64,000 nt of DNA from Aeromicrobium sp. Sec7.5 (GTDB lineage: Bacteria; Actinomycetota; Actinomycetes; Propionibacteriales; Nocardioidaceae): the NCBI RefSeq assembly GCF_036867135.1, contig NZ_JBAJIJ010000001.1, positions 2,170,001 through 2,234,000 on the forward strand, given 5' to 3'. The position numbers and the translations under genes were made by a program. Below are positions 1 through 64,000 of the stretch, one piece after another. The notes under the pieces were generated by a model. It did not search any database, was not told the DNA's origin, and worked only from the letters and a program-made list of their open reading frames with translations. How positions within the stretch are numbered: position 1 is the stretch's first letter; each line of letters opens with the position of its first letter.

Positions 1-1470
1 CTGCTGCGCGAGTACCGGTCCAAGCGCGACGCCCGCCGCACGCCCGAACCGGTCCCGGCCACCCCGGCCCCCGCGGGTTCCGGCGAGGGCCGCCTGTTCG
101 TCGTCCACGAGCACCACGCGAGCAGCCTCCACTGGGACCTGCGCCTCGAGCGCGACGGCGTGCTGCGGTGCTGGGCGCTGCCCAAGGGCATCCCCGACGA
201 CCCGAAGCGGAACCGGCTCGCGGTGCCCACGGAGGACCACCCGCTGGAGTACGCGACGTTCGAGGGCACGATCCCGCAGGGCGAGTACGGCGGCGGCGAA
301 TCGCTGATCTGGGACACCGGCGAGTACGACACGGAGAAGTGGAACGACGGCGAGGTCATCGTGACCCTGCGCGGCAGCCGCGACGGCGGTCTCGAGGGGC
401 AGCCTCGACGGCTCGCTCTCGTGCGCACGGGCAAGAAGAACTGGCTCGCCCACGTCATGGACCTGAAGGGGTCGTCCAACCGGGGCTCGCTGCGCGAGGC
501 CGCGGTCGAGCCGATGCTGGCCACGCTGGGCTCGGCCGCCGATGTCGAGCACGACGGCGACTGGGCGTTCGAGCTGAAGTGGGACGGTGTCCGCACGATC
601 GCGGTCCTCGAAGGGCGCGACGTCGCCCTGTTCAGCCGCTCGGGGCGCAAGGTCGCCGCGACGTATCCCGAGGTGACCGAGGGCCTCGGCAAGCTGCGAC
701 CGGATCAGTCCCTCGTGCTGGACGGCGAGATCGTCGCACTCGGCCGGCGCGGCGCGCCGGACTTCTCGCTGCTCCAGCACCGGATCCAGCTCACGGGCGA
801 CGCCGAGATCGCGGCCGCCCGCGACGAGGTGCCGGTGAAGTTCCTCGTGTTCGACGTGCTGCGGGCCGGAGGCAAGGACCTCACGGGATCCGGTTACGCC
901 AAGCGCCGCGGGGTCCTCCAGGAGCTCGGCCTCGACGACCTCGATCACGTCGAGGTGCCGCCCGCCGTCGAGGGTGATCTCGACGCCGCGACTCGGCTCA
1001 GCCGGGACCGGGGACTCGAGGGGGTCGTGGCCAAGCGCCTCGGCTCCCGCTACCTCCCGGGACGGCGGTCCGGGTCGTGGATCAAGATCAAGCACCTCTC
1101 GGCCCAGTCGGTCGTGATCGGTGGGTGGCGACCGGGTCGGGGCAGGCGCTCGGGCTCGATCGGGTCGCTCCTGCTCGGCGTGCCCGAGGACGGCGGGCTG
1201 ACCTACGTCGGCCGGGTCGGGAGCGGATTCGACGAACGCACGCTGCGTGACCTCGAGCGGAGGCTCGGTCGGTCCGAGCGCAAGACCTCACCGTTCGCCG
1301 ACGTCCCGAAGGACGCCGCGAGCGACGCCCGGTGGGTCACGCCGCGGCTCGTCGGCGAGGTCACCTACGCCGAGCTGACGCCGGCCGGGCACCTGCGCCA
1401 CCCCGCCTGGAAGGGCCTGCGGACGGATCTGGAGGCCGCCGACGTCGCGTGGGAGGCCCCCGCCACCTGA
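1..1470 (+). CDS. ligD: ATP-dependent DNA ligase, LigD type (3'-phosphoesterase + ligase), 5' truncated by window edge
   Basis: The frame is open from the first base, so the true start lies outside the window; 489 residues are visible. Residues about 30-140 form a LigD 3'-phosphoesterase domain (VHEHHASSLHWDLRLE, then WALPKG and EGTIPQGEYGGG). From about residue 165 an ATP-dependent ligase follows. Its motif I is ELKWDGVR, with the adenylated Lys encoded at 577-579, and later motifs include DGEIVAL, EGVVAKR and WIKIK. LigD-family proteins seal double-strand breaks with Ku in bacterial non-homologous end joining. The C-terminus is the OB-fold of the ligase, so any polymerase domain would have to be upstream or separate. 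No Ku gene is visible. I am sure of the family; the exact domain architecture upstream cannot be seen. Confidence 0.93.
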   Translation: MLREYRSKRDARRTPEPVPATPAPAGSGEGRLFVVHEHHASSLHWDLRLERDGVLRCWALPKGIPDDPKRNRLAVPTEDHPLEYATFEGTIPQGEYGGGESLIWDTGEYDTEKWNDGEVIVTLRGSRDGGLEGQPRRLALVRTGKKNWLAHVMDLKGSSNRGSLREAAVEPMLATLGSAADVEHDGDWAFELKWDGVRTIAVLEGRDVALFSRSGRKVAATYPEVTEGLGKLRPDQSLVLDGEIVALGRRGAPDFSLLQHRIQLTGDAEIAAARDEVPVKFLVFDVLRAGGKDLTGSGYAKRRGVLQELGLDDLDHVEVPPAVEGDLDAATRLSRDRGLEGVVAKRLGSRYLPGRRSGSWIKIKHLSAQSVVIGGWRPGRGRRSGSIGSLLLGVPEDGGLTYVGRVGSGFDERTLRDLERRLGRSERKTSPFADVPKDAASDARWVTPRLVGEVTYAELTPAGHLRHPAWKGLRTDLEAADVAWEAPAT

Positions 1471-1490
1471 CCGAGGCCTCGCAGTGCGGG

Positions 1491-1810
1491 CGGAGCCCCG
1501 CCCCTTGAGGCGCGAGTGAGGAACGAACGAGCCTCGAAAGGGGTACCCGAGCCCACCACCTGACCGAGGTTTCGAGGCTCGCGCGCCAGAGCGCACTCAC
1601 ACCTCAACCACCGGGCGAGGGCGGAGCCCCGCCCCTTGAGGTGCGAGTGAGGAACGAACGAGCCTCGAAAGGGGTACCCGAGCCCACAACCTGACCGAGG
1701 TTTCGAGGCTCGCGCGCCAGAGCGCACTCACACCTCAACCACCGGGCGAGGGCGGAGCCCCGCCCCTTGAGGCGCGAGTGAGGAACGAACGAGCCTCGAA
1801 AGGGGCACCT
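1491..1810. repeat. 131-bp tandem repeat, about 2.4 copies, between convergent genes
   Basis: The block beginning CGGAGCCCCG recurs at 1491, 1622 and 1753, a period of exactly 131 bp. Copies differ at only a few positions (e.g. TTGAGGCGCGAG versus TTGAGGTGCGAG). Each unit holds inverted modules of the type TTGAGGTGCGAG...GAGCCTCGAAA and TTTCGAGGCTCG...ACACCTCAA. Relatives of these modules occur at 4801-4870 and 9384-9556. No convincing gene lies here. It is best read as a dispersed REP-like intergenic element that has expanded in tandem. Confidence 0.85.
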
Positions 1811-1826
1811 CAGCCCCAGGGCGGTG

Positions 1827-2381
1827 TCAGCCGCCGACGACCTCGGCGATCTTGGCGTTGAACGCCTCCAGGTCGTCGGGGTTGCGCGAGGTGATGAGGT
1901 CCCAGCCGCGGCCCGGGCAGTGGAAGACGGTCTCGTCGACCCAGGTGCCTCCGGCGTTGACGATGTCGGTCCGCAGCGTCGGGAACGACGTCAGCGTCTT
2001 GCCGGGCAGCACCCCGGCCTCGACGAGCGCCCACGGTCCGTGACAGATGGAGGCAATGGGCTTCTTCGCCTCGGCGAACGCGGTCACGAGCGCAACCGAC
2101 GCGGCGTCGCCGCGGACGTGGTCGGCGTTGACCGTGCCGCCGGGGATGACCAGCGCGTCGAAGTCGGCGACGTCGACATCGGCCACGGTGGCGTCGGGAT
2201 CGAACGTCGCGTCCTTGTCGGTGTCGCCCACCATGGACTGCACCGGCTCGAGCTTCGGCGCGACGTGGACGGCGGTTCCCCCGGCCTCGCGGATCGCGGC
2301 GATCGGCGACTCCAGCTCGGCCTTCTCCACGCCTTCCTGCGACGTGAGGACGGCGATCTTCTTGCCCTGCAGCGTGCTCAT
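1827..2381 (-). CDS. DJ-1/PfpI family type 1 glutamine amidotransferase-like protein
   Basis: The 184-residue product has the flavodoxin-like DJ-1/PfpI fold. It begins KKIAVLTSQEGVEKAEL, has a nucleophile elbow with the reactive Cys in SICHGPWALVEAG, and ends with PDDLEAFNAKIAEVV. Family members act as proteases, glyoxalases/deglycases or chaperones in stress defence; which applies here cannot be told. The start at 2381 is chosen because GGGAGGAG lies 5 bp upstream, and the in-frame extension to 2471 is low-complexity and lacks a ribosome site. It is transcribed away from the divergent helR-like gene and towards the 131-bp repeat block. Confidence 0.85.
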   Translation of the reverse strand: MSTLQGKKIAVLTSQEGVEKAELESPIAAIREAGGTAVHVAPKLEPVQSMVGDTDKDATFDPDATVADVDVADFDALVIPGGTVNADHVRGDAASVALVTAFAEAKKPIASICHGPWALVEAGVLPGKTLTSFPTLRTDIVNAGGTWVDETVFHCPGRGWDLITSRNPDDLEAFNAKIAEVVGG

Positions 2382-2471
2382 GCGAGCTCCTCCCGGATCG
2401 GGTGCATCGATTGCGTCACGATCGACGCTAACCGTCCGGGCCCAGCGCGCACGTCGGCGCGGCGAGGGCAT

Positions 2472-2495
2472 GAAAAAAGGAGCCTCGCGGCTCCT
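2472..2495 (-). terminator. Stem-loop with T-tract on the minus strand
   Basis: AGGAGCC-TCGC-GGCTCCT (2478-2495) is followed on the minus strand by six Ts, the form of a small intrinsic terminator. It lies between the divergent DJ-1 and helR-like genes and upstream of the DJ-1 start, so it would stop antisense or read-through transcription rather than end a visible gene. Confidence 0.55.
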
Positions 2496-2506
2496 GCTAC
2501 TTCAGG

Positions 2507-2540
2507 TTATATCCCGTCCGGGGGCTTGCCGCAAGGCCCC
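2507..2540 (+). promoter_or_regulatory. Rifamycin-associated element (RAE) with putative -10, upstream of helR-like gene
   Basis: Bases 2521-2540 read GGGGCTTGCCGCAAGGCCCC. This near-palindrome matches the rifamycin-associated element known in actinomycetes upstream of rifamycin-inactivating enzymes and helR (consensus recalled as GGGGCTTGCGGCAAGGCCCC, so one central base differs). A TTATAT -10-like hexamer lies just before it at 2507-2512. The gene it would control starts 58 bp downstream and encodes exactly the expected kind of protein. Confidence 0.85.
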
Positions 2541-2598
2541 GCGGACCCCCCAGAATGGCCGACCGTGCCGGGATACCGGCCGTCCTGAGGGGGAATTC

Positions 2599-4800
2599 AT
2601 GGGTCATCGTCCGACGTCCGTCACGAGTCCGTTCGCGCTGCCCGACCGGCTGGCCGCCAAGTCGGTGCCGTCGCTGATCGGGGCCGACGAGGTGCACCTC
2701 GCTGGCATCGCGACCAGCCTGGCCGACCAGGTGGGGGAGCTGTCCGAGCAGCTCGACCAGGCGCGTCGGCTCGTGGCGCGGGAAGGAACGGCCGCGGTCG
2801 AGCGCGACCAGGAGGTGCACCGGCTGACGGCCCGCCTGCGCACGCTGCGCCGGTTCGGGCTCGACCTCTGCCTCGGTCGCATGGTCGCCGAGGACGGCAC
2901 AGCGACGTACGTCGGACGGCTGGGGCTCACGTCGGGCACCGGTGAGCGGCTGCTCGTCGACTGGCGCTCACCCGCGGCCGAGCCCTTCTTCGGTGCGACC
3001 CACGGCCACCCCATGGGTCTGGCGAGCCGCCGGCGCTTCCGCTGGACGCGCGGCCTCATCACCGACTACTGGGACGAGGTCTTCTCACCCACCGGCCTCG
3101 GGAGCACCGCTTCCCTCGACGACCGGTCGGCGTTCGTCGCGAGTCTCGGCGCGAGCCGGTCCGACCGCATGCGCGACGTGCTCGGCACGCTGCAGGCCGA
3201 CCAGGACGCGATCATCCGTGCCGGGGCCGCCGGTGCGCTCGTCGTCGACGGAGGTCCCGGCACCGGCAAGACCGTCGTGGCCCTGCACCGCGCCGCGTAC
3301 CTCCTGCACGCCGACCCACGCCTGCGGCCGGGACGCGGCGGCGTGCTGGTGGTGGGGCCGCACGAGCCGTACCTGGCCTACGTCGACGACGTGCTGCCCA
3401 GCCTGGGCGAGGACGGCGTGCGCACCTGCACCGTGCGCGACCTCGTGCCCGAGGGGCGCGACGCGAGCCCCGAGCACGACCCGGAGGTGGCGCGCCTCAA
3501 GGCCGCCGTCGAGCTCGTGCGGGCGATCGAGCCTGCGGTGGCGCTGTACGAGGAGCCGCCGACCGAGCCGCTGGACGTCGAGACGCCGTGGACCACGGTG
3601 CGCCTACGCGCCACGGACTGGGCGGAGGCCTTCGGCGCGGCCGACCCCGGGACACCCCACAACGAGGCGCGCGACCAGGTCTGGGACGCGCTGGTCGAGA
3701 TCCTTGCCGACCTCCACGTCACGGGCGGGTTCGACGAGGACGGGGTCGAGGACGAGCGACCCCCGATCGAGCCGCTGCGTCGCGCGCTCGAGCGGAACGC
3801 CGCCCTGGTCGACGCGTTCGACCGCGCCTGGACCGTCGTCGAGCCTGCCGATCTCGTCGCCGACCTGTGGTCGGTGCCCGCCTACCTGCGTCACTGCGCT
3901 CCCGGTCTCACCGCGGACGAGGTGAACCTGCTGGGACGTGACGACCCGTACGCGTGGACGACGTCCGACCTGCCCCTGCTCGACGCCGCGCGTCGACGCC
4001 TCGGCGACCCCGACTCCTCGCGGCGCCGGCGCGAGCGGGAGAGGACCCTGGCCGCGGAACGTGCGCAGATGAACCTGGTGGTCGACGAGCTCATCGCGAG
4101 CGACGACTCGGAGCTGCTGCTGATGCGGACGCTGCGCGGTGACGACATGCAGGTGTCGCTGGAGGACGAGGCCGCGGTGGACGCCGTCGACCCCGACACG
4201 CTCGTCGGCCCCTTCGCCCACGTCGTCGTCGACGAGGCGCAGGAGCTCACGGACGCCGAGTGGCAGATGGTGCTCGCGCGGTGCCCGTCGCGAAGCCTGA
4301 CGATCGTGGGCGACCGCGCCCAGGCACGCCACGGCTTCGCCGAGTCGTGGCAGGAACGCCTGGCGCGCGTCGGGGTGGACCGAGCCAGGGTCGCGTCGCT
4401 GACGATCAACTACCGCACCCCGTCGGAGGTCATGGAGGAGGCGGAGCCGCTCATCCGCGCCGCCGTCCCGGACGCCAACGTGCCGACGTCGGTCCGCGCG
4501 TCGGGCGTCCCGGTCGAGCACCGGCCGGTGTCCGACCTCGCCGCGGTCCTGCGCGACTGGCTGGCGTCGGGCGACGAGGGTGTCGCGTGCGTCATCGGCT
4601 CGGCGGCTCCCGCGCTCCCGGTCACGTCGGAACGGGTTCGATCACTCACGCCCGCGCTCGCCAAGGGCCTGGAGTTCGATCTCGTCGTGCTGATCGACCC
4701 GGAGAGGTTCGGGACGGGCACCGAGGGTGCCGTCGACCGGTACGTCGCGATGACCCGCGCGACCCAACGACTCGTGGTCCTGACGTCGTCCGCTGGCTGA
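2599..4800 (+). CDS. helR: HelR/HelD-like RNA polymerase recycling motor ATPase (UvrD/Rep-like SF1)
   Basis: The 733-residue SF1-type ATPase has a Walker A motif GGPGTGKTVVAL near residue 217, VVVDEAQE (Walker B) near 543, TIVGDRAQ, and a C-terminal LAKGLEFDLVVLIDPE...YVAMTRATQ. An N-terminal coiled coil (residues about 25-80) matches the arm HelD-family proteins insert into RNA polymerase. HelR is known to displace rifamycins from RNA polymerase and to recycle stalled enzyme. The ATG at 2599 follows GAGGGGGAA at good spacing. The frame is open far upstream, but that extension would run through the RAE and is rejected. The RAE upstream supports the HelR rather than generic UvrD assignment. 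Confidence 0.9.
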   Translation: MGHRPTSVTSPFALPDRLAAKSVPSLIGADEVHLAGIATSLADQVGELSEQLDQARRLVAREGTAAVERDQEVHRLTARLRTLRRFGLDLCLGRMVAEDGTATYVGRLGLTSGTGERLLVDWRSPAAEPFFGATHGHPMGLASRRRFRWTRGLITDYWDEVFSPTGLGSTASLDDRSAFVASLGASRSDRMRDVLGTLQADQDAIIRAGAAGALVVDGGPGTGKTVVALHRAAYLLHADPRLRPGRGGVLVVGPHEPYLAYVDDVLPSLGEDGVRTCTVRDLVPEGRDASPEHDPEVARLKAAVELVRAIEPAVALYEEPPTEPLDVETPWTTVRLRATDWAEAFGAADPGTPHNEARDQVWDALVEILADLHVTGGFDEDGVEDERPPIEPLRRALERNAALVDAFDRAWTVVEPADLVADLWSVPAYLRHCAPGLTADEVNLLGRDDPYAWTTSDLPLLDAARRRLGDPDSSRRRRERERTLAAERAQMNLVVDELIASDDSELLLMRTLRGDDMQVSLEDEAAVDAVDPDTLVGPFAHVVVDEAQELTDAEWQMVLARCPSRSLTIVGDRAQARHGFAESWQERLARVGVDRARVASLTINYRTPSEVMEEAEPLIRAAVPDANVPTSVRASGVPVEHRPVSDLAAVLRDWLASGDEGVACVIGSAAPALPVTSERVRSLTPALAKGLEFDLVVLIDPERFGTGTEGAVDRYVAMTRATQRLVVLTSSAG

Positions 4801-4993
4801 GAACCCCTGTCGAGGCTCCTCGTTCCTCGTCGCACCTCACGGGGCGGAGCTCCGCCCGCCACCCGTGGATCCACGGGCCGAGCCGCAGGCTCGCCTTGCC
4901 GGGTTTGCCGGGCCGTGGTTCCGTGGAGGAACAAGTCAACGCTTCACCGGTTGAGCCTCCAGCCGTTTCCCTTCCTCGAGAACGGAACGTGCC
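4801..4993. repeat. Intergenic gap with degenerate dispersed repeat
   Basis: Bases 4808-4855 carry a short relative of the 131-bp module (TCGAGGCTCCTCG, CGCACCTCA, GGGCGGAGCTCCGCCC). The remaining bases up to the sigma factor gene include short palindromes such as CCGTGGATCCACGG but no gene and no promoter I can name with confidence. Confidence 0.5.
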
Positions 4994-5758
4994 ATGTCCT
5001 CTCACACCACGCTTGACGAGCAGTCGAACCTGCTCCTCGCCCAGGCCCGCGACGAGCTGTCGCCGCGCCGCGAGGCCCTCCAGAACGAGGTCCTCGAGAA
5101 CAATCTCGCGCTCGCTCGCCGCCTCGCCCGCCGGTACAACGGTCGCGGGGTGGCCTCCGACGACCTCGAGCAGGTCGCACGTCTGGGCCTGTTGAAGGCC
5201 GTCCGACGCTTCGACGCCGACCGGCGCTCCTTCACCGCCTACGCCGTCCCGACGATCCTCGGTGAGCTCCGTCGCCACTTCCGCGACAGCGCCTGGGTCG
5301 TGCGGCCCGGACGCCACCTGCAGGAGGTGCAGGCCGCTGCGAACGTGGCCCGCGAGGACCTGCGCAGCGAGCTGTCGCGGGACGCCACGCCGGCCGAGGT
5401 GGCCGAGCGCATCGGCGAGAGCGAGGGGTCGCTGCGCGAGGCCGACTCCGTGATCGGCGCGTTCTCGCCGCGATCGCTCGACGCCCCGGCGCCGGGTGAC
5501 AGCACCCCCTTCGGGCACACGATCGGCTCGATCGACCGTCATCTCGAGCGCGCCGAGGACCTGCAGGCCGTCGGGCCGAGCGTGCGCCAGCTGAGCCTGC
5601 AGGACCGGCGCCTGCTCGGCATGAGGTTCGTCGAGGGCCGGACGCAGGCCGACATCGGCCGCGAGCTGGGGATCTCCCAGATGCAGGTCTCGCGACGCCT
5701 CAGCGCCGTGATCGAGCGCATCCGCGACGACATGGGCCTCACGCAGCTGGCCAGCTGA
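4994..5758 (+). CDS. RNA polymerase sigma factor, SigB/SigF/SigG family
   Basis: The 254-residue group 3 sigma factor has region 2 at about 35-100 (NLALARRLARRY, DDLEQVARLGLLKAVRRFD, FTAYAVPTILGELRRHFRD), region 3 at about 115-170, and region 4 with a helix-turn-helix at about 215-250 (RTQADIGRELGISQMQVSRRL). This is the general-stress/envelope SigB-SigF type, which in actinobacteria reads GNNT-N14-16-GGGTAY promoters. Six such promoters lie within 17 kb, one of them 23 bp after this gene. No anti-sigma or anti-anti-sigma gene is adjacent, which is unusual for the family, so any partner would be encoded elsewhere. Confidence 0.92.
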   Translation: MSSHTTLDEQSNLLLAQARDELSPRREALQNEVLENNLALARRLARRYNGRGVASDDLEQVARLGLLKAVRRFDADRRSFTAYAVPTILGELRRHFRDSAWVVRPGRHLQEVQAAANVAREDLRSELSRDATPAEVAERIGESEGSLREADSVIGAFSPRSLDAPAPGDSTPFGHTIGSIDRHLERAEDLQAVGPSVRQLSLQDRRLLGMRFVEGRTQADIGRELGISQMQVSRRLSAVIERIRDDMGLTQLAS

Positions 5759-5780
5759 GCCACGTTCGCGCGGACATCGT

Positions 5781-5805
5781 GCATGAACCGCCCACAGCGG
5801 GGTAC
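5781..5805 (+). promoter_or_regulatory. SigB-type promoter (GCAT-N15-GGGTAC)
   Basis: GCAT at 5781-5784 and GGGTAC at 5800-5805 are separated by 15 bp. This fits the actinobacterial SigB consensus GNNT-N14-16-GGGTAY. The small proline-rich gene starts 30 bp downstream. Confidence 0.75.
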
Positions 5806-5835
5806 TCCCCCGACGACCTCGATGGAAGGAACGAC

Positions 5836-6000
5836 ATGACCGTCGCACCGCCTGAGCCTGACCAGCCGGTCAAGCCCGTCGAACCGGGCATCCCCGGAGC
5901 CGAGCCCGTGATCGAGCCGGGACTCCCCGGCCCCGCCGATCCGGACGTCGCGCCCGAGCCCCAGACCGAGCCGCGTCCCGACGGACCCGCCGCTCCCTGA
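5836..6000 (+). CDS. Small proline-rich acidic protein
   Basis: The 54-residue product is about one-third proline, with many Glu and Asp and no Cys (EPGIPGAEPVIEPGLPGPADP). There is no signal peptide or membrane segment, so it is probably an unstructured cytoplasmic peptide. GGAAGGA sits 5 bp before the ATG and a SigB-type promoter lies upstream; a strong terminator follows 24 bp after the stop. A dedicated promoter, ribosome site and terminator suggest a genuine one-gene stress transcript. No family is recognised. Confidence 0.7.
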   Translation: MTVAPPEPDQPVKPVEPGIPGAEPVIEPGLPGPADPDVAPEPQTEPRPDGPAAP

Positions 6001-6024
6001 GACCCCCGCATCACGCATGCGGGG

Positions 6025-6058
6025 AAGGCCCTGACCCGATCACTCGGGTCAGGGCCTT
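6025..6058. terminator. Strong bidirectional hairpin terminator
   Basis: AAGGCCCTGACCC and GGGTCAGGGCCTT form a perfect 13-bp stem with an 8-nt loop. It lies between two convergent genes and is followed by CGTTC on the plus strand. Confidence 0.85.
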
Positions 6059-6080
6059 CGTTCATCCGCGGTCGGGAGCT

Positions 6081-6512
6081 TCAGAGACGGTTGAGCACCG
6101 TGACCATGTCGTCCTCGGTGTCGCTGCCGATCTTCTCGAAGACCAGCTTCACCACCGGAGCGGCGAGCTTCGCGGCCCCACTCATCTCGATGACGGCGGT
6201 GTAGGTGATCTCCGAGCCGTCGCCCGACGCCACGACCTCGATCGTGTCGGTCGTGTCGGCGGTCTCGTTCGTGCCGTGGAAGACGACCTTGGCGTCGGTG
6301 AGCTCGGTGAGCTCGTAGACCAGCTCGGTCGAGACGCCGGCGATCTTCGAGGTGTTCTTCCAGGTGCTGCCGACGGCGACCGGGCCGTCGTCGAGACGCA
6401 CGCACTTCTCGGTGCCCGGGTCCCAGTCCTCGGCGTTCGCGAAGTCCTTGAGGTAGTCCAGCATGACGGCAGGACGGGGGTCGACGGTGAACGTTCTGCT
6501 GATGGTGGTCAT
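6081..6512 (-). CDS. SRPBCC family protein (START/polyketide-cyclase-like)
   Basis: The 143-residue protein has the helix-grip SRPBCC pattern: ISRTFTVDPRPAVMLDYLKDFANAEDWDPGTEKC at the N-terminus, beta strands in the middle, and a C-terminal helix (MVTVLNRL). Such proteins bind hydrophobic ligands; the ligand is unknown. The ATG at 6512 lies exactly 9 nt after a SigB-type -10 element, so the mRNA should be leaderless or nearly so, and no ribosome site is present. This makes it a probable member of the local stress regulon. Confidence 0.8.
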   Translation of the reverse strand: MTTISRTFTVDPRPAVMLDYLKDFANAEDWDPGTEKCVRLDDGPVAVGSTWKNTSKIAGVSTELVYELTELTDAKVVFHGTNETADTTDTIEVVASGDGSEITYTAVIEMSGAAKLAAPVVKLVFEKIGSDTEDDMVTVLNRL

Positions 6513-6521
6513 GGTCAGGGA

Positions 6522-6547
6522 GTACCCGCCGAGCACCGGGCTCAATC
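6522..6547 (-). promoter_or_regulatory. SigB-type promoter (GATT-N16-GGGTAC), leaderless spacing
   Basis: On the minus strand GATT (6547-6544) and GGGTAC (6527-6522) are 16 bp apart. The start codon of the SRPBCC gene begins after a further 9 nt, leaving no room for a Shine-Dalgarno site. Confidence 0.72.
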
Positions 6548-6549
6548 AG

Positions 6550-6777
6550 CTAGAGGCGTCGCCAGGCGACGACGATCGCCGCGGCCGTGACGGCCAGCAC
6601 CGCGAGCTGCGGCCCGCGGGCGACGACTCCGTCCTTGGCCTGCGCCGCCACGTGCGACGGTGCCAGCCGGTCGCCGAGCTCGTCGATCGTGTCGGCCAGG
6701 TGCTCACGGGTCCGCTCGATGTCGGCCTCGATCTCGGACGCGGACGCTCCCGGTCCGGGACGCTCGGTGGCGCTCAT
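6550..6777 (-). CDS. DUF3618 domain protein
   Basis: The 75-residue product has the DUF3618 signature SEIEADIERTREHLADTIDELGDRL followed by one C-terminal membrane helix (LAVLAVTAAAIVVAW). These small membrane proteins are usually found beside holin-X/YtxH-like genes, as here. The ATG at 6777 overlaps the stop of the upstream gene by 4 bp (ATGA), so translation is coupled. It is the last gene of a three-gene envelope-stress operon driven from the promoter at 7574-7598. Confidence 0.85.
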   Translation of the reverse strand: MSATERPGPGASASEIEADIERTREHLADTIDELGDRLAPSHVAAQAKDGVVARGPQLAVLAVTAAAIVVAWRRL

Positions 6778-7166
6778 GCGTGCTCTCCCTTGGCTGCGGC
6801 GATGTCCTTCTTGACGTTCTCGGCCGTGTGCGGCGGTCCGACCTCCTGGATCTGCTTCACGCCCAGCATCGCCCCGGCGCCAGCCGCGACGAACAGGACG
6901 CCCGCGACGATGAGCGCCGCGAGCCACACCTCGACGACCAGGGCGAGCGCGGCGACCGCGGCGGCGACCAGGGTCCCGAATCCGAGCACGGCCAGCAGGC
7001 CGGTGGCGCCGAACAGGCCGGCTCCGAGGCCGGCATGCTTGACGCTCTCGCGGATCTCGGCCTTGGCCAGCTCCACCTCGTCGTGCACCAACCGGCTGGT
7101 CTGCTCCGTCAGCTGGACCGCGAGCTCGCCGACCGTCGCGTCGTGGAGCGGGTCACGATCAGCCAT
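6774..7166 (-). CDS. Phage holin family / Actinobacterial holin-X (DUF1469) membrane protein
   Basis: The 130-residue product has an amphipathic N-terminus (TVGELAVQLTEQTSRLVHDEVELAKAEIRESVKHAG), two strong hydrophobic helices at about 50-75 and 80-105, and a charged tail. This is the DUF1469 pattern, commonly named holin-X although it is not a phage lysis protein. The start at 7166 overlaps the upstream gene by 8 bp. It is probably co-regulated with its neighbours as part of the SigB-type stress response. Confidence 0.85.
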   Translation of the reverse strand: MADRDPLHDATVGELAVQLTEQTSRLVHDEVELAKAEIRESVKHAGLGAGLFGATGLLAVLGFGTLVAAAVAALALVVEVWLAALIVAGVLFVAAGAGAMLGVKQIQEVGPPHTAENVKKDIAAAKGEHA

Positions 7167-7521
7167 GGTCGGCCTGCGTGGAGTTCTCGGGCGAGCTCGA
7201 CAGGGGGTCGCCGTGCGACTTCGGGGTGGTGCCGCTCGGAGCACCCGGCACCGAGGTGTCAGGACCGGTGGCGTCGTCGGAGGAGACGACGTCCTTGACC
7301 TTGTCCCGAGCACCGGCGGCGGCCTCCTGGGCCTTCTCCTTGACGACCGGCACCTGCTCGGCCGCGTAGTCCTGGGCCTGGGCGGCAGCCTTCTGCACCC
7401 GCGGGTTGGCCTTCACGCCGTCGACCGCGGACACGATTTGCTCGTACCGCTCGCGCCCGGCGCGGCTGCCGAGCACGTAGCCGATGCCAGCGGCCGCCAG
7501 GATCGTGGTCTTCCTCAGCAT
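7159..7521 (-). CDS. YtxH-like general-stress membrane protein
   Basis: The 120-residue product begins MLRKTTILAAAGIGYVLGSRAGRERYEQI, the short membrane anchor plus GSRAGRERY motif of YtxH-type proteins. An Ala/Lys-rich helical segment and a disordered Ser/Pro tail follow. The start at 7521 has AGGAGG 6 bp upstream; an in-frame extension to 7596 would overlap the promoter and is rejected. It is first in the operon with the holin-X and DUF3618 genes. YtxH in Bacillus is a SigB-controlled protein, which agrees with the promoter seen here. Confidence 0.8.
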   Translation of the reverse strand: MLRKTTILAAAGIGYVLGSRAGRERYEQIVSAVDGVKANPRVQKAAAQAQDYAAEQVPVVKEKAQEAAAGARDKVKDVVSSDDATGPDTSVPGAPSGTTPKSHGDPLSSSPENSTQADHG

Positions 7522-7573
7522 GGTTCCTCCTGGAATGAGACGGCGGACCGACTGCCCGCCGATTGGTGCACCC

Positions 7574-7598
7574 GTACCCGCTGGTCCCGGGACCATGC
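7574..7598 (-). promoter_or_regulatory. SigB-type promoter (GCAT-N15-GGGTAC) of the ytxH-like operon
   Basis: On the minus strand GCAT (7598-7595) and GGGTAC (7579-7574) are separated by 15 bp. The start codon is 52 bp downstream with a good Shine-Dalgarno site, so this transcript has a normal leader. Confidence 0.75.
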
Positions 7599-7658
7599 GC
7601 GGGTGACGCCGCTCACGCCTCTGACAGACTGATGAGCAGTCAACGAAAGGTGCATCAC

Positions 7659-8759
7659 ATGCAGCAGGTCAAGGCCGTCATCGCGCGCGCGAAGGGGGCT
7701 CCGGTCGAGCTCGTGACGATCAACGTGCCCGATCCCGGTCCGGGCGAGGCCGTCGTGCAGGTCCAGGCGTGCGGGGTCTGCCACACCGACCTGCACTACC
7801 GCGAGGGTGGCATCAACGACGAGTTCCCGTTCCTGCTCGGCCACGAGGCCTCGGGCCTGGTGGAGGCCGTCGGCCCCGGCGTCACCGACGTCGCGCCCGG
7901 CGACTTCGTGGTGCTGAACTGGCGGGCGGTGTGCGGCGACTGCCGTGCCTGCAACCGTGGTGAGCCGCAGTACTGCTTCAGCACGTTCAACGCGACCCAG
8001 AAGATGACGCTCGAGGACGGCACGGAGCTCTCCCCCGCGCTCGGGATCGGCGCCTTCGCCGAGAAGACCCTCGTCGCCGCCGGCCAGTGCACCAAGGTCG
8101 ACCCGTCGGCGCGTCCTGCCGCCGTCGGCCTGCTGGGTTGCGGCGTCATGGCCGGCATCGGGGCCGCGATCAACACCGGCGGCGCCACCCGTGGCCGGTC
8201 CGTCGCGGTCATCGGCTGCGGAGGCGTGGGCGTGGCGGCGGTCGCCGGCGCCGCGCTCTCGGGGGCGAGCCCGATCATCGCCGTCGACATCGACGCCAAC
8301 AAGCTCGAGACGGCCCGCAAGCTCGGCGCGACCCACACGGTCGACTCCTCGAAGGTCGACCCGGTCGAGGCGATCAAGGAGATCGCGGCCCAGACGTACC
8401 CGGGCGCCGAGGGTGCCGACATCGTGGTCGAGGCCGTCGGCCGCCCCGAGACCTGGAAGCAGGCCTTCTACGCCCGGGACCTCGCCGGCACCGTCGTCCT
8501 CGTCGGCGTGCCCACCCCGGACATGACCGTGCCGGAGCTGCCGCTGATCGACGTCTTCGGACGCGGCGGCTCGCTCAAGTCCAGCTGGTACGGCGACTGC
8601 CTGCCGAGCCGCGACTTCCCCATGCTCGTCGACCTCTACCAGCAGGGACGCCTCGACCTCGACGCGTTCGTGACCGAGGAGATCGCGATCGACGGTGTCG
8701 AAGCCGCGTTCGAGCGGATGCACCACGGCGACGTCCTGCGATCGGTCGTGGTGCTCTGA
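7659..8759 (+). CDS. mscR: S-(hydroxymethyl)mycothiol dehydrogenase (zinc alcohol dehydrogenase)
   Basis: The 366-residue medium-chain dehydrogenase has catalytic zinc ligands in [15 protein letters not shown] and GHEASGLVE, a structural-zinc loop [15 protein letters not shown], and a Rossmann motif [15 protein letters not shown]. The class III-like insert [27 protein letters not shown] fits the mycothiol-dependent formaldehyde dehydrogenase MscR, which oxidises S-hydroxymethylmycothiol to S-formylmycothiol in actinobacteria. The ATG at 7659 has GAAAGG 8 bp upstream; an alternative ATG lies 27 bp earlier. The stop overlaps the start of an MBL-fold hydrolase, the usual partner gene. Confidence 0.9.
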
Positions 8760-9373
8760 TGGCCGCGCGCATCGACCACGCCGTCACCAGCGGCATCTTC
8801 AGCCTCGACGGCGAGACCCACGAGGTCGACAACAACGTGTGGGTCGTCGGCGACGACACCGAGTGCGTCGTGATCGACGCCCCGCACTCGGTCGACGACA
8901 TCCTCGCGCTCGTCGGCGAGCGCACGCTGACCGCGATCGTCTGCACCCACGCCCACGACGACCACGTGCGCGTGGCCCCGGAGCTGCGCGAGCGCACCGG
9001 TGCACCGATCTACCTGCACCCCGACGACCGTCCGGTGTGGGAGCTGACCCACGGCGACGCGATCATCTGGGACCACGACCTCGCCGACGGCCTCACGATC
9101 GAGGTCGCCGGCACGTCGCTCACGGTGCTGCACACGCCCGGCCACGCGCCGGGCGCCGTCTGCCTGTCCGCCCCCGAGCTCGGTGCCGTGTTCACCGGCG
9201 ACACCCTGTTCAACGGCGGCCCCGGCGCCACCGGCCGCTCGTTCAGCGACCGGCCCACGATCGAGGCGTCGATCCGCGCGAAGCTCTTCGCCCTGCCCGA
9301 CGAGACCGTGGTGCACACCGGCCACGGCGACGACACCACGATCGGCGCCGAGAAGGCCAACCTCGACGGCTGA
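8759..9373 (+). CDS. MBL-fold metallohydrolase, partner of the mycothiol dehydrogenase
   Basis: The 204-residue metallo-beta-lactamase-fold enzyme carries the dinuclear metal motif THAHDDH near residue 63-69, then HTPGHAPGA, FTGDTLF and HTGHGDDT. The start codon shares a base with the preceding stop (TGATG), so the two are co-translated. In many actinobacteria this pair is conserved, and the hydrolase is presumed to act on S-formylmycothiol or a related thioester; that role is inference from context. Confidence 0.88.
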   Translation: MAARIDHAVTSGIFSLDGETHEVDNNVWVVGDDTECVVIDAPHSVDDILALVGERTLTAIVCTHAHDDHVRVAPELRERTGAPIYLHPDDRPVWELTHGDAIIWDHDLADGLTIEVAGTSLTVLHTPGHAPGAVCLSAPELGAVFTGDTLFNGGPGATGRSFSDRPTIEASIRAKLFALPDETVVHTGHGDDTTIGAEKANLDG

Positions 9374-9383
9374 GCGCTGGACT

Positions 9384-9556
9384 CCCCCCAACCGGTCGTT
9401 GAGGTGCGAAGGCGCTCTGGCGCCTGAGCCTCGAAACGCTGGTCACATCGATCTTCGATGGTCACCACAGTCGTTGTGCTGGCCGAGGTCTCGCCCTTCG
9501 AGGCTCCTCGCAGAGCTCGTCGCACCTCAGGACCCAGCTCGCGCGCCAGAGCGCGC
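9384..9556. repeat. Dispersed inverted-repeat modules (relatives of the 131-bp repeat)
   Basis: GTTGAGGTGCGAAGGCGC, TCTGGCGCCTGAGCCTCGAAAC, TTCGAGGCTCCTCG, GTCGCACCTCA and CTCGCGCGCCAGAGCGCGCTCACAC are all present. They are the same vocabulary as the block at 1491-1810 but in a different order, and some can pair over long range. The block sits between convergent genes and no gene is supported in it. Confidence 0.7.
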
Positions 9557-9775
9557 TCACACTGGGGGCACCTCCCACGACGGAGTCGTAGGGGGACAAC
9601 CACCGGTGGGTGCGTCCGCCTCCGGGTCGACGACCACGCCGTCACTGCGCTGGGCGATCTCGGTCTCGGAGGGGTCGGAGTGGAGGCGGACCTCGTCAGG
9701 AACGGCGTTGACCGCGAGGGCGTCCTCCGGCGTCCAGTCCTTCGGGTCCTTCTGGCTCGGGTCGATGGGAGTCAT
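9557..9775 (-). CDS. Small acidic hypothetical protein under SigB-type promoter
   Basis: The 72-residue acidic protein has no membrane segment (MTPIDPSQKDPKDWTPEDAL...DPSETEIAQRSDGVVVDPEAD). No family is recognised. The ATG at 9775 lies exactly 9 nt downstream of a GGGTAC -10 element and has no ribosome site, so it is likely translated from a leaderless stress transcript. The promoter itself overlaps the end of the next upstream gene. Confidence 0.65.
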   Translation of the reverse strand: MTPIDPSQKDPKDWTPEDALAVNAVPDEVRLHSDPSETEIAQRSDGVVVDPEADAPTGGCPPTTPSWEVPPV

Positions 9776-9784
9776 GGCGTCGGG

Positions 9785-9809
9785 GTACCCGCTCGACCCC
9801 GGTTCACGC
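9785..9809 (-). promoter_or_regulatory. SigB-type promoter (GCGT-N15-GGGTAC), leaderless spacing
   Basis: On the minus strand GCGT (9809-9806) and GGGTAC (9790-9785) are 15 bp apart, and the next ATG begins 9 nt after the -10. The -35 part overlaps the last codons of the SRPBCC gene at 9804. Confidence 0.72.
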
Positions 9810-10169
9810 GAGAGCCAGCTGCTCGATCCGACGCAGCGCGATCAGCACGACCGGCGCGTAGGCCGGAGCCCAGACCGGGATGCCCATGCTCAGCCGGGTG
9901 CCGGCGCCGGACGCCTCGACGGCGTGGGTCGTGGCGGGCACACCCGCGACCTTCCACGACCACCGACGTCCCGGCACGACCGTGGTGAGCTCGAACGGCA
10001 GGGCCGGGCCGACCGCGGGCCAGACCCGACCCGTCGCGCCGGTCACGAACTCCCCGTCGATCTCGGCCCGCCTCACGGTCGGCCCCCAGAGCGGCCACGC
10101 CGCCAGGTCCGTCAGCAGGTGCCAGACACGGTCGGGGTGCGCGGCGACGTCGCGAGAGAGGATCAGCAC
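9804..10169 (-). CDS. SRPBCC family protein
   Basis: The roughly 121-residue helix-grip protein has ILSRDVAAHPDRVWHLLTDLAAWPLWGPTVRRAEI at the N-terminus, then VVPGRRWSWKVAGV, and a C-terminal helix with IALRRIEQLALA. It is a polyketide-cyclase/dehydrase-like lipid-binding fold of unknown ligand. The start is uncertain: the GTG at 10169 is followed at once by the conserved fold, but GGAGGG abuts it too closely; another GTG lies 24 bp upstream. Confidence 0.7.
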   Translation of the reverse strand: MLILSRDVAAHPDRVWHLLTDLAAWPLWGPTVRRAEIDGEFVTGATGRVWPAVGPALPFELTTVVPGRRWSWKVAGVPATTHAVEASGAGTRLSMGIPVWAPAYAPVVLIALRRIEQLALA

Positions 10170-10212
10170 CCCTCCAGCATCGCCGCCGCGCACCGATCGC
10201 GCGCCCTGACGC

Positions 10213-12546
10213 TCAGACGCTCGCCGTGACCTTCTCCGCGTCGACGGTGCGCGCGAGGTGCGGCCGGTGCAGGTTCTCGCCCTCGATGTCGACGTTTGGC
10301 AGGATCTTGTCGAGCCACTTCGGCAGGTACCAGGCCTTGTCACCCATCAGGTACATCAGGGCCGGGATCAGCACCATGCGGATGACGAAGGCGTCGAAGA
10401 TGACCGCCGCGGCGAGCGCGAAGCCCATCGACTTGATGATCGGGTCGTCCATGAAGATGAACCCGGCGAACACCGCCGTCATGATCAGCGCGGCCGCCGT
10501 CACGACGCGGGCGCTGTTGCGGAACCCGTCGACGACCGCCTCGCGGTACGTCGCCCCGTGCACGTAGGCCTCGCGGATCCGCGTGACGAGGAAGACCTGG
10601 TAGTCCATCGCGAGCCCGAACACCACGCCGACCAGGAAGATCGGGATGAAGCTCACGATCGGCTGGCCCGGGAACAGTCCGAAGAGGCCTTCCTGGAACA
10701 GCGCCACGGTCGCCCCCAGCGTGGCCATGATCGAGAGCAGGAAGCCCAGCGTCGCAGTGAGCGGCACGAGGATCGACCGGAACACGATCATGAGCAGCAG
10801 GAACGCCAACCCGATCACGATCGCGAGGTAGATCGGCAGGGCGTCGGCCAACTTCTCCGACACGTCGGTCTGGATCGCGGTCAGGCCCGTGACACCGACC
10901 GTCGTGCCCGTCTCGGACTCGATCTGGGCCTCGCCGTCGCGCAGCGACTGCAGGAGGTCCTCGGTCGCGGGGTCCTCGGCACCCGAGGAGGGCTCGACCA
11001 GGACCATCGCGCCGTTCTCGTTGCTCGTGACGACCATCGCGCTGGTCACGTCGTCCTGACCGGCGGCCCAGGCCGCGACGGCCTGGTACCCGGCCTGCTG
11101 CTCCTCGGGCGAGGCGACGTCGCGGGCGTCCACGACGACCAGCATCGGCGAGAGTCGACCGGGGCCGAACGCCTCGGTCACCAGGTCCGAGGCCTCGCGC
11201 TGGGTCGTGCCCTCGGCGGCGGTGCTGTCGGTGGGCAGCGCCAGACGCATGTCCTGGATCGGGAACGCGAGGGCCCCGAGGCCCGCCACCACGACGAGCA
11301 CCGCGACGATCGGCGCCTTGCCCACCGCCCGGGCCCAGCGGACCCCGTTGTTGAGGATCACGCCGCCGGCCTCACGAGCGGGTCGGTAGCGGCGGAACGT
11401 GCCGCCGAACGACTTCGACTTCAGCATCCCGAGGATCGCGGGCAGGAGGGTCAGCGCCACGAGGACGGCGACCGCCACGGTCACTGCCGCGCCGATGCCC
11501 ATTGCGGTCAGGAACGAGATGCCGACGACGCTCAGCGCGACGAGCGCGATGATCACGGTCAGACCGGCGAACACCACGGCCGACCCGGCAGTGCCGACGG
11601 CGACGCCGATGGCCTCCTGGCGGTCGTCGGTGTGGTCGAGCTCGCCGCGGAACCTCGCCAGGATGAACAACGTGTAGTCGATGCCGACGGCCAGGCCCAG
11701 CATCACGGCCAGGGCCGTCGTCGTCGACGGCACCTCGATCACCGCGGTCATCGCCGTGATGCCGGTGACCCCGACGGCCACGCCGATCAGCGCGGTGATG
11801 ATCGGCATGCCGGCCGCGACGAGGGAGCCGAACGTCAGCGCCAGCACGACGATCGCGAGCGCGATGCCGATGAGCTCGGCGGACGCACCACCGGCCTCCA
11901 TGACCTGCATCGCGGGGCCGGACACCTCGACGGTCAGACCCGCGTCCCGCGCGGTGTCCATGAGTTCGAGGACCTCGTCCTGCATCTCGGGCGTCACCTC
12001 GAGCTGGGTGGGCTCGTCGAAGGTGAACGAGATCGTGCCGATGCGGCCGTCGTCGGACAGCGGGGTCGCCGAGGCGATCTGTGCCTGCGCCGCCGCGAGC
12101 GCGGCGTCACGGTCGAACGGCTGACCTGCGGCGGTCGCCTGCGACTCGGCCTCGTCGATCCCGGCCGTGACCTGGGCCTCGAGGCCCGCCGCACCTTCGA
12201 CCGGACCGACGACGCCCTCCACGACGGTGTCGAGCGAACCGAGGTCGGTGACCAGGGTGCTCACGGCGTCCGCGTAGGGCTCGTCGGCGAGGGTGCTGCC
12301 GTCGGGGGCGGCGACGACGATCGTCGCGGACGGGGCGTCCACGGCGGCCGAGTCGGGAAAGAGCTCCTGCTGGAGCTCGGCCGTGTCGACGGACTCCACG
12401 CCCGGGATCGAGAAGGTGTTCGACATCGGCTTGGACAGCAGTCCGGCGCCGGCGCCGAGGGTCACGAGGGCGATGACCCACGCGGCGAGGAAGAGTGGCC
12501 AGCGCCGGTAGGCGGTCTTGCCGAGTCGGTAGAGCAGGGTGGCCAT
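10213..12546 (-). CDS. MMPL/RND family membrane transporter
   Basis: The 777-residue protein has two repeats of an extracytoplasmic domain and a helix bundle: TM1 at about 15-35, a large loop to about 180, five helices to about 370, a second loop, and helices from about 560 to 740. The conserved GLAVGIDYTLFILARFREE-type segment (here VGIDYTLFILARFRGEL) and GLAMDYQVFLVTRIREAY identify the MMPL family of lipid or drug exporters. It lies 40 bp downstream of a TetR-type repressor gene on the same strand, so it is very likely the pump that regulator controls. The substrate is unknown. Confidence 0.92.
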   Translation of the reverse strand: MATLLYRLGKTAYRRWPLFLAAWVIALVTLGAGAGLLSKPMSNTFSIPGVESVDTAELQQELFPDSAAVDAPSATIVVAAPDGSTLADEPYADAVSTLVTDLGSLDTVVEGVVGPVEGAAGLEAQVTAGIDEAESQATAAGQPFDRDAALAAAQAQIASATPLSDDGRIGTISFTFDEPTQLEVTPEMQDEVLELMDTARDAGLTVEVSGPAMQVMEAGGASAELIGIALAIVVLALTFGSLVAAGMPIITALIGVAVGVTGITAMTAVIEVPSTTTALAVMLGLAVGIDYTLFILARFRGELDHTDDRQEAIGVAVGTAGSAVVFAGLTVIIALVALSVVGISFLTAMGIGAAVTVAVAVLVALTLLPAILGMLKSKSFGGTFRRYRPAREAGGVILNNGVRWARAVGKAPIVAVLVVVAGLGALAFPIQDMRLALPTDSTAAEGTTQREASDLVTEAFGPGRLSPMLVVVDARDVASPEEQQAGYQAVAAWAAGQDDVTSAMVVTSNENGAMVLVEPSSGAEDPATEDLLQSLRDGEAQIESETGTTVGVTGLTAIQTDVSEKLADALPIYLAIVIGLAFLLLMIVFRSILVPLTATLGFLLSIMATLGATVALFQEGLFGLFPGQPIVSFIPIFLVGVVFGLAMDYQVFLVTRIREAYVHGATYREAVVDGFRNSARVVTAAALIMTAVFAGFIFMDDPIIKSMGFALAAAVIFDAFVIRMVLIPALMYLMGDKAWYLPKWLDKILPNVDIEGENLHRPHLARTVDAEKVTASV

Positions 12547-12586
12547 GTCAGGGATCTCCTGGGTAGGTGGCTGATGGGGGGAAAGC

Positions 12587-13171
12587 TCAGGGGCGGGTGA
12601 CGACCATGGCGGCCTCGAAGACCCGGGCGTAGTGCTGGGCGAGACTGATGCTGTCGTCCGCGAGGGACTGGTCGAGCGCGATGTCGAACAGGCTGAGTGC
12701 GAGCGTCGCGACCAGGCGGACCGTGAGCGGTTCGACGTCCTCCCCCTCGCGTTGGGCGATGCCGTCGGAGAAACGCTCCATGACCTCGGCGAACCGCTCG
12801 TGGACGGCGGCGTGCAATCGGGCGTCGGAGCGGATGAGCCGACGGACCTGCGCGACCTCGGCCGGCGTGGGGCCCTCGTCGTCGAGCAGCACGACGATGA
12901 GCTCCTTGACGTCGGTCAGGAGGTGACCCGTGGGACCGCCCCGCATGAAGGTCTCGACGAGCTCGGACTCGGGCGGCTCAGAAATCCCCAGGACCGCGTC
13001 GACCTTGCCGGGGACGTAGTTGAACAGGGTGCGACGAGACACCCCGACGCTCTCGGCGAGCTGGTCCATCGTGAAGCCGTCCAGCCCGTGCTCGTCGGCC
13101 AGGCTGCGGGCGCAGGACGAGATGGCACGCAGCGTGCGCTGCCGCCGCACCTCGTTTGCACTCTTCGCCAT
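12587..13171 (-). CDS. TetR/AcrR family transcriptional regulator
   Basis: The 194-residue regulator has an N-terminal helix-turn-helix (SLADEHGLDGFTMDQLAESVGVSRRTLFNYVPGK) and a C-terminal ligand-binding domain of the TetR_C type with QHYARVFEAAMVV. The ATG at 13171 is chosen because the longer in-frame reading upstream crosses an operator and has no family similarity. The start codon abuts a perfect AGTGCA-N4-TGCACT inverted repeat, so the protein probably represses its own transcript, which continues into the MMPL pump. Confidence 0.9.
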   Translation of the reverse strand: MAKSANEVRRQRTLRAISSCARSLADEHGLDGFTMDQLAESVGVSRRTLFNYVPGKVDAVLGISEPPESELVETFMRGGPTGHLLTDVKELIVVLLDDEGPTPAEVAQVRRLIRSDARLHAAVHERFAEVMERFSDGIAQREGEDVEPLTVRLVATLALSLFDIALDQSLADDSISLAQHYARVFEAAMVVTRP

Positions 13172-13205
13172 GTAGTGCAGTCTTGCACTCTGATGGCTGG
13201 AGTGC
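13157..13205. promoter_or_regulatory. Putative TetR operator, four AGTGCA half-sites
   Basis: AGTGCA-GTCT-TGCACT at 13174-13189 is a perfect inverted repeat. Further half-sites TGCACT at 13157-13162 and AGTGCA at 13200-13205 flank it. The cluster covers the start of the tetR-like gene, the expected place for autorepression of the tetR-MMPL operon. Confidence 0.75.
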
Positions 13206-13339
13206 AATCGGCCGGAGGTGTGAATCACGTCTCCCCCTCGCGGACCGAAAAATGTCGCGCAAGGATGTCGAGAACCGACGAACGGCTCCGACCCCGGGGT
13301 GAGAGCGACCATCAGGTCGCCGCACACAAGGAGAAGATC

Positions 13340-13747
13340 ATGGCCAAGTACCTGCTGCTGAAGCACTACCGCGGCGCACCCGCCGCCAGGAACGACGTGA
13401 TGATGGACCAGTGGTCGCCCGAGGAGGTCTCGGCGCACATCCAGTACATGAACGACTTCGCCGCCAGGCTCGAGGGCACGGGTGAGTACGTCGACGGCCA
13501 GGCCTTGGCGCCGACCGGGCTGTGGGTGCAGTACGACGGCGAGGGCAAGCCCCCGGTGACTGACGGTCCGTTCGCGGAGACCAAGGACCTCATCGCCGGA
13601 TGGATGATCATCGACGTCGACACCCCGGAGCGAGCCGTCGAGCTCGCCGGCGAGCTCTCCGCCGCACCCGGCAAGAACGGCGAGCCGATCCACGAGTGGC
13701 TCGAGGTCCGCCCGCTCTACGGCGAGCCGCCGCTCGTGCAGGACTGA
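13340..13747 (+). CDS. YciI/DGPF-domain protein, ECF42 partner
   Basis: The 135-residue protein has the DGPF domain (PVTDGPFAETKDLIAGWMIIDVDTPERAVELA) and an N-terminal MAKYLLLKHYRG strand. AAGGAG precedes the ATG. It shares one base with the start of an ECF sigma factor. DGPF proteins are the known genetic partners of ECF42-type sigma factors and are thought to be part of their output; the chemical role of the domain is not established. Confidence 0.88.
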   Translation: MAKYLLLKHYRGAPAARNDVMMDQWSPEEVSAHIQYMNDFAARLEGTGEYVDGQALAPTGLWVQYDGEGKPPVTDGPFAETKDLIAGWMIIDVDTPERAVELAGELSAAPGKNGEPIHEWLEVRPLYGEPPLVQD

Positions 13748-14901
13748 TGGAGCCGTCGTTCGACCCCGCCACCATCCGGGCGCTGGCCCCGCAGGTCCTG
13801 GCGATCCTCGTCCGCCGCGGAGCCGGTTTCGCGGCGGCCGAGGACGCCGTGCAGGAGGCGCTCGTCGAGGCGTGGCGCTCGTGGCCGGACGATCCGCCGC
13901 GCGACCCCAAGGGCTGGCTCGTCACGGTCGCCTGGCGACGCCACCTCGACGCCGCACGGTCGGAGATCTCCCGCCGCCAGCGGGAGGAGCGGGTCGACGC
14001 CGAGCCCGAGCCAGGACCGGCCGCACCGGCCGACGACTCGCTGCAGCTCTACTTCCTGTCCGCCCACCCGTCGTTGACCCCGTCCTCGGCGGTCGCGCTC
14101 ACCCTGCGCGCGGTCGGGGGACTCACGACCCGGCAGATCGCGGACGCCTACCTGGTGCCGGAGGCGACGATGGCCCAGCGCATCGTCCGCGCCAAGCGCA
14201 CCGTCTCGAGTGTGCGTCTCGACGAGCCCGGCGACGTGGGCACCGTGCTGCGCACGCTCTACCTGGTGTTCAACGAGGGCTACTCCGGCGACGTCGACCT
14301 CGCGGCCGAGGCCATCCGGCTCACCCGCCAGCTCGCCGTCGCGGCCGACCACCCCGAGGTCTCCGGACTACTTGCGCTCATGCTGCTGCACCACGCCCGA
14401 CGCCCGGCGCGTACCGCGTCCGACGGCTCGCTCGTGCCATTGGCCGAGCAGGACCGCACCCAGTGGGACACCACCTCCATCACCGAGGGCGTCGCGATCC
14501 TGCAGCTCGCCCTGTCGCGCGACCGCCTCGGCGAGTTCCAAGCCCAGGCGGCGATCGCCGCGCTCCACGCCGACGCCCCCACGTTCGAGGAGACCGACTG
14601 GGCGCAGGTCGTCGACTGGTACGACGAGCTCGTCAGCCTCACCGACAATCCGGTCGCGCGCCTGAATCGGGTGGTCGCCCTCGCCGAGGCCGACGGGCCT
14701 CGGGCCGGACTCACGGCGCTGGCGGAGCTCGACGCCTCGCTCCCCCGGTACACGGCCGTGGCCGCGCACCTTCACGAGATGGACGGCGCCCTCCCCACCG
14801 CGGCACGGCTCTACGCCGAGGCGGCGACCCGCGCGACCAGCACGGCGGAACGCGACCACCTCACCCGTCAGGCCGCCCGGCTCAACACGACGACCCGATG
14901 A
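13747..14901 (+). CDS. ECF RNA polymerase sigma factor with C-terminal extension (ECF42-like, DUF6596)
   Basis: The 384-residue protein combines sigma region 2 (about 10-75, AAEDAVQEALVEAWRSWPDDPP...GWLVTVAWRRHLDAAR) and region 4 (about 105-155, GLTTRQIADAYLVPEATMAQRIVRAKRT). A long helical, TPR-like C-terminal half follows (LVFNEGYSGDVDLAAEAIRLTRQL, LNRVVALAEADGP). ECF42 factors use this extension instead of an anti-sigma factor. TGATG overlap with the DGPF gene shows coupled translation. Its target promoter is not obvious from this window. Confidence 0.9.
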   Translation: MEPSFDPATIRALAPQVLAILVRRGAGFAAAEDAVQEALVEAWRSWPDDPPRDPKGWLVTVAWRRHLDAARSEISRRQREERVDAEPEPGPAAPADDSLQLYFLSAHPSLTPSSAVALTLRAVGGLTTRQIADAYLVPEATMAQRIVRAKRTVSSVRLDEPGDVGTVLRTLYLVFNEGYSGDVDLAAEAIRLTRQLAVAADHPEVSGLLALMLLHHARRPARTASDGSLVPLAEQDRTQWDTTSITEGVAILQLALSRDRLGEFQAQAAIAALHADAPTFEETDWAQVVDWYDELVSLTDNPVARLNRVVALAEADGPRAGLTALAELDASLPRYTAVAAHLHEMDGALPTAARLYAEAATRATSTAERDHLTRQAARLNTTTR

Positions 14902-14907
14902 GGACAC

Positions 14908-16401
14908 TCAGGCGCCGACCGCCTCGTCCAGGCCCGCCGCCGGGTCGGCCAGCAGGTCGAGCAGGATCTCCTGGACGACCTCCAGCACGTCGGCACCCGG
15001 CGCGACGCTCGCCGCGAAGCCCGACAGGTACAGCAGGTTCTTGAAGAACAGCACGAGGTCCTTGGGCATGCGGAAGCCGTTGCGGGCCAGGACCTGAAGC
15101 AGACGCCCGAGCGTGATGCCGAGCTGGTCGAACGTCACGGCGCCACGCGACCGGTCCTGCAGGAGGTCCAGCTCGACCTGGAGCTCGGCGACGAGGGCGT
15201 CGATCTCGGCGTCCTTCGCGATCGCACCGAACGACTGCATCGCGGTGATCTGCCCGGCCGCGTCGTTCATGGCCCACGCCGTCAGGTACTCGACCAGGCC
15301 CGCACGCTGGGCCGGGTCGAGCCGTCCCGCGATGCCGAAGTCGACGAGCGAGAACGACCCCGTCGCCTCGTCGACCAGCACGTTGCCCGCGTGCAGGTCA
15401 CCGTGGAACACGCCGTGCTTGAGGGTCGCCTCCACGACGCCCTTGATGCCCAGGTGCAGCAGGCGGTCGCCGTCGAGGTCCGCCGACGGGTCGAGGCGCG
15501 AGTACGAGACGCCCGGCAGGAGCTCCATGACGAGGACCCGCTCCGTGACCATGCCGGGCAGCGGTCGCGGGGCGTGCATGTGGTCGGCACCGAGGGCCTC
15601 GAGCACGGCGCTCGAGTCGACGAGGTTCGCCGCCTCCAGACGGAAGTCGAGCTCCTCGAGCGCGAGCTGGGCGAACAGCTCGACGAATCCCGTGAGGTTC
15701 GCGGCCCGGGTGCCCTCGTGCAGCTTCTCGGCCGCGGCCGCGGCGATCGCGAGGGTCTCGATGTCGGCGCGGAAACGCCGGCGCAGGCCAGGACGGCGCA
15801 CCTTCACGACGACCTCGGTGCCGTCGACCAGCCGACCGCGGTGCACCTGGCCGATCGAGCCCGCCGCGAGCGGCGTCTCGTCGATCCACTCCAGCTGGGA
15901 ACGGGTCGGCCCCAGCTCGCGCTCGACGACCTCGAGCGCGACCCCGGGCGGCAGTGCGGGTGCCTCGTCGCGGCACCAGGCGAAGGCCGTGACCCACTCG
16001 TCGGGGAGCAGGCCGTCGGCGGTGGCGATGAACTGGCCGAGCTTGACGTACGTGGGCCCACCGGCCCGCACCAGGCGTTGCGCGCGCTCGAGCGTGCCCG
16101 CACTCGCGTTCGGCGGCTCGACACGCAGGCCCACCGCGGCCGACGCGGCACCGAGCAGCTGGATCGGCACGTCCGGTGCCGCGGTCGTGACGATCCGCCA
16201 CCCCATCGAGAACAGCGACCCCAGCGTGTCGGGCCAGAGCCGGGGCGTCGCCAGACGCTTCGCGTCGCGGGCCACGACCGCGCGCTGGTCGACCGCGTCG
16301 TGGTGCCACTGCAGGGCCTGCTGCGTCAGCCCGGGCATCGCGGCCAGCCGCTCCGACCGGCGGATCAGGACGTCGATGCTGGGCGGCGGCGGGAGGATCA
16401 T
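14908..16401 (-). CDS. AarF/UbiB (ABC1) family atypical kinase
   Basis: The 497-residue ABC1 protein has the KxGQ motif in YVKLGQFIATADGLLP, the Ala-rich nucleotide loop AAGSIGQVHRG, VVVKVRRPG with the kinase Lys, HGDLHAGNVLV as catalytic loop, and the DFG in LVDFGIAGR. UbiB/AarF proteins are ATPases that support quinone or lipid handling; in actinobacteria the substrate is unknown. ATG at 16401 follows GGAGGATC poorly and an upstream in-frame reading exists, but the sequence before 16401 is operator-like DNA. It converges on the ECF gene with only 6 bp between stops. Confidence 0.87.
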   Translation of the reverse strand: MILPPPPSIDVLIRRSERLAAMPGLTQQALQWHHDAVDQRAVVARDAKRLATPRLWPDTLGSLFSMGWRIVTTAAPDVPIQLLGAASAAVGLRVEPPNASAGTLERAQRLVRAGGPTYVKLGQFIATADGLLPDEWVTAFAWCRDEAPALPPGVALEVVERELGPTRSQLEWIDETPLAAGSIGQVHRGRLVDGTEVVVKVRRPGLRRRFRADIETLAIAAAAAEKLHEGTRAANLTGFVELFAQLALEELDFRLEAANLVDSSAVLEALGADHMHAPRPLPGMVTERVLVMELLPGVSYSRLDPSADLDGDRLLHLGIKGVVEATLKHGVFHGDLHAGNVLVDEATGSFSLVDFGIAGRLDPAQRAGLVEYLTAWAMNDAAGQITAMQSFGAIAKDAEIDALVAELQVELDLLQDRSRGAVTFDQLGITLGRLLQVLARNGFRMPKDLVLFFKNLLYLSGFAASVAPGADVLEVVQEILLDLLADPAAGLDEAVGA

Positions 16402-16417
16402 GACATCGACAGTGACA

Positions 16418-16432
16418 CATACCGACGGTATG
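16418..16432. promoter_or_regulatory. Perfect palindrome, putative operator of the ABC1 gene
   Basis: CATACCG-A-CGGTATG is a perfect 15-bp palindrome 16 bp upstream of the ABC1 start codon. This form is typical of TetR-family sites. The cognate regulator is not obvious; the neighbouring HxlR protein has its own, different site. Confidence 0.55.
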
Positions 16433-16483
16433 GCGCGAGACATGTCGGGCGTGCGTCCGGTCACGCGTCGGGCGTCACACCGG

Positions 16484-16873
16484 TCAGGCGGCAGCCGCGC
16501 GCGCCGCCAGGACCTTGGCCATGTTCTGCTCCGCCCACATCTTGAGGTCGTGCACGACACGCTGCAGGTCCTGCCCCAGCTCGGTGAGCTCGTAGTCGAC
16601 GCGGACCGGCACGGAGGCGGTGACGGTGCGCGTCAGAAGTCCGTCGCGCTCCAGCTCGCGAAGCGTCTGCGTCAGCATCTTCTGGCTCACCCCCACGATG
16701 GCCCGGCGCAGCTCACTGTGCCGCTTCGGGCCGTCGGCCAGGGCCGTCAGGACCAGGCACACCCACTTGTTCGCGATGACGTCGAGCAGCTGGCGGGACG
16801 GGCAGCTCGCCAGGTACGCGTCGAACTCGACCTTCGCCTCCGCGCGGCGCTGGGCCGCGGTCGTCGTCGCCAT
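16484..16873 (-). CDS. HxlR-family winged-helix transcriptional regulator
   Basis: The 129-residue regulator has the HxlR core CPSRQLLDVIANKWVCLVLTALADGPKRHSELRRAIVGVSQKMLTQTLRELERDGLLTRT and a Cys at residue 24 in the position used by redox-sensing members. It is divergent from a quinone-type oxidoreductase. An inverted repeat between them is the obvious binding site. Such pairs commonly respond to quinones or reactive aldehydes, but the inducer here is unknown. Confidence 0.9.
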   Translation of the reverse strand: MATTTAAQRRAEAKVEFDAYLASCPSRQLLDVIANKWVCLVLTALADGPKRHSELRRAIVGVSQKMLTQTLRELERDGLLTRTVTASVPVRVDYELTELGQDLQRVVHDLKMWAEQNMAKVLAARAAAA

Positions 16874-16891
16874 GGGAACCCCTTCGTGACC

Positions 16892-16911
16892 TAGGCACTT
16901 TTAGGTGCCTA
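16892..16911. promoter_or_regulatory. HxlR-type operator between divergent genes
   Basis: TAGGCAC-TTTTAG-GTGCCTA is a perfect 7-6-7 inverted repeat, 18 bp upstream of the hxlR-like start and 68 bp upstream of the oxidoreductase start. Site size and placement fit a dimeric HxlR regulator acting on both genes. Confidence 0.75.
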
Positions 16912-16979
16912 CTTACTTCTCGTTCCTTTGCTTCCTACGGTGACAGGACCGGAACACCACGTCAAGAACGGAGAGCATC

Positions 16980-17906
16980 ATGCGCATCGTCATCCAGAAC
17001 ACCCTCGGCGGACCCGAGGTCCTCGAGGTCGTCGAGACCAGCAGCCCCGTGCCCGGCCCCGGCGAGGTCCGCGTCACCGTCGGAGCCATCGGGGTCAACC
17101 CCGTCGACGCCGCCGTCCGCGCGGGCCACTTCCCACTCCTCGGCGAGCCGCCGTTCACGGTCGGCTGGGACGTGGCGGGTCACGTCGACGCCGTCGGCGA
17201 GGGCGTGACCGGGCTCGCGGTCGGCGACCGCGTCTTCGGCATGCCGCACTTCCCGAGCTCGGCCGCTGCCTACGCCGAGCAGGTCGTGGCTCCGGCGGAC
17301 GAGCTGGTCAAGACACCCGACGGCACCGACGACGTGCATGCCGCAGCCCTGCCCCTCGCTGCCCTCACGGCCTACCAGGCACTGGTGGAGGTCGCGGACG
17401 TCCGCGCCGACCAGCGCGTGCTGGTGCAGGCCGGAGGCGGTGGGGTCGGACACCTCGCGATCCAGATCGCGAAGGCGCGGGGCGCCGAGGTCGTCGCGAC
17501 CGCCAGCCCGGCCAAGATCGAGGCGGTCACGAGATTCGGCGCCGACCAGGTCGTCGACTACACCTCGGCCGACTTCACCGAGGTCGTCGCCCCGGTCGAC
17601 GTGACGATCGACCCCTTCGGCGGCGACAACATCATCCGCTCGCTCGCCGTGACACGCAGCGGTGGCGTCGTCGCGTCCCTGCTCGACTTCGACGACGCGG
17701 CCGCCGCCACTGCCGCGGAACGAGGGGTTCGACTCGTCCGCATCGGGGTCGTTCCGAACCGGGAGTCACTGAAGGCGATCGCCGACCTGGTCGCCGACGG
17801 TCGACTCTCCGCCCACGTCCCCGCCACCTTCCCGATCGAGAAGGCCGGCGACGCCCACGCGGAGCTGGCGAACGGTGTGCTGGGCAAGCTCGTGCTCCTG
17901 CCCTGA
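16980..17906 (+). CDS. NADP-dependent quinone oxidoreductase-like (zinc-less MDR family)
   Basis: The 308-residue medium-chain reductase lacks zinc ligands. It has VGAIGVNPVDAAVRAGHFP, GWDVAGHVDAVGEGVTG, the nucleotide motif VQAGGGGVGHLAIQIAKARGAEVVATAS and a C-terminal EKAGDAHAELANG. This fits quinone oxidoreductase (QOR)-like enzymes that reduce quinones or enones with NADPH. Divergent transcription from an HxlR regulator and the shared operator suggest induction by its substrate. Confidence 0.88.
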   Translation: MRIVIQNTLGGPEVLEVVETSSPVPGPGEVRVTVGAIGVNPVDAAVRAGHFPLLGEPPFTVGWDVAGHVDAVGEGVTGLAVGDRVFGMPHFPSSAAAYAEQVVAPADELVKTPDGTDDVHAAALPLAALTAYQALVEVADVRADQRVLVQAGGGGVGHLAIQIAKARGAEVVATASPAKIEAVTRFGADQVVDYTSADFTEVVAPVDVTIDPFGGDNIIRSLAVTRSGGVVASLLDFDDAAAATAAERGVRLVRIGVVPNRESLKAIADLVADGRLSAHVPATFPIEKAGDAHAELANGVLGKLVLLP

Positions 17907-17942
17907 GGCCCGGGGCTGTTCAGGGACCGGCCCGGTCCGTCG

Positions 17943-18257
17943 TCAGGCGAGCTCCTCCACACGGAGGTCGAAGGCGTTCACCAGCGCGCGGGCCAGGGCC
18001 GGCTCCTGATGCTCGAGCAGCATCCCGACCCGGCGGCCGAGCTGCGCGACATCGACGGTCTGGATGTTGTCGCACGAGATGACGCCGGCCGCATCGAGAC
18101 CGTTGGCCGGTCCCACCGCCACCTCGGTGGAGAGTCCTCGCACGATCGACGTGACCGGCGCGACGGTGATCGAGGTCATCGCGCCCAGCGCGATCTCGCG
18201 CGTCAGCACCACGGCCGGTCGGGTCTTGTCGAGTTGCACGAGATGGATCGAGCGCAT
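17943..18257 (-). CDS. mazF: MazF/PemK-type toxin (endoribonuclease)
   Basis: The 104-residue MazF-fold protein has IHLVQLDKTRPAVVLTREIA at the N-terminus, the S/T loop ITVAPVTSIVRGLSTEVAVG, and SCDNIQTVDVAQLGRRVG. MazF toxins cut single-stranded RNA at short motifs. The ATG at 18257 shares a base with the stop of the upstream antitoxin gene, the normal order antitoxin-toxin. The usual N-terminal RGDI/RGEI segment is shortened to MRSI, so catalytic efficiency may differ. Confidence 0.85.
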   Translation of the reverse strand: MRSIHLVQLDKTRPAVVLTREIALGAMTSITVAPVTSIVRGLSTEVAVGPANGLDAAGVISCDNIQTVDVAQLGRRVGMLLEHQEPALARALVNAFDLRVEELA

Positions 18258-18481
18258 CAGTCGAGGATCGGGTAGACCCGACCGTCTGCGTTCGGCCCGG
18301 ACCACGCAACCGGCTCCATCGTGCGATAGATCTCAGCATCGTGCTCCGCGGCGACCTGTCGCTGGTACCGACGCAGAGCGCGTGTGGTGACCGCGGCGCG
18401 GGACCCACCGCCCGCGGTGACCTGCTCGTCGAGCCAGGCCACGAGCTCATCGGGCAGGCGAACGGCGATCTGCGTGCTCAT
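18257..18481 (-). CDS. mazE: MazE-like ribbon-helix-helix antitoxin
   Basis: The 74-residue protein has an N-terminal ribbon-helix-helix (TQIAVRLPDELVAWLDEQVTAGGGSRAAVTTRALRRY) and a C-terminal toxin-binding tail with aromatic residues (IYRTMEPVAWSGPNADGRVY). It is encoded immediately before mazF with a 1-bp overlap. The start at 18481 places the RHH strand at the N-terminus; an ATG 36 bp earlier is also in frame. Confidence 0.82.
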   Translation of the reverse strand: MSTQIAVRLPDELVAWLDEQVTAGGGSRAAVTTRALRRYQRQVAAEHDAEIYRTMEPVAWSGPNADGRVYPILD

Positions 18482-18637
18482 GGGACCGACGGTACCAATC
18501 TGGGATGCACCTGTCATGGGTCAAGCCTGTCGTCGTCATGCATCCGCGTCCACCGGGCTTCCCCAGGCGAGTCCTACCCCGGCAGAACTGTGGAAACCGG
18601 TACCTGTCCGGGCCGGCTCTCCCCCGACACTGCCGGA

Positions 18638-19063
18638 ATGACACCTGATCTCGAACGCCCCATCCGAACCGTGCGCGACCTCGCGAAGGTCTGGGAGTTC
18701 ATCGACGGAGGCCATGGCTACGACGCCCCGCAGATGTTCGCCGTCTACATCGACGCCGAGGACCGCCTCCTGCCCACCGTGGTCCAGATCTACGACGACG
18801 AGCTCGAGGACGGTCCCGACGAGGAGGCGATGCGGCAATTTCTCGGTGTCCACGACGCCGTCCTGTGCGGGGGCGAGTCGGGCGCGTCGGTCGCCGTGAT
18901 GCGTGCCCGCCCTGGAGCGGCCGGCCTCACCAAGGACGACCGTGCCTGGTGCGCCATGACCCATCGCCTGATGAGGGACCTGCGGTGCGGCGCCAGGCCG
19001 TTGTTCTTCGCGACCGACCGGTCCGTCGGCACCGTGCCTCCCGACGCCCTCGTCGGCGGATGA
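18638..19063 (+). CDS. Conserved hypothetical protein
   Basis: The 141-residue soluble protein has no signal peptide. Its features are DLAKVWEFIDGGHGYDAPQMFAVYIDAEDRLLPTVVQIYDDELEDGP, GGESGASVAVMRARPGAAGLTKDDRAWCAMTHRLM and ARPLFFATDRSVGTVPPDALVG. I do not recognise the family. Codon use is typical coding. The ATG is preceded by GCCGGA, a weak ribosome site. It stands alone between divergent MazEF and the stress-regulated flavoprotein, and its last codons carry the -35 of the next promoter. Confidence 0.65.
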   Translation: MTPDLERPIRTVRDLAKVWEFIDGGHGYDAPQMFAVYIDAEDRLLPTVVQIYDDELEDGPDEEAMRQFLGVHDAVLCGGESGASVAVMRARPGAAGLTKDDRAWCAMTHRLMRDLRCGARPLFFATDRSVGTVPPDALVGG

Positions 19064-19082
19064 TCACCCGAGCCGGGGGTAC
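19058..19082 (+). promoter_or_regulatory. SigB-type promoter (GGAT-N15-GGGTAC), leaderless spacing
   Basis: GGAT at 19058-19061 and GGGTAC at 19077-19082 are separated by 15 bp, and the ATG at 19092 begins 9 nt after the -10. The -35 lies in the last codons of the upstream gene. Confidence 0.75.
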
Positions 19083-19091
19083 TCCCCCGAC

Positions 19092-19574
19092 ATGAGCACC
19101 TCTGACATCGACCGCCTGGTGGAGCTGACCCAGGACTCCCGCTCCTGCATGCTGACCACCGTCGACTCCGGCGGCACCCTGATCAGCCGACCGATGGCCC
19201 GCCAGGACGTCGACGTCTCGACCGAGCTGTGGTTCATCGCGACGCGCGACTCCCGCAAGGTCGGCCACATCCAGGCCGACCCGACAGTGTCGGTCACCGT
19301 CAGCACCGACAGCTCGTGGGTCTCCCTGGCGGGCAAGGCCGAGGTCGTCGACGACCTCGACACGCTCCGCGAGCTCTGGAGCACGTTCGCCGAGGCCTGG
19401 ATCCCCGAAGGACCCGAGGACCCCAACGCCATCCTGATCCGCGTCGACGTCGAGTCGGCCGAGTACTGGGACAACCCCGGTGGACGCGTGGCCACGGTCA
19501 TCAGCCTCGTGAAGTCCAAGATCACGGGCGAGCCCTATGACGGCGGCGACCACGCGAAGATCGCTGACGTCTGA
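19092..19574 (+). CDS. Pyridoxamine 5'-phosphate oxidase-like general stress flavoprotein
   Basis: The 160-residue protein has the FMN-binding split-barrel pattern of the general-stress PNPOx group: DSRSCMLTTVDSGGTLISRPMARQ, TELWFIATRDSRKVGHIQADPTVSVTV, SLAGKAEVVDD and RVDVESAEYWDNPGG. Homologues of this group are SigB-regulated in Bacillus and actinobacteria, which agrees with the promoter directly upstream. Bound cofactor (FMN or F420) and substrate are unknown. Confidence 0.85.
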   Translation: MSTSDIDRLVELTQDSRSCMLTTVDSGGTLISRPMARQDVDVSTELWFIATRDSRKVGHIQADPTVSVTVSTDSSWVSLAGKAEVVDDLDTLRELWSTFAEAWIPEGPEDPNAILIRVDVESAEYWDNPGGRVATVISLVKSKITGEPYDGGDHAKIADV

Positions 19575-19599
19575 GGCCTCGCGGTCGTACCCTGACTAG

Positions 19600-19941
19600 G
19601 TGCACCGGATCTTCACCACGGCGGTCAAGGACGTCTACCCCCACTACGTCACCAAGGTCGAGCGCAAGGGCCGATCGAAGGCCGAGCTCGACGAGGTCAT
19701 CACGTGGCTCACCGGGTTCGACGACGCCGAGCTCCAGCAGCACCTGGACGACGGGACCACGTTCCTGGACTTCTTCGACGCGGCCGACCTCAACCCGAAC
19801 ACCGCCCTCATCACGGGGTCGGCGTGTGGCGTGAAGGTGCAGGAGGTCGAGGACCCCCTGATGCAGAAGATCCGCTACCTCGACAAGCTCGTCGACGAGC
19901 TCGCCAAGGGCAGGGCCATGGAGAAGGTCCTGCGGAGCTGA
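19600..19941 (+). CDS. DUF2200 domain protein
   Basis: The 113-residue protein, begun at a GTG, has the DUF2200 pattern [40 protein letters not shown]...[33 protein letters not shown]. The fold is small alpha/beta and its function is unknown. It follows the stress flavoprotein by 25 bp and may be read from the same transcript. Confidence 0.88.
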
Positions 19942-20008
19942 GGGCGACAGCGCTCCCGGTCGACCCGACCAAAGGCCGCGAATGTGCTGCAGTGCCAGTG
20001 GAAAAGTC

Positions 20009-20037
20009 TTGTCCTCGAACGTCTGTTCAAGTACAAT
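20009..20037 (+). promoter_or_regulatory. SOS-box promoter of the HNH gene
   Basis: TTGTCC (-35, 20009-20014) and TACAAT (-10, 20032-20037) are 17 bp apart. The spacer contains TCGAACGTCTGTTCAA (20015-20030), one mismatch from the actinobacterial LexA box TCGAAC-N4-GTTCGA. The ATG begins 6 nt after the -10, so the transcript is predicted to be leaderless. Confidence 0.78.
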
Positions 20038-20043
20038 GGACTC

Positions 20044-21235
20044 ATGGCCTCCTCCTCGTTCCCGACGTTGCGCGACCTGCGTCGTGTCACGCGGGAGCGG
20101 GCGAAGGCGGAGGCTGCGGAGTGGGCGGCGATGGTCGGGTACCGCGATGGTGCGCTGACCCGGTTGCGCCGTGATGCCACGCCGATGCGGCAGATGCTGG
20201 AGCGTTCGGCCGTCACCCTGCAGATCGCCGCCGAGACCGGAATGTCGGAGGGGCAGGTCGTCCACCGTCTCGCTGCGACCGATCGGGTCATCGAGCACGG
20301 GCCGAAGGTCTGGGTCGCGTTCGGTCGCGGACACCTCGACGCCGGCCGGGTGCGGGAGATCTCGCTGGCGATCGAGAAGCTCGAGCGCGACGACTCACGC
20401 CAACGTCTCGACGACGAAGCCGTCCCCTATGCCCGCACCCACACCGTGGCCGAGCTGCGCCGCTGGTTGCGCCGGTTCGTCGCGCGGGTCGAGGCCGACC
20501 TGACGGGCGAGCGGGCTGAGACCGAACGGGCCAAGCGGCACGTGCGGGTCGAGCACACCGACGACGGCATGGCCTGGTTGCAGGCCTACCTGCCCTCGCA
20601 CCAGGCCGCAGCGATCGAGACCCGCCTCGAACGACTCGCCAAGACCCACCAAAGCACCGACAAGGCCGACGGCATCAAGCGGTCCCATGCGCAACGCCGT
20701 GCGGACCTGCTGGTCCACGTGCTGACCTCGGCCCCGACCGACCACCTGCCCGGCACCCCCCGGCCTGCGGTGCGACATCGCGGTCACGATCGACGCCGCC
20801 GTGCTCACCGGGGCCGTCGACGGACCCGTCGAGGCCGCCGACGGGTCCTGGCAGGTCCCCGCCGACTGGCTCCTGGAGTCAGCGTTCGCCGGCGAAGCGT
20901 TCTGGCACCGCATGCTGCTGGACCCCATCACCGCCGACGTCCTGGCCCACGAGTACACGGGCTACAGCCCACCGGAGATCCTCAGACGGGCCCTGACCTT
21001 CAGGTCCGGAGTCTGCACCACACCCGGATGCCTCACCCCGGCCGAGAAATGCGAGCTCGACCACCACATCCCGTGGCCCGAAGGCCCGACCCGGGGCAGC
21101 AACCTGCGATGGCGATGCAAACCGCACCATGCCTACAAAGGCCACGACATCACACCCGCACTCCTGGACCACCTCCGCGACACCGGACCCGGACGCGCCC
21201 TCACGATCGAGCTCAAGCTCGACGACGCCGCCTAG
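20044..21235 (+). pseudogene. DUF222/HNH endonuclease (13E12-like), interrupted by a +1 frameshift
   Basis: The first part (20044 to about 20760) encodes DUF222, with ERSAVTLQIAAETGMSEGQVVHRL and a helical region ending HLPGTP. The conserved continuation LRCDIAVTIDAAVLTGAVDG is found only in the next frame. That frame runs on to the HNH motif CTTPGCLTPAEKCELDHHIPWPEGP...NLRWRCKPHHAYKGH and stops at 21235. The break lies at or next to a C6 run at 20756-20761, so one extra base would explain it. Either the gene is inactive, the run is variable, or it is a sequencing error. The family is often DNA-damage inducible, in agreement with the upstream SOS box. Confidence 0.85.
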
Positions 21236-21699
21236 CTCTTGGCGCTGCCCTCGACCTCGTCAGCAACCGTCGTGCTGGTGTCAGGACCCGTGCTGTAGGC
21301 CAGGACTTCTTCGACCTCGACGTGCTCGGGCTCGTCGGCCGGGCGGCTGGCGCGGGCGGCGACGTCGGCCGGCGTCGGGACCGCACTCGGGGCGGCCTTC
21401 TTGGCAGCGGACTTCTTGGCGGCCGGTGCCTTCTTCGCAGCCGGAGCCTTCTTGGCGGCCGGTGCCTTCTTGGCGGGCGCCTTCTTCGCGGCAGGCTCCG
21501 GGGCCACCTCCACCTTCGCCGCCTTCGGCGCGGTGCGCGGCGGGGCCGGGTTGGGCGCCGGGACGGGCGAGCTGTCGCCTCCGCCTCCGCCGCGGACGGC
21601 CGAGATGACCGAGGCCACCGTGTTCAGTCCGGTGTGCACGACACCGAGGGCGGTGTGCTGCACGATTCGGGCGGGGCGGGTCAGGACCGAGCGAAGCAT
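21232..21699 (-). CDS. Protein with histone H1-like Lys/Ala/Pro repeat tail
   Basis: The 155-residue protein has an N-terminal amphipathic segment (MLRSVLTRPARIVQHTALGVVHTGLNTVASVISAV) followed by a low-complexity region at about 58-105 with KKAPA-type repeats, then an acidic tail. Such Lys/Ala repeats resemble the C-terminal domains of histone H1-like and HupB-like proteins, though no folded DNA-binding domain is present. GAAAGG is a plausible ribosome site and a SigB-type promoter lies 36 bp upstream. Its stop overlaps the stop of the convergent HNH gene. Confidence 0.78.
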   Translation of the reverse strand: MLRSVLTRPARIVQHTALGVVHTGLNTVASVISAVRGGGGGDSSPVPAPNPAPPRTAPKAAKVEVAPEPAAKKAPAKKAPAAKKAPAAKKAPAAKKSAAKKAAPSAVPTPADVAARASRPADEPEHVEVEEVLAYSTGPDTSTTVADEVEGSAKS

Positions 21700-21735
21700 C
21701 GAGGAACCTTTCGAGGGGGAACAGATGACTCAGCC

Positions 21736-21760
21736 GTACCCCGCCCACGGCGTCTCACCC
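21736..21760 (-). promoter_or_regulatory. SigB-type promoter (GGGT-N15-GGGTAC)
   Basis: On the minus strand GGGT (21760-21757) and GGGTAC (21741-21736) are 15 bp apart, 36 bp upstream of the Lys/Ala-repeat protein start. Confidence 0.7.
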
Positions 21761-21810
21761 CTCCAGGCGCCGGGGGTTTCGTCACACCCGGCGCCTGAGC
21801 CTGGGCAACC

Positions 21811-22779
21811 TCAGAGGATGTTGCCCAGGAACGGCAGCACGAGCTGGCACGGCACCGGCCGGGGGTTGGCCGGGTCGAGGGCGTTGAGCACCAGCGCGGC
21901 AGCCACCGGATCCGCGACGATCTGGAAGTGCTCGCTCAGGTCGAGGGCGCAGTAGTCCTGGACGATCTGGTTGGTCATGCCGGGCTCGATGCCGCTCGTG
22001 AACGGGATCACGAGCTCGTCCAGCCGGGTCACGATGTTGGTGTACGTGATGCCAGGCACCGCAGGCCCACCACCGGAGCGCATCTTCTCGATGAACGGGG
22101 AGCCTGTCAGGAGCTGCGGGCCCGCCGCGAAGAGCGGCTGGAGGGCGGCGTTGATGACCGGCGTGACGCCGAACGGCGTGCCGAGCAGGCTGAGCGTGGC
22201 CAGTCCGGCGACGTCAGTGCCGTGCCACAGCGGCGCGATCGAGACGTACTTGCCGATCTTGGCGGCACCGTCGAGGAACTTGGCGTAGTAGTTCGGCATC
22301 AGCGTGCCCTCGGAGTGGCCCAGGATGTCGACCTTCTCCGAACCCGTGGCCGCCAGCACCTGGTCGACGAACACCGACAGCTGCTCGGCGCTCTCCTCGA
22401 TCGCCCCGAAGCCGCCGAAGACCTGGTCGTAGGGCGGCGAGACGACGTTCTTGACCTGGCCGTAAGTCAGCGCATAGACGCAGTAGCCCTCGTTCGCGAG
22501 CAACGGCGCGTACGTCTGCCAGTTGGTGGCCTTGCTGCCCGTCAGGCCGTGCACGAGCACGACCGGGGTGGGGTGCTCGGCCGACGGCTGGCAGGACCAG
22601 TCGTTCGCTCCGGGCGGATCGGCGTCCAGTCCGAGGCCGGCGATCACGGCCGGCAGGAGGAACGAGTACGGCACGGGCAACGGCGGCTCGGGCGGTGCGG
22701 CCTGGGCGGGCGAGGCGGTGAGCCCCGCAACCAGCGCGAGCGGGGCGAGGATGGCGCCCAGGATTCGGGGTGTGCGCAT
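21811..22779 (-). CDS. Secreted triacylglycerol lipase/esterase (Lipase_2-like)
   Basis: The 322-residue protein has a signal peptide (MRTPRILGAILAPLALVAGLTASPAQA). Its alpha/beta hydrolase core has the oxyanion segment PVVLVHGLTGSKATNW and a nucleophile Ser in ILGHSEGTLMPNYYAKFL. Four Cys could form disulfides (WSCQPS, GYCVYAL, DYCALDL, PCQL). Homologues hydrolyse triacylglycerols or esters outside the cell. The gene is monocistronic, with an inverted repeat just upstream. Confidence 0.88.
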   Translation of the reverse strand: MRTPRILGAILAPLALVAGLTASPAQAAPPEPPLPVPYSFLLPAVIAGLGLDADPPGANDWSCQPSAEHPTPVVLVHGLTGSKATNWQTYAPLLANEGYCVYALTYGQVKNVVSPPYDQVFGGFGAIEESAEQLSVFVDQVLAATGSEKVDILGHSEGTLMPNYYAKFLDGAAKIGKYVSIAPLWHGTDVAGLATLSLLGTPFGVTPVINAALQPLFAAGPQLLTGSPFIEKMRSGGGPAVPGITYTNIVTRLDELVIPFTSGIEPGMTNQIVQDYCALDLSEHFQIVADPVAAALVLNALDPANPRPVPCQLVLPFLGNIL

Positions 22780-22988
22780 GACGTGGAGCCTCCGTGTGAG
22801 ATCGGTAACACGAAGTTACACCACGAGAGCCGGACCGGCCGACTCGTGCGCTTGGCCCTCCGCTGCCAGGTGCCTCAGGAGCCGGCCGGCGAGTCGCTCG
22901 CCGTGACGTTCGCGCCCGTGGCGGTGGCTCGCACCGCCCACGGACGAACGGCTCACGTCGTTCAGCGCCTGGCGCACAAGTCTCAGGA
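22780..22988. other. Intergenic region with GTAAC-N5-GTTAC inverted repeat upstream of the lipase
   Basis: GTAAC-ACGAA-GTTAC (22805-22819) lies 26 bp upstream of the lipase start and could be an operator or part of the promoter. The rest of the gap, up to the ABC permease gene, shows no gene or clear terminator. Confidence 0.4.
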
Positions 22989-23750
22989 TCACGTGACCTC
23001 GGAGCGACGCAGGGAGAGCAGCCCGACGACGAGGGGCACGACGATCCAGATCAGCGTGGTCGAGCCGAGCATCGCCCACTCGCGGGCGCTGTCCATGGCG
23101 CCCTCGAGCAGCGCCACCTGCGTCTCGTTCCAGTCGACCCACGGCTGCAGCTCCTCGAACCACGGGCGCAGCTGGGCCAGGAGCAGCAGGACGCCCGGCA
23201 GCACCAGGGAGACGACGAAGTAACCCACGATCGCTGCCGCGGAGCTCCGCAGCACGACACCGAGCGTGAAGCCGATCGCCATGCCGATCAGGTTGAAGAG
23301 CACCATCTGCAGCGCCATGGTCACCGAGATGTCCCAGACGATGTCGACGCCGGCGAGCGCCGACCCGATCACGTTGCCGAGGGCGCCCACCACGAAGGCG
23401 AGGGCCACGGACCCGAGACCCACCACCAGGGTCGCGGCCGCCTTGGCACCGATGACGCGTCCGCGACTCGGCACGAGCGTGAAGGTCGTGAGGCCGCTGC
23501 GCTGGCTCCACTCGCTCGTGACGGCCAGGATCGCGATGATCGGCAGGATCAGCGACATCGGGAACCCGCTCGCCCTCGTGAAGCTCTCGTAGGTGACGTC
23601 GCTGTCGGGAGCGAGGACGACGACCGAGCCGGCTGCGATGGGCGTCAGGAGGCCGATGCTGACGAGCAGCCAGAATCCCGAGCGGGTGCTGAACATCTTG
23701 CGGAGCTCGACGCGGGCGAGCCGGGTGGCAGGGATCGTCGTGGCGTTCAT
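22989..23750 (-). CDS. ABC-2 type transporter permease
   Basis: The 253-residue integral membrane protein has about six helices (e.g. GFWLLVSIGLLTPIAAGSVVVL, FPMSLILPIIAILAVTSEWSQRSGL, GLGSVALAFVVGALGNVIGSALAG). The N-terminal RVELRKMFSTRSGFW is typical of ABC-2 exporters. Its ATG overlaps the stop of the ATPase gene by 4 bp. With the ATPase it should form an exporter of a drug, peptide or lipid. It probably responds to the two-component system encoded just upstream. Confidence 0.88.
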   Translation of the reverse strand: MNATTIPATRLARVELRKMFSTRSGFWLLVSIGLLTPIAAGSVVVLAPDSDVTYESFTRASGFPMSLILPIIAILAVTSEWSQRSGLTTFTLVPSRGRVIGAKAAATLVVGLGSVALAFVVGALGNVIGSALAGVDIVWDISVTMALQMVLFNLIGMAIGFTLGVVLRSSAAAIVGYFVVSLVLPGVLLLLAQLRPWFEELQPWVDWNETQVALLEGAMDSAREWAMLGSTTLIWIVVPLVVGLLSLRRSEVT

Positions 23751-24646
23751 GCCGCCGCCCCTTCGCGCTGGGTGTCGGCCGTGAGCGACAGGAACATGTC
23801 TTCGAGCCCGGCCCCCTCGGCGGACCGGAGCTCGGTGAGGGCGATGCCGGCGGCGAGGGCCACGGCTCCGATCCGGGCAGGATCGGCGTCCGTGCGGAGG
23901 GCCCCGTCGCCGGCGATCGTGCTGGGGATCCCGGCTCGTTCGAGGGCGTGAGCGAGGTCGTGCGGCTCCGTCGAGCGGACCAGCGTCCCGGCTGCCGCCA
24001 GGAGCTCGTCCTTGCTGCCGGAGGCGACGATCCTGCCGTGGCCGATCACGACCAGGTCATCGGCGATGACCTCGATCTCGTGCAGCAGGTGCGAGGACAG
24101 CAGCACCGTGCCACCACGGCCGGCGAAGTCCGTCAGGAGGTCACGCATCCACCGGATCCCGGCGGGGTCGAGACCGTTGGCGGGCTCGTCGAGGATCAGC
24201 ACCCGTGGGTCGCCGAGCAGCGCAGTGGCGATGCCGAGACGCTGACGCATTCCCAGGGAGTAGTTCCGCACACGGCGCCTGGCTTCCGTGGGGGTCAGGC
24301 TCACGAGCTCGAGAATCTCGTCGACCCGGCGGCGGGGCAGGCCCATCGTGTCGGAGGCGATGGTGAGGATCTCGCGACCGGTGCGACCGGCGTGCTGGGC
24401 CGAGGCGTCGAGGAGGACCCCGACCTCGAGGCCGGGGTTGGGCAGGTCGACGAACCGGACGCCGTCGATGGTGGCCGAGCCGGACGTCGGAGCGGTCAGA
24501 CCCACCACGAGGCGCATCGTGGTGGACTTGCCGGCGCCGTTCGGACCGAGGAACCCGGTCACGCGGCCCGGCCGGGCGGTGAAGGAGACGTCGTCGACGG
24601 CGGTGAAGCCGGCGTACCTGCGGGTCAGGGAGTCAACGGTGATCAT
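23747..24646 (-). CDS. ABC transporter ATP-binding protein
   Basis: The 299-residue ATPase has Walker A GPNGAGKSTTMRL, signature NYSLGMRQRLGIA, Walker B RVLILDEPANGLDP and the H-loop SSHLLHE. A C-terminal extension of about 90 residues is typical of ABC-2 drug exporters of the DrrA/CcmA type. It is translationally coupled to the permease and lies 81 bp downstream of the response-regulator gene. Confidence 0.93.
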   Translation of the reverse strand: MITVDSLTRRYAGFTAVDDVSFTARPGRVTGFLGPNGAGKSTTMRLVVGLTAPTSGSATIDGVRFVDLPNPGLEVGVLLDASAQHAGRTGREILTIASDTMGLPRRRVDEILELVSLTPTEARRRVRNYSLGMRQRLGIATALLGDPRVLILDEPANGLDPAGIRWMRDLLTDFAGRGGTVLLSSHLLHEIEVIADDLVVIGHGRIVASGSKDELLAAAGTLVRSTEPHDLAHALERAGIPSTIAGDGALRTDADPARIGAVALAAGIALTELRSAEGAGLEDMFLSLTADTQREGAAA

Positions 24647-24727
24647 GGGGTCAAGCCTCGCGACATCGCGACGTGCGCGTATCGGTTGATCGACCGGTCT
24701 TGACCTGACCGAAAGTACGAGCGGCCG

Positions 24728-25384
24728 CTAGTCCCGCACCCGGCCGGTCTCGTAGCCCCACATGGCGATCTCCACCCGGTTCCGCGCACCGAGCTTGGCC
24801 ATGAGGCTGCCGATGTGGGTCTTCACCGTGCTGAGGCTGATGTGCAGCTCCGCGGCGATCTCGGCATTGGTGCGACCCCGCGCGATCGTGAGCAGCACCT
24901 GCTCCTCACGATCGGTGAGCGGGTCGATCGGCTGCGCGGGAGGTGCGGCCTGGCCTGTGCGCGCGAACGTCGACAGCAGCCGGCGCGTGATGCTGGGCGA
25001 GATGAGCGAGTCACCCCGGGTGGCGGCGCGGATCGCCTCGCCGAGCAGCTCGGCTCCGGCGTCCTTCAGCAGGAACCCGGTGGCACCGGCCGCCAACGCA
25101 CCGTGCACGTACTCGTCGAGGTCGAAGGTCGTGATCACGACGACCGCGACGGGGTCCACCACGCCCGGGCCGGCGAGGAGGCGGGTCGCCTCGACGCCGT
25201 CGAGGAGGGGCATCCGGATGTCCATGAGGCACACGTCGGGACGGAGCTCGCGGGCCAACCGCACCGCCTCCTGCCCGTCGCGGGCCTCCCCCACGACCTC
25301 GATGCCGTCCAGGGTGCCGAGGATCAGCCGCAGTCCGGTGCGCACGAGGTCCTGGTCGTCGGCCACCAGCACCCGGATGGTCAT
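24728..25384 (-). CDS. NarL/LuxR-type response regulator
   Basis: The 218-residue regulator has receiver residues DD (VADDQDLVRTG), the phospho-acceptor in DVCLMDIRMP and K in LLKDAG. The C-terminal LuxR helix-turn-helix is LTDREEQVLLTIARGRTNAEIAAELHISLSTVKTHIGSLMAKLGARNRVEIAMWGY. The start at 25384 overlaps the kinase stop by 4 bp. A longer in-frame N-terminus lies inside the kinase gene and is rejected. Confidence 0.93.
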   Translation of the reverse strand: MTIRVLVADDQDLVRTGLRLILGTLDGIEVVGEARDGQEAVRLARELRPDVCLMDIRMPLLDGVEATRLLAGPGVVDPVAVVVITTFDLDEYVHGALAAGATGFLLKDAGAELLGEAIRAATRGDSLISPSITRRLLSTFARTGQAAPPAQPIDPLTDREEQVLLTIARGRTNAEIAAELHISLSTVKTHIGSLMAKLGARNRVEIAMWGYETGRVRD

Positions 25385-26526
25385 GCCGACACCCGCAGCG
25401 GCAGCGTCGCGCTGACCGACCAGCCGCGACCCGGGCCCGGGCCTGCCTGGCACACCCCGCCCAGGAGCAGGGCACGTTCGGTCATCCCGGTGAGTCCGAA
25501 CCCCGCCTCGGGGTCCGGGCCGGCGGGAACCGGATCACCGTCGTCGTGGACGAGGAGGCTGACCGAGGACCGGTCGCCGGTGACGCGCACGTCGACCACG
25601 CTCGCGTTCCGGGCGTGCCGCAGCGCGTTGGTGACCGCCTCCTGGGCGATGCGGAAGACGGCCGCGTCGAGCGCCGCCGGGAGCGCGGCCACGTCGCCCG
25701 AGACCGTCACCTCCACGCGCGGGCCGCCGGGCGCGACCCCGGACAGTCGATCGAGGTCGGCCAGCCCGGGCTGGGGGGCGTAGTCCACGGGAGCCTCGTT
25801 GCGCAGGACACGGACCATGGACCGCATCTCGGCCAGCGTGCGCGTCGCCTCCACCTCGATCACCTCCAGCGCCTCCAGCGGTGCCAGCGGACTGGTCGCC
25901 GCGAGCGCGCGCCCGGCCTGGGCGTGGATGGCGATGGCCGAGACGTGGTGCGCCACGGTGTCGTGCAGCTCGCGCGCCAGCAGGATCCGTTCCTGCGACT
26001 TCACCTGCTCCAGCCGTCGCTCGCGGACGCCGTGCTGGGAACGCACGGCCCACCCCAGGGCGACGGCGGAGAGGAGCACCGCGAACCCGCCGATCGCCTC
26101 GGCGAACCCGGTCCAGCTGACGAAGATCGCCAGGGTGGCGGGGACCAGGATGATCCCCAGACCTGTCACCGCCTCGCGACCGGAGCCCCACCGGAACACC
26201 GAGTACGGCAGCAGCAGGACGTAGAGCATCGTGTACACGTCGAGCGCCGGCGCGTCGGCCACGACCAGGCCGATGTCCACGAGCGCGATCAGGCCGAAGG
26301 TGGTGGCGACCACGGCGAAGGGGTGTGCCCGTCGCGACAGCAGGAGCGGCGCCAGGCCGACGGTCAGCACCACCGAGAGCACGGGGACCGGCATGTCCTG
26401 CCTCAGGACACCCTCCAGCACTGCCAGGACCATCACGGACACCACCAGTGCCCAGTCCCGCCGCAGCCGGACCGGCGGGGCCAGGGGCCGGGGCTCGGCC
26501 AGCAGGGAACGCAGTGGAGTGCTCAC
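25381..26526 (-). CDS. Two-component sensor histidine kinase (HisKA_3, NarX-like)
   Basis: The 381-residue kinase has four to five hydrophobic helices in the first about 155 residues. The dimerisation box is ERILLARELHDTVAHHVSAIAIHAQAGRAL (phospho-His in RELHD). An HATPase_c domain follows (AVFRIAQEAVTNALRHARNASVVDVRV, VHDDGDPVPAGPDPEAGFGLTGMTERA). It is the first gene of kinase-regulator-ABC on the minus strand, a common antibiotic- or envelope-sensing arrangement in actinobacteria. Confidence 0.93.
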   Translation of the reverse strand: MSTPLRSLLAEPRPLAPPVRLRRDWALVVSVMVLAVLEGVLRQDMPVPVLSVVLTVGLAPLLLSRRAHPFAVVATTFGLIALVDIGLVVADAPALDVYTMLYVLLLPYSVFRWGSGREAVTGLGIILVPATLAIFVSWTGFAEAIGGFAVLLSAVALGWAVRSQHGVRERRLEQVKSQERILLARELHDTVAHHVSAIAIHAQAGRALAATSPLAPLEALEVIEVEATRTLAEMRSMVRVLRNEAPVDYAPQPGLADLDRLSGVAPGGPRVEVTVSGDVAALPAALDAAVFRIAQEAVTNALRHARNASVVDVRVTGDRSSVSLLVHDDGDPVPAGPDPEAGFGLTGMTERALLLGGVCQAGPGPGRGWSVSATLPLRVSA

Positions 26527-26590
26527 CCGCTCAGCGTAGGGACGCCAGGCCCCCGGCGGACCATCCGAAAGTCTGATCCAGGAATGACGA

Positions 26591-26627
26591 AGGCCCGGGC
26601 CCCAGTTTTCACTGGAGACCCGGGCCT
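26591..26627 (-). terminator. Hairpin terminator just downstream of the displaced tRNA-fMet 3' fragment
   Basis: AGGCCCGGG (26591-26599) and CCCGGGCCT (26619-26627) pair around an inner CCAGT-TTTC-ACTGG stem, with CTTCGTC following on the minus strand. It lies right after the CCA of the tRNA fragment. It probably was the terminator of the chromosomal tRNA-fMet gene before the island inserted between the two. Confidence 0.75.
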
Positions 26628-26630
26628 CAC

Positions 26631-26667
26631 TGGTAGCGGGGACAGGATTTGAACCTGTGACCTCTGG
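26631..26667 (-). repeat. attL: displaced 3' end of tRNA-fMet (T-arm, acceptor strand, CCA)
   Basis: The minus strand reads CCAGAGGTC, then an ACAGG-loop-CCTGT T-arm, CCCCGCT, A and an encoded CCA. Bases 26634-26667 match 53881-53914, the 3' part of the intact tRNA-fMet, at 32 of 34 positions. The two differences are the paired bases of one T-stem pair. There is no 5' half here, so this is a fragment and marks the left end of an integrated element. Confidence 0.88.
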
Positions 26668-27051
26668 ATGTGATCAGAAGCCTGTCCCGGACTACTTCAA
26701 CTCTCGGGTCCCCTTGGAAAACCTCGGGTTCTTGAGGAGGTTCCCCATCGGACGCCTCCAACTGTATCGGAACGTCTCGGGACAGTTGCCTATCGTTTCT
26801 GATGATCTTCTGATGACGTGTTGAATCTCTGGCCGGCTAGGATCGCTCGACTCAGACCGACAACAACGGCGCCGTATACGTACATGGCTGGTGCTTCCGA
26901 CCCGTCGTTGACTCGGGTTTCAGCCCGAAGGTGAGATCCGGGGATGCGGCTCAGCAGGGCATGCCGTCCCAGCCGCTGGCTCCGTGATGCATTCCGGGAT
27001 TGTGGTCGCGGGACTGCCCCGAGTTTGGTTGACACTCGGGGTTTGTGCTGA

Positions 27052-27933
27052 TTAGGCCGCGGTTGCGGTCGTGTAGATCATCTCAAACTCGGTCGGGGTG
27101 AGCTTGCCGAGGGCGCGTTGTCGGCGTCGTCGGTTGTACTTGGTCTCGATCCAGCGGACCATCGCAAGGCGGAGTTCGTCGCGGGTGTCCCAGCGGCGGG
27201 TGTTGAGGACGTTCTTCTGCAGGAGGGCGAAGAAGCTCTCCATGCTCGCGTTGTCCCCGGCGCCGTAGGAGCGGCCCATCGAGCCGACCAGCCCATGGTT
27301 GGCCAAGAGGGCCTGGGTGCGTTTGGCCCTGAATTGACCGCCCCTGTCCGAATGACACACCGTGGCCTCTGGTGCGCGCAGCGCGATCGCGTTGCGCATC
27401 GCCGACTGCGCCAACGATGCCTTCATCCGGGTGTCGATGGAGTAGCCGACGATCCTGTTGGAGAAGACGTCCTTGATTGCGCAGATGTAGAGCTTGCCTT
27501 CGCGGGTGGGGTGTTCGGAGATGTCCCAGAGCCAGACCTTGTTCGGGGCGTCGGCGACGAACTCGTGCCGGACGACACCGTGCTCGTCGACCACGGCCAG
27601 AAGGTCGTCGTGCGGCGGCGGCCCGGTGCTGCCGGCCTTGGACCGCTTCTTGTGGTGCGAGGCGGTGATGCCAGCGACCTGACAGAGCCGGTGGACGCGG
27701 TTCTCACCGACAGTGATGCCGTGCTCATCGGCGAGCTCGTCGGTCAGGAACCGGTAGCCCAACGTGGCGTCGTCCTCGTGGAGGTCGTAGAGCACGTCGA
27801 TGAGGTGCGCGTCGTCGAAGTCACGCTGGCTGACGGGGTCCTTGAGCCACTTGTAGTACCCCTGGGTCGAGAGCCCCAGGACCCTGCTCGCCACCGCGAC
27901 CGGCACCCGAACAGGGGCGCCGGCCGCGGCCAT
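27052..27933 (-). CDS. IS3-family transposase OrfB (DDE catalytic domain)
   Basis: This 293-residue reading is in the -1 frame relative to orfA and is expected as the C-terminal part of an OrfAB fusion. It contains the HTH_21 region (YRFLTDELADEHGITVGENRVHRL) and an rve domain. The catalytic DDE residues are in VWLWDISEHP (D), ICHSDRGGQF-like VCHSDRGGQFRA (D) and NASMESFFALLQ (E). All catalytic residues are present. Confidence 0.92.
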   Translation of the reverse strand: MAAAGAPVRVPVAVASRVLGLSTQGYYKWLKDPVSQRDFDDAHLIDVLYDLHEDDATLGYRFLTDELADEHGITVGENRVHRLCQVAGITASHHKKRSKAGSTGPPPHDDLLAVVDEHGVVRHEFVADAPNKVWLWDISEHPTREGKLYICAIKDVFSNRIVGYSIDTRMKASLAQSAMRNAIALRAPEATVCHSDRGGQFRAKRTQALLANHGLVGSMGRSYGAGDNASMESFFALLQKNVLNTRRWDTRDELRLAMVRWIETKYNRRRRQRALGKLTPTEFEMIYTTATAA

Positions 27934-27953
27934 CTCGCGGACGAGCGGGAAGG

Positions 27954-28241
27954 CTATTTTCCCGGCAGATTAGCCTGCGACAGATACGCCGCAGCCCGCC
28001 GCAGGACCTCGTTTTCCTGCTCGAGCAGCCGGATCCGCTTCTTGGCCTCACGCAGCTCGGCACGGTCGGCCTCGGTCAGCCCGGGCCGGTGACCGTCCTC
28101 GATGTCGGCCTTCTTCAACCAGTTCGACAGGGTCCCTTCAGAGATCCCGAAGTCCTTGGCGATCTGCGACAACGGAGCCTGGCCCTGACGGGCCACAGCC
28201 ACGACATCGTCGCGGAACTCCTTGGGATAGGGCGCTGGCAT
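27954..28241 (-). CDS. IS3-family transposase OrfA (helix-turn-helix and leucine zipper)
   Basis: The 95-residue protein has HTH LSQIAKDFGISEGTLSNWLKKADIE and a C-terminal leucine zipper LREAKKRIRLLEQENEVLRRAAAYL. It ends CCG GGA AAA TAG; slipping back one base on the A run joins it to IAFPLVREMAAAG of OrfB. OrfA binds the IS ends and OrfAB is the transposase. Confidence 0.92.
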   Translation of the reverse strand: MPAPYPKEFRDDVVAVARQGQAPLSQIAKDFGISEGTLSNWLKKADIEDGHRPGLTEADRAELREAKKRIRLLEQENEVLRRAAAYLSQANLPGK

Positions 28242-28539
28242 GGCGACATCCTCTCCTGCGAGGAACGAATCCTCACACGTCAGGTGTCAACCAAACCGGG
28301 GGCAGTCCCCGCCGCTAAGTCCCATGGTCTGAGCACAGGTGGATACGTGTTGGCCGAAGTTCCCCGACCCTGGATCCGCCTGCGCGGCGCTCGGCAGAGC
28401 GATGAGCAGGCCGATTGCGAACGGAAGTGCGACGAGGGTGGTCTTGGTCATGTCTGATGTCCTTCGATACCCGAGAGAGGCCGACTGCCCGCTCTCGTTG
28501 AGGTCCGCTCGCGACTTATGCCGCGAGAACGTCGCCGGC

Positions 28540-28812
28540 TCAGCGTTTGCTACCGAGCAGGACGGCCTTACGTGCTTCGTACTCCTCGTTCTCGAGCTCG
28601 CCGCGGGCGAAACGCTCGTCGAGGATGTCCATCGGGTCACGGTGAGCCGTCTGGTTGATCGGCGCGCTGTTGCGGTCGCCGCGACCGTTGCTGGTGCCTC
28701 GGAAGATCATGATGCCGGCGAAGATCACGGCGCCCCAGAACAGGCTCATCATCAGGATCATCGCGATCCAGTTCCCGGTGTCCATGCCTCCGTTGTTGTA
28801 CCAACCCATCAT
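28540..28812 (-). CDS. Small membrane protein with C-terminal SHOCT domain
   Basis: The 90-residue protein has one long hydrophobic helix (WIAMILMMSLFWGAVIFAGIMIF, about 15-37), a short linker, and the SHOCT motif DPMDILDERFARGELENEEYEARKAVL. AAGGAG lies 9 bp before the first ATG. SHOCT proteins are oligomerising membrane-associated proteins that recur beside metal-response systems. It is divergent from the response-regulator gene, and the intergenic region carries one of the three CTTCAC direct repeats in the orientation reading towards this gene. Confidence 0.87.
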   Translation of the reverse strand: MMGWYNNGGMDTGNWIAMILMMSLFWGAVIFAGIMIFRGTSNGRGDRNSAPINQTAHRDPMDILDERFARGELENEEYEARKAVLLGSKR

Positions 28813-28878
28813 TGTGCTCAGCTCCTTGGTTGTTCGTTGTCTCCACTGTGCTCTCCGGACCACGGCTGCCCGGTCGTG

Positions 28879-28900
28879 GTTCTGTGAAGGTTCACTGAAG
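28879..28900 (-). promoter_or_regulatory. Putative OmpR-type regulator site, 11-bp direct repeat
   Basis: On the minus strand CTTCAG-tgaac-CTTCAC places two CTTCA half-sites exactly 11 bp apart (28900-28895 and 28889-28884). The same arrangement is found at 30885 and 31649. It lies between the SHOCT gene and the two-component operon and may control either or both. Confidence 0.7.
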
Positions 28901-28952
28901 AAGTGGTCCACTGCCGTGCAGGGCGTGATCCCAGCTGCTCTCGGCTGGCACC

Positions 28953-29741
28953 ATGAAGGCCATGTCCAACCCCAACGCTGCCGAGCCCACGGTCCAGGTG
29001 GCGGAGGCGACGGCGTCGTCCCAGCGGCCACCATCTGGCATGCGGGCCTTGGTGGTGGAGGACGAAACCTCGTTGGCGAACCTGATCGGTAGCTACTTCG
29101 AGCGCGACGGGTTCGAGGCCTCCATCAGCCACGACGGCCTACAGGCGGTGGCGCTTGCCCGCGAGGTCGATCCCGACGTCGTTGTCCTCGACCTGGGGTT
29201 GCCGAGCCTGGACGGGGTCGAGGTCTGTCGTCAGATCCGGACCTTCTCGGATGCGTACGTCGTGATGCTCACCGCGCGCAGCGACGAGATCGACACCCTG
29301 ATCGGCCTTTCTGTCGGCGCCGACGACTACCTGACCAAGCCGTTCAGTCCCCGCGTATTAATGGCACGGGTGCACGCGATGCTGCGCCGTCCCAGACAGT
29401 CACGAGAGCTCGCCGACCCCGGTGACCCCCTGGCCGAGGTGCGGACATTTGGCGCCTTGAGCATCGATACCGACGGGCGCGATGTCTGGCTCGACGGCGT
29501 ACCCGTCGCTCTCACCCGGACCGAGTTCGACCTGCTGGCGGCATTGTCGGCCCGCCCCCGGATGGCCTTCAGCCGGCGCCAGCTCATCGACGACGTCTGG
29601 GGCCCCTCCTGGGTCGGGGACGAGCACCTGGTCGACGTCCACATCGGCCACCTGCGCCGCAAACTTGGCGACGACGCAGCGGACAGCCTCTACGTCCGCA
29701 CGGTGCGCGGCGTTGGCTACCGGATGGGAACTGGCCAGTGA
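28953..29741 (+). CDS. OmpR/PhoB-type response regulator, probably metal-responsive
   Basis: The 262-residue regulator has an N-terminal extension of about 29 residues. A receiver follows (MRALVVEDETSLANL, phospho-Asp in DVVVLDLGLPSLDG, T in VMLTARS, K in DDYLTKPFSP). The winged helix is LTRTEFDLLAALSARPRMAFSRRQLIDDVWG...HIGHLRRKLGDD..VRTVRGVGYRM. The start is uncertain (28953, 28962 or 29040). It overlaps the kinase gene by 4 bp. The oxidase and DUF305 genes downstream carry putative binding sites, so copper or a related metal is the likely signal. Confidence 0.9.
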   Translation: MKAMSNPNAAEPTVQVAEATASSQRPPSGMRALVVEDETSLANLIGSYFERDGFEASISHDGLQAVALAREVDPDVVVLDLGLPSLDGVEVCRQIRTFSDAYVVMLTARSDEIDTLIGLSVGADDYLTKPFSPRVLMARVHAMLRRPRQSRELADPGDPLAEVRTFGALSIDTDGRDVWLDGVPVALTRTEFDLLAALSARPRMAFSRRQLIDDVWGPSWVGDEHLVDVHIGHLRRKLGDDAADSLYVRTVRGVGYRMGTGQ

Positions 29742-30850
29742 GCGCCGAAGGCCGAGTGCGGTGGGGTTTCGCCTCGCGCCTCCTCTCGGCCCAAGCCTTG
29801 GTGCTCGTCGCTGGAGCCGTGACGACGTGGGTCGTCGCGTCATTCGTTGGGCCGAGCATCTTCCGTGACCACCTGCACCGGGCCGGGGTCTCACACACGT
29901 CGGCCGAGGGCCGGCACGTCGAGGAGGCCTTCAGGGCTGCCCTGCTGATCTCGATCTCGGTCGCGCTCCTGGCCGCAACCATCACCGCGCTGGCAGTGAC
30001 GTGGTACTTCACCCGCCGCGTGAAGCGTTCGATCGGCCAGGTGGCCTCGGCGGCCTCCGAGGTCGCTGCCGGACGCTACGACGATCGGGTTGCCGACCCC
30101 GGTCTCGGAGTCGAGTTCGCCACGCTCGCCGACAGCTACAACTCTCTGGCCCAGCGGCTCGGGAACGTTGAGGGGATTCGGCGGCGGATGCTTGCTGACC
30201 TCGCCCACGAGATGCGGACCCCCCTGGCGACCGTGGAGGCACATCTGGAGGCCGTCGAGGACGGCGTCCGCAGCCTTGATGAGGACACCCTCACCGTGAT
30301 CCGCCTCAGCACCCGCAGACTCGGCCGACTCGCCGAAGACATCGCAGCGGTCTCCCAGGCAGAAGAGGGCACCCTCGACATCCACCGACAAGCCATCGAG
30401 GCAAGCGCCTTGGCCTCGGCAGCATCCGAGGGTGCCCAAGACCGCTTCACGGCGAAGGGCGTCCATCTCGGCACCCACCTGAACACTCACGACTCGGTGC
30501 TGGCTGACCCGGACCGCATCGGCCAGGTCCTGAGCAACCTGCTCGACAACGCCCTGCGTCACACCCCGACCGGGGGCAGCGTCACGCTGGGCTGCCGCCG
30601 CCACGACCGATGGGTCGAGTTCGTGATCGCCGACTCCGGGGAAGGCATCGCACCCGAGCACCTGGCCCATGTCTTCGACCGGTTCTACCGGGTCGACACA
30701 GCCCGGGATCGCAACCGAGGCGGCTCTGGAATCGGGCTGAGCATCAGCAAGGCCCTCGTCGAGGCGCATGGCGGCACCCTCACCGCGCTCAGTTCCGGCC
30801 CTGGACACGGCGCGACGTTCACTGTGCGGTTGGCCCCGGCCAACCGGTAG
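29738..30850 (+). CDS. Sensor histidine kinase partner of the OmpR-type regulator
   Basis: The 370-residue kinase has two membrane helices (about 10-35 and 68-90) enclosing a short sensor loop of about 33 residues, then a HAMP-like region. The HisKA box is RRMLADLAHEMRTPLATVEAHLEAVEDG, and the ATPase has N (NLLDNALRHTP), G1 (DSGEGI) and G2 (GSGIGLSISKALVEAHGG) boxes. Start is GTG at 29738 in GTGA overlap with the regulator stop. The extracytoplasmic loop is too short for a full periplasmic domain and includes His residues that could bind metal. Confidence 0.9.
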   Translation: MSAEGRVRWGFASRLLSAQALVLVAGAVTTWVVASFVGPSIFRDHLHRAGVSHTSAEGRHVEEAFRAALLISISVALLAATITALAVTWYFTRRVKRSIGQVASAASEVAAGRYDDRVADPGLGVEFATLADSYNSLAQRLGNVEGIRRRMLADLAHEMRTPLATVEAHLEAVEDGVRSLDEDTLTVIRLSTRRLGRLAEDIAAVSQAEEGTLDIHRQAIEASALASAASEGAQDRFTAKGVHLGTHLNTHDSVLADPDRIGQVLSNLLDNALRHTPTGGSVTLGCRRHDRWVEFVIADSGEGIAPEHLAHVFDRFYRVDTARDRNRGGSGIGLSISKALVEAHGGTLTALSSGPGHGATFTVRLAPANR

Positions 30851-30884
30851 CCAGCGCGAGTTCGACCCGACGCCGGGCGCCGCT

Positions 30885-30906
30885 CTTCAGCGAATCTTCA
30901 CAAGAT
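30885..30906 (+). promoter_or_regulatory. Putative OmpR-type regulator site upstream of the DUF305 lipoprotein gene
   Basis: CTTCAG-cgaat-CTTCAC has half-sites at 30885-30890 and 30896-30901, 11 bp apart, about 130 bp before the lipoprotein start codon. Confidence 0.72.
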
Positions 30907-31036
30907 CTCCGCCGGATCCCCGGGCCACGCACGTCAGGCTTTGAAGGCCGAGCGAACAGTTCGGCGCGCACCTGACATGTCGCCGGGATCCACAGCTCTG
31001 GCGGCCGAACCCGACCACTCAGCAGGAGACACCTCG

Positions 31037-31618
31037 ATGAAGAAGGCGCTCGGCGTCACGGCTCTCACCGTCGCAGTCACGCTCGCCCTCGCCGGATGCG
31101 GGAGCAATGACACGACTGGCTCCAGCGCCAGCACGGGTGGTCACAACCAGCAGGACGTCGCGTTCGCGACTGACATGATTCCGCACCACCTGCAGGCCGT
31201 GCAGATGGCCGAGATGGCTCAGACCCAAGCCTCATCGAACGACGTGAAGACCCTGGCCGATCAGATGAAGGCCGCCCAGGGCCCCGAGATCGACACCATG
31301 ACGCAGTGGTTGAAGAGTTGGGGCGAGGACGTCCCGGATGAGTCGATGGGTGGCATGGACGGCATGGACTCGGGAAGCAACGACAGCATGCCGGGGATGA
31401 TGTCGGACCAGGCCATGAGCGAGCTCGGCGCCGCGACCGGCGACACCTTCGACCAGATGTGGCTCGAGTCGATGATTGCCCACCACGAAGGCGCCGTGCA
31501 GATGGCCGACACCGAGATCGCCGACGGCAAGGACCCCGATACCGTCGCTCTCGCGAAGTCGATCAAGGCTGCACAGACGACCGAGATCGCCACGATGAAG
31601 AAGATGCTCACGCCCTGA
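31037..31618 (+). CDS. DUF305 lipoprotein
   Basis: The 193-residue lipoprotein has a lipobox in LALAGCGS. Two DUF305 half-motifs follow, each with a His pair: DMIPHHLQAVQMAEM (about 48-62) and MIAHHEGAVQMADTE (about 148-162). A Met/Asp/Gly-rich linker sits between them (SMGGMDGMDSGSNDSMPGMM). His and Met content suggests extracytoplasmic copper binding, and DUF305 genes recur with copper systems in actinobacteria. AGGAG lies 10 bp upstream of the ATG. Confidence 0.9.
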   Translation: MKKALGVTALTVAVTLALAGCGSNDTTGSSASTGGHNQQDVAFATDMIPHHLQAVQMAEMAQTQASSNDVKTLADQMKAAQGPEIDTMTQWLKSWGEDVPDESMGGMDGMDSGSNDSMPGMMSDQAMSELGAATGDTFDQMWLESMIAHHEGAVQMADTEIADGKDPDTVALAKSIKAAQTTEIATMKKMLTP

Positions 31619-31648
31619 CCGTTGAGCGAACCGCTGCACCCTGTGGAC

Positions 31649-31670
31649 CTTCGTCAGATCTTCACCAAAC
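31649..31670 (+). promoter_or_regulatory. Putative OmpR-type regulator site upstream of the multicopper oxidase gene
   Basis: CTTCGT-cagat-CTTCAC has half-sites at 31649-31654 and 31660-31665, again 11 bp apart, about 95 bp before the oxidase start codon. A C-to-A shift at the first half-site is the only departure from the other copies. Confidence 0.7.
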
Positions 31671-31760
31671 CAGGGTCAGAAGTCGAAGCGAACAAATCAC
31701 GATGGTGGGTGTGGTGATCCGGCTTCCATGAGGGATCCGGCGTCGACTTGGAGGAAACCC

Positions 31761-33224
31761 ATGCAGGAGATCTCGCGCCGCGGTCTGTTCCTCGGCGGGC
31801 TGGCGGTCGCCGGGACCGGCGCCCTGGCCGCATGCTCAAACGGGCCCGGGACAGCACAGACGAACTTCGCCACACCCTCACGCCTGCGGCCTCTCGCGGG
31901 CCAACGAGTGGTGCAGCACCAGCTGACCGCCAAGGCGACATCGCTGGACCTGGGCGGCACCACGGTCGACACCTGGGCGTTCGGTGACACCGCACCAGGG
32001 CCGCTGATCCGCGCCACAGCTGGTGACATGTTGCGGATCCAGGTCGACAACCAGCTTCCGACTGACACTACGGTGCACTGGCACGGCATCGCGTTGCGCA
32101 ACGTCGCGGACGGGGTTCCTGGCCTGACTCAGGATCCGATCGCTGCCGGCTCGTCGTATCTCTACGAGTTCACTGCTCCGGATCCCGGCACATATTTCTA
32201 CCACCCCCATGTCGGAGTCCAGCTCGACCGCGGCCTCTACGGACCGCTGATCATCGACGACCCCCACGAGCCGGGCGACTACGACTTGGAGTGGGTGGTC
32301 GTACTCGACGACTGGGTCGACGGCACCAGCCGCACCCCCGACGACGTGCTGGCCGACCTCACCGGCATGTCCGGAGACGACACGGGCTCCATGGGCGGGA
32401 TGGACATGGGCGGGATGTCGATGGGCGGCGACCCGCCCTTCGGTGACGCCGGCGACGTGACCTATCCCCACTACCTGATCAACGGCCGCGTCCCGACCTC
32501 CCCCGACGTGCTGCGTGGCAAGCCCGGACAGCGGGTCCGACTACGGATCATTAACGCCGGTTCTGACACCATCTTCACCCTCGCTCTGAGCGGTCACCGT
32601 CTCACCGTCACCCACACCGACGGGTTCGCGGTCCAGCCCCGGGACGTCGGTGCTCTCTACCTCGGGATGGGCGAACGGTACGACGCCACCGTCACCCTCG
32701 GCGACGGCGTGTTTCCGCTCATCGCGGCGCCGTACGGCAAGGAAGGCCAAGCCATGGCGCTGATCCGGACCGGATCCGGTGCCGCACCAGACCCCGCCAT
32801 CCAGATCGCCGAGCTAACCGGCCCCATCCTCCAGGGCGCCGACCTCCAGCCAACGCAGGCGTCACGACTCTCAACCAGGGAACCGGACTCCACCCAGATG
32901 GTGCATCTGAGCGGCCAGATGGCGCCGTACCGGTGGGCCATCAACGGAGCCCCCTACGGCGAGAACGACCCCCTCCTGATCAACGAGGGCGACCGGGTCC
33001 GCCTGGAGCTGATGAACATGACCCAGATGACCCACCCGATGCACATCCACGGCCACACGTTCGCGCTGCCCAGCGGGCTGAGGAAGGACACCGTCCTGAT
33101 CAAGCCGATGTCCTCGCTCGCGGTGGACCTGCAGGCCGACAACCCCGGCAACTGGATGACCCACTGCCACAACATCTACCACGCCGAGGCCGGCATGATG
33201 ATCGCCCTCAAATACCGGACCTGA
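31761..33224 (+). CDS. Multicopper oxidase, Tat-exported lipoprotein
   Basis: The 487-residue protein has a Tat signal (SRRGLFLGGLAVAGTGALAAC) ending in a lipobox Cys. The three cupredoxin domains carry all four copper motifs: HWHG (about 107), YHPHVG (about 147), THPMHIHGHTF (about 425) and MTHCHNIYHAEAGMM with the T1 Cys-His-Met. A Met-rich insert (MGGMDMGGMSMGG) near residue 210 resembles those of CueO/CopA cuprous oxidases. Likely role: oxidation of Cu(I) at the outer face of the membrane. GAGGAAACCC precedes the ATG. Confidence 0.93.
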   Translation: MQEISRRGLFLGGLAVAGTGALAACSNGPGTAQTNFATPSRLRPLAGQRVVQHQLTAKATSLDLGGTTVDTWAFGDTAPGPLIRATAGDMLRIQVDNQLPTDTTVHWHGIALRNVADGVPGLTQDPIAAGSSYLYEFTAPDPGTYFYHPHVGVQLDRGLYGPLIIDDPHEPGDYDLEWVVVLDDWVDGTSRTPDDVLADLTGMSGDDTGSMGGMDMGGMSMGGDPPFGDAGDVTYPHYLINGRVPTSPDVLRGKPGQRVRLRIINAGSDTIFTLALSGHRLTVTHTDGFAVQPRDVGALYLGMGERYDATVTLGDGVFPLIAAPYGKEGQAMALIRTGSGAAPDPAIQIAELTGPILQGADLQPTQASRLSTREPDSTQMVHLSGQMAPYRWAINGAPYGENDPLLINEGDRVRLELMNMTQMTHPMHIHGHTFALPSGLRKDTVLIKPMSSLAVDLQADNPGNWMTHCHNIYHAEAGMMIALKYRT

Positions 33225-33274
33225 CCCCGATGTTGGCAATTGGGCCACCAACCACATAGGGGCATGCTCATCTC

Positions 33275-35632
33275 ATGACCCGTGACACCGAGGACCGGAC
33301 AATGAACCCATCGCCTCAGCTTGTGAAGGACCCCGTTTGTGGCATGGACGTGGACAGTCTGACGACCGAGCACAGTCTGGAACACGAGGGTTCGACGTAT
33401 CACTTCTGCTCGGCGCACTGCCGGGCGAAGTTCGAGGCGAACCCGGGTGACTTCCTCAACCCGCCGACCGTGCCGACAGCCCCGGACGCTGAGGCGGACG
33501 GCGCAGTGGACGGAGCCGTGGAGTACACGTGCCCCATGCACCCGGAGATCCGGCAACCTGGACCGGGCGCGTGTCCGATCTGCGGTATGGCGCTTGAACC
33601 CGTCACGGTGACTGCCGACACCGGCCCCAGCCCCGAGTTGGCCGACATGACCCGGCGGTTCTGGATCGGCCTGGTCTTGTCGGTCCCGGTGCTCATCCTC
33701 GAAATGGGCGCCCACCTGGTTCCGGCGCTGGACGACCTGGTCAGTCCGACGGCCTCGACCTGGATCCAGTTCGTCCTGGCGACCCCGGTCGTGTTGTGGG
33801 CCGGCTGGCCGTTCTTCACCCGGGGATGGACCTCGGTACGCACGATGCAGCTCAACATGTTCACCCTGATCGCGATCGGCACCGGTGTCGCCTGGCTCTA
33901 CAGCGTGGTCGCCACGTTCGCGCCGGGCGCCTTCCCCGAGGCGTTCCGCAGTATGGGCGGCACCGTCGATGTGTACTTCGAGGCCGCCGCTGTCATCACC
34001 GTGCTGGTGCTGCTCGGCCAGGTTCTGGAGCTGAGGGCCAGGGAGCAGACCTCGGGAGCGATCAAGGCCCTCTTGGACCTCACCCCCAAGACCGCGCACC
34101 GGATCACCGATGACGCTGGCGAGGAGGACGTGAGCCTGGAGGTGGTGCAGATCGGCGACCGACTGCGTGTCCGCCCCGGCGAGAAGGTCCCCGTCGACGG
34201 CATCGTCGAGGACGGTCGTTCCTCCCTCGATGAGTCCCTGGTCACCGGGGAGTCCATGCCCGTCACCAAGACCACCGGCGACACCGTCATCGGCGGCACC
34301 CTGAACCAGACCGGGTCCCTGGTCGTCCGAGCCGACAAGATCGGCCGCGACACGATGCTGGCCCGCATCGTCCAGATGGTCGCCGAAGCCCAACGCTCCC
34401 GCGCACCGATCCAGCGGATGGCAGACCGAGTCGCAGCCTGGTTCGTGCCCGCGGTCCTCGGTGTGGCCCTGCTCGCGTTCATCGCCTGGGCCGCCATCGG
34501 GCCGGACCCCCGCCTGGCTCACGCCCTCATCGCCGCCGTGTCGGTCCTGATCATCGCCTGCCCCTGCGCACTGGGACTGGCCACACCGATGTCGATCATG
34601 GTGGGGGTGGGCCGAGGAGCCGGCGAAGGTGTCCTGATCAAGAACGCCGAGGCGCTCGAACTCATGGAGAAGGTCGACACCCTGGTCGTCGACAAAACCG
34701 GCACGCTGACCGAGGGACGCCCCTCGGTCACTCAGATCGTCGCGGCCCCAGGCTTCGACCGCGACAGTCTGCTCAGACTCGCCGCGGGCGTCGAGAGCGC
34801 CTCAGAACACCCCCTCGGCAGAGCAGTCGTGGAAGCAGCAAACGCCGCCGGCCTCACCATCCCAGAGGTCACCGACTTCGACTCCCCCACCGGCAAGGGC
34901 GCCCTCGGCACCGTCGAGAGCCAGCAGGTGGTCCTGGGCAGCGCGGGGTTCCTATCCAGCCACGACATGGACGCCACGTCCATGACCGAAGAGGCCGATG
35001 AACTCCGCGCCGATGGTGCCACCGCCATCTTCATGGGCGTTGAGGGGACCGTGGCTGGCATCTTCGCGATCGCCGACCCCATCAAGGACACCACCGCAGA
35101 CGCCCTGGCCGCGCTGCGGGACGAAGGGATCGAGGTGGTCATGCTGACCGGCGACAACCGGGTCACCGCTGAAGCGGTCGGACGACGCCTGGGCATCGAC
35201 CGGATCGAGGCCGAGGTCCTCCCCGACCACAAGAGCGACATCGTCAAGCAACTCCGCGACGAGGGACGAGTGGTCGCGATGGCCGGCGACGGCGTGAACG
35301 ACGCCCCCGCCCTGGCAGCTGCCGACGTCGGGCTGGCCATGAGCTCGGGGACCGACGTCGCGATGGAGAGCGCCGGAGTAACCCTGCTCAAGGGCGACCT
35401 GATCGGGATCGTGCGCGCCCGCAAGCTCTCCCAAGCCACCATGTCGAATATCCGCCAGAACCTCGTGTTCGCCTTCGCCTACAACACGGCCGGCATCCCC
35501 GTGGCCGCCGGAATCCTCTACCCCACCTTCGGGATGCTGCTCTCCCCGATCATCGCCGCCGCCGCCATGTCGCTGTCCTCGGTCAGCGTCATCACCAACG
35601 CCCTACGCCTACGAACGCGCAATCTGGGATAG
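33275..35632 (+). CDS. Copper-translocating P1B-type ATPase with YHS and heavy-metal-binding N-terminus
   Basis: The 785-residue P-type ATPase has an N-terminal YHS domain ([11 protein letters not shown]...[16 protein letters not shown]). A short metal-binding motif follows ([26 protein letters not shown]), then eight predicted helices. The metal motif is CPC ([13 protein letters not shown]), the phosphorylation site DKTGTLTEG, and the hinge [13 protein letters not shown]. The CPC motif points to Cu(I)/Ag(I) export. Start may be 33275 or the ATG at 33302. It lies 50 bp after the oxidase gene. Confidence 0.93.
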
Positions 35633-35751
35633 GCGACTCGCCCAGCTCAGGCTGAGGGCTGTTCGTCGGACGCACAGTCCCCGACCCGGTCTCAGCTGGA
35701 GGTTCGATCGCGCCCGGGCGGCTGAGGCTTTCCGCCGGGGGCCGGCGGCGG
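35633..35751. other. Short gap between the ATPase and recombinase genes
   Basis: This is a convergent intergenic region of about 120 bp. GC-rich short palindromes (GCCCAGCTCAGGCTGAGGGC) are present but there is no T-tract and no clear terminator. Confidence 0.4.
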
Positions 35752-36759
35752 TCATAGTCCGAGGTCCTTGCTTGAGGTCGTGGCGAGCGCCTCCATGGGT
35801 CGGATGTAGCGGTTGACGAGGACGGAGATGTCTTTGTGGCGAGTTTGGGTGGCGATCCGGTGGAGTGGGACACCCGCGAGTGCTGCTTTGGTGGCGTGTC
35901 CGGCGCGTAGGGAGTGGGCGGTGATCCGGGTTCCATCGAGTCCAGCCGCGATGGCGCGTTCTCGGAGCATCCGGGCCACGACGTGGTTTCCGAGCGGCTG
36001 GTCGCTGATGCGGCTGCACCAGATCCGCGAGAACAGCGGGCCTGGCTGGTGGCCTCGGACCCTGAGCCACGCGCCTAGTGCGGCGACGGGGTCGGTGGCC
36101 GCGTGGCTGCCGTGGGCCACGGCCACGACCTGACCTTGACCCTCCTGGTCGGTCTTGGAGTGCCGGATGCTGAACAGGATGCCGCCCGGTTTGGTCTCGA
36201 CGTCGGCCAGGGTGAGGGCGACCAGTTCGGAGCCGCGCATGGCTGAGGCGTAGCCGAGCAGGATGATCGCGGCGTCGCGTGCTCCGATGGGGGTGCTGCG
36301 GTCGATCGCGGTGATGATCTGGCGGATCTCGGGGACGGTGAGCGGCCGCGCGAGGCGCCGCGGTGCGGTGCCATAGGTGCGGCGCAGGCCGAGGCGGACC
36401 TGGCGGACGAGCTCGTCCTCGGCTGGGTTGGCCAGGTCGCGCTGGCGGTGCATGTGCCGGATGGCGGTGCAGGCCATGTTGAGGGTGGCCACCGCGGTGC
36501 CGGTGGCGGCGCGTTCGACCAGGTAGGCGGCCAGCGCATGGGGGTCAGCCGGGAGCGCAGGGATACCTCGGCCTGCGCACCAGCGTTGCCAGACCCGCCA
36601 GGTGTGGGCGTAGAGGATGCGGGTGGATTCGGCATGGGCGGCGTCGAGCGCGGCAGCGATCCGCACTGCGTCGTCCACGGTCAGACCAACTGGGAGATCC
36701 TCCGAACGGCGTGAGGAGGACACGGTCACGGTGCGTGCGAGGGCGAGGGTGGTGGTCAT
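35752..36759 (-). CDS. Tyrosine recombinase/integrase, internal copy
   Basis: The 335-residue recombinase has an N-terminal SAM-like core-binding domain (about 25-115) and a catalytic domain. Its residues are Arg in YASAMRGSELVAL, Lys in RHSKTDQEG, His-x-x-Arg in AHSLRAGHAT, His in ATQTRHKDIS and Tyr in VNRYIRPME. It is a clear paralogue of the recombinase at 52692-53717: both end TSS(K/R)DLGL, with similarity along the whole length. No tRNA lies beside it, so it may mark an older integration or serve another site. Confidence 0.93.
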   Translation of the reverse strand: MTTTLALARTVTVSSSRRSEDLPVGLTVDDAVRIAAALDAAHAESTRILYAHTWRVWQRWCAGRGIPALPADPHALAAYLVERAATGTAVATLNMACTAIRHMHRQRDLANPAEDELVRQVRLGLRRTYGTAPRRLARPLTVPEIRQIITAIDRSTPIGARDAAIILLGYASAMRGSELVALTLADVETKPGGILFSIRHSKTDQEGQGQVVAVAHGSHAATDPVAALGAWLRVRGHQPGPLFSRIWCSRISDQPLGNHVVARMLRERAIAAGLDGTRITAHSLRAGHATKAALAGVPLHRIATQTRHKDISVLVNRYIRPMEALATTSSKDLGL

Positions 36760-36850
36760 GGCCGGGTTGTACCGGCGGACGTCGCACTCCCCCGGCCCGG
36801 ACCAGGAGGACGGCCAGAAGCGCGGCGCTGGTGCTTACGTCGGTAAGCGC

Positions 36851-36871
36851 TGACTTTTCGATGACGCGTCA
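36851..36871. promoter_or_regulatory. Conserved TGAC-N13-GTCA element upstream of recombinase 1
   Basis: TGACTTTTCGATGACGCGTCA lies 92 bp before the recombinase start. A nearly identical element (GCTGACTTT-N3-GATGAC-N2/3-GTCAA) sits 89 bp before the other recombinase. Conservation outside the coding region suggests a recombinase binding site or control element. Confidence 0.6.
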
Positions 36872-36987
36872 AATCCGAGCACCGATCAGGCCGAGTCCCG
36901 CCGCCTTGGCCCGGACATGGACGGCGCGCCTCGGAGGGCCCGAGACGTCGGCTCCGACCGTGTAGCGATGAGACTACAGTCGTCCGG

Positions 36988-37866
36988 ATGGGATGGATGA
37001 TCAGCTCGGCTGGCCTGTTCGTTGTCCTGGTAACACTGTGGGACATCTTCCACACCCTGTGGCACCCCGGCGGGTTCGGCCGGCTCTCCCAGTGGGTGTT
37101 CCAGCTCGTGTGGCGGGTCACCAAGCACGTGGTGCCCAGCCTCACGCGGCAGCTCGCTGGGCCCATCGGCATCCTCGGGGTCGTGATGCTGTGGACCGGT
37201 CTGATGGTGATCGGCTGGACGCTGGTCTATCTACCCCACATGCCCGAGGGCTTCTACTTCGGATCCGCACTCAGCCCCGAGCAGTCTTCCGACGCGTTGG
37301 CTGCGCTGTACCTGTCGTTGGTCACCCTGGCAACGCTCGGCTTCGGCGACGTCACCCCGGCTGACCCTGGCCTGCGCCTACTGACACCCTTCGAGGCCTT
37401 GCTCGGGTTCGTCCTCTTGACCGCCGCCATCTCCTGGATCCTGCAGGTCTACCCCGCCTTGGGCAGGCGCCGTTCAGTCGCGAAGCGGTTGAGCATTCTG
37501 CGCTCCGGCCAAGCGACGGACGTCGTGGCCGGCGGAGAGCCCTGCGTCGCCAGCCGCATGCTGGAAGCCGTGACTGAGGGCGTGATCCAGGTCGAGACAG
37601 ACCTCCTGCAATATGCCGAGTCGTACTACTTCCTCGAGGAGGAGGAAGAGATGTCGCTGGCCGCGACCCTCCCCTACGCGCTGGAGATGGTGGACGCCGG
37701 AAGGGCGTCATCCTCGCGGGAGGTGCGCCACGCAGCCGAGATGCTCGCTGCGGCCGTCGAGAGCCTCGCAGGGAGGGTGGACCGCGCCTACCTCGGGACC
37801 GGGTGCCCGACCCCGGAGGTGCTCGCGTCCTACAGCTCCGACCACGGGTTCGGTCGGCACGCATGA
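36988..37866 (+). CDS. Two-helix potassium-channel-like membrane protein
   Basis: The 292-residue protein has three to four hydrophobic helices. The last two flank a pore loop with filter VTLATLGFGDVTPADPG (TLGFGD in place of the usual TVGYGD). The soluble C-terminal half is helical and lacks an RCK or cyclic-nucleotide domain. LGFGD filters occur in K+-channel-like proteins of uncertain selectivity. It is 28 bp upstream of a CPA-type antiporter gene, suggesting co-transcription and a role in ion balance. Confidence 0.82.
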   Translation: MGWMISSAGLFVVLVTLWDIFHTLWHPGGFGRLSQWVFQLVWRVTKHVVPSLTRQLAGPIGILGVVMLWTGLMVIGWTLVYLPHMPEGFYFGSALSPEQSSDALAALYLSLVTLATLGFGDVTPADPGLRLLTPFEALLGFVLLTAAISWILQVYPALGRRRSVAKRLSILRSGQATDVVAGGEPCVASRMLEAVTEGVIQVETDLLQYAESYYFLEEEEEMSLAATLPYALEMVDAGRASSSREVRHAAEMLAAAVESLAGRVDRAYLGTGCPTPEVLASYSSDHGFGRHA

Positions 37867-37894
37867 TGACGGAGGCTCCGGGAACGGCTCTTCC

Positions 37895-39133
37895 ATGACC
37901 CTCGATGTGCTGCTCATCGCGGTCGGTGCGCTCGGTGTGCTGGTGGCAGCCTTGTCTGCGCGCATCAGGCGGCTGCCGCTGTCCGAGCCGCTCCTGGCGT
38001 TGGTGGTAGGCGTGTTGCTCGGCCCCGAGGTGTTCGGTGCCTTGCCTCTGCCACCGATCACCGCCGAGCAGGGGGTCGTTCACGACGCGACCCGGGTCCT
38101 CCTGGTGATCTCGGTGATCGGGGTCGCGCTGCGCTACCCCTTCGGTTCGGTGCGCTCACAGCTGCGGCCGGTCGTGATCCTGCTGTTGGTGGCACTGCCG
38201 GCCATGGCTCTGATCTCCACGGGCCTGACCGCCGGCATCCTCGGAGTCGCGCTGGGAGCTGCGCTGATGCTCGGTACGGCGATCTGCCCTACCGACCCGG
38301 TCCTGGCATCCAGCGTGGTCACGGGCAAGCCCGCCGAGGAGGACCTGCCCTCACGTGATCGGCAGATCCTCTCCTTGGAATCGGGCGCCAACGACGGTCT
38401 CGCGCTGCCGTTCGTGCTCGCCGCTGTGGCCCTCGCGGGACCCATGACCGCGGGGGAAGCCGTGGCCGAGGCGCTGTGGCAGGTGCTGGGCGCGGTCGCC
38501 CTCGGGGTGCTCGCCGGTTGGCTCGGCGGTCGCGCCTTGCGGGCCGGCGAGCAGCATGGGGCGACGTCCCACGGCCCGATGCTGCTGTTCACCGTCCTGC
38601 TCGCCCTGCTCGTGCTAGGCCTGTCGGGCGTGCTCCACCTCGACGGTGTCCTGGCCGCCTTCGTGGCCGGTCTCGCCTTCAACCTGACCAGCACCGGCAG
38701 CGAGCGGACGGCGGACCTGGAGATCGACGAGGCGGTGAACCGGTTTGCGGTCCTTCCGATGTTCGTCCTGCTAGGCGCCACCCTTCCGTGGACTGCGTGG
38801 GACGAGCTGGGCTGGGCCGGAATCCTTCTCAGCCTCGCCGTGCTCCTGCTGCGTCGAATCCCCGTACTGCTACTGCTCAAGCGTCCGCTCCACCTCGGCT
38901 GGCCGGACGCGCTGTACCTGGGTTGGTTCGGACCGGTCGGTGTCTCGGCCGTGTTCTACCTGACCCTCGAGGCCCAGGAGCTCGATCTACCCGACATCGT
39001 CCTGGGCGCCGGGATCATGATCGTGGTCGCGAGCACCGCGGCCCATGGCCTGACGTCCACGGACGGACGCCTGCTCTACCGACGCCTGACGAGCGAGACC
39101 ACAGCCGGGCAGGAGCACCAGGCATCCGGGTGA
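37895..39133 (+). CDS. CPA1-type cation/proton antiporter
   Basis: The 412-residue integral membrane protein has about 12 helices, with ALMLGTAICPTDPVLASSVVTG (the DP-containing ion site) and SLESGANDGLALPFVLAA (the ND site). No C-terminal RCK domain is present. The DP/ND pattern marks Na+ or K+/H+ exchange. The ATG at 37895 is chosen as the first that leaves a helix N-terminus; the frame extends upstream inside the channel gene without similarity. Confidence 0.88.
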   Translation: MTLDVLLIAVGALGVLVAALSARIRRLPLSEPLLALVVGVLLGPEVFGALPLPPITAEQGVVHDATRVLLVISVIGVALRYPFGSVRSQLRPVVILLLVALPAMALISTGLTAGILGVALGAALMLGTAICPTDPVLASSVVTGKPAEEDLPSRDRQILSLESGANDGLALPFVLAAVALAGPMTAGEAVAEALWQVLGAVALGVLAGWLGGRALRAGEQHGATSHGPMLLFTVLLALLVLGLSGVLHLDGVLAAFVAGLAFNLTSTGSERTADLEIDEAVNRFAVLPMFVLLGATLPWTAWDELGWAGILLSLAVLLLRRIPVLLLLKRPLHLGWPDALYLGWFGPVGVSAVFYLTLEAQELDLPDIVLGAGIMIVVASTAAHGLTSTDGRLLYRRLTSETTAGQEHQASG

Positions 39134-39158
39134 GGGCGCTCGTGCCAAGATCGGGGAC

Positions 39159-39524
39159 ATGGCTATCGACCCGCGAGGCGCCGACCTGAAGCGCTATCTC
39201 CAGGAGGACGCCGGCGGACCGGTCGTGATGCTGAATCTGTTGCGGTTCGCCGAAGGCGGTCGCGACCTATACGACCAGTACGCCCGAGCTTTGGAGACGA
39301 CGTTCCTCCCGCGATACGGCGGTGAAGTCCTCTTCGCGGGCGATGGGTCGACGTCGCTCGTCGCCGAGACGGGACAGAGCTGGGACGCCGTCCTGCTAGT
39401 GCGCTACCCCTCGCGAGATGCGTTCACCCGGATGGTCGCCGATCCGGAATACCAGGAGGTGACTGACCTCAGGAGCCGAGCGCTGACCGAGGCGGTTCTT
39501 CAGTCGACGACTCCATGGGCCTGA
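39159..39524 (+). CDS. DUF1330 domain protein
   Basis: The 121-residue ferredoxin-like alpha/beta-barrel protein has GGPVVMLNLLRFAEGGRDLYDQYARALETTFLPRYGGEVLFAG, then WDAVLLVRYPSRDAFTRMVADPEYQEVTDLRSRALTEAVLQST, the DUF1330 signature. Function is unknown. It lies 25 bp after the antiporter gene and converges on the nuo-like operon. Confidence 0.88.
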   Translation: MAIDPRGADLKRYLQEDAGGPVVMLNLLRFAEGGRDLYDQYARALETTFLPRYGGEVLFAGDGSTSLVAETGQSWDAVLLVRYPSRDAFTRMVADPEYQEVTDLRSRALTEAVLQSTTPWA

Positions 39525-39585
39525 ACCGCTGCGGGTGCGGTTGACGACTCCCGTGCGACCCCGGCGGGTTGGGACGGCCCCTGGC

Positions 39586-41007
39586 TCAGGTGATGATCTG
39601 CCACAGCAGTCCTGCGCCGATGCCGAGCAGGACGCTGAGGAGCGCTGTGACCGCAGCCGCGGATGCTGAGAAGACCTTCGGCGCGAAGACTGTGCGTTCT
39701 CCGGACTCCGCAACCTCGCCGGACGGTCGTTGGCTATAGACCGGTGCGATCCAGCGCAGGTAGTAGAACAGGCTGGCCACGGTGTTGACGAAGACGGCTA
39801 CGACGAGCCAGGGATGGCCCGCGTCCCAGGCGGCGGCGGTCGTGGTGAGCTTGCCCGCGAAGACGATGGTGGGCGGGGTCCCGACCAGTCCGAGCAGGGC
39901 GACCACCAACGACGCTCCCAGCCAGGGATGCGTCCGACCCATGCCCCGGTAGGAGTCGAGGTCTCTGTGCACGGGCAAGGCAGTGGTGACTGCGAAGGCG
40001 GACAGGTTGGTGATCGTGTAGCCGGCGAGGTACAGCAGCAGTGACGGGAGCGCGAGGTCGGTGCGGCCGGCGACTGCGACGGGGACGAGCAGGTAGCCGA
40101 CCTGGCTGACGGTGGACCAGCCGAGCAGCCGTCGGGGGTCGGTCTGCCAGTAGGCGGCGAGGTTGCCCAGCGTCATGCTGGCCACGGCCAGCAGCCCGAC
40201 CAGGAGCGGCCAGGGCAGGGTGTCCGGGAGCGTTGCGACGAGTCGGTAGGCGGCGATCACGGCGCCGATCTTGGGAATGGTGGTGAGGAAGGCGGCGACT
40301 GCTCCCCCGGCACCTTGGGCCGCGTCCGGCACCCAAAAGTGGCCGGGGACCCCGCCGGCCTTGAACATCAGCCCGCCCAGCACGGCGACGACACCTGCGG
40401 CCACCGCCCCGGCCGGGGCGTCAGCGAGACGACGTGTGAGGTCGGCGTACGAGGTGGTGGCAGTAACGCCGTAGAGGATGGTGACGCCGGCCAGGAGCAG
40501 GATGCCGAACAGCGCACCGATGAGGTAGGTCTTCAATGCTGCCTCGGCGGCCTGCGGGGTGCGCGCGATGCCGATCAGCCCGTAGAGCGGGATGCTGGCG
40601 AGCAGGAACCCGACGGCCACGATGAGCAGGTCGTCAGCGCCGGCGAGGATGAGCGTGCCGGTCGTGGCGAACAGCATCAGGGCGTAGGTCTCGCTCTCTC
40701 GGGGCGAGCCATCGATCTCGTCGGAGGCCAGGACCAGGACAACGAGGGCGCCGAGAGCGGCCACGATCCGTGCGACGCCCGTGGTCACATCGACCGCGAA
40801 GGTGCCTTCCATCGCCATCTCCGCCGGACCCGCGAAACTGGTGGCAGCCGCGGTCGCTGCCGCGAGGAGGGCCACCGCCGCCACGACACGCGTGACCCAC
40901 TGACGGTCGCGCGCGAGGAAGGATCCACTGAGCAGCACGACGAGCCCGCCGAGGAACAGGATGATCTCGGGCAGGAGCAGCAGTGGCCGCATCTCCATCG
41001 AACCCAA
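39586..41007 (-). CDS. nuoN: NuoN-like proton-translocating subunit
   Basis: The 473-residue, about 14-helix antiporter-like subunit is begun at TTG 41007, with GGGAGG 9 nt upstream. The pump lysines are kept (LMFKAGGVPGHFWVPD, FLTTIPKIGAVIA). The conserved Glu of the fifth helix is missing, since the usual LELLSLPLY reads FLLASIPLY. It is the last gene of an eight-gene operon. Its complex I-type membrane arm is encoded here without NADH-oxidising subunits. Confidence 0.92.
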   Translation of the reverse strand: MGSMEMRPLLLLPEIILFLGGLVVLLSGSFLARDRQWVTRVVAAVALLAAATAAATSFAGPAEMAMEGTFAVDVTTGVARIVAALGALVVLVLASDEIDGSPRESETYALMLFATTGTLILAGADDLLIVAVGFLLASIPLYGLIGIARTPQAAEAALKTYLIGALFGILLLAGVTILYGVTATTSYADLTRRLADAPAGAVAAGVVAVLGGLMFKAGGVPGHFWVPDAAQGAGGAVAAFLTTIPKIGAVIAAYRLVATLPDTLPWPLLVGLLAVASMTLGNLAAYWQTDPRRLLGWSTVSQVGYLLVPVAVAGRTDLALPSLLLYLAGYTITNLSAFAVTTALPVHRDLDSYRGMGRTHPWLGASLVVALLGLVGTPPTIVFAGKLTTTAAAWDAGHPWLVVAVFVNTVASLFYYLRWIAPVYSQRPSGEVAESGERTVFAPKVFSASAAAVTALLSVLLGIGAGLLWQIIT

Positions 41008-41013
41008 GGCCGG

Positions 41014-42510
41014 TTACCTCCCTACCAGGTCGATGAGTACCTCGGAGGCCGGTTCGATGACGTCGAGCAGTGGTCGGGGGAACACGCCGATCAGCACCGA
41101 GAGCAACAGAAGGGACCCCACTGACCAGAGCTCGGCGGGATGCAGGTCGCCGAACCCGGTGGACTGTCCGCGGGTTTGCCCGGTGAAGATGCGCTGCAGG
41201 GCGCGCAGGAACAGCGCGGCGGTGATCAGGATGCCGACGACCGCGATGGTGGTCACCGGGGCGGCGGCGATGCTGCCGGTAAAGATCTGGAACTCGGCGA
41301 TGAATCCGGAGAAGCCGGGAAGGCCCAGCGAGGCGAAGGCGCCGAGCGCGAACAGTGCGGCGAACCGGGGCGCCGGCGCCGCCAGCCCGCCGTAGGCGTC
41401 CATGTCGTAGCTGCCGGCGCGGTCGTGCAGGACACCAGCGAGCAGGAACAGCGCACCGGTGATCAGGCCGTGGCTGACCATCTGCGTCACGGCGCCGGTG
41501 ACGGCGATCGAGCGTGCTTCGGCGGTGTCCCCGGCGACCAGGCCCGCTGCGCCGACGGCGAGCGCGATGTAGCCCATGTGGTTGACCGAGGTGTAGGCGA
41601 TCATGCGTTTGAGGTCGGTCTGCGCGAGGGCGACCAGGGCGCCGTAGATCACCGAGACGATGCCGACGACGATGATCACCCAGGCCCACGCCCGCCACGC
41701 ATCGGGGAGCATCGGCATCGCGATCCGCACGAACCCGTAGGTGCCCATCTTCAGCAGCACCCCGGCCAGCACTGCCGAGCCGACGGCGGGGGCGTCGGTG
41801 TGGGCGGGTGGCAGCCAGGTGTGGAAAGGGACGGTCGGCGTCTTGACTGCCAGGCCGATCAGGATCGCGGCGAGCACCAGGCCCCCGGCGGGCGAGGAAC
41901 CGGCCAGGGGTGTCTGCTCGGACAGTTCGACCATGTCGAAGGTGTGGGGGTCGGCGGCGATGTAGAGGCCGATGAAGCCGACCAGCAGCGCCAGGGAACC
42001 GAGGAAGGTGTAGAGGAAGAACTTCAACGCCGAGCGGGCGGCGTCGCCGTGGCCCCAGCCGGCGATCACGAAGTACATCGCGACGATGGACAGGTCGAAG
42101 AAGACGAAGAACAGGATCAGGTCGGCGGAGACGAACAGGCCCATGCTGACCGACTGCAGGAAGAGGAAGAGCGCCGCCTGCAGGCGTGGGCGGTCGGTCT
42201 CGCGAAGGGCGTAGACCGCGCAGGCCACAAAGATCACCGCCGTCATCGCGATCAGCGGCAACGACAGGCCGTCGACCCCGATGTGATAGCTGCTGTTGAC
42301 GCCCGGGATCCACTCGGCCCGCTGCTCGAACGCCAACTGTCCCTCTGCGGGGGTCTCGTACTGCCACCACACCACGACCACCAGGGCCAGGTCGACGGTC
42401 GCGACGGCCACCCACGACCACCGTGCGGCGGCGTCACTGAGCCGGGGCAACAGGACGAGTGCCAGGGCCGCGGCCAGGGGCAGGAAGACGATGAGACTGA
42501 GCACGTTCAC
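41014..42510 (-). CDS. nuoM: NuoM-like proton-translocating subunit
   Basis: The 498-residue antiporter-like subunit has key residues IGLAVKTPTVPFHTWLPPAHTDAPAVGSAVLAGVLLKMGTYG with both pump lysines. The helix-5 acidic residue is Asp (VFFDLSIVAMYF) in place of Glu. GTG at 42510 overlaps the nuoL stop (GTGA); a second GTG at 42504 has a better-placed GAGG. It is part of the nuo-like operon. Confidence 0.92.
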   Translation of the reverse strand: MNVLSLIVFLPLAAALALVLLPRLSDAAARWSWVAVATVDLALVVVVWWQYETPAEGQLAFEQRAEWIPGVNSSYHIGVDGLSLPLIAMTAVIFVACAVYALRETDRPRLQAALFLFLQSVSMGLFVSADLILFFVFFDLSIVAMYFVIAGWGHGDAARSALKFFLYTFLGSLALLVGFIGLYIAADPHTFDMVELSEQTPLAGSSPAGGLVLAAILIGLAVKTPTVPFHTWLPPAHTDAPAVGSAVLAGVLLKMGTYGFVRIAMPMLPDAWRAWAWVIIVVGIVSVIYGALVALAQTDLKRMIAYTSVNHMGYIALAVGAAGLVAGDTAEARSIAVTGAVTQMVSHGLITGALFLLAGVLHDRAGSYDMDAYGGLAAPAPRFAALFALGAFASLGLPGFSGFIAEFQIFTGSIAAAPVTTIAVVGILITAALFLRALQRIFTGQTRGQSTGFGDLHPAELWSVGSLLLLSVLIGVFPRPLLDVIEPASEVLIDLVGR

Positions 42511-44447
42511 CTCACTGTGAGGAGGAGCAGGACGCCGATCGCGAGCACCGCGACGGCTTGGATGTAGTACTGGTGCAGCTGTCCGGTCTGCGGGCGTCGG
42601 GCGAGTCGGCCCAGGCCGCGTGTCCAGGAAGCGACGCGCTCGACCGTTCCGTCGAGCCACCGGTTGTCACCGCGGGCGCTGCGCTCGGCAGCGCTCATGG
42701 ATCCCCGCGAGACCGCCTCGACACTTCCGTCGACGACCGTGTCGTCGAAGGCGGCCATGCCGCGGGCCGCGGTGAGGGCGCCCGTCGCCGACCGGGTCAC
42801 CACCCGGTCGAGCACGTGGTCGTCGAAGCGCGCCAGCCGCTCGGCGATCCGTACGGTCGGGCGTACGACGACCACGTGCGCGATGTGCTCGAGTCCGAGC
42901 CACCCCAGCGCCCAGCGCGGCTCTGGAACACGACGGCGCCACCACACCAACCCGACCACGGCCAGGGCGATCAGGGCCGAGACGGCGAGTTCCAGCGGTG
43001 CCGGGTGAAGCGGCTCCTCCGCCATCGTCCGGGCGACCGTGTCTCCGACAGGCGGGAGGGCGAGCACTCCCAGGACGAGGGCGCCGAGCGCCAGCACGAC
43101 GAGCGGCGCCTGCTCCAGCGGACCGACGTGGCGGGTGCCCTGCTGCTCCTCGTCGTGGTGCCCCTCGACCTCGGCATGCTCCTCCAGCGGCACCGGCCGC
43201 CACACGACCATCAGGATCTTGCCGGCGTACGCGGCCGAGAGCGCCGCGGCTGCGAGCCCGACGGCGTAGAGCAACGGCGACTCCTCGAGCGCCGCAGCGA
43301 GCACGGCGTCCTTGGTGGCCCAGAGCGCCAGCGGGGCCACTCCTGCCAGCGACAGTGCGCCGGCCGTGGCAGTGACTCCGAGCAGCCGCCAGCGACGCGC
43401 GGCGCCCCGGAGCCCGGCGAGGCGTTTGGTGCCGAGCGCGGTGAGCCACGCCCCGGCAGCCAGGAACAGCAGCGCCTTGGTCGAGGCGTGCGCGACGAGG
43501 TGCGCGGCTCCCCCGCTCACCGTTCCCAGGCCCGCGGCCATCACCACGAAGCCCAGCTGGGCCGCGGTCGATGCCGCGAGCAGCTGCTTGAGGTCGCGCT
43601 GCGCCACCGCGACCGCGCCGAGCAGCAGAGCCGTCGCGGCGCCGATCCATGCGGCTGCGCCGGCGGCCCACCCGGTTGCCGTCAGGAGCGGCTCGACGCG
43701 GAGCAGGAGGTAGCCACCCATGGCGACCATCGCCGCCGAGTGCAGCAGGGCCGACACCGGGCTGGGGCCCTCCATGGCCCGCGACAGCCAGAATGAGAAC
43801 GGCAGCTGCGCCGCCTTGCCGAGCGCCGCGACCAGCAGCCCCGCTGCGATCACGTGTCGCCAACCCGCGCTACTCTCCGCCAGGTCGGCCAGCGCCAGTC
43901 CGGATCCGCCCGCCACCGCCGCTCCCGCAGCGACGTACATCCCGACGTCGGCCGTGCGGGTGGTCACGAAGGCGGTCACACCGGCCGAGACCCGTTGGTC
44001 GTCTCGCCACCAGAAGCCGATCAGCGCGAACGACGTCGCGCCCATCACCTCCCACGAGAAGAGCAACGCGGGCAGGCTCTGCGCCGTGGCCGTCACGAGC
44101 GCGGCGGCGGCGAACAGCAGCATCAGCCCGTGGAACCGCGCCTGCGACTCGCGGATCTCGCCAGCGGAGAAGATCACGACCAGCAGCGTGACCACGGCGA
44201 CCATTGGCACCACCAGCGCGGAGAGTGCGTCGACCCCTAGCGCGAAGTCGCTGCCGGCCATGAAGGGCACCGATACCTCCGGGCGGGCGAACGCCACGAT
44301 GAGTGCCAGCACCGCGGTGAGGGTGCCGGTGACCAGCGAGACGACCGCGGCGGCGCGTTCGAGCCGTGACAGCGCCAGCGCGGCACCGATGACGGCGGGA
44401 AGCAGGACGAGCAGCCACAGCGCGCTCTCGGTCAAGGTGCGTGTCAC
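42507..44447 (-). CDS. nuoL: NuoL-like proton-translocating subunit
   Basis: The 646-residue largest antiporter-like subunit has helix-5 Glu in LFSWEVMGATSFALIGFWW, lysine in LGKAAQLPFSFWLSRAMEGPSPVSALLHSAAMV, and a long C-terminal lateral helix region ending in a final membrane helix. All main pump residues are conserved. A charged stretch (HAEVEGHHDEEQQGTRH) around residue 420-440 is His/Glu-rich. GTG start; overlaps nuoM by 4 bp. Confidence 0.93.
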   Translation of the reverse strand: MTRTLTESALWLLVLLPAVIGAALALSRLERAAAVVSLVTGTLTAVLALIVAFARPEVSVPFMAGSDFALGVDALSALVVPMVAVVTLLVVIFSAGEIRESQARFHGLMLLFAAAALVTATAQSLPALLFSWEVMGATSFALIGFWWRDDQRVSAGVTAFVTTRTADVGMYVAAGAAVAGGSGLALADLAESSAGWRHVIAAGLLVAALGKAAQLPFSFWLSRAMEGPSPVSALLHSAAMVAMGGYLLLRVEPLLTATGWAAGAAAWIGAATALLLGAVAVAQRDLKQLLAASTAAQLGFVVMAAGLGTVSGGAAHLVAHASTKALLFLAAGAWLTALGTKRLAGLRGAARRWRLLGVTATAGALSLAGVAPLALWATKDAVLAAALEESPLLYAVGLAAAALSAAYAGKILMVVWRPVPLEEHAEVEGHHDEEQQGTRHVGPLEQAPLVVLALGALVLGVLALPPVGDTVARTMAEEPLHPAPLELAVSALIALAVVGLVWWRRRVPEPRWALGWLGLEHIAHVVVVRPTVRIAERLARFDDHVLDRVVTRSATGALTAARGMAAFDDTVVDGSVEAVSRGSMSAAERSARGDNRWLDGTVERVASWTRGLGRLARRPQTGQLHQYYIQAVAVLAIGVLLLLTVR

Positions 44448-44454
44448 CGGCGGC

Positions 44455-44757
44455 TCACCCCGAAAGATCCGCGGCCATGTCGGTCATGTCCGAGTGCCGT
44501 TCCCGGTGCAGAAGGGTGGCGACGGCGAACCCCATCGCCATCTCCAGCGTCATCGCAGCGATGATCACGAGCAGCAGAACCTGACCGGTGGGGTGCGGTG
44601 CGAGGAACCACCAGAAGCCACCCGCGGCGAGGATGAGCGCGTTGATCATCAGCTCCAGGCCCATCATCACCATCACCACGACCTGCTGGGAGATCGCGCC
44701 GTAGAGGCCGATGGCGAAGAGTGCCGCGGCGATGAGCAAAGTCGCATCCAGCGTCAT
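44455..44757 (-). CDS. nuoK: NuoK-like subunit
   Basis: The 100-residue protein has three helices and the two conserved intramembrane glutamates (MMGLELMINALIL and AMTLEMAMGFAVA), both required for proton transfer in complex I. The C-terminal tail is short and Met/His-containing. The ATG overlaps the nuoJ stop by 4 bp; nuoL follows after 7 bp. Confidence 0.93.
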   Translation of the reverse strand: MTLDATLLIAAALFAIGLYGAISQQVVVMVMMGLELMINALILAAGGFWWFLAPHPTGQVLLLVIIAAMTLEMAMGFAVATLLHRERHSDMTDMAADLSG

Positions 44758-45323
44758 CGGCCCACACCCCCCGGCTGAGGGTCGTCGGTCGGCCGCCGCT
44801 TCAGGTCGTCCCCGAGACGGTCGTAGCGCGTGCGGTGCGCAGCCAGCACCACCCCAGCGACGATCGTGGCAACCATGACCGGACTGATGACCGCCATCAC
44901 CAGCATCTTCGGCCCCATCAGCTCCTCACCGAGAGCCATCGTGACGTCGGCTGGTGGGCTGCCACGGCGCTCTGGCCAGTCGATGAGCAGGATGCCGGCG
45001 GCGAGCCCGACGAAGGTCGTGAGGGCGACGGCAAGTGCGGTCTTGTTGCCGTGCACCATGCTCATCGGCATCAGCGCGGGGTTCATCCCCATGAACATGA
45101 CCATGTAGACGGCCATGATGGCCATCTCCATCACCATCATCAGGATCGTCACCACGCCGACGTAATTCTGCTGCAGGAACAACACCAGCACCCCGACCGC
45201 TACGAACGAGAGCGCGAGGGCGTACGTCGCCCGCGCCATCGAATCGACGTAGAAGACGGCAGCGCCTGCGAGGACGGCCACGATGCCCAACCCCCAGAAC
45301 GCGATGTCGACGACCATGCTCAT
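44754..45323 (-). CDS. nuoJ: NuoJ-like subunit
   Basis: The 189-residue protein has five predicted helices (e.g. IAFWGLGIVAVLAGAAVFYV, ATYALALSFVAVGVLVLFLQQNYVGVVTILMMVMEMAIMAVYMVMFMG). The Met-rich segment MVMEMAIMAVYMVMFMGMNPALMPMSMVHG is unusual for NuoJ and could be related to copper. The ATG at 45323 overlaps the nuoH stop; a second ATG at 45317 has better ribosome-site spacing. Confidence 0.9.
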   Translation of the reverse strand: MSMVVDIAFWGLGIVAVLAGAAVFYVDSMARATYALALSFVAVGVLVLFLQQNYVGVVTILMMVMEMAIMAVYMVMFMGMNPALMPMSMVHGNKTALAVALTTFVGLAAGILLIDWPERRGSPPADVTMALGEELMGPKMLVMAVISPVMVATIVAGVVLAAHRTRYDRLGDDLKRRPTDDPQPGGVGR

Positions 45324-46282
45324 CCCCTTCCCGCTGCGACGACGGCAACGATCAGGTCCTGCACGAGCACCGCCGGCAGGAGCACTAGCCAGCCGACCTC
45401 CGTGAACTTGTCGGGCCGCAACGCCGGCACACGGCGGCGGACCCACACCAACACCGTCAGCAGGACCACGGTCTTGAGCAGCACCCAGGCCCAGCCCGGC
45501 AGCAGCGGGCCGGCGCCACCACCGAGGAACATCGGCACCGCGAACGCGGCGCCCGCCGCCAGCAGCGCATAGCGTCCCGCCTCGAACACCAGCCGGTCGA
45601 CGCCGGACAGCTCGGCGCGCACACCGCCAGCGATATCGGTGCCGATCGCCGGCGCGAACGGCCCGCTCACGGAGAACGCGACGACACCGAGCAGGTAGAC
45701 CAGGAACGCCACCGGCATCCACACCGCGAACCAGAGCTCGGCTTGTGCCCCCGCGACCTGTCCGACGTTGAGGCTCCCCGCCGCGATCGCCGGGGCGACC
45801 AGCGCGAACATCAGCGGCAGCTCGTAGCCCAGGCCATGTGCCAGGAAGCGGTAGCCGCCCACCAACGGGTACGCCGAGTTGGCCCCCCATCCGGTCAGCC
45901 ACACCACCGCCCAGGCCAGGACGTCCATGGCGTTGAACCACATCACGCCGACGTCTAGGTCGAAGATCGTCCACTCCCCCAGCGGCACCACCGTCACCAT
46001 CAGGGCCGCAGTCACGAGCAGTCCCGATCCGCCGGTCCGCCAGAGCAGGTTGTCGGCCTCGACGGTCGTCCGGCGTCGCTGGCGCAACAGCCGTGCGGTC
46101 TCCCCGAACGGCCGCCCCAGACCGCCCGCCACGCCACTGACTCGCGCGGACAACGCACCATCGAGGGCTGCAGCGAAGAGCGCCAACGAACCCAGGATCA
46201 GCAGCGCCAGGATCGCCCAGCCGCCGGGAACCACCGTCACCCCGGGGGTGATGGCCCCGGCCGCGAGCGTCCACTCAGACAT
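45320..46282 (-). CDS. nuoH: NuoH-like subunit with altered quinone loop
   Basis: The 320-residue, eight-helix protein aligns with NuoH from PGGWAILALLILGSLALF to the C-terminus. The hallmark acidic loop, normally PFDLPEAE.ELVAGY..EYSG, reads PFAPAIGTDIAGGVRAELSG, so most of the conserved Glu residues are gone. The amphipathic loop RPFGETARLLRQRR is kept. Overlaps the chimeric gene upstream by 8 bp and nuoJ downstream by 4 bp. The change is at the quinone-tunnel side that contacts NuoB/NuoD. Confidence 0.88.
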   Translation of the reverse strand: MSEWTLAAGAITPGVTVVPGGWAILALLILGSLALFAAALDGALSARVSGVAGGLGRPFGETARLLRQRRRTTVEADNLLWRTGGSGLLVTAALMVTVVPLGEWTIFDLDVGVMWFNAMDVLAWAVVWLTGWGANSAYPLVGGYRFLAHGLGYELPLMFALVAPAIAAGSLNVGQVAGAQAELWFAVWMPVAFLVYLLGVVAFSVSGPFAPAIGTDIAGGVRAELSGVDRLVFEAGRYALLAAGAAFAVPMFLGGGAGPLLPGWAWVLLKTVVLLTVLVWVRRRVPALRPDKFTEVGWLVLLPAVLVQDLIVAVVAAGRG

Positions 46283-47483
46283 GCGAGGCCCCGCGCTCCG
46301 CTGCGCCGGACTGCAGCTCATGAAGGTCCAGGCTGGCGAGGACCAGTCGTGCGGTGGCCAGGTCGAGACCGGTCACCAGTCCACCCAGCTGGTCAGTGGA
46401 GGCGCGCTCGCCGCCCACGTCGGTCTCCGCCTCCTCCAACATGCGCAGCAGGCGGTGATAGGTGTCGCCAGCCAGCGTCGTCGGGAGCCCGTGCTCGCGA
46501 AGGTCCTCCTCGCTCAGCGGCCGGACCCCGCGCAACGACCAGCGCAGCACCCGCGACCGGCGGATCCGACGGACCAGACGAGCGGTTCGTGCGGACGCTT
46601 CGGCGTCTGGCCCGCCGCCGAGCAGGCAGTCGCGGATCACACGGGCCTCCGCAGCAGCGTCCCCCCATCCGGCTAGCGCGAGCAGGGCGACGATGTTGTC
46701 CATCCGGCGCGCCGTGGCATTCCGGGGTGACACGGCGTGCGACATCCCGGCGTCGAGGAACTCTGCCTCCGCCTGGATGACGACGTCACCCTGCAAGGCG
46801 CAGCACAATACGAGGCCGGCCGGCCAATGCGGCAGAACCGGGCCGAGGCGCACGTTCAGCACGTCCATCTCCAACCCGTCACGGTCCTCACCGCCCTCGG
46901 CGAGAGGGATGCCACCAGGCGACATCTCCATGTCGCCGTGGTCCATGTCGCCGTGGTCCATGTCGCCGTGGTCCATGTCGCCGTGGTCCATGTCGCCGTG
47001 GTCCATGTCGCCGTGGTCCATGTCGCCGTGGTCCATGTCGCCGTGGTCCATGTCGCCGTGGCCCATGTCGCCGTGGCCCATGTCGCCGTGGCCCATGTCG
47101 CCGTGGCCCATGTCGCCGTCGGTCAGCAAGTCCTGGGCGGCCGGGCGGCTCTGTGCATCGCTGCGATGATGGGTCGTGTCGAGCAGACCGGCGTAGGCGT
47201 CGTCGAGACGCGTCAACGCCTCGTCCCGATGCCACACCTCGACTCGCACGCGGGGGCCTGGCAACTGGTGCCACACCTGCTCGACCGCCTCGGCGAGCCG
47301 GGGTCCCATCTCTCCGCAGACCGCCAAGACGTCTGCGTCAGCTGGAGAGGAGGCAAGCGTCCAGCCTCGCTCGATAATGGCCCGTTCGACCGCTGCCCGG
47401 GTCTGCCAGTGTCCCGGCGCCTCGACCACGAGTACGTGTGCGTTCCTGGCTGCGCGCCGCTCGAGCTCGACAATCAGACCCAT
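46275..47483 (-). CDS. NuoB-NuoD-like chimeric subunit with (GDM[D/G]H)12 linker
   Basis: The 402-residue protein occupies the place of nuoB-C-D. Residues 1-105 resemble NuoB, e.g. SPADADVLAVCGEMGPRLAEAVEQVWHQLPGPRVRVEV against the NuoB pattern P.QADLMVVAGT...M.P.I.RLYDQM.EPKWVI, but lack the tandem CC and later Cys of cluster N2. Residues about 122-185 are twelve pentapeptides GDMGH or GDMDH. Residues about 200-400 resemble NuoD (DVLNVRLGPVLPHWPAGLVL for VNMGPQHPSTHGVLRL; LRGVRPLSEEDLREHGL for the R..GVG.ISAE.A...G segment), without its quinone His motif. It probably caps the membrane arm and binds metal; this is inference. Confidence 0.7.
   Translation of the reverse strand: MGLIVELERRAARNAHVLVVEAPGHWQTRAAVERAIIERGWTLASSPADADVLAVCGEMGPRLAEAVEQVWHQLPGPRVRVEVWHRDEALTRLDDAYAGLLDTTHHRSDAQSRPAAQDLLTDGDMGHGDMGHGDMGHGDMGHGDMDHGDMDHGDMDHGDMDHGDMDHGDMDHGDMDHGDMDHGDMEMSPGGIPLAEGGEDRDGLEMDVLNVRLGPVLPHWPAGLVLCCALQGDVVIQAEAEFLDAGMSHAVSPRNATARRMDNIVALLALAGWGDAAAEARVIRDCLLGGGPDAEASARTARLVRRIRRSRVLRWSLRGVRPLSEEDLREHGLPTTLAGDTYHRLLRMLEEAETDVGGERASTDQLGGLVTGLDLATARLVLASLDLHELQSGAAERGASHV
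46929..47118. repeat. In-frame 15-bp tandem repeat, 12-13 units
   Basis: CATGTCGCCGTGGTC recurs with period 15, the first eight units coding GDMDH and the last four GDMGH on the minus strand. Units are almost identical at the DNA level, so the array is recent or kept by recombination and copy number may vary between strains. Confidence 0.95.
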
Positions 47484-47818
47484 CGCAGCGCGCCCTCCCG
47501 CCACGCCCACACAACCGCGACGAACAACGCGGCGAGGAAGAGGAACATCTCGAGGATCGCCGTGCTCCCCAGCTCTGCGACAACTACGGCCCAGGGATAC
47601 ATGAAAAGCATCTCCACGTCGAAGGCGAGGAACAACAACGTGGCCAGGTACCAACGGACGTGGTACCTGGACAGCGCGTGCTCATTTGGCTGCCAGCCCG
47701 ACTGGTAGGGAAGAACGACCAGCGGATCCTTCGAGACCGCGACCAGCCGGTGCACCAGGTACGCCATGAACACGACCAGCAGCACACCAGTCGCCAGGAT
47801 GATCAGCCCCGTGTACAT
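47474..47818 (-). CDS. nuoA: NuoA-like subunit
   Basis: The 114-residue three-helix protein has the NuoA core RWYLATLLFLAFDVEMLFMYPWAVV. The loop normally reading YECG.EP, whose Cys lies by the quinone cavity, reads PYQSGWQP, so the Cys is absent. GAGGGGAG precedes the ATG. It is the first gene of the eight-gene operon; the next gene overlaps it by 10 bp. Confidence 0.92.
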   Translation of the reverse strand: MYTGLIILATGVLLVVFMAYLVHRLVAVSKDPLVVLPYQSGWQPNEHALSRYHVRWYLATLLFLAFDVEMLFMYPWAVVVAELGSTAILEMFLFLAALFVAVVWAWREGALRWV

Positions 47819-47898
47819 CGCGCTCCCCTCTGTGACCTCTCCGGAATGTTGAACTCAGGATGGTTTGCAGACCTCGAGATATCGAACCCCGGAACCGG

Positions 47899-48567
47899 TC
47901 AGCGCTGCGGCTCGATCCCCAACAGACCGAGCGCCGCCAACATATGGTGGAGTTTGTCGAGGTCGCCGGAGGCGCTGCCCTCGAAGTCCGGAACGGGACG
48001 CTGGCGGGCTTCCTCCTGCGTGGTGGCCGGGCCATTCTCCTCGATGTCCTCGACCAGCCAGTCCATCTCCTTGATCTCCTTGCGCTGGGCCTTGATGATC
48101 CCGTCGGCCAGCTCCCGGACACGTACGTCGTCGATGTCGGCCCGCTCGCTGGTCAAGATGGCGATGGAGTGGTGCGGGATCATCCCGTTCATGTAGGCCT
48201 GGTCGTCGACCAGGACCTGGGACCGGGAGAGGTAGAGCCCACCGGCACCGAGCAGCAGCGCGACTGCGACGAGCACGACGTTGTAGGCGCGGTTCTTGTA
48301 CATCATGCTGCGCATGAACGCGAACATCACCAGCGCCATGGCGCCAGCCATGAGCAGCGCCATGTAGAAGCGCTCTTCGCTCCACCGCACATGGTCGAGA
48401 GCGAAGACGTTGGAGTACATCAAGACGAACATCACCGCCGTGGAGGTGGTGATCATCAGCCCGAACCGCACATACATTCGCCGCTCGTGAGCCTTCCGCT
48501 GGTTCTCGTTCTCGCCTTCGTTCGACTCGGTTGCCTCGGACGGTTGCTGGGGGTGCTGCGATGACAT
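47899..48567 (-). CDS. DUF305 membrane protein
   Basis: The 222-residue protein has a charged N-terminus of about 35 residues and three or four hydrophobic helices (FGLMITTSTAVMFVLMY, FYMALLMAGAMALVMFAFM, VVLVAVALLLGAGGLYL). A single DUF305 half-motif follows (QAYMNGMIPHHSIAILTSERADI) outside the membrane, then an Asp/His tail. Such proteins appear beside copper genes. It lies 80 bp upstream of nuoA on the same strand and may be the first gene of that transcript. Confidence 0.85.
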   Translation of the reverse strand: MSSQHPQQPSEATESNEGENENQRKAHERRMYVRFGLMITTSTAVMFVLMYSNVFALDHVRWSEERFYMALLMAGAMALVMFAFMRSMMYKNRAYNVVLVAVALLLGAGGLYLSRSQVLVDDQAYMNGMIPHHSIAILTSERADIDDVRVRELADGIIKAQRKEIKEMDWLVEDIEENGPATTQEEARQRPVPDFEGSASGDLDKLHHMLAALGLLGIEPQR

Positions 48568-48625
48568 GGGATGCGTTCCTTCCGTTTGTGGGACGGGTCT
48601 GCGGTGGTCGCTTGTCGGGTGGGAG

Positions 48626-49057
48626 TCAGCCCTCGTCGTCGACCGGAGCACGCGACATCTCGATGAGCTGACGCAGGCAGTGCTGTCGAAGCGGTTCGGG
48701 GAACCCCTCGGCCAGCCGGTAGTAGACGACCCGACCGTCCTTGCGCCGCGTCACCAGTCCAGCGGTGCGCAGCACCCGAAGGCCGTAGGAGACCGCGTCC
48801 TCGCTCACCGACAGCGCCAGGGCCAGGTCGCCGACGCAGAGCTCCTCGACCACGTCGAGGGCGTACAACAACCGTGCGCGTGTGGGATCGGCCATCAGCG
48901 ACAGCACGCTGGTGAGCCGGTCCCCCTCCTCGGCCGAGGGCAGACGCTCGCGCGCCATCGCTACCCGCTTGGGGTCGACCGGATGCTGGTGGCGCATGCC
49001 ACCTCCGCCGCTCGAGTCGGGATGCTTACCCGACGCCGTCGCGTCCACGTCAGTCAT
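48626..49057 (-). CDS. ArsR/SmtB-family metalloregulator (CmtR-like)
   Basis: The 143-residue winged-helix regulator has LTSVLSLMADPTRARLLYALDVVEELCVGDLALALSVSEDAVSYGLRVLRTAGLVTRRKDGRVVYYRLAEGF and a C-terminal LRQHCLRQLIEMSR. The Cys in ELCVGDLA of helix 3 is the usual ArsR/CadC metal position; another Cys is near the C-terminus. The N-terminus holds HQHP. A perfect ATATCCG-N10-CGGATAT operator lies 18 bp upstream. It probably controls the DUF305-nuo-like unit 59 bp downstream. Confidence 0.88.
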   Translation of the reverse strand: MTDVDATASGKHPDSSGGGGMRHQHPVDPKRVAMARERLPSAEEGDRLTSVLSLMADPTRARLLYALDVVEELCVGDLALALSVSEDAVSYGLRVLRTAGLVTRRKDGRVVYYRLAEGFPEPLRQHCLRQLIEMSRAPVDDEG

Positions 49058-49075
49058 GCCGGTGACAGTACCCAC

Positions 49076-49099
49076 ATATCCGTGTGGCCATGCGGATAT
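49076..49099. promoter_or_regulatory. ArsR/SmtB-type operator
   Basis: ATATCCG-TGTGGCCATG-CGGATAT is a perfect 7-10-7 inverted repeat just upstream of the arsR-like start, the classic position and size for autoregulation by an ArsR/SmtB protein. Confidence 0.78.
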
Positions 49100-49527
49100 A
49101 TCTCGGCAGCTGGGTAACCCCACGGGTCTGCCCCGCCACAACGGCGGGCTAAGGAGGCGAGAATGGGGCTCGACCCTTGACCCTCGTCGGTCTCGCCCTC
49201 GTCGCGTGCCTCGGCGCCTTCATCGGTGTGGGTCTCTTCGACACCCGGTTCTGAATCCCCTGGTTCTTCTCCACGCTCACGCCGATCCCGAAGACCGCGG
49301 TCGACAGCAGCATCAGTCACGCGATCAGGGCCGCTACCCCGTCGGGGCGTGCTCATGCGTCGGCGCCGGGCTTTCTGGCCGAGAGCTCGACGCCGACCGG
49401 TCCCACCTCCGTCGCACAGGACTCTCGGCGCTGCTGACGTCGCTGATTCCCGACCGCCAGTCCCCACCCGGCGCACGCATAATGAACCGAGGACTACTCG
49501 ATGACGGGTCGATTCTCTCGACGTCGG
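49100..49527. other. About 430-bp gap with remnants of a membrane-protein gene
   Basis: AAGGAGGCGAGA-ATG at 49151-49165 is a strong ribosome site and start. It gives only MGLDP before a stop at 49178. One frame over, TLVGLALVACLGAFIGVGLFDTRF continues to 49254. One added base would give a single membrane-protein N-terminus starting MGLDPLTLVGLALVACLGAF, so this looks like a decayed gene divergent from the arsR-like regulator. The remaining bases contain no convincing gene. Confidence 0.5.
49163..49254 (+). pseudogene. Frameshifted start of a membrane protein divergent from the ArsR regulator
   Basis: A good Shine-Dalgarno and ATG, a stop after five codons, and a hydrophobic continuation in the next frame together suggest loss of one base near 49177. 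The gene would have been under the same operator as the regulator. Only about 30 residues can be recovered and the family cannot be named. Confidence 0.45.
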
Positions 49528-50097
49528 TTATCGCAGGGTCAGGACGATCTCTTGGTCGGGCTCGAGGCGGAGGTCAGCCGGGTTTCCCGTGACCTTGGCG
49601 CCGTTGCTGGTGAGCTGGACCCGTTGCCCGGGCTCCGCGCGTACGCCGCCGATCTGTTGTGGGGTCAGTGCCACGCCCCACTGGGTGAAGAGCTGGGCGA
49701 GCGTGAACACCTCGCCCACGGAGTCGGCCTCGATGTGGATCGTTCCGTCGCCTTCGTGGGTGTGCAGCGCTGACATGGCACCCGTGGTCGGGTCGACGCC
49801 GATGTTGGGCGGAATCGGTACCTCGGCGCCGTCGATGATGACGCGGAGTCTGGGGTGGTAGTGCTCGGCGGTGCCCATCGGGCCCAGGTCGAGTCCGGCG
49901 GCTGCCACTCGTTCGGCAACGTCAACGGGGGCCGGCCAGGGCGGAACTGCTGCATCGTCCGGTGTCGGAGTGCTGTCGGAGTTCGGCGTCGAGATCGCCG
50001 GATCCGCGCTCGGGTCGTTGCGGTCGGTGTCGCTAGCGCAACCGCTCAGGCCGACGACGGCGGTGAGTGCGAGGGCTGCGTACGAGCGGCGTTTCAT
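49528..50097 (-). CDS. Lipoprotein with paired His clusters
   Basis: The 189-residue lipoprotein has a lipobox in VVGLSGCAS. A disordered Asp/Pro linker leads to a beta-rich domain with GTAEHYHPRLRVIIDGAEVPIPPNIG and SALHTHEGDGTIHIEADSV. The HYH, HTH and HIE motifs look like metal ligands. The pattern matches a widespread but unnamed family of exported proteins. Its stop region is followed by nothing; its start overlaps the next upstream gene by 4 bp, so the two are coupled. Confidence 0.75.
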   Translation of the reverse strand: MKRRSYAALALTAVVGLSGCASDTDRNDPSADPAISTPNSDSTPTPDDAAVPPWPAPVDVAERVAAAGLDLGPMGTAEHYHPRLRVIIDGAEVPIPPNIGVDPTTGAMSALHTHEGDGTIHIEADSVGEVFTLAQLFTQWGVALTPQQIGGVRAEPGQRVQLTSNGAKVTGNPADLRLEPDQEIVLTLR

Positions 50098-50585
50098 GCA
50101 GACGGCTTCCTATCTGGGAAGGATCGAGGGCTCAGCCACCGGGGCGTGGTGGCAACGTACTGGTCCCAGTCCGCACCGAACTTGCCGGCCATCGCGCGTT
50201 CCTCGGCTTCGATCTGTGCCTGGTTGATGAGGAGGACGAAGCCGGCTGCCGGGAGCAAGCCGAGCGTCGAGCGGCGGGCCACGGCGTTGGCCACGAGGAC
50301 GCCGGCCATGGCGACGTACATCGGGTTGCGGGTGAGCAGGAAGGGCCCGTCGCTGACCAGTTGGCTGGCGCGCTCCGGGGCGAGGGGGTCGACCGTGGTC
50401 TCGTGGTGTCGGAAGGCCCTGACGGCCCAGGCAAGGAAACCGAGACTCGCCGCCAGGATCATGCCGGCCAGGCCGCGTGATGTCCGGCTCGGGCGACGAC
50501 CCCTGGGAAGCCCCCGCTGCGCCAGAAGTCCGGCGGCAAGCCAGCCGAGTGGCGGAACTCGCTGAGGCTCACCAGCCGAGTTCAT
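50094..50585 (-). CDS. Isoprenylcysteine carboxyl methyltransferase-like membrane protein (PEMT/ICMT family)
   Basis: The 163-residue protein has three to four helices and the ICMT/PEMT signature LVSDGPFLLTRNPMYVAMAGVLVANAVARRSTLG, then EAEERAMAGKFGADWDQYVATTPRWLSP. Family members methylate lipids or prenyl groups with S-adenosylmethionine; several bacterial ones are linked to metal or isoprenoid genes. The ATG at 50585 lies inside the end of the CDF gene (17-bp overlap). Confidence 0.82.
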   Translation of the reverse strand: MNSAGEPQRVPPLGWLAAGLLAQRGLPRGRRPSRTSRGLAGMILAASLGFLAWAVRAFRHHETTVDPLAPERASQLVSDGPFLLTRNPMYVAMAGVLVANAVARRSTLGLLPAAGFVLLINQAQIEAEERAMAGKFGADWDQYVATTPRWLSPRSFPDRKPSA

Positions 50586-51480
50586 GGCATTGCTTCCCTT
50601 TGACGGCTTCGACCTGCAGAGTCGCGTGCTCAATGTGGTGGCGCTCGGCAAGGGCGCGCTGCGCCGACACCAGCACCGTCTGTGCACTCGCACCGTCGTC
50701 GACGACCAGGTGAGCGGTGGCGACGGCCATCCCGGAGGTCAGCGTCCAGATGTGGAGGTCGTGGATGTCGGCGACTCCGGGCACGGATTCCAGGTCGGCG
50801 ACGACGTCCTCGAGTTCCATTCCCTCCGGGATGTGCTGACCAAGGACCGCGAGTACCTGGCGGCCGAGGACGACGGCGCGTACGGCGACGAAGATGCCGA
50901 TGGCCAGCGCGACGATCGTGTCCCACAGGCCGTTGCCGGTCCCTGCGACCAGGAGCCCGGCGACGATGACGCCCACGCTCCCGGCGGCATCGGAGACCAC
51001 CTCGAAGTAGGCGCCCTTGACGTTCAGCGACTCCTTGGACCCCGCGCGCAGCAGCATCATCGTCACCACATTGATGGCCAGGCCGATCACGCCGACGACG
51101 AGCATGGCGGTCGAGCTGACCTCAGCGTCTGCGTTGATACGTGCGACCGCCTCGACCACGACGTACACCGAGACGCCGAGCATGATCACCACGGTCAGGC
51201 CGGAGGCGAAGACCTCGGCTCGGTAGGAGCCGTAGGTGCGACGACCGGTCGAGTCTGGTCGGGTGGCGATCTTGGTGGCCACCAGCGCGGCACCGAGGGC
51301 GACGACGTCGGCGGCCATGTGGCCGGCATCGGAGATCAGCGCCAGCGAGCCGGAGATCACACCGGTGACGAGTTCGATGACGAAGAAGGCCGCGACCAGG
51401 ACGAACGCGGCGGCCAGGCGAGTCCGGTAGCGACCGCCGGTGTGACCGGCCGGCGACCCGTGCGAGTGTCCCGCGCCCAT
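50569..51480 (-). CDS. Cation diffusion facilitator (ZitB/CzcD-like)
   Basis: The 303-residue, six-helix CDF transporter begins with an N-terminal His-rich start (MGAGHSHGSPAGHTGG). The zinc site is at HMAADV in LISDAGHMAADVVALG and at EVVSDAAGS. The C-terminal cytoplasmic domain has VADIHDLHIWTLTSGMAVATAHLVVDD. It should export Zn2+, Co2+ or Cd2+ in exchange for H+. The start shares a base with the preceding stop. Confidence 0.92.
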   Translation of the reverse strand: MGAGHSHGSPAGHTGGRYRTRLAAAFVLVAAFFVIELVTGVISGSLALISDAGHMAADVVALGAALVATKIATRPDSTGRRTYGSYRAEVFASGLTVVIMLGVSVYVVVEAVARINADAEVSSTAMLVVGVIGLAINVVTMMLLRAGSKESLNVKGAYFEVVSDAAGSVGVIVAGLLVAGTGNGLWDTIVALAIGIFVAVRAVVLGRQVLAVLGQHIPEGMELEDVVADLESVPGVADIHDLHIWTLTSGMAVATAHLVVDDGASAQTVLVSAQRALAERHHIEHATLQVEAVKGKQCHELGW

Positions 51481-52181
51481 CAGCGCTTCTCGTCGTCGCA
51501 ACAGCCGTCGTTGCAGACAGCCTCCTCAGCGGCCCCGGCCGGAGTCGCGGCGCAGCAGTTCTCGCCGCGCCACGCCTCGCGGCCCTCCTTCACCGCGACC
51601 GCGGCGATCACGAGCCCGGCGATGGGGTCGGCCCAGGACCAGCCGAGCGTGGCGTTGAGGACCAGGCCGACGAGCAGAACCGCGGACAGGTAGGTGCACA
51701 GCAGTGTCTGGGTGGAGTCGGCAACCACCGCGTTGGAGCCGAGCTCGCGTCCGGTGCGCCGCTGGGCCCAGGACAGGAACGGCATAACCACGAGCGAGAG
51801 GGACGCCAGCGCGATGCCGACGGGTGAGGCGTCGGGTTCTGCGCCGGTCACGAGTGCCCGCACCGACTCGAAGCTGACGTAGGCCGCCAGGGCGAAGAAC
51901 GAGACCGCCATCAGCCGCAGCGCGGTCCGCTCGCGCGACTCGGGCAGGGCGTGGCGGAACTGCCACAGGATGATCAGGCCGCTGCTGACCTCGACGACCG
52001 AGTCCAGCCCGAAGCCGATCAGCGCGATCGACCCGGCGACCACTCCGGCGGTGATCGCGATGACGGCCTCGACGACGTTCCAGGTGACCGAGGCGCCGGC
52101 GAGCAGCTGGGCCCGGCGACCGAGCTGCTTGCGTCGACCGGGGTCGGCGGTGAAGGTCGGCATCCCGAGATTGGCGCTCAC
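51480..52181 (-). CDS. Cation transporter, CDF-superfamily-like, with Cys-rich tail
   Basis: The 233-residue protein has five to six helices, GSIALIGFGLDSVVEVSSGLIILWQFRHALPESRERTALR with an Asp/Glu metal site, and GSNAVVADSTQTLLCTYLSAVLLVGL...SWADPIAGLVIAAVAVKEGREAWRGE. It ends in a Cys cluster (NCCAA...CNDGCCDDEKR). It resembles CDF proteins that lack the C-terminal domain. GTG at 52181 overlaps the arsR stop (GTGA), so regulator and transporter are coupled; start at ATG 52163 is also possible. Confidence 0.82.
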   Translation of the reverse strand: MSANLGMPTFTADPGRRKQLGRRAQLLAGASVTWNVVEAVIAITAGVVAGSIALIGFGLDSVVEVSSGLIILWQFRHALPESRERTALRLMAVSFFALAAYVSFESVRALVTGAEPDASPVGIALASLSLVVMPFLSWAQRRTGRELGSNAVVADSTQTLLCTYLSAVLLVGLVLNATLGWSWADPIAGLVIAAVAVKEGREAWRGENCCAATPAGAAEEAVCNDGCCDDEKR

Positions 52182-52555
52182 CGCGCGGCTCCCTCGCCGT
52201 AGACGGGGCAGAGCGTGACGGCGTCGCCGGTGGCCGCAAGCAGCTCCTCGGCGGCCGCGAACACCTTGAGAACCGAGTCCGGATGGGTCAGGGAGAACAT
52301 CGACGAGCGTCCCACCGGCCGCGACTCGACCAGTCCGCAGTCGCGCAGGCACGCGAGGTGCTTGGACACCGTCGACTGGGCCAGCCCCAGGTGCGCGGTC
52401 AGGTCGGCGACCTTGTGCTCTCCGAGCAGAAGGTGCCGCAGGATCGCCACCCGCGAGGCGTCGCCCATGCCACGGAAGAGGCACGCTGCCGCGCGCGCCG
52501 CAGCGGTTTCGTCGATGCCCGCAGCGAGGGAGTCACTACCAACTTTGATCGCCAT
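52178..52555 (-). CDS. ArsR-family metalloregulator
   Basis: The 125-residue winged-helix protein has AAACLFRGMGDASRVAILRHLLLGEHKVADLTAHLGLAQSTVSKHLACLRDCGLVESRPVGRSSMFSLTHPDSVLKVF. Cys residues lie at the N-terminal helix (AACLF), in the recognition region (LACLRDCGL) and near the C-terminus (LCPVYG), as in CmtR-type Cd/Pb sensors. First gene of arsR-CDF-CDF-ICMT-lipoprotein, all overlapping, so it probably represses the whole five-gene unit. Confidence 0.9.
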   Translation of the reverse strand: MAIKVGSDSLAAGIDETAAARAAACLFRGMGDASRVAILRHLLLGEHKVADLTAHLGLAQSTVSKHLACLRDCGLVESRPVGRSSMFSLTHPDSVLKVFAAAEELLAATGDAVTLCPVYGEGAAR

Positions 52556-52691
52556 ATGACGATGATAGCGCCGGTGGCGACAGAGCGGTCAAATCTTTGC
52601 TGCGAGGGGACTGGACGGTGCGCTGCAGGCGACGCTCGGTCGGCCGCTTCCTGGCCGCGTGCGGCGTGACGCTGATCCAGTGGAGCTGGCG

Positions 52692-53717
52692 TCACAGTCC
52701 GAGGTCCCTGCTGGAGGTGTTCTCCAGGGCCTGGATGGGCCGGATGTAGCGGTTGACGAGGACGGTGAGGTCCTTGTGGCGGGTCTGGGCGGCGATGCGG
52801 TCGAGAGAGACGCCGGCCAGCGCTGCGGTAGTGGCGTGCCCGGCGCGCAGTGAGTGGGCGGTGATGCGGGTGCCGTCGAGTCCGGCGGCTTGGGCGCGGG
52901 CGCGGAGCATCCGTGCGGGCACGTGCCCCGAGAGGCGCTGCGAGCTGATGGTGTTGCCCCAGATTCGCGTGAACAGCGCGCCGGGCTCGTCGCCGCGGAC
53001 AGTGCGCCAGGCATTGAGTGCGGCAACCGGGTCGGTCAGTGCGCGCTGGCCGTGCGCCACGGCTACCTGCTGACCGTGCCCTTCGGGATCGGTCTTGGAT
53101 TGCCGGATGTTGAGCAGTAGCCCGGCGGGGTTGTGCTCGACGTCGGCCAGGTCAAGGGTGACGAGCTCGGCGCGGCGCATGGCGGAGGCGTAGCCGATCA
53201 GGATGATCGCGGCGTCGCGGATGCCGTGCGGGCTGGTCCGGTCGATGGCGCCGACGATCTGGCGGATCTCCTCGACCGAGAGCGGTCGGGCGAGCCGCCG
53301 AGGTGCGGCGCCGTACGTGCGGCGCAGGCCGCGGCGGACCTGGCGGACGACCTCGGAGGCGATCGGGTCGGCGGCTCCGGTGGTTCGGTGGACATGTCGG
53401 ATGACGGTGCAGGACATGTCGAGGGTGCCGGTGGCGCGGCCGGCTTCGGCGCGTTCAGTCAGATAGGCGCACACGGCGAGTGGGTCGGCGGGCACGGCGG
53501 CGACGTCCCGATCGGTGCACCAGCGTTGCCATTGGCCCCAGACCACGTCGTAGAGGCGCCGGGTGCCGTCGGTGCGGGCGGCGGCGAGGGCCTCGCCGAT
53601 GCGTGCGGCATCGACGGGCGTGATCCCGGCGCGCGTCAGGTGAGGGTCGTCTGTCGTCGTGGAGGCGAAGGTGGGGCGGGCGTTGGCCGGCAGCGCGGCG
53701 AGCATGAGCGTGTTCAT
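52692..53717 (-). CDS. Tyrosine recombinase/integrase next to the tRNA attachment site
   Basis: The 341-residue recombinase has catalytic Arg in YASAMRRAELVTL, Lys in RQSKTDPEG, HSLRAGHAT, AAQTRHKDLT and Tyr in VNRYIRPIQ. The ATG at 53717 is chosen by homology with the paralogue start (MTTTLALAR versus MNTLMLAAL) and by AGGGCG upstream; the frame is open to 53828. Adjacent to the 3' end of tRNA-fMet, it is the probable integrase of the island. Confidence 0.92.
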   Translation of the reverse strand: MNTLMLAALPANARPTFASTTTDDPHLTRAGITPVDAARIGEALAAARTDGTRRLYDVVWGQWQRWCTDRDVAAVPADPLAVCAYLTERAEAGRATGTLDMSCTVIRHVHRTTGAADPIASEVVRQVRRGLRRTYGAAPRRLARPLSVEEIRQIVGAIDRTSPHGIRDAAIILIGYASAMRRAELVTLDLADVEHNPAGLLLNIRQSKTDPEGHGQQVAVAHGQRALTDPVAALNAWRTVRGDEPGALFTRIWGNTISSQRLSGHVPARMLRARAQAAGLDGTRITAHSLRAGHATTAALAGVSLDRIAAQTRHKDLTVLVNRYIRPIQALENTSSRDLGL

Positions 53718-53805
53718 CGCCCTGTCGTAGCGGCGCCGTCGAAGCCACCGGCGTGGGGGCTGGGCCGAGGAGGCGCGCATCGCGAGCGCGTTGGTCACAT
53801 AAGGC

Positions 53806-53827
53806 TGACTTTGTGATGACCGAGTCA
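53806..53827. promoter_or_regulatory. Conserved TGAC-N14-GTCA element upstream of recombinase 2
   Basis: TGACTTTGTGATGACCGAGTCA is the counterpart of the element at 36851-36871 and lies 89 bp before the recombinase start. Both hold outer TGAC/GTCA arms and an inner GATGAC. Confidence 0.6.
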
Positions 53828-53839
53828 AGTTAGAAAGCT

Positions 53840-53875
53840 TTCAGGCTCGGTTCCCCAGAGGGAACCGAGCCTGAA
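53840..53875. terminator. Perfect 15-bp hairpin between the integrase and the tRNA
   Basis: TTCAGGCTCGGTTCC and GGAACCGAGCCTGAA pair around a 6-nt loop, with TTTT on the plus strand and AGCTTTCT on the minus strand. It replaces the original terminator that was displaced to 26591-26627 and would end tRNA-fMet transcription on the island side. Confidence 0.75.
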
Positions 53876-53880
53876 TTTTG

Positions 53881-53914
53881 TAGCGGGGGCAGGATTTGAA
53901 CCTGCGACCTCTGG
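53881..53914 (-). repeat. attR: 3' part of intact tRNA-fMet
   Basis: This 34-bp segment equals 26634-26667 except for one T-stem base pair (G-C here, A-T there on the displaced copy). The longest identical core is CAGGATTTGAACCTG; ACCTCTGG is also shared. Strand exchange probably took place in or next to the anticodon-side end of this region. Confidence 0.85.
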
Positions 53915-53954
53915 GTTATGAGCCCAGCGAGCTACCGAGCTGCTCCACCCCGCG
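53881..53954 (-). tRNA. Initiator tRNA-fMet (CAT)
   Basis: The minus strand reads CGCGGGG-TGGAGCAGCTCGGTAGCTCG with an anticodon arm CTGGG-CTCATAA-CCCAG, variable loop AGGTC, T-arm GCAGG-TTCAAAT-CCTGC, and CCCCGCT-A. The unpaired C1/T72, the three G-C pairs in the anticodon stem and the CAT anticodon identify the initiator. The terminal CCA is not encoded (CAA follows the discriminator), unlike in the displaced fragment. Confidence 0.95.
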
Positions 53955-54010
53955 TCGCTCGCTCCACTTTACAGACCGGTGACGGGAGAGCCAAATCGGG
54001 GTGCCTCCGA

Positions 54011-54026
54011 TACCGTCGGGCGAGTG
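54011..54026 (+). promoter_or_regulatory. Leaderless promoter of the first Ser/Thr kinase
   Basis: TACCGT (54011-54016) is 7 nt before the GTG start at 54024. The second kinase has the same TACCGT-N7-GTG (55606-55621) in a matching GCTACCGTCGGACGC context. No ribosome site precedes either start. Confidence 0.55.
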
Positions 54027-55589
54027 ATCGCAGAACGGTACGAGCTCGAGGAAGAGATTGGCCGCGGCGGCATGGGCGCGGTGTGGCGCGGCCGTGACAC
54101 CCGCCTCGGACGGATCGTCGCGCTCAAGCGCCTCGGCGAGATCGGCACGGCCGACGGCCCGGGACGCGAGCGCGCGCACCGCGAGGCGCTGCTGGCGGCA
54201 CAGCTCAACCACGCCAACATCGTGTCGGTGCACGACCTGGTCGAGGATGACGAGGGCTGGACCTGGCTCGTCATGGAGCACGTGTCCGGCATCACGCTGT
54301 CGCAAGCCATCGCGAAGGGCTCGCTGCAGACCGCGGCGATCGCGCGGATCGGCCGTCAGGTCGCCGAGGCCCTCGCCGCCGCGCACGCTGCCGGCATCTC
54401 GCACCGCGACGTCAAGCCGTCCAACATCCTGCTGACCGGCGACGGCACGGCCAAGCTCTCCGACTTCGGGATCGCCCGGGGCGAGGGCGACGCCGCGATC
54501 ACGCGGACAGGGCAGGTGACTGGCTCTCCCGCCTATCTGCCGCCCGAGGTGGCGCGAGGCAGGAACGGCGGACCGGCCGGCGACATGTGGTCGCTGGGCG
54601 CCACCCTGTTCCACGCCGCGAGCGGCCACACCCCGTACGCCGGCGAGGGCGACGGAGTCGCGGTGCTGTTCCGCATCGTCCACGAGCCCGCGCCCCGCCT
54701 CGCCGACCGCGGGGGCCTGACCGACCTCGTGGCCGAGCTGATGACCCACGATCCCGAGGCACGACCCGACGCCGCCAGCACTGCCATCGCCCTGGCCGTC
54801 CTGGCCGGCGACTCCCGCTCGGAGGCCACGCAGGCCATCAGCCCGCTCGCCGGCGGAGCCGCACCCGACTCCGAGGCGACCTCGGTGATCGCCGCTGCCG
54901 CGGCGGCCCCGGAGTCCGCGACGGCCGCGCATCCCGTGGTCGAGCCGGAGCCCGTGGACCGTCGGGCCCGGAAGAGCTCGACGCCGTGGATCATCGCCGG
55001 CGTCCTGGCGGTGGTGCTGCTGCTGATCGGCGGCCTGGTCATCGGTCTGGGCGGAGACGACGACACGCGAGCCACCAGCTCGGTGACCCAGGCGGAGCTC
55101 GACGCCTTCGGGCGCGAGTTCGTGGAGACGGCCGCCTCCGACCCCGATGCGGCGTTCGAGATGCTGACGCCCGAGGCGCAGGCCGTGGCGGGTGGCATCG
55201 AGGCGTTCCGTGACTCCTGGGAGCCGGCCGCAGGGGCTTCCGTGACGGAGGTCGTGTCCGACGCCACAGCCGGGACCGTGTCCGTCGCCTGTCAGTGGAC
55301 GGTGGAGACGAGCCGCTCGGCGTTCACCATCCGGTCCAGCACCGCCGACGAGGCCGTCGAGCCGCCGGACCCTGCGCCCACCACGACGACACCGTCACCC
55401 ACGCCCACCCCGACGCGCAAGCCGACCCCGACGCCCACGCCCTCGCCGACCCCGACGCCGACGCCCACGCCCGAGGAGGAGGAGACGCCCGAGCCTGAGC
55501 CCGAGGCCGAGACCGTCACCCGTACGGTCACGCTGCACGTCGTGCGCGACGGCGACCGCCTCGTGGCCGACCAGTACTCGCAGCGCTGA
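54024..55589 (+). CDS. Ser/Thr protein kinase (Hanks type), membrane anchored
   Basis: The 521-residue protein has an N-terminal kinase domain of about 260 residues (GRGGMGAVWRG, VALKRLG with the catalytic Lys, SHRDVKPSNILL, DFGIA, GSPAYLPPEVA). An Ala-rich linker and one membrane helix follow (PWIIAGVLAVVLLLIGGLVIGLG). The extracellular domain of about 180 residues includes a Thr/Pro-rich stretch (TPTPTPSPTPTP) and acidic repeats. There are no PASTA repeats. GTG 54024 is preferred over an in-frame ATG 45 bp upstream because of the shared leaderless promoter. Confidence 0.92.
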   Translation: MIAERYELEEEIGRGGMGAVWRGRDTRLGRIVALKRLGEIGTADGPGRERAHREALLAAQLNHANIVSVHDLVEDDEGWTWLVMEHVSGITLSQAIAKGSLQTAAIARIGRQVAEALAAAHAAGISHRDVKPSNILLTGDGTAKLSDFGIARGEGDAAITRTGQVTGSPAYLPPEVARGRNGGPAGDMWSLGATLFHAASGHTPYAGEGDGVAVLFRIVHEPAPRLADRGGLTDLVAELMTHDPEARPDAASTAIALAVLAGDSRSEATQAISPLAGGAAPDSEATSVIAAAAAAPESATAAHPVVEPEPVDRRARKSSTPWIIAGVLAVVLLLIGGLVIGLGGDDDTRATSSVTQAELDAFGREFVETAASDPDAAFEMLTPEAQAVAGGIEAFRDSWEPAAGASVTEVVSDATAGTVSVACQWTVETSRSAFTIRSSTADEAVEPPDPAPTTTTPSPTPTPTRKPTPTPTPSPTPTPTPTPEEEETPEPEPEAETVTRTVTLHVVRDGDRLVADQYSQR

Positions 55590-55618
55590 CGTCGGGTCTC
55601 TCCGCTACCGTCGGACGC

Positions 55619-57112
55619 GTGATCGCAGGACGCTACGAGCTCGAGAGCGAGATCGGACGTGGTGGCATGGGCGCCGTGTGGCGCGCGCACGACACCCTGC
55701 TCGGTCGCACCGTCGCGCTCAAGCGCCTCGGCGGTGTGGGCACCTCCGACGGCCCCGATCGCTCCCGCGCCCACCGCGAGGCCACGCTCGCGGCCCGGCT
55801 CAACGAGCCCAGCGTGGTCGCGGTGCACGACCTCGTGGAGGACGACGAGGGCTGGTCGTGGCTCGTCATGGAGCTGGTGTCCGGCCACACGCTCTCGCAC
55901 GAGGTCGCGGCGCACGGCGCGCTGCCCGCGACCCAGGTCGCCTCGGTCGGCCGCCAGGTAGCCGATGCGCTGGCCGCCGCCCACGCGGCGGGGATCGTGC
56001 ACCGGGACGTCAAGCCGTCGAACATCCTGTTGACCCCCGAGGGCACCGTGAAGCTCTCGGACTTCGGCATCGCCCGCGGCGACGGCGACGACGCGCTGAC
56101 CCGCACGGGCCACGTGAGTGGCTCTCCCGCCTACCTGCCGCCGGAGGTCGCGCGTGGCGAGCGCGGCGGACCCGAGGGCGATCTCTGGTCGCTCGGCGCG
56201 TCGCTGTTCCACGCCGCGAGCGGCCGCGCGCCGTACGCCTCCCCCGACGGCGAGGCCTCGAACGCCGTCGGCACCCTGTTCCGCATCGTCCACGACGACC
56301 CGCCGCGCCTGGACGGCAACGGGCCACTCGCTGCTCTCGTCGCCCGGCTCATGAGCCAGGACCCGGACCGTCGGCCCACTGCCGCCGAAACGTCGACCGC
56401 ACTCTCGCTCGTCACGGCTGAGGCCGACCCGGACGCGACGCAGGCCCTGGTCCCGCCTCCCCCGGTGTCGGACGGCGGAACTGCCGTCATGGGGCTGCCT
56501 CCGGTCCCGATGCCGACTCCCGACCTCCCCCAGCCCCCGCGTCGTGGGTCCTCCGGCCGGGGCCGTCGCCGGATCGTGCTGCCCGCCGTGGGGGCCCTCG
56601 CGGTGGTGCTGCTCGCCGCCATCGCGCTCAGCCTGGGCGGCGACGACTCGGCGGACGTCGCCGACGCGAGCGAGAACGGCACTCCTCCTCCTGCTCCCAC
56701 GGCAGAGGAGATCGACGCCTTCGTCCGTCAGTACGTCACGACGTCGGCCGCCGACCCGGGCGCAGGATTCGCCCTGCTGACCGAGGACGCTCGCGACGGC
56801 GTCGGCGGCTTCGAACCGTTCCAGGCCTCATGGGTCTCGATGCCGGGAGTCACGGTCGCCGCGATCACGACCGACCCCGCCACCGGAGGCGCCGCCGTCA
56901 CGCTCCAGTACACCGTCACCTCGACCGTGGAGGTGCCGGTGGAACCGGATGACAAGAAGGGCAAGAAGAAGGACGACGAGGACGACGACGACGAGGACTC
57001 CGGTCCGGGCACCCGGACCGAGACCGTGTCGGAGACGTTCACCCGCTCCCTGCAGGTGACGGTGACCCGCGACGGCCCGGACCTCAGGATCGACCGCAGC
57101 TCGATCAGCTGA
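55619..57112 (+). CDS. Ser/Thr protein kinase, tandem paralogue of the preceding gene
   Basis: The 497-residue protein has the same design: kinase domain (GRGGMGAVWRAHD, VALKRLG, VHRDVKPSNILL, DFGIARGDGDD, GSPAYLPPEVARG), a Pro linker, one helix (IVLPAVGALAVVLLAAIALSLGG) and an extracellular domain with an acidic run (KKDDEDDDDEDSG). The two proteins align across kinase and extracellular parts (EIDAFVRQYVTTSAADPGAGFALLT with ELDAFGREFVETAASDPDAAFEMLT), so they arose by duplication. GTG start 29 bp after the first gene. Confidence 0.92.
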   Translation: MIAGRYELESEIGRGGMGAVWRAHDTLLGRTVALKRLGGVGTSDGPDRSRAHREATLAARLNEPSVVAVHDLVEDDEGWSWLVMELVSGHTLSHEVAAHGALPATQVASVGRQVADALAAAHAAGIVHRDVKPSNILLTPEGTVKLSDFGIARGDGDDALTRTGHVSGSPAYLPPEVARGERGGPEGDLWSLGASLFHAASGRAPYASPDGEASNAVGTLFRIVHDDPPRLDGNGPLAALVARLMSQDPDRRPTAAETSTALSLVTAEADPDATQALVPPPPVSDGGTAVMGLPPVPMPTPDLPQPPRRGSSGRGRRRIVLPAVGALAVVLLAAIALSLGGDDSADVADASENGTPPPAPTAEEIDAFVRQYVTTSAADPGAGFALLTEDARDGVGGFEPFQASWVSMPGVTVAAITTDPATGGAAVTLQYTVTSTVEVPVEPDDKKGKKKDDEDDDDEDSGPGTRTETVSETFTRSLQVTVTRDGPDLRIDRSSIS

Positions 57113-57524
57113 CGACCGCGCTGCCGATCACCGAGTTCGGCCGGAACGACACCGGACCGCCACGCTGGGTGGGGCGCACCAGGTCGAACCCGGCCGTGGT
57201 GACCACGGTCCACTCCGACGGCGCCTCGGCGTGACCCAGCACGGCCCCACGAGGCGCGTGCTCACGCACGGCGCCCTCCGCACAGGCCGTGTGGCACGGC
57301 GGGAAGAGGAACTCCCCCGCCGTCGCCTCCTCCGTGGATCCGAGGAACGCGATCGGCCGGGTCAGGACCTCGGCGCAGATGCCACAGATGCGACTCAGCG
57401 AGCACCGGATCGCCCGCGCCTTCACGACCGTGTCGTGGCGGCCGCCGTCCGCGTCGTCGACGCAGGCGAACGGCAGGCGCACGCCGTCGACGACGGGCCG
57501 GTCCAGCCCCTCGATGACGCTCAC
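57105..57524 (-). CDS. Cys-rich small protein coupled to the desaturase
   Basis: The 139-residue protein has a zinc-site-like cluster: FACVDDADGG, RCSLSRICGICAEVL and PCHTACAEGAVREH. No catalytic motif is recognised. GTG at 57524 overlaps the desaturase stop (GTGA), so the two are co-translated. Its stop overlaps that of the convergent kinase gene by 8 bp. Confidence 0.7.
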   Translation of the reverse strand: MSVIEGLDRPVVDGVRLPFACVDDADGGRHDTVVKARAIRCSLSRICGICAEVLTRPIAFLGSTEEATAGEFLFPPCHTACAEGAVREHAPRGAVLGHAEAPSEWTVVTTAGFDLVRPTQRGGPVSFRPNSVIGSAVVS

Positions 57525-58717
57525 AGGATCGAGGCTGCGGCGTTGGTCCACCGCCCCAGCTCGGACCGGCGATCGGGACGCTCGTCGTCACGCAGACGAC
57601 CCTTGCGCGCCGGCGACGGCGGCGGGGTCGCGTCGTCCTTGGTGCGGCGGTTCGGCAGCGACAGCTTCAGGATCGTGCGCATGACCTGGCCGTACTGCTT
57701 GTGCAGCGGACCCGTCGTGTACGGGATGCCATAGCGCTCGCAGATGTCCTTGACCTTGACCGAGACCTCGGCGTACCGGTTGCTGGGCAGGTCGGGGAAC
57801 AGGTGGTGCTCGATCTGGTAGCCGAGCTGACCGCTCATGAGGTGCAGGAGCTTGCCGCCCTCGAAGTTGGCCGAGCCGAGCATCTGGCGCAGGTACCACT
57901 CGGCGCGCGTCTCGTCCTCCAGCTCCTCCTCGCTGAAGTGCACCGCACCGTCGGGGAAGTGGCCGCAGAAGATGATCATGTAGGACCAGAGGTTGCGCAC
58001 CACGTTCGACGTCGCGTTGGCCGTGAGCGTGTGGAAGAACGCCGGGCCGGTCAGCGCCGGGTAGACGACGTAGTCCTTGAGCGCCTGACGGCCGACCTTG
58101 TCGCCGATCTGCTTGAGCTGCTTCTTGAGCAGCTTCGGGTCCTTCTTGCCCTTGCGGATCGCCTCGATGTCGAGGTCGTGCAGGGCCACGCCCCACTCGA
58201 ACAGCAGCGCCAGCAGCGCGTTGTACACGGGCTGACCGAGGTTGTACGGCGTCCACTTCTGGTCGCGGCTCATGCGCAGGATGCCGTAGCCCACGTCGTT
58301 GTCGTGACCGAGCACGTTGGTGAACTGGTGGTGGATGTAGTTGTGCGAGTGCTTCCACTGCTCGGCGGGCTGGGTCGTGTCCCACTCCCAGTTGCTGGAG
58401 TGGATCTCCGGATCGTTCATCCAGTCCCACTGGCCGTGCATCGTGTTGTGGCCGATCTCCATGTTCTCGAGGATCTTGGCCGACGACAGCATGACGGTGC
58501 CGAGCAGCCAGGCCGGCGGGAACATGCTCGCGAACAGGGTGATGCGTCCGGCGACGGCGAGGCGACGCTGCAGCGTGATGACGCGCAGCACGTAGTCTCG
58601 GTCGGCCTGGCCGCGGGAGGCCTCGACCTCGGCGCGGATCTCGTCCAGCTCGCGCCCGATCGCGTCGACCTCGTCGTCGGTCAGATGGGTGTACTCACGC
58701 ACGTCGGCATAGGCCAC
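57521..58717 (-). CDS. Membrane fatty acid desaturase (DesA3/acyl-CoA type)
   Basis: The 398-residue di-iron desaturase has all three His boxes: HNTMHGQ (about 90), HSHNYIHHQ (about 124) and QIEHHLFP (about 303). Several hydrophobic helices and a basic C-terminal tail are present. DesA3-like enzymes in mycobacteria introduce the delta-9 double bond into stearoyl-CoA and take electrons from the reductase encoded alongside. That reductase lies 35 bp upstream here. Confidence 0.92.
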   Translation of the reverse strand: MAYADVREYTHLTDDEVDAIGRELDEIRAEVEASRGQADRDYVLRVITLQRRLAVAGRITLFASMFPPAWLLGTVMLSSAKILENMEIGHNTMHGQWDWMNDPEIHSSNWEWDTTQPAEQWKHSHNYIHHQFTNVLGHDNDVGYGILRMSRDQKWTPYNLGQPVYNALLALLFEWGVALHDLDIEAIRKGKKDPKLLKKQLKQIGDKVGRQALKDYVVYPALTGPAFFHTLTANATSNVVRNLWSYMIIFCGHFPDGAVHFSEEELEDETRAEWYLRQMLGSANFEGGKLLHLMSGQLGYQIEHHLFPDLPSNRYAEVSVKVKDICERYGIPYTTGPLHKQYGQVMRTILKLSLPNRRTKDDATPPPSPARKGRLRDDERPDRRSELGRWTNAAASIL

Positions 58718-58752
58718 GGTGTGCTCCTTCGGATGGTGAGTGGATCAAGGTT

Positions 58753-59841
58753 CTAGAGGGACAACGTGCAGTCGCCGACGGCGACGGACACGCAGGTCTG
58801 GATGTACTGGCCGGGCTCGCCGTGCTCGTCGCCATTGCGCAGGTCGCGGACGCGACCGGCAGCCAGGGGGACGTCGCACGTGTGGCAGATGCCCATGCGG
58901 CAGCCGAACAGCATGTTGACGCCAGCCCGCTCCCCCGCCTCGAGCAGGGTCTCGGCGCCGTCGACCTCGACGGTCGGGCCGCCCACGCCGAACGTGGCCG
59001 TGCCACCGGCGTCGCCACCGTCGACCCGCTGCAGGGTGAAGCGCTCGACGTGGATGTTCTCCTCGAGCCCGGCCTCGGCGTAGTGCTCGGTGAACGCGTC
59101 GAGCATGGGGCCGGGACCGCAGGCCCACGTCTCACGCTCGCGCCAGTCCGCGCACACGTCGTCGAGCTGCTCGGCGGTGAACATCCCGTCGGTGTCGGTG
59201 AACCGCTCGTGGAACGTGAACGAGGGGTACCGCAGGGCGAGGACGCGCAGCTCGTAGAGGAACATCATCTGCTCCTCGTTGACGGCGGAGTAGACCAGCT
59301 CGACGTCGGGCATGTGGTCACGGCGATCGAGCGTGCGCAGGATCGACATGACCGGCGTGATGCCGCTGCCGCCGACGACGAAGAGCATCTTGGCCGGCGG
59401 GGGCTCGGGCACCGTGAAGTCGCCCTGGGGGGCCGCGAGGCGCACGATCGTGCCCGGCTCGACGCCCTCGACGAGGTGGTTGGAGAGGAAGCCCTCGGGC
59501 ATCGCCTTGACGGTGATGCTGACGGTCTTGCCCTCGACCAGGGGCGGCGACGACAGCGAGTAGGAGCGCCAGTGGTACTTGCCGTCGACCTCCATGCCGA
59601 TGCCGATGTACTGGCCCGGCTTGTGGTTGAAGGTCCATCCCCAGCCCGGACGGATCACGAGCGTGGCCGACCGGTCGGTGACCGGTTCGACCCGCTCGAT
59701 CCGGCCGCGCAGCTCGCGCGCGGACCACAACGGGTTGACCAGACTGAGGTAGTCGTCGGGGTGCAACGGGGTCGTCAGCGCCTTGCCCACGCGCCGGACG
59801 CTGCGCAGCACCCGGGACCTCTCGATCAACGAGTCCGCCAC
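58753..59841 (-). CDS. Ferredoxin reductase (FAD, NAD(P)H, 2Fe-2S), electron donor for the desaturase
   Basis: The 362-residue protein has an FAD-binding domain (RSYSLSSPP), an NAD(P) domain (VVGGSGITPVMSILRTL, WACGPGPMLDAF) and a C-terminal plant-type 2Fe-2S domain with Cys in CRMGICHTCDVPL and CVSVAVGDC. The closest known role is the Rv3230c-type reductase of DesA3. The start is taken as GTG 59841 with GAAGGGG 7 nt upstream. Confidence 0.92.
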   Translation of the reverse strand: MADSLIERSRVLRSVRRVGKALTTPLHPDDYLSLVNPLWSARELRGRIERVEPVTDRSATLVIRPGWGWTFNHKPGQYIGIGMEVDGKYHWRSYSLSSPPLVEGKTVSITVKAMPEGFLSNHLVEGVEPGTIVRLAAPQGDFTVPEPPPAKMLFVVGGSGITPVMSILRTLDRRDHMPDVELVYSAVNEEQMMFLYELRVLALRYPSFTFHERFTDTDGMFTAEQLDDVCADWRERETWACGPGPMLDAFTEHYAEAGLEENIHVERFTLQRVDGGDAGGTATFGVGGPTVEVDGAETLLEAGERAGVNMLFGCRMGICHTCDVPLAAGRVRDLRNGDEHGEPGQYIQTCVSVAVGDCTLSL

Positions 59842-60016
59842 GTCGACACCCCTTCGCCCAGACCGATGTTTCCGCCACTGTGACACCCGGTTACATCTCG
59901 GGCAAGCCGAAAATTGACGCCGCGACAACGCCGCAGGTCAGAGGGGGTCCGCGTGCGCGACGTCACGGCGCGAGGCACGGTGGTCACGTCACGTCCACTT
60001 CGACGAAAGGTCCCTC
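59842..60016. other. Divergent intergenic region
   Basis: A short inverted element GTGACACCCGGTTAC lies near 59880. No recognisable sigma site or regulator box can be named for either the desaturase operon or the hydrolase. Confidence 0.35.
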
Positions 60017-60838
60017 GTGCCGACTCTCGAGTCCAACGACATCACCCTCAGCTACACCGACTCAGGCGGCGACGGCCGGCCCGTCGTCCTGATCCACGGC
60101 TGGCCCCTCAGCGGCGCGTCGTGGTCAGAGCAGGTCCCGGCCCTCACCGCTGCCGGGTACCGCGTCATCACGTACGACCGCCGAGGCTTCGGCGAGTCCG
60201 ACAAGCCCGACGGCGGCTACGACTACGACACGTTCAGCGAGGACCTCGCCGGAGTGCTCGACCACCTCGACGTCGCCGACGCCACGCTGGTCGGCTTCTC
60301 GATGGGCGGCGGCGAGGTCGCGCGGTACCTCGGTGCCCGCGGTTCGGAGCGGATCAGGTCGGCCGTGCTGGCCGGTGCCGTGCCTCCGTTCCTGCTCAAG
60401 ACCGACGACAACCCCGACGGTGGTCTCGGCGACGAGGACGTCGACGGCATGAAGAAGGGCGCCACGGACGACCGCGCCGGATTCCTCGACGGATTCCTGA
60501 CGAACTTCTTCAGCGCCGACGGCGACCTCAAGGTCACCGAGGAGCAGCGTCAGGAGGCACTCGCCCTCTCCGCGCCCGCGCGGGACGAGGCGGTCGTGGC
60601 CTGCATCGACGCGTTCGGCCGCACCGACTTCCGTGCCGATCTGGCGAAGATCGACGTTCCCGTCCTCGTGATCCACGGCGACGCGGACGCGATCGTGCCG
60701 TTCGAGGTCTCCGGCCAGCGATCGGCGGAGTCGCTCGCGAACGCGACCCTGCACGTCGTGAAGGGCGGCCCGCACGGCTTCAACGTGAGCCATGCCGACG
60801 AGCTCAACACCGCGCTGCTCGACTTCCTCCAGAAGTAG
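60017..60838 (+). CDS. Alpha/beta hydrolase, haloperoxidase/arylesterase-like
   Basis: The 273-residue protein has the non-haem chloroperoxidase-like pattern PVVLIHGWPLSGASWSEQVPAL, YDRRGFGESDKPDGGYDYDTFSEDLAGVLDHL. The nucleophile Ser is in LVGFSMGGGEVARYLG, the acid in VLVIHGDADAIVP and the His in KGGPHGFNVSH. No signal peptide. GTG start; ACGAAAGG is upstream. The true substrate is probably an ester or peracid. Confidence 0.9.
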   Translation: MPTLESNDITLSYTDSGGDGRPVVLIHGWPLSGASWSEQVPALTAAGYRVITYDRRGFGESDKPDGGYDYDTFSEDLAGVLDHLDVADATLVGFSMGGGEVARYLGARGSERIRSAVLAGAVPPFLLKTDDNPDGGLGDEDVDGMKKGATDDRAGFLDGFLTNFFSADGDLKVTEEQRQEALALSAPARDEAVVACIDAFGRTDFRADLAKIDVPVLVIHGDADAIVPFEVSGQRSAESLANATLHVVKGGPHGFNVSHADELNTALLDFLQK

Positions 60839-60861
60839 TCGGCCGGAAGCACCGGCACAGC

Positions 60862-60901
60862 ACGACGAAGGCCCCCTGGATCTCCAGGGGGCCTTCGTCG
60901 T
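60862..60901. terminator. Perfect 19-bp hairpin, bidirectional terminator
   Basis: ACGACGAAGGCCCCCTGGA and its complement flank a TC loop between two convergent genes. Stem length and symmetry make it a strong terminator for both strands. Confidence 0.88.
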
Positions 60902-60909
60902 TCGAGCGT

Positions 60910-63843
60910 CTAGGACGCCGGCTGGTCCAAGGACGCGGTGGCCCCGGTGATCGCCGTGTTCACCTCGGCGAGCCTCGCCTGGTAGCCCGCGAGGTCGCCG
61001 GCAGCCAGCGCGTCCTGGGCCGCGTTGTAGGCCGCCGAGGCCTCGGCGAGCCACTGCGCCGTGGTCTTCGTCCCGGGCTGGGCCGGCGGCTGGTCGGTGT
61101 CGCCGCCGTCGTCCACGCCCGGGTCATCGACCGGGATGTCGGGCGCCTGCAGACCCAGCGCGTTGGCCAACGCATCCTCCAGGGTCGTGCCGAAGCCGAC
61201 GTCCTCGCCGAACGAGACCGCCACGAACTGCAGCACGGGGAACGAGCCGTCGCCCGCGCTGCGCTGGATGTAGACCGGTTGCACGTAGAGCAGGGCTCCG
61301 CCCACGGGCAGCGTCAGCAGGTTGCCGCGCAGGATGCTGGCCTCGTTCGACTGGGCGAACGGCAGCAGGGCCTGGGTCACGGCGCTGTCGGTCTCGAACT
61401 GGTTGGCGATCTGGGACGGACCCGGCACCTGCGTGTCGCTCGGCAGCTGCAGGATCTGCATCGTGCCGTAGTCCTCGCTGGAGGCCTCGGAGTTGACCGA
61501 CACGAACGACGCCAGGTTCTGACGGCTGTTCGGCAGGAACACGCTCGTGAGCGAGAAGTTCGGCGTCTGGTCGGCGCCCGGACGGCTCATCGTCAGGTAG
61601 TACGGCGGCTGCAGCACTCCCGAGTCACCGCTCTGGGTCGGGTCGCTCGGCACACGCCAGCGCTCGCCGTCCTCGTAGAACGTCTGGGCGTCGGTCACGT
61701 GGTACCGGGCGAGCACGTCGCGCTGCACCTTGAACAGGTCGACCGGGTAGCGCAGGTGGCTCATCAGGTCGTCGCTGATCTCGGACTTCTTCTCGACCGA
61801 GTCGGGGAAGACCTTCATCCACGCCTCGAGGATCGGGTCCTTCTCGTCCCACTCGTACAGCGCGACGCTGCCGTCGTAGGCGTCGACCACGGCCTTGACC
61901 GAGTTGCGCATGTAGTTGATCTCGTCGGACGGCAGTGCCGCCTGGGCACTGTTCTGCGTCAGCGTGTCGGCCGTGGCCGTGCGCAGCGACCGGTGCTCCG
62001 AGTACGGGAACGAGTTGCTCGTCGTGTAGCCGTCCACGATCCAGACCACGCGACCGTCGACGACGGCCGGGTAGACGTCGCCGTCGACCGTGAGCCACGG
62101 CGCGACCTTCTCGACGCGCTGACGCGGCTCGCGGTCGTAGAGGATCTTGGACTCGGAGTTCACGCGGTCCGACAGCACGATGTTCGGCTCGTTGAACTTG
62201 ACCGCGTACAGCACCTGGCGGAAGAGGCCGCCGATGCCGACGCCACCGTCGCCGTCGTAGGTGTTCTGCGTCGCCTGCGCGTCGCCGTCGGTGCCGGCGT
62301 CGTCGGCGGCGTCACTGGAGCTGCCACCACGCGGGATGTCGACCTCGATCGGATCGGCGCCCTCGGGGCGACCGACGATCGAGTAGCTCGGCGAGTTCTC
62401 GCCGAAGTAGATGCGCGGCGGAATGTCGGTCTCGATCTGACCGACGGGCGGGATGTCCTGCACGGCCCACACGGGCTCACCCTGCTCACCGCGCTGGTTG
62501 CCGTACGCGGCGATGACGCCGTAGCCGTGCGTGTAGACCGTGTGGTCGTTCGACCACGTGCGCTGGCTCTCCTGCAGACCGGCCAGGTCGACCTCGCGCG
62601 CGGCGATGATGACGTCCTGCGGGACGTCGCTGCCCTCGAGGAGGTAGCGGTCGACGTCGAGGGTCTGCGGGACGGTGTAGTAACCACGGACCTGCTGCAG
62701 CTGCTGGAACGCGTCGGAGATGAGCGTGGGGTCGAGAAGGCGGCTGCTGACCCGGGACTCGGCCGATCCCGCGAGCTCCTCGGGCGTCAGCTCGGTCTTG
62801 GCCGTGTAGTCCTCGGTCTCGGAGTCGGCCACCCCGTAGGCCTCGCGCGTCGCGTCGATGTTCTTCGCGATGTACGGGCCCTCACGGTCCGGCTCGGACG
62901 GGCGGACCTGGAACGACTGCATCGCGTACGGCCAGATGCCACCGATCACGATGGAGGCCACCAGCAGGCCCGCCAGCCCCAGGCCGGGCAGGACCCACGA
63001 CTTCAGGAAGATCATCGCGAAGAACAGCAGCGCCACGACGATCGCCACGATCGCGAGCACGTTGCGCGCGGGGATGCGGGCCATCGCGTCGGTGTAGCCG
63101 ATGCCGTCGAACAGCGACGAGTTGCCGACCGCGTACCCGTAGCGGTCGAGGTAGTAGCTGAAGGCCCGCAGCAGCAGGCCGATGCCGACCACGACCGACA
63201 GGTGCACCTGAGCGGCGCGCGAGACGTGGATGCCGCCGATGACCCGGATGCCGCCGAAGACGTAGAGCGTGAACGCCGTGACGATGAACGCCACGACGAC
63301 GGTCGTGAACCCGAACGTCGACAGGAAGCGGAACCACGGGTAGTCGAAGACGAAGAACCCGATGTCGCGCGAGAAGTGCGCGTCGGTCACGCCGAACGAG
63401 CCGCCCGCCCGCCAGAGCTGGAACGTCTGCCACTGGCCCTGGGCGACCGAGCCCGCGAACGCCGCGAGCACCAGCGCGCCGACGATCGTGATGGGACGCA
63501 GGATCGGCGACAGCGCCTGGCGGTACCGGAACGCCGGGTCGTCACGCCGGATCGGCGGGTTCTCGGGGCGGAAGCGCCACGCGAGGTAGGCGCTGCCGAC
63601 GACGAACAGCGCGAACAGCAGACCGAAGGCCGCGAACATGCCGATGCGCGTCAGCAGCACCTTGGTGAAGACGTCGGTGTAGCCGACGGACTTGTACCAC
63701 AGGCGGTCGGTGTAGATGTTCGTGAAGATCGACCCGAGGAAGATCAGCACGGCCACCGTGACGAGCGTCGGCACCAGCACACGGCGGCGTCGCTCCGGGG
63801 CGTTCTGGACGGGCTGGTCGGGGGTACCGAAGATGTCGCTCAC
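60910..63843 (-). CDS. UPF0182 family membrane protein
   Basis: The 977-residue protein has seven helices in the first about 330 residues (RRRVLVPTLVTVAVLIFLGSIFTNIYTDRLWYKSVGY, then IGMFAAFGLLFALFVVG...). A large extracytoplasmic domain contains the family motifs NDHTVYTHGYGVIAAYGNQ, IPPRIYFGENSPSYSIVG and FNEPNIVLSDRVN. The C-terminal tail is coiled and proline-rich. The family is universal in actinobacteria with unknown function. GTG 63843 is chosen because it precedes the first conserved residues; its ribosome site is poorly spaced. Confidence 0.9.
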   Translation of the reverse strand: MSDIFGTPDQPVQNAPERRRRVLVPTLVTVAVLIFLGSIFTNIYTDRLWYKSVGYTDVFTKVLLTRIGMFAAFGLLFALFVVGSAYLAWRFRPENPPIRRDDPAFRYRQALSPILRPITIVGALVLAAFAGSVAQGQWQTFQLWRAGGSFGVTDAHFSRDIGFFVFDYPWFRFLSTFGFTTVVVAFIVTAFTLYVFGGIRVIGGIHVSRAAQVHLSVVVGIGLLLRAFSYYLDRYGYAVGNSSLFDGIGYTDAMARIPARNVLAIVAIVVALLFFAMIFLKSWVLPGLGLAGLLVASIVIGGIWPYAMQSFQVRPSEPDREGPYIAKNIDATREAYGVADSETEDYTAKTELTPEELAGSAESRVSSRLLDPTLISDAFQQLQQVRGYYTVPQTLDVDRYLLEGSDVPQDVIIAAREVDLAGLQESQRTWSNDHTVYTHGYGVIAAYGNQRGEQGEPVWAVQDIPPVGQIETDIPPRIYFGENSPSYSIVGRPEGADPIEVDIPRGGSSSDAADDAGTDGDAQATQNTYDGDGGVGIGGLFRQVLYAVKFNEPNIVLSDRVNSESKILYDREPRQRVEKVAPWLTVDGDVYPAVVDGRVVWIVDGYTTSNSFPYSEHRSLRTATADTLTQNSAQAALPSDEINYMRNSVKAVVDAYDGSVALYEWDEKDPILEAWMKVFPDSVEKKSEISDDLMSHLRYPVDLFKVQRDVLARYHVTDAQTFYEDGERWRVPSDPTQSGDSGVLQPPYYLTMSRPGADQTPNFSLTSVFLPNSRQNLASFVSVNSEASSEDYGTMQILQLPSDTQVPGPSQIANQFETDSAVTQALLPFAQSNEASILRGNLLTLPVGGALLYVQPVYIQRSAGDGSFPVLQFVAVSFGEDVGFGTTLEDALANALGLQAPDIPVDDPGVDDGGDTDQPPAQPGTKTTAQWLAEASAAYNAAQDALAAGDLAGYQARLAEVNTAITGATASLDQPAS

Positions 63844-63895
63844 AGCGTCACTGGGCTCCTGCGTAGGGATGAGTCCGTGGATCCCGAACTGTACG

Positions 63896-64000
63896 TCACG
63901 CGTCCCCAACGAGGGTCTGGCCGAGCAGCGCCACCAGTCCGGGGACCAGGTCAGGGCCCTCGAGCAGGTCGGAGTCGGAGTCCTCGTCGGGCGCACCGCG
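63896..64000 (-). CDS. C-terminus of an unidentified gene (possibly PPA1309 family)
   Basis: Only 34 codons remain before the stop at 63896, with the sequence ending DLLEGPDLVPGLVALLGQTLVGDA. Frame and codon use look coding. The place upstream of UPF0182 is often taken by a PPA1309-family protein in actinobacteria, so that name is a guess from context. Confidence 0.5.
   Translation of the reverse strand, partial: RGAPDEDSDSDLLEGPDLVPGLVALLGQTLVGDA

Follow-up and report, generated by a model that had tools for sequence, protein, structure and literature searches.

Three 11-bp-period CTTCA repeats as probable CopR operator boxes in a copper cluster of Aeromicrobium sp. Sec7.5

Three direct repeats in a copper cluster of Aeromicrobium sp. 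Sec7.5 very probably serve as operators for the OmpR-family regulator encoded next to them, which is orthologous to corynebacterial CopR. Comparison across related loci revealed a conserved operator-like element with a specific spacing and with links to both the regulator and copper genes. The sequence evidence supports naming the system as an actinobacterial CopRS copper-excess regulon. For Aeromicrobium sp. Sec7.5 itself, we infer binding, phosphorylation, copper as the signal, and activation. The window analyzed here is a 64,000-nucleotide stretch of the genome.

The regulator gene (28953..29741, plus strand) encodes a CopR-like response regulator with a receiver and a winged-helix domain (Response_reg, 1.5e-25; Trans_reg_C, 8e-25) and, by alignment, the phospho-acceptor Asp80. 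A search with this regulator found its closest named relatives in Aeromicrobium and Nocardioides, which fits the genus of the host. Directly downstream, with a 4-bp overlap, lies the gene of a CopS-like sensor histidine kinase containing HAMP, HisKA, and HATPase_c domains (29738..30850, plus strand). The same strand encodes a DUF305 protein of the CopM metallochaperone family with a lipoprotein-like leader (31037..31618; NF049983, 104.2 bits, cut-off 90), a CopO-like multicopper oxidase (31728..33224; translation could plausibly start at 31761 instead, after GGAGGA), and a copper P1B-type ATPase with YHS and HMBD domains (33275..35632; TIGR01511, 595 bits, cut-off 397). The ATPase gene has no box of its own, follows the oxidase gene after 50 bp, and is probably co-transcribed with it. 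Divergent from copR, a 90-aa SHOCT-domain membrane-type protein is encoded at 28540..28812 (minus strand). The domain content of these genes identifies the cluster as one for copper resistance. An earlier note on this DNA had described the repeats as adjoining genes of a metal cluster; this is borne out, and homology sharpens "metal" to copper.

The copper cluster includes, downstream of the SHOCT gene, a gene for a small secreted protein, which is interrupted by an IS element (27010-28309), IS3-like by appearance and with two ORFs on the minus strand (27954-28241 and 27052-27933). The 5' part of the interrupted gene lies at 28310..28451 (minus strand), and the rest, beyond the element, ends near 26950-27009. 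Nocardioides zhouii (L114) has this site without the insertion, and a 3-bp overlap suggests target duplication. A relative of the interrupted gene in Janibacter/Knoellia (L174, L180) carries its own CopR box. A tyrosine-recombinase gene (35752-36759) directly follows the ATPase gene, and the 89% DNA similarity to the cluster of a Nocardioides species is restricted to 26832-33229, as would fit a mobile block. The nearby integrase gene raised the possibility of a tRNA-borne integrative element, but this was rejected, as the edge of the cluster showed no tRNA.

Candidate box 1 (CTTCAGTGAACCTTCAC, 28884..28900, minus strand; as a 20-mer, ACTTCTTCA-GT-GAACCTTCA) is placed between the divergent copR and SHOCT genes and oriented toward the latter. 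Candidate box 2 (CTTCAGCGAATCTTCAC, 30885..30901, plus strand) lies upstream of the DUF305/CopM gene, and candidate box 3 (CTTCGTCAGATCTTCAC, 31649..31665, plus strand) upstream of the multicopper oxidase gene. All three repeats were found exactly at the coordinates and on the strands given in the earlier note. Its motif, CTTCAN-N5-CTTCAC, is exact in boxes 1 and 2, but box 3 deviates by one mismatch, its first half being the variant CTTCG, a point against the CopR-box reading. In each of the three sites, the full CTTCAC forms the second half only.

With one mismatch allowed, the window contained four matches compared to 0.43 expected from shuffles (0/100 shuffles reached four). Across the 3.42-Mb genome, CTTCR-N6-CTTCAC (11-bp period) matched exactly three times, always intergenically, between genes of one copper cluster and within 2.8 kb; the reversed pattern matched once. 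Words this short also turn up by chance in a GC-rich genome, and by our own estimate from base composition (about 67% GC), ~1.6 exact matches per genome are already to be expected. The raw genome count is therefore unremarkable, and the case for the boxes rests on their clustering in 2.8 kb and their conservation in relatives. The loose pattern search is likewise uninformative, because 21 genome-wide matches with one mismatch stood against 13 in the control, a near equality that also fits chance. When a narrower family consensus was searched with up to two mismatches, a single additional match appeared elsewhere in the genome, itself with two mismatches. Many copies in unrelated intergenic regions, the outcome named in the earlier note as speaking against its reading, were not seen genome-wide. 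Consensus scans for promoters and terminators yielded nothing useful; the boxes could not be related to the position of any promoter consensus, which counts against their role as operators.

We compared the cluster with its counterparts in N. zhouii, where DNA identity across the cluster is 89%, and in an Aeromicrobium MAG (82-83%). The footprint of box 1 is unbroken in both relatives (L114, L115), and box 2 lies within a 33-base stretch identical in N. zhouii. At box 3, CTTCGTCRGATCTTCA is conserved in both, and the box reads CTTCGTCGGATCTTCA in both, indicating that the CTTCG variant is maintained. These footprints bear on a reading in which CopR binds the boxes, with box 3 being a relic and box 2 driving the oxidase gene, or in which the boxes repress. 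The CTTCG half is compatible with a relic, and the DUF305-oxidase gap of only about 110-140 bp would permit read-through. However, the variant has been kept in two relatives, one of them at 83% DNA identity, and the orthologue that has been characterised activates its targets (PMC3140484), which argues against repression. We regard this reading as unlikely and prefer three boxes through which CopR would activate transcription.

Spacing was evaluated in a sample of 160 loci around related regulators by counting pairs of CTTCA separated by each gap length from 0 through 30. Pairs at period 11 numbered 147, compared to 0-9 elsewhere except at 23 (27 pairs) and 34 (23 pairs); a reversed control gave 3. 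Most of the signal at 23 and 34 is due to an additional CTTCA that follows boxes at a distance of 23 bp, chiefly at YgaP-like genes. At YgaP-like promoters of many Nocardioides (L076, L077, L116, L120), a further CTTCAC within GGTCACCTTCACC was observed 23 bp downstream of the CopR box. The more than tenfold enrichment of the 11-bp spacing, the location of all three boxes in 2.8 kb of intergenic DNA, and the identical footprints in diverged relatives leave chance a negligible probability. We rejected it on the spacing peak, the conserved footprints, and the link between box and regulator across genomes described below.

Removal of duplicates from the 160-locus set left 119 distinct boxes. None of them lies inside homologues of six cluster genes, which span 33% of the DNA (P 2e-21, overstated because related loci are not independent). 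At 35 loci, a box precedes copR by 26-81 bp, in most cases with a divergent SHOCT gene on its other side, and the position of box 1 is shared by about 40 relatives. All 11 boxes upstream of DUF305 genes point at the gene, as do those upstream of YgaP-like (12/12) and glutaredoxin-like (8/8) genes. Multicopper oxidase, Cu-ATPase, and csoR-like genes are also preceded by boxes in relatives. Outside the search pattern, conserved positions comprise AA at +8/+9 and an AA echo at +19/+20, the latter hinting at a weak third half-site.

The association between box and regulator was assessed by searching a stringent box, CTTCANNRAAYCTTCA, in 246 genomes of the host order, irrespective of any gene. Within the host family, the box occurred in 10/10 genomes with a close CopR orthologue, compared to 1/91 without (Fisher 6e-13). 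Family genomes with the orthologue harbored 2-5 boxes each, and by our own count 29/32 of these lie within about 6 kb of copR. Near-universal regulators such as PhoP or MtrA therefore cannot explain the boxes. Actinobacterial PhoP boxes are 11-nt direct repeats with a TTCAC core (GTTCACC). This similarity of core and period, together with several further OmpR-like regulators in the host, would suit the alternative that the repeats are PHO boxes or are bound by some other universal regulator of the OmpR family (PhoP, MtrA, RegX3). Yet almost every genome of the order has PhoP-type regulators, whereas only one of the 91 family genomes lacking a CopR orthologue has the box. The boxes adjoin copR and copper genes rather than phosphate genes, and the half-site starts with C, not G, in the window and in the matching Corynebacterium boxes, making sites of a universal regulator very improbable. 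Several Mycolicibacterium loci (e.g. L171-L173, L182-L184) have no recognisable box (CTTCA or CTTGA) upstream of copR, although their regulators are 65-70% identical, which counts against the CopR-box reading. The proposal that the repeats define a local regulon of the adjacent OmpR-type regulator is nonetheless supported as the best explanation: boxes track the regulator, they lie directly upstream of copR and copper genes in relatives, and they match the CopR box shown by EMSA and mutation in Corynebacterium glutamicum (PMC3140484).

The half-site itself drifts, as seen in the copR upstream regions of L034-L066 and L083-L101. Boxes at Rhodococcus/Nocardia copR read mostly CTTGA-N6-CTTCA, often accompanied by a degenerate third half-site that keeps the 11-bp register, and Propionibacteriaceae carry CTTGA-N6-CTTGA in place of CTTCA-N6-CTTCA. 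CTTGA pairs peak at gap 6 as well (54 distinct vs 0-8). The 11-bp architecture outlasts the exact half-site. A recognition-helix rule separating CTTCA from CTTGA (G232/H233 vs A232/N233) was rejected as phylogeny-confounded, and Corynebacterium breaks it (G, N with CTTCA). In Nocardioides, Tetrasphaera, and Knoellia, boxes were observed upstream of csoR-like repressor genes (PF02583; L079 11756, L117 9936, L125 9905, L155 9919, L169 7885, L185 7850), suggesting a two-tier copper circuit. We give even chances to a more general model, in which actinobacterial CopR boxes keep a rigid 11-bp head-to-tail arrangement around a core drifting between CTTCA and CTTGA, and in which Nocardioides and relatives have in addition captured the csoR-like gene. 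An extracytoplasmic copper sensor would then stand above a CsoR-family repressor, presumably a cytoplasmic copper sensor.

We hypothesize that extracytoplasmic copper excess activates the kinase CopS, and that phosphorylated CopR forms a head-to-tail dimer on two half-sites centred on CTTCA and spaced by one helical turn (11 bp). Bound CopR would promote transcription of the genes toward which the boxes read, namely those of the SHOCT protein, DUF305/CopM, and the multicopper oxidase. The Cu-ATPase gene would be activated by read-through, and transcription of copRS itself would be raised through the divergent box 1. The copper-resistance cluster, which is partly found on plasmids and spans Nocardioidaceae, Intrasporangiaceae, Rhodococcus, and Corynebacterium, thereby gains a named candidate regulator, a likely signal, and a putative operator code. 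A box characterised once in C. glutamicum can now be followed, with a predicted regulon, through dozens of species, offering a natural series for studying the joint drift of an OmpR-family regulator and its half-site.

Several known systems share features with the one described here. Proteobacterial CusR/CopR/SilR (TIGR01387) are likewise OmpR-type copper regulators controlling their own cluster. The window regulator scored 140.4 bits against this model (cztR/silR/copR), below the cut-off of 279.2, and is not a member; NCBIfam contains no equivalog for it. Streptomyces CutRS is also an actinobacterial OmpR-type two-component system, but CutR binds TAWATAAA and serves secretion stress (PMC12802291). 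Myxococcus CorSR, from a different phylum, exerts two-component control of a copper cluster, and its description mentions DUF305 and a multicopper oxidase (PMC3707914).

In C. glutamicum, CopRS is encoded by cg3285-cg3284, with TGAAGATTTnnTGAAGATTT as the CopR box, and CopR binds TGAAGATTTgaTGAAGATTT between copR and cg3286 (PMC3140484, PMC3353115). The box was established by EMSA and mutation, with three-base changes abolishing CopR binding (PMC3140484). Phosphorylation raises the affinity about sixfold, and CopR activates a copper cluster with the oxidase CopO and the ATPase CopB (PMC3140484, PMC3353115). The reverse complement of this box is AAATCTTCA-TC-AAATCTTCA, which recurs at the same place and in the same orientation at plasmid copR genes, in C. 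marinum pCmarinum1 and, with one change, in pLEW279b. On the latter plasmid (L195 6273), a gene for a four-helix-bundle copper-binding protein is preceded, at a distance of about 110 bp, by another CopR-type box, CTTCATGAAATCTTCA; only one box has been reported for C. glutamicum. We used C. marinum CopR as a stand-in for the C. glutamicum protein (240 aa and Asp63, as given in PMC3353115). It is only 53% identical to the window regulator, a point against the CopR reading, and the kinases are 46% identical over 358 aa. In a one-way search of the host with the C. marinum plasmid CopR, the window regulator was nevertheless the best match (252 bits, compared to 183 for the next).

Both systems combine an OmpR-type regulator with a HAMP kinase, and both have a 9-bp direct repeat with a 2-bp linker and an 11-bp period, the CTTCA core lying on the other strand of the C. 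glutamicum box. Both also place a box between copR and a divergent operon, have a multicopper oxidase and a Cu-ATPase in the neighbourhood, and confine the box to the copper cluster. Whereas C. glutamicum is reported to have one box per genome, a species trait rather than a defining one, the Aeromicrobium genome has three. The half-sites in the window are GC-richer (GAACCTTCA vs AAATCTTCA), the DUF305/CopM gene lies between kinase and oxidase, and the operon lacks a TlpA-like gene. The divergent partner is the SHOCT gene instead of cg3286 (CueP-like in related plasmids). We considered whether the SHOCT gene corresponds to an unproven 9-kDa ORF between cg3286 and copR and rejected this, as no SHOCT-like ORF was found in translated intergenic regions of three Corynebacterium plasmids and pLEW279b. 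The arrangement is thus of a known kind, already seen in Corynebacterium, with the three boxes and the SHOCT partner as modest differences.
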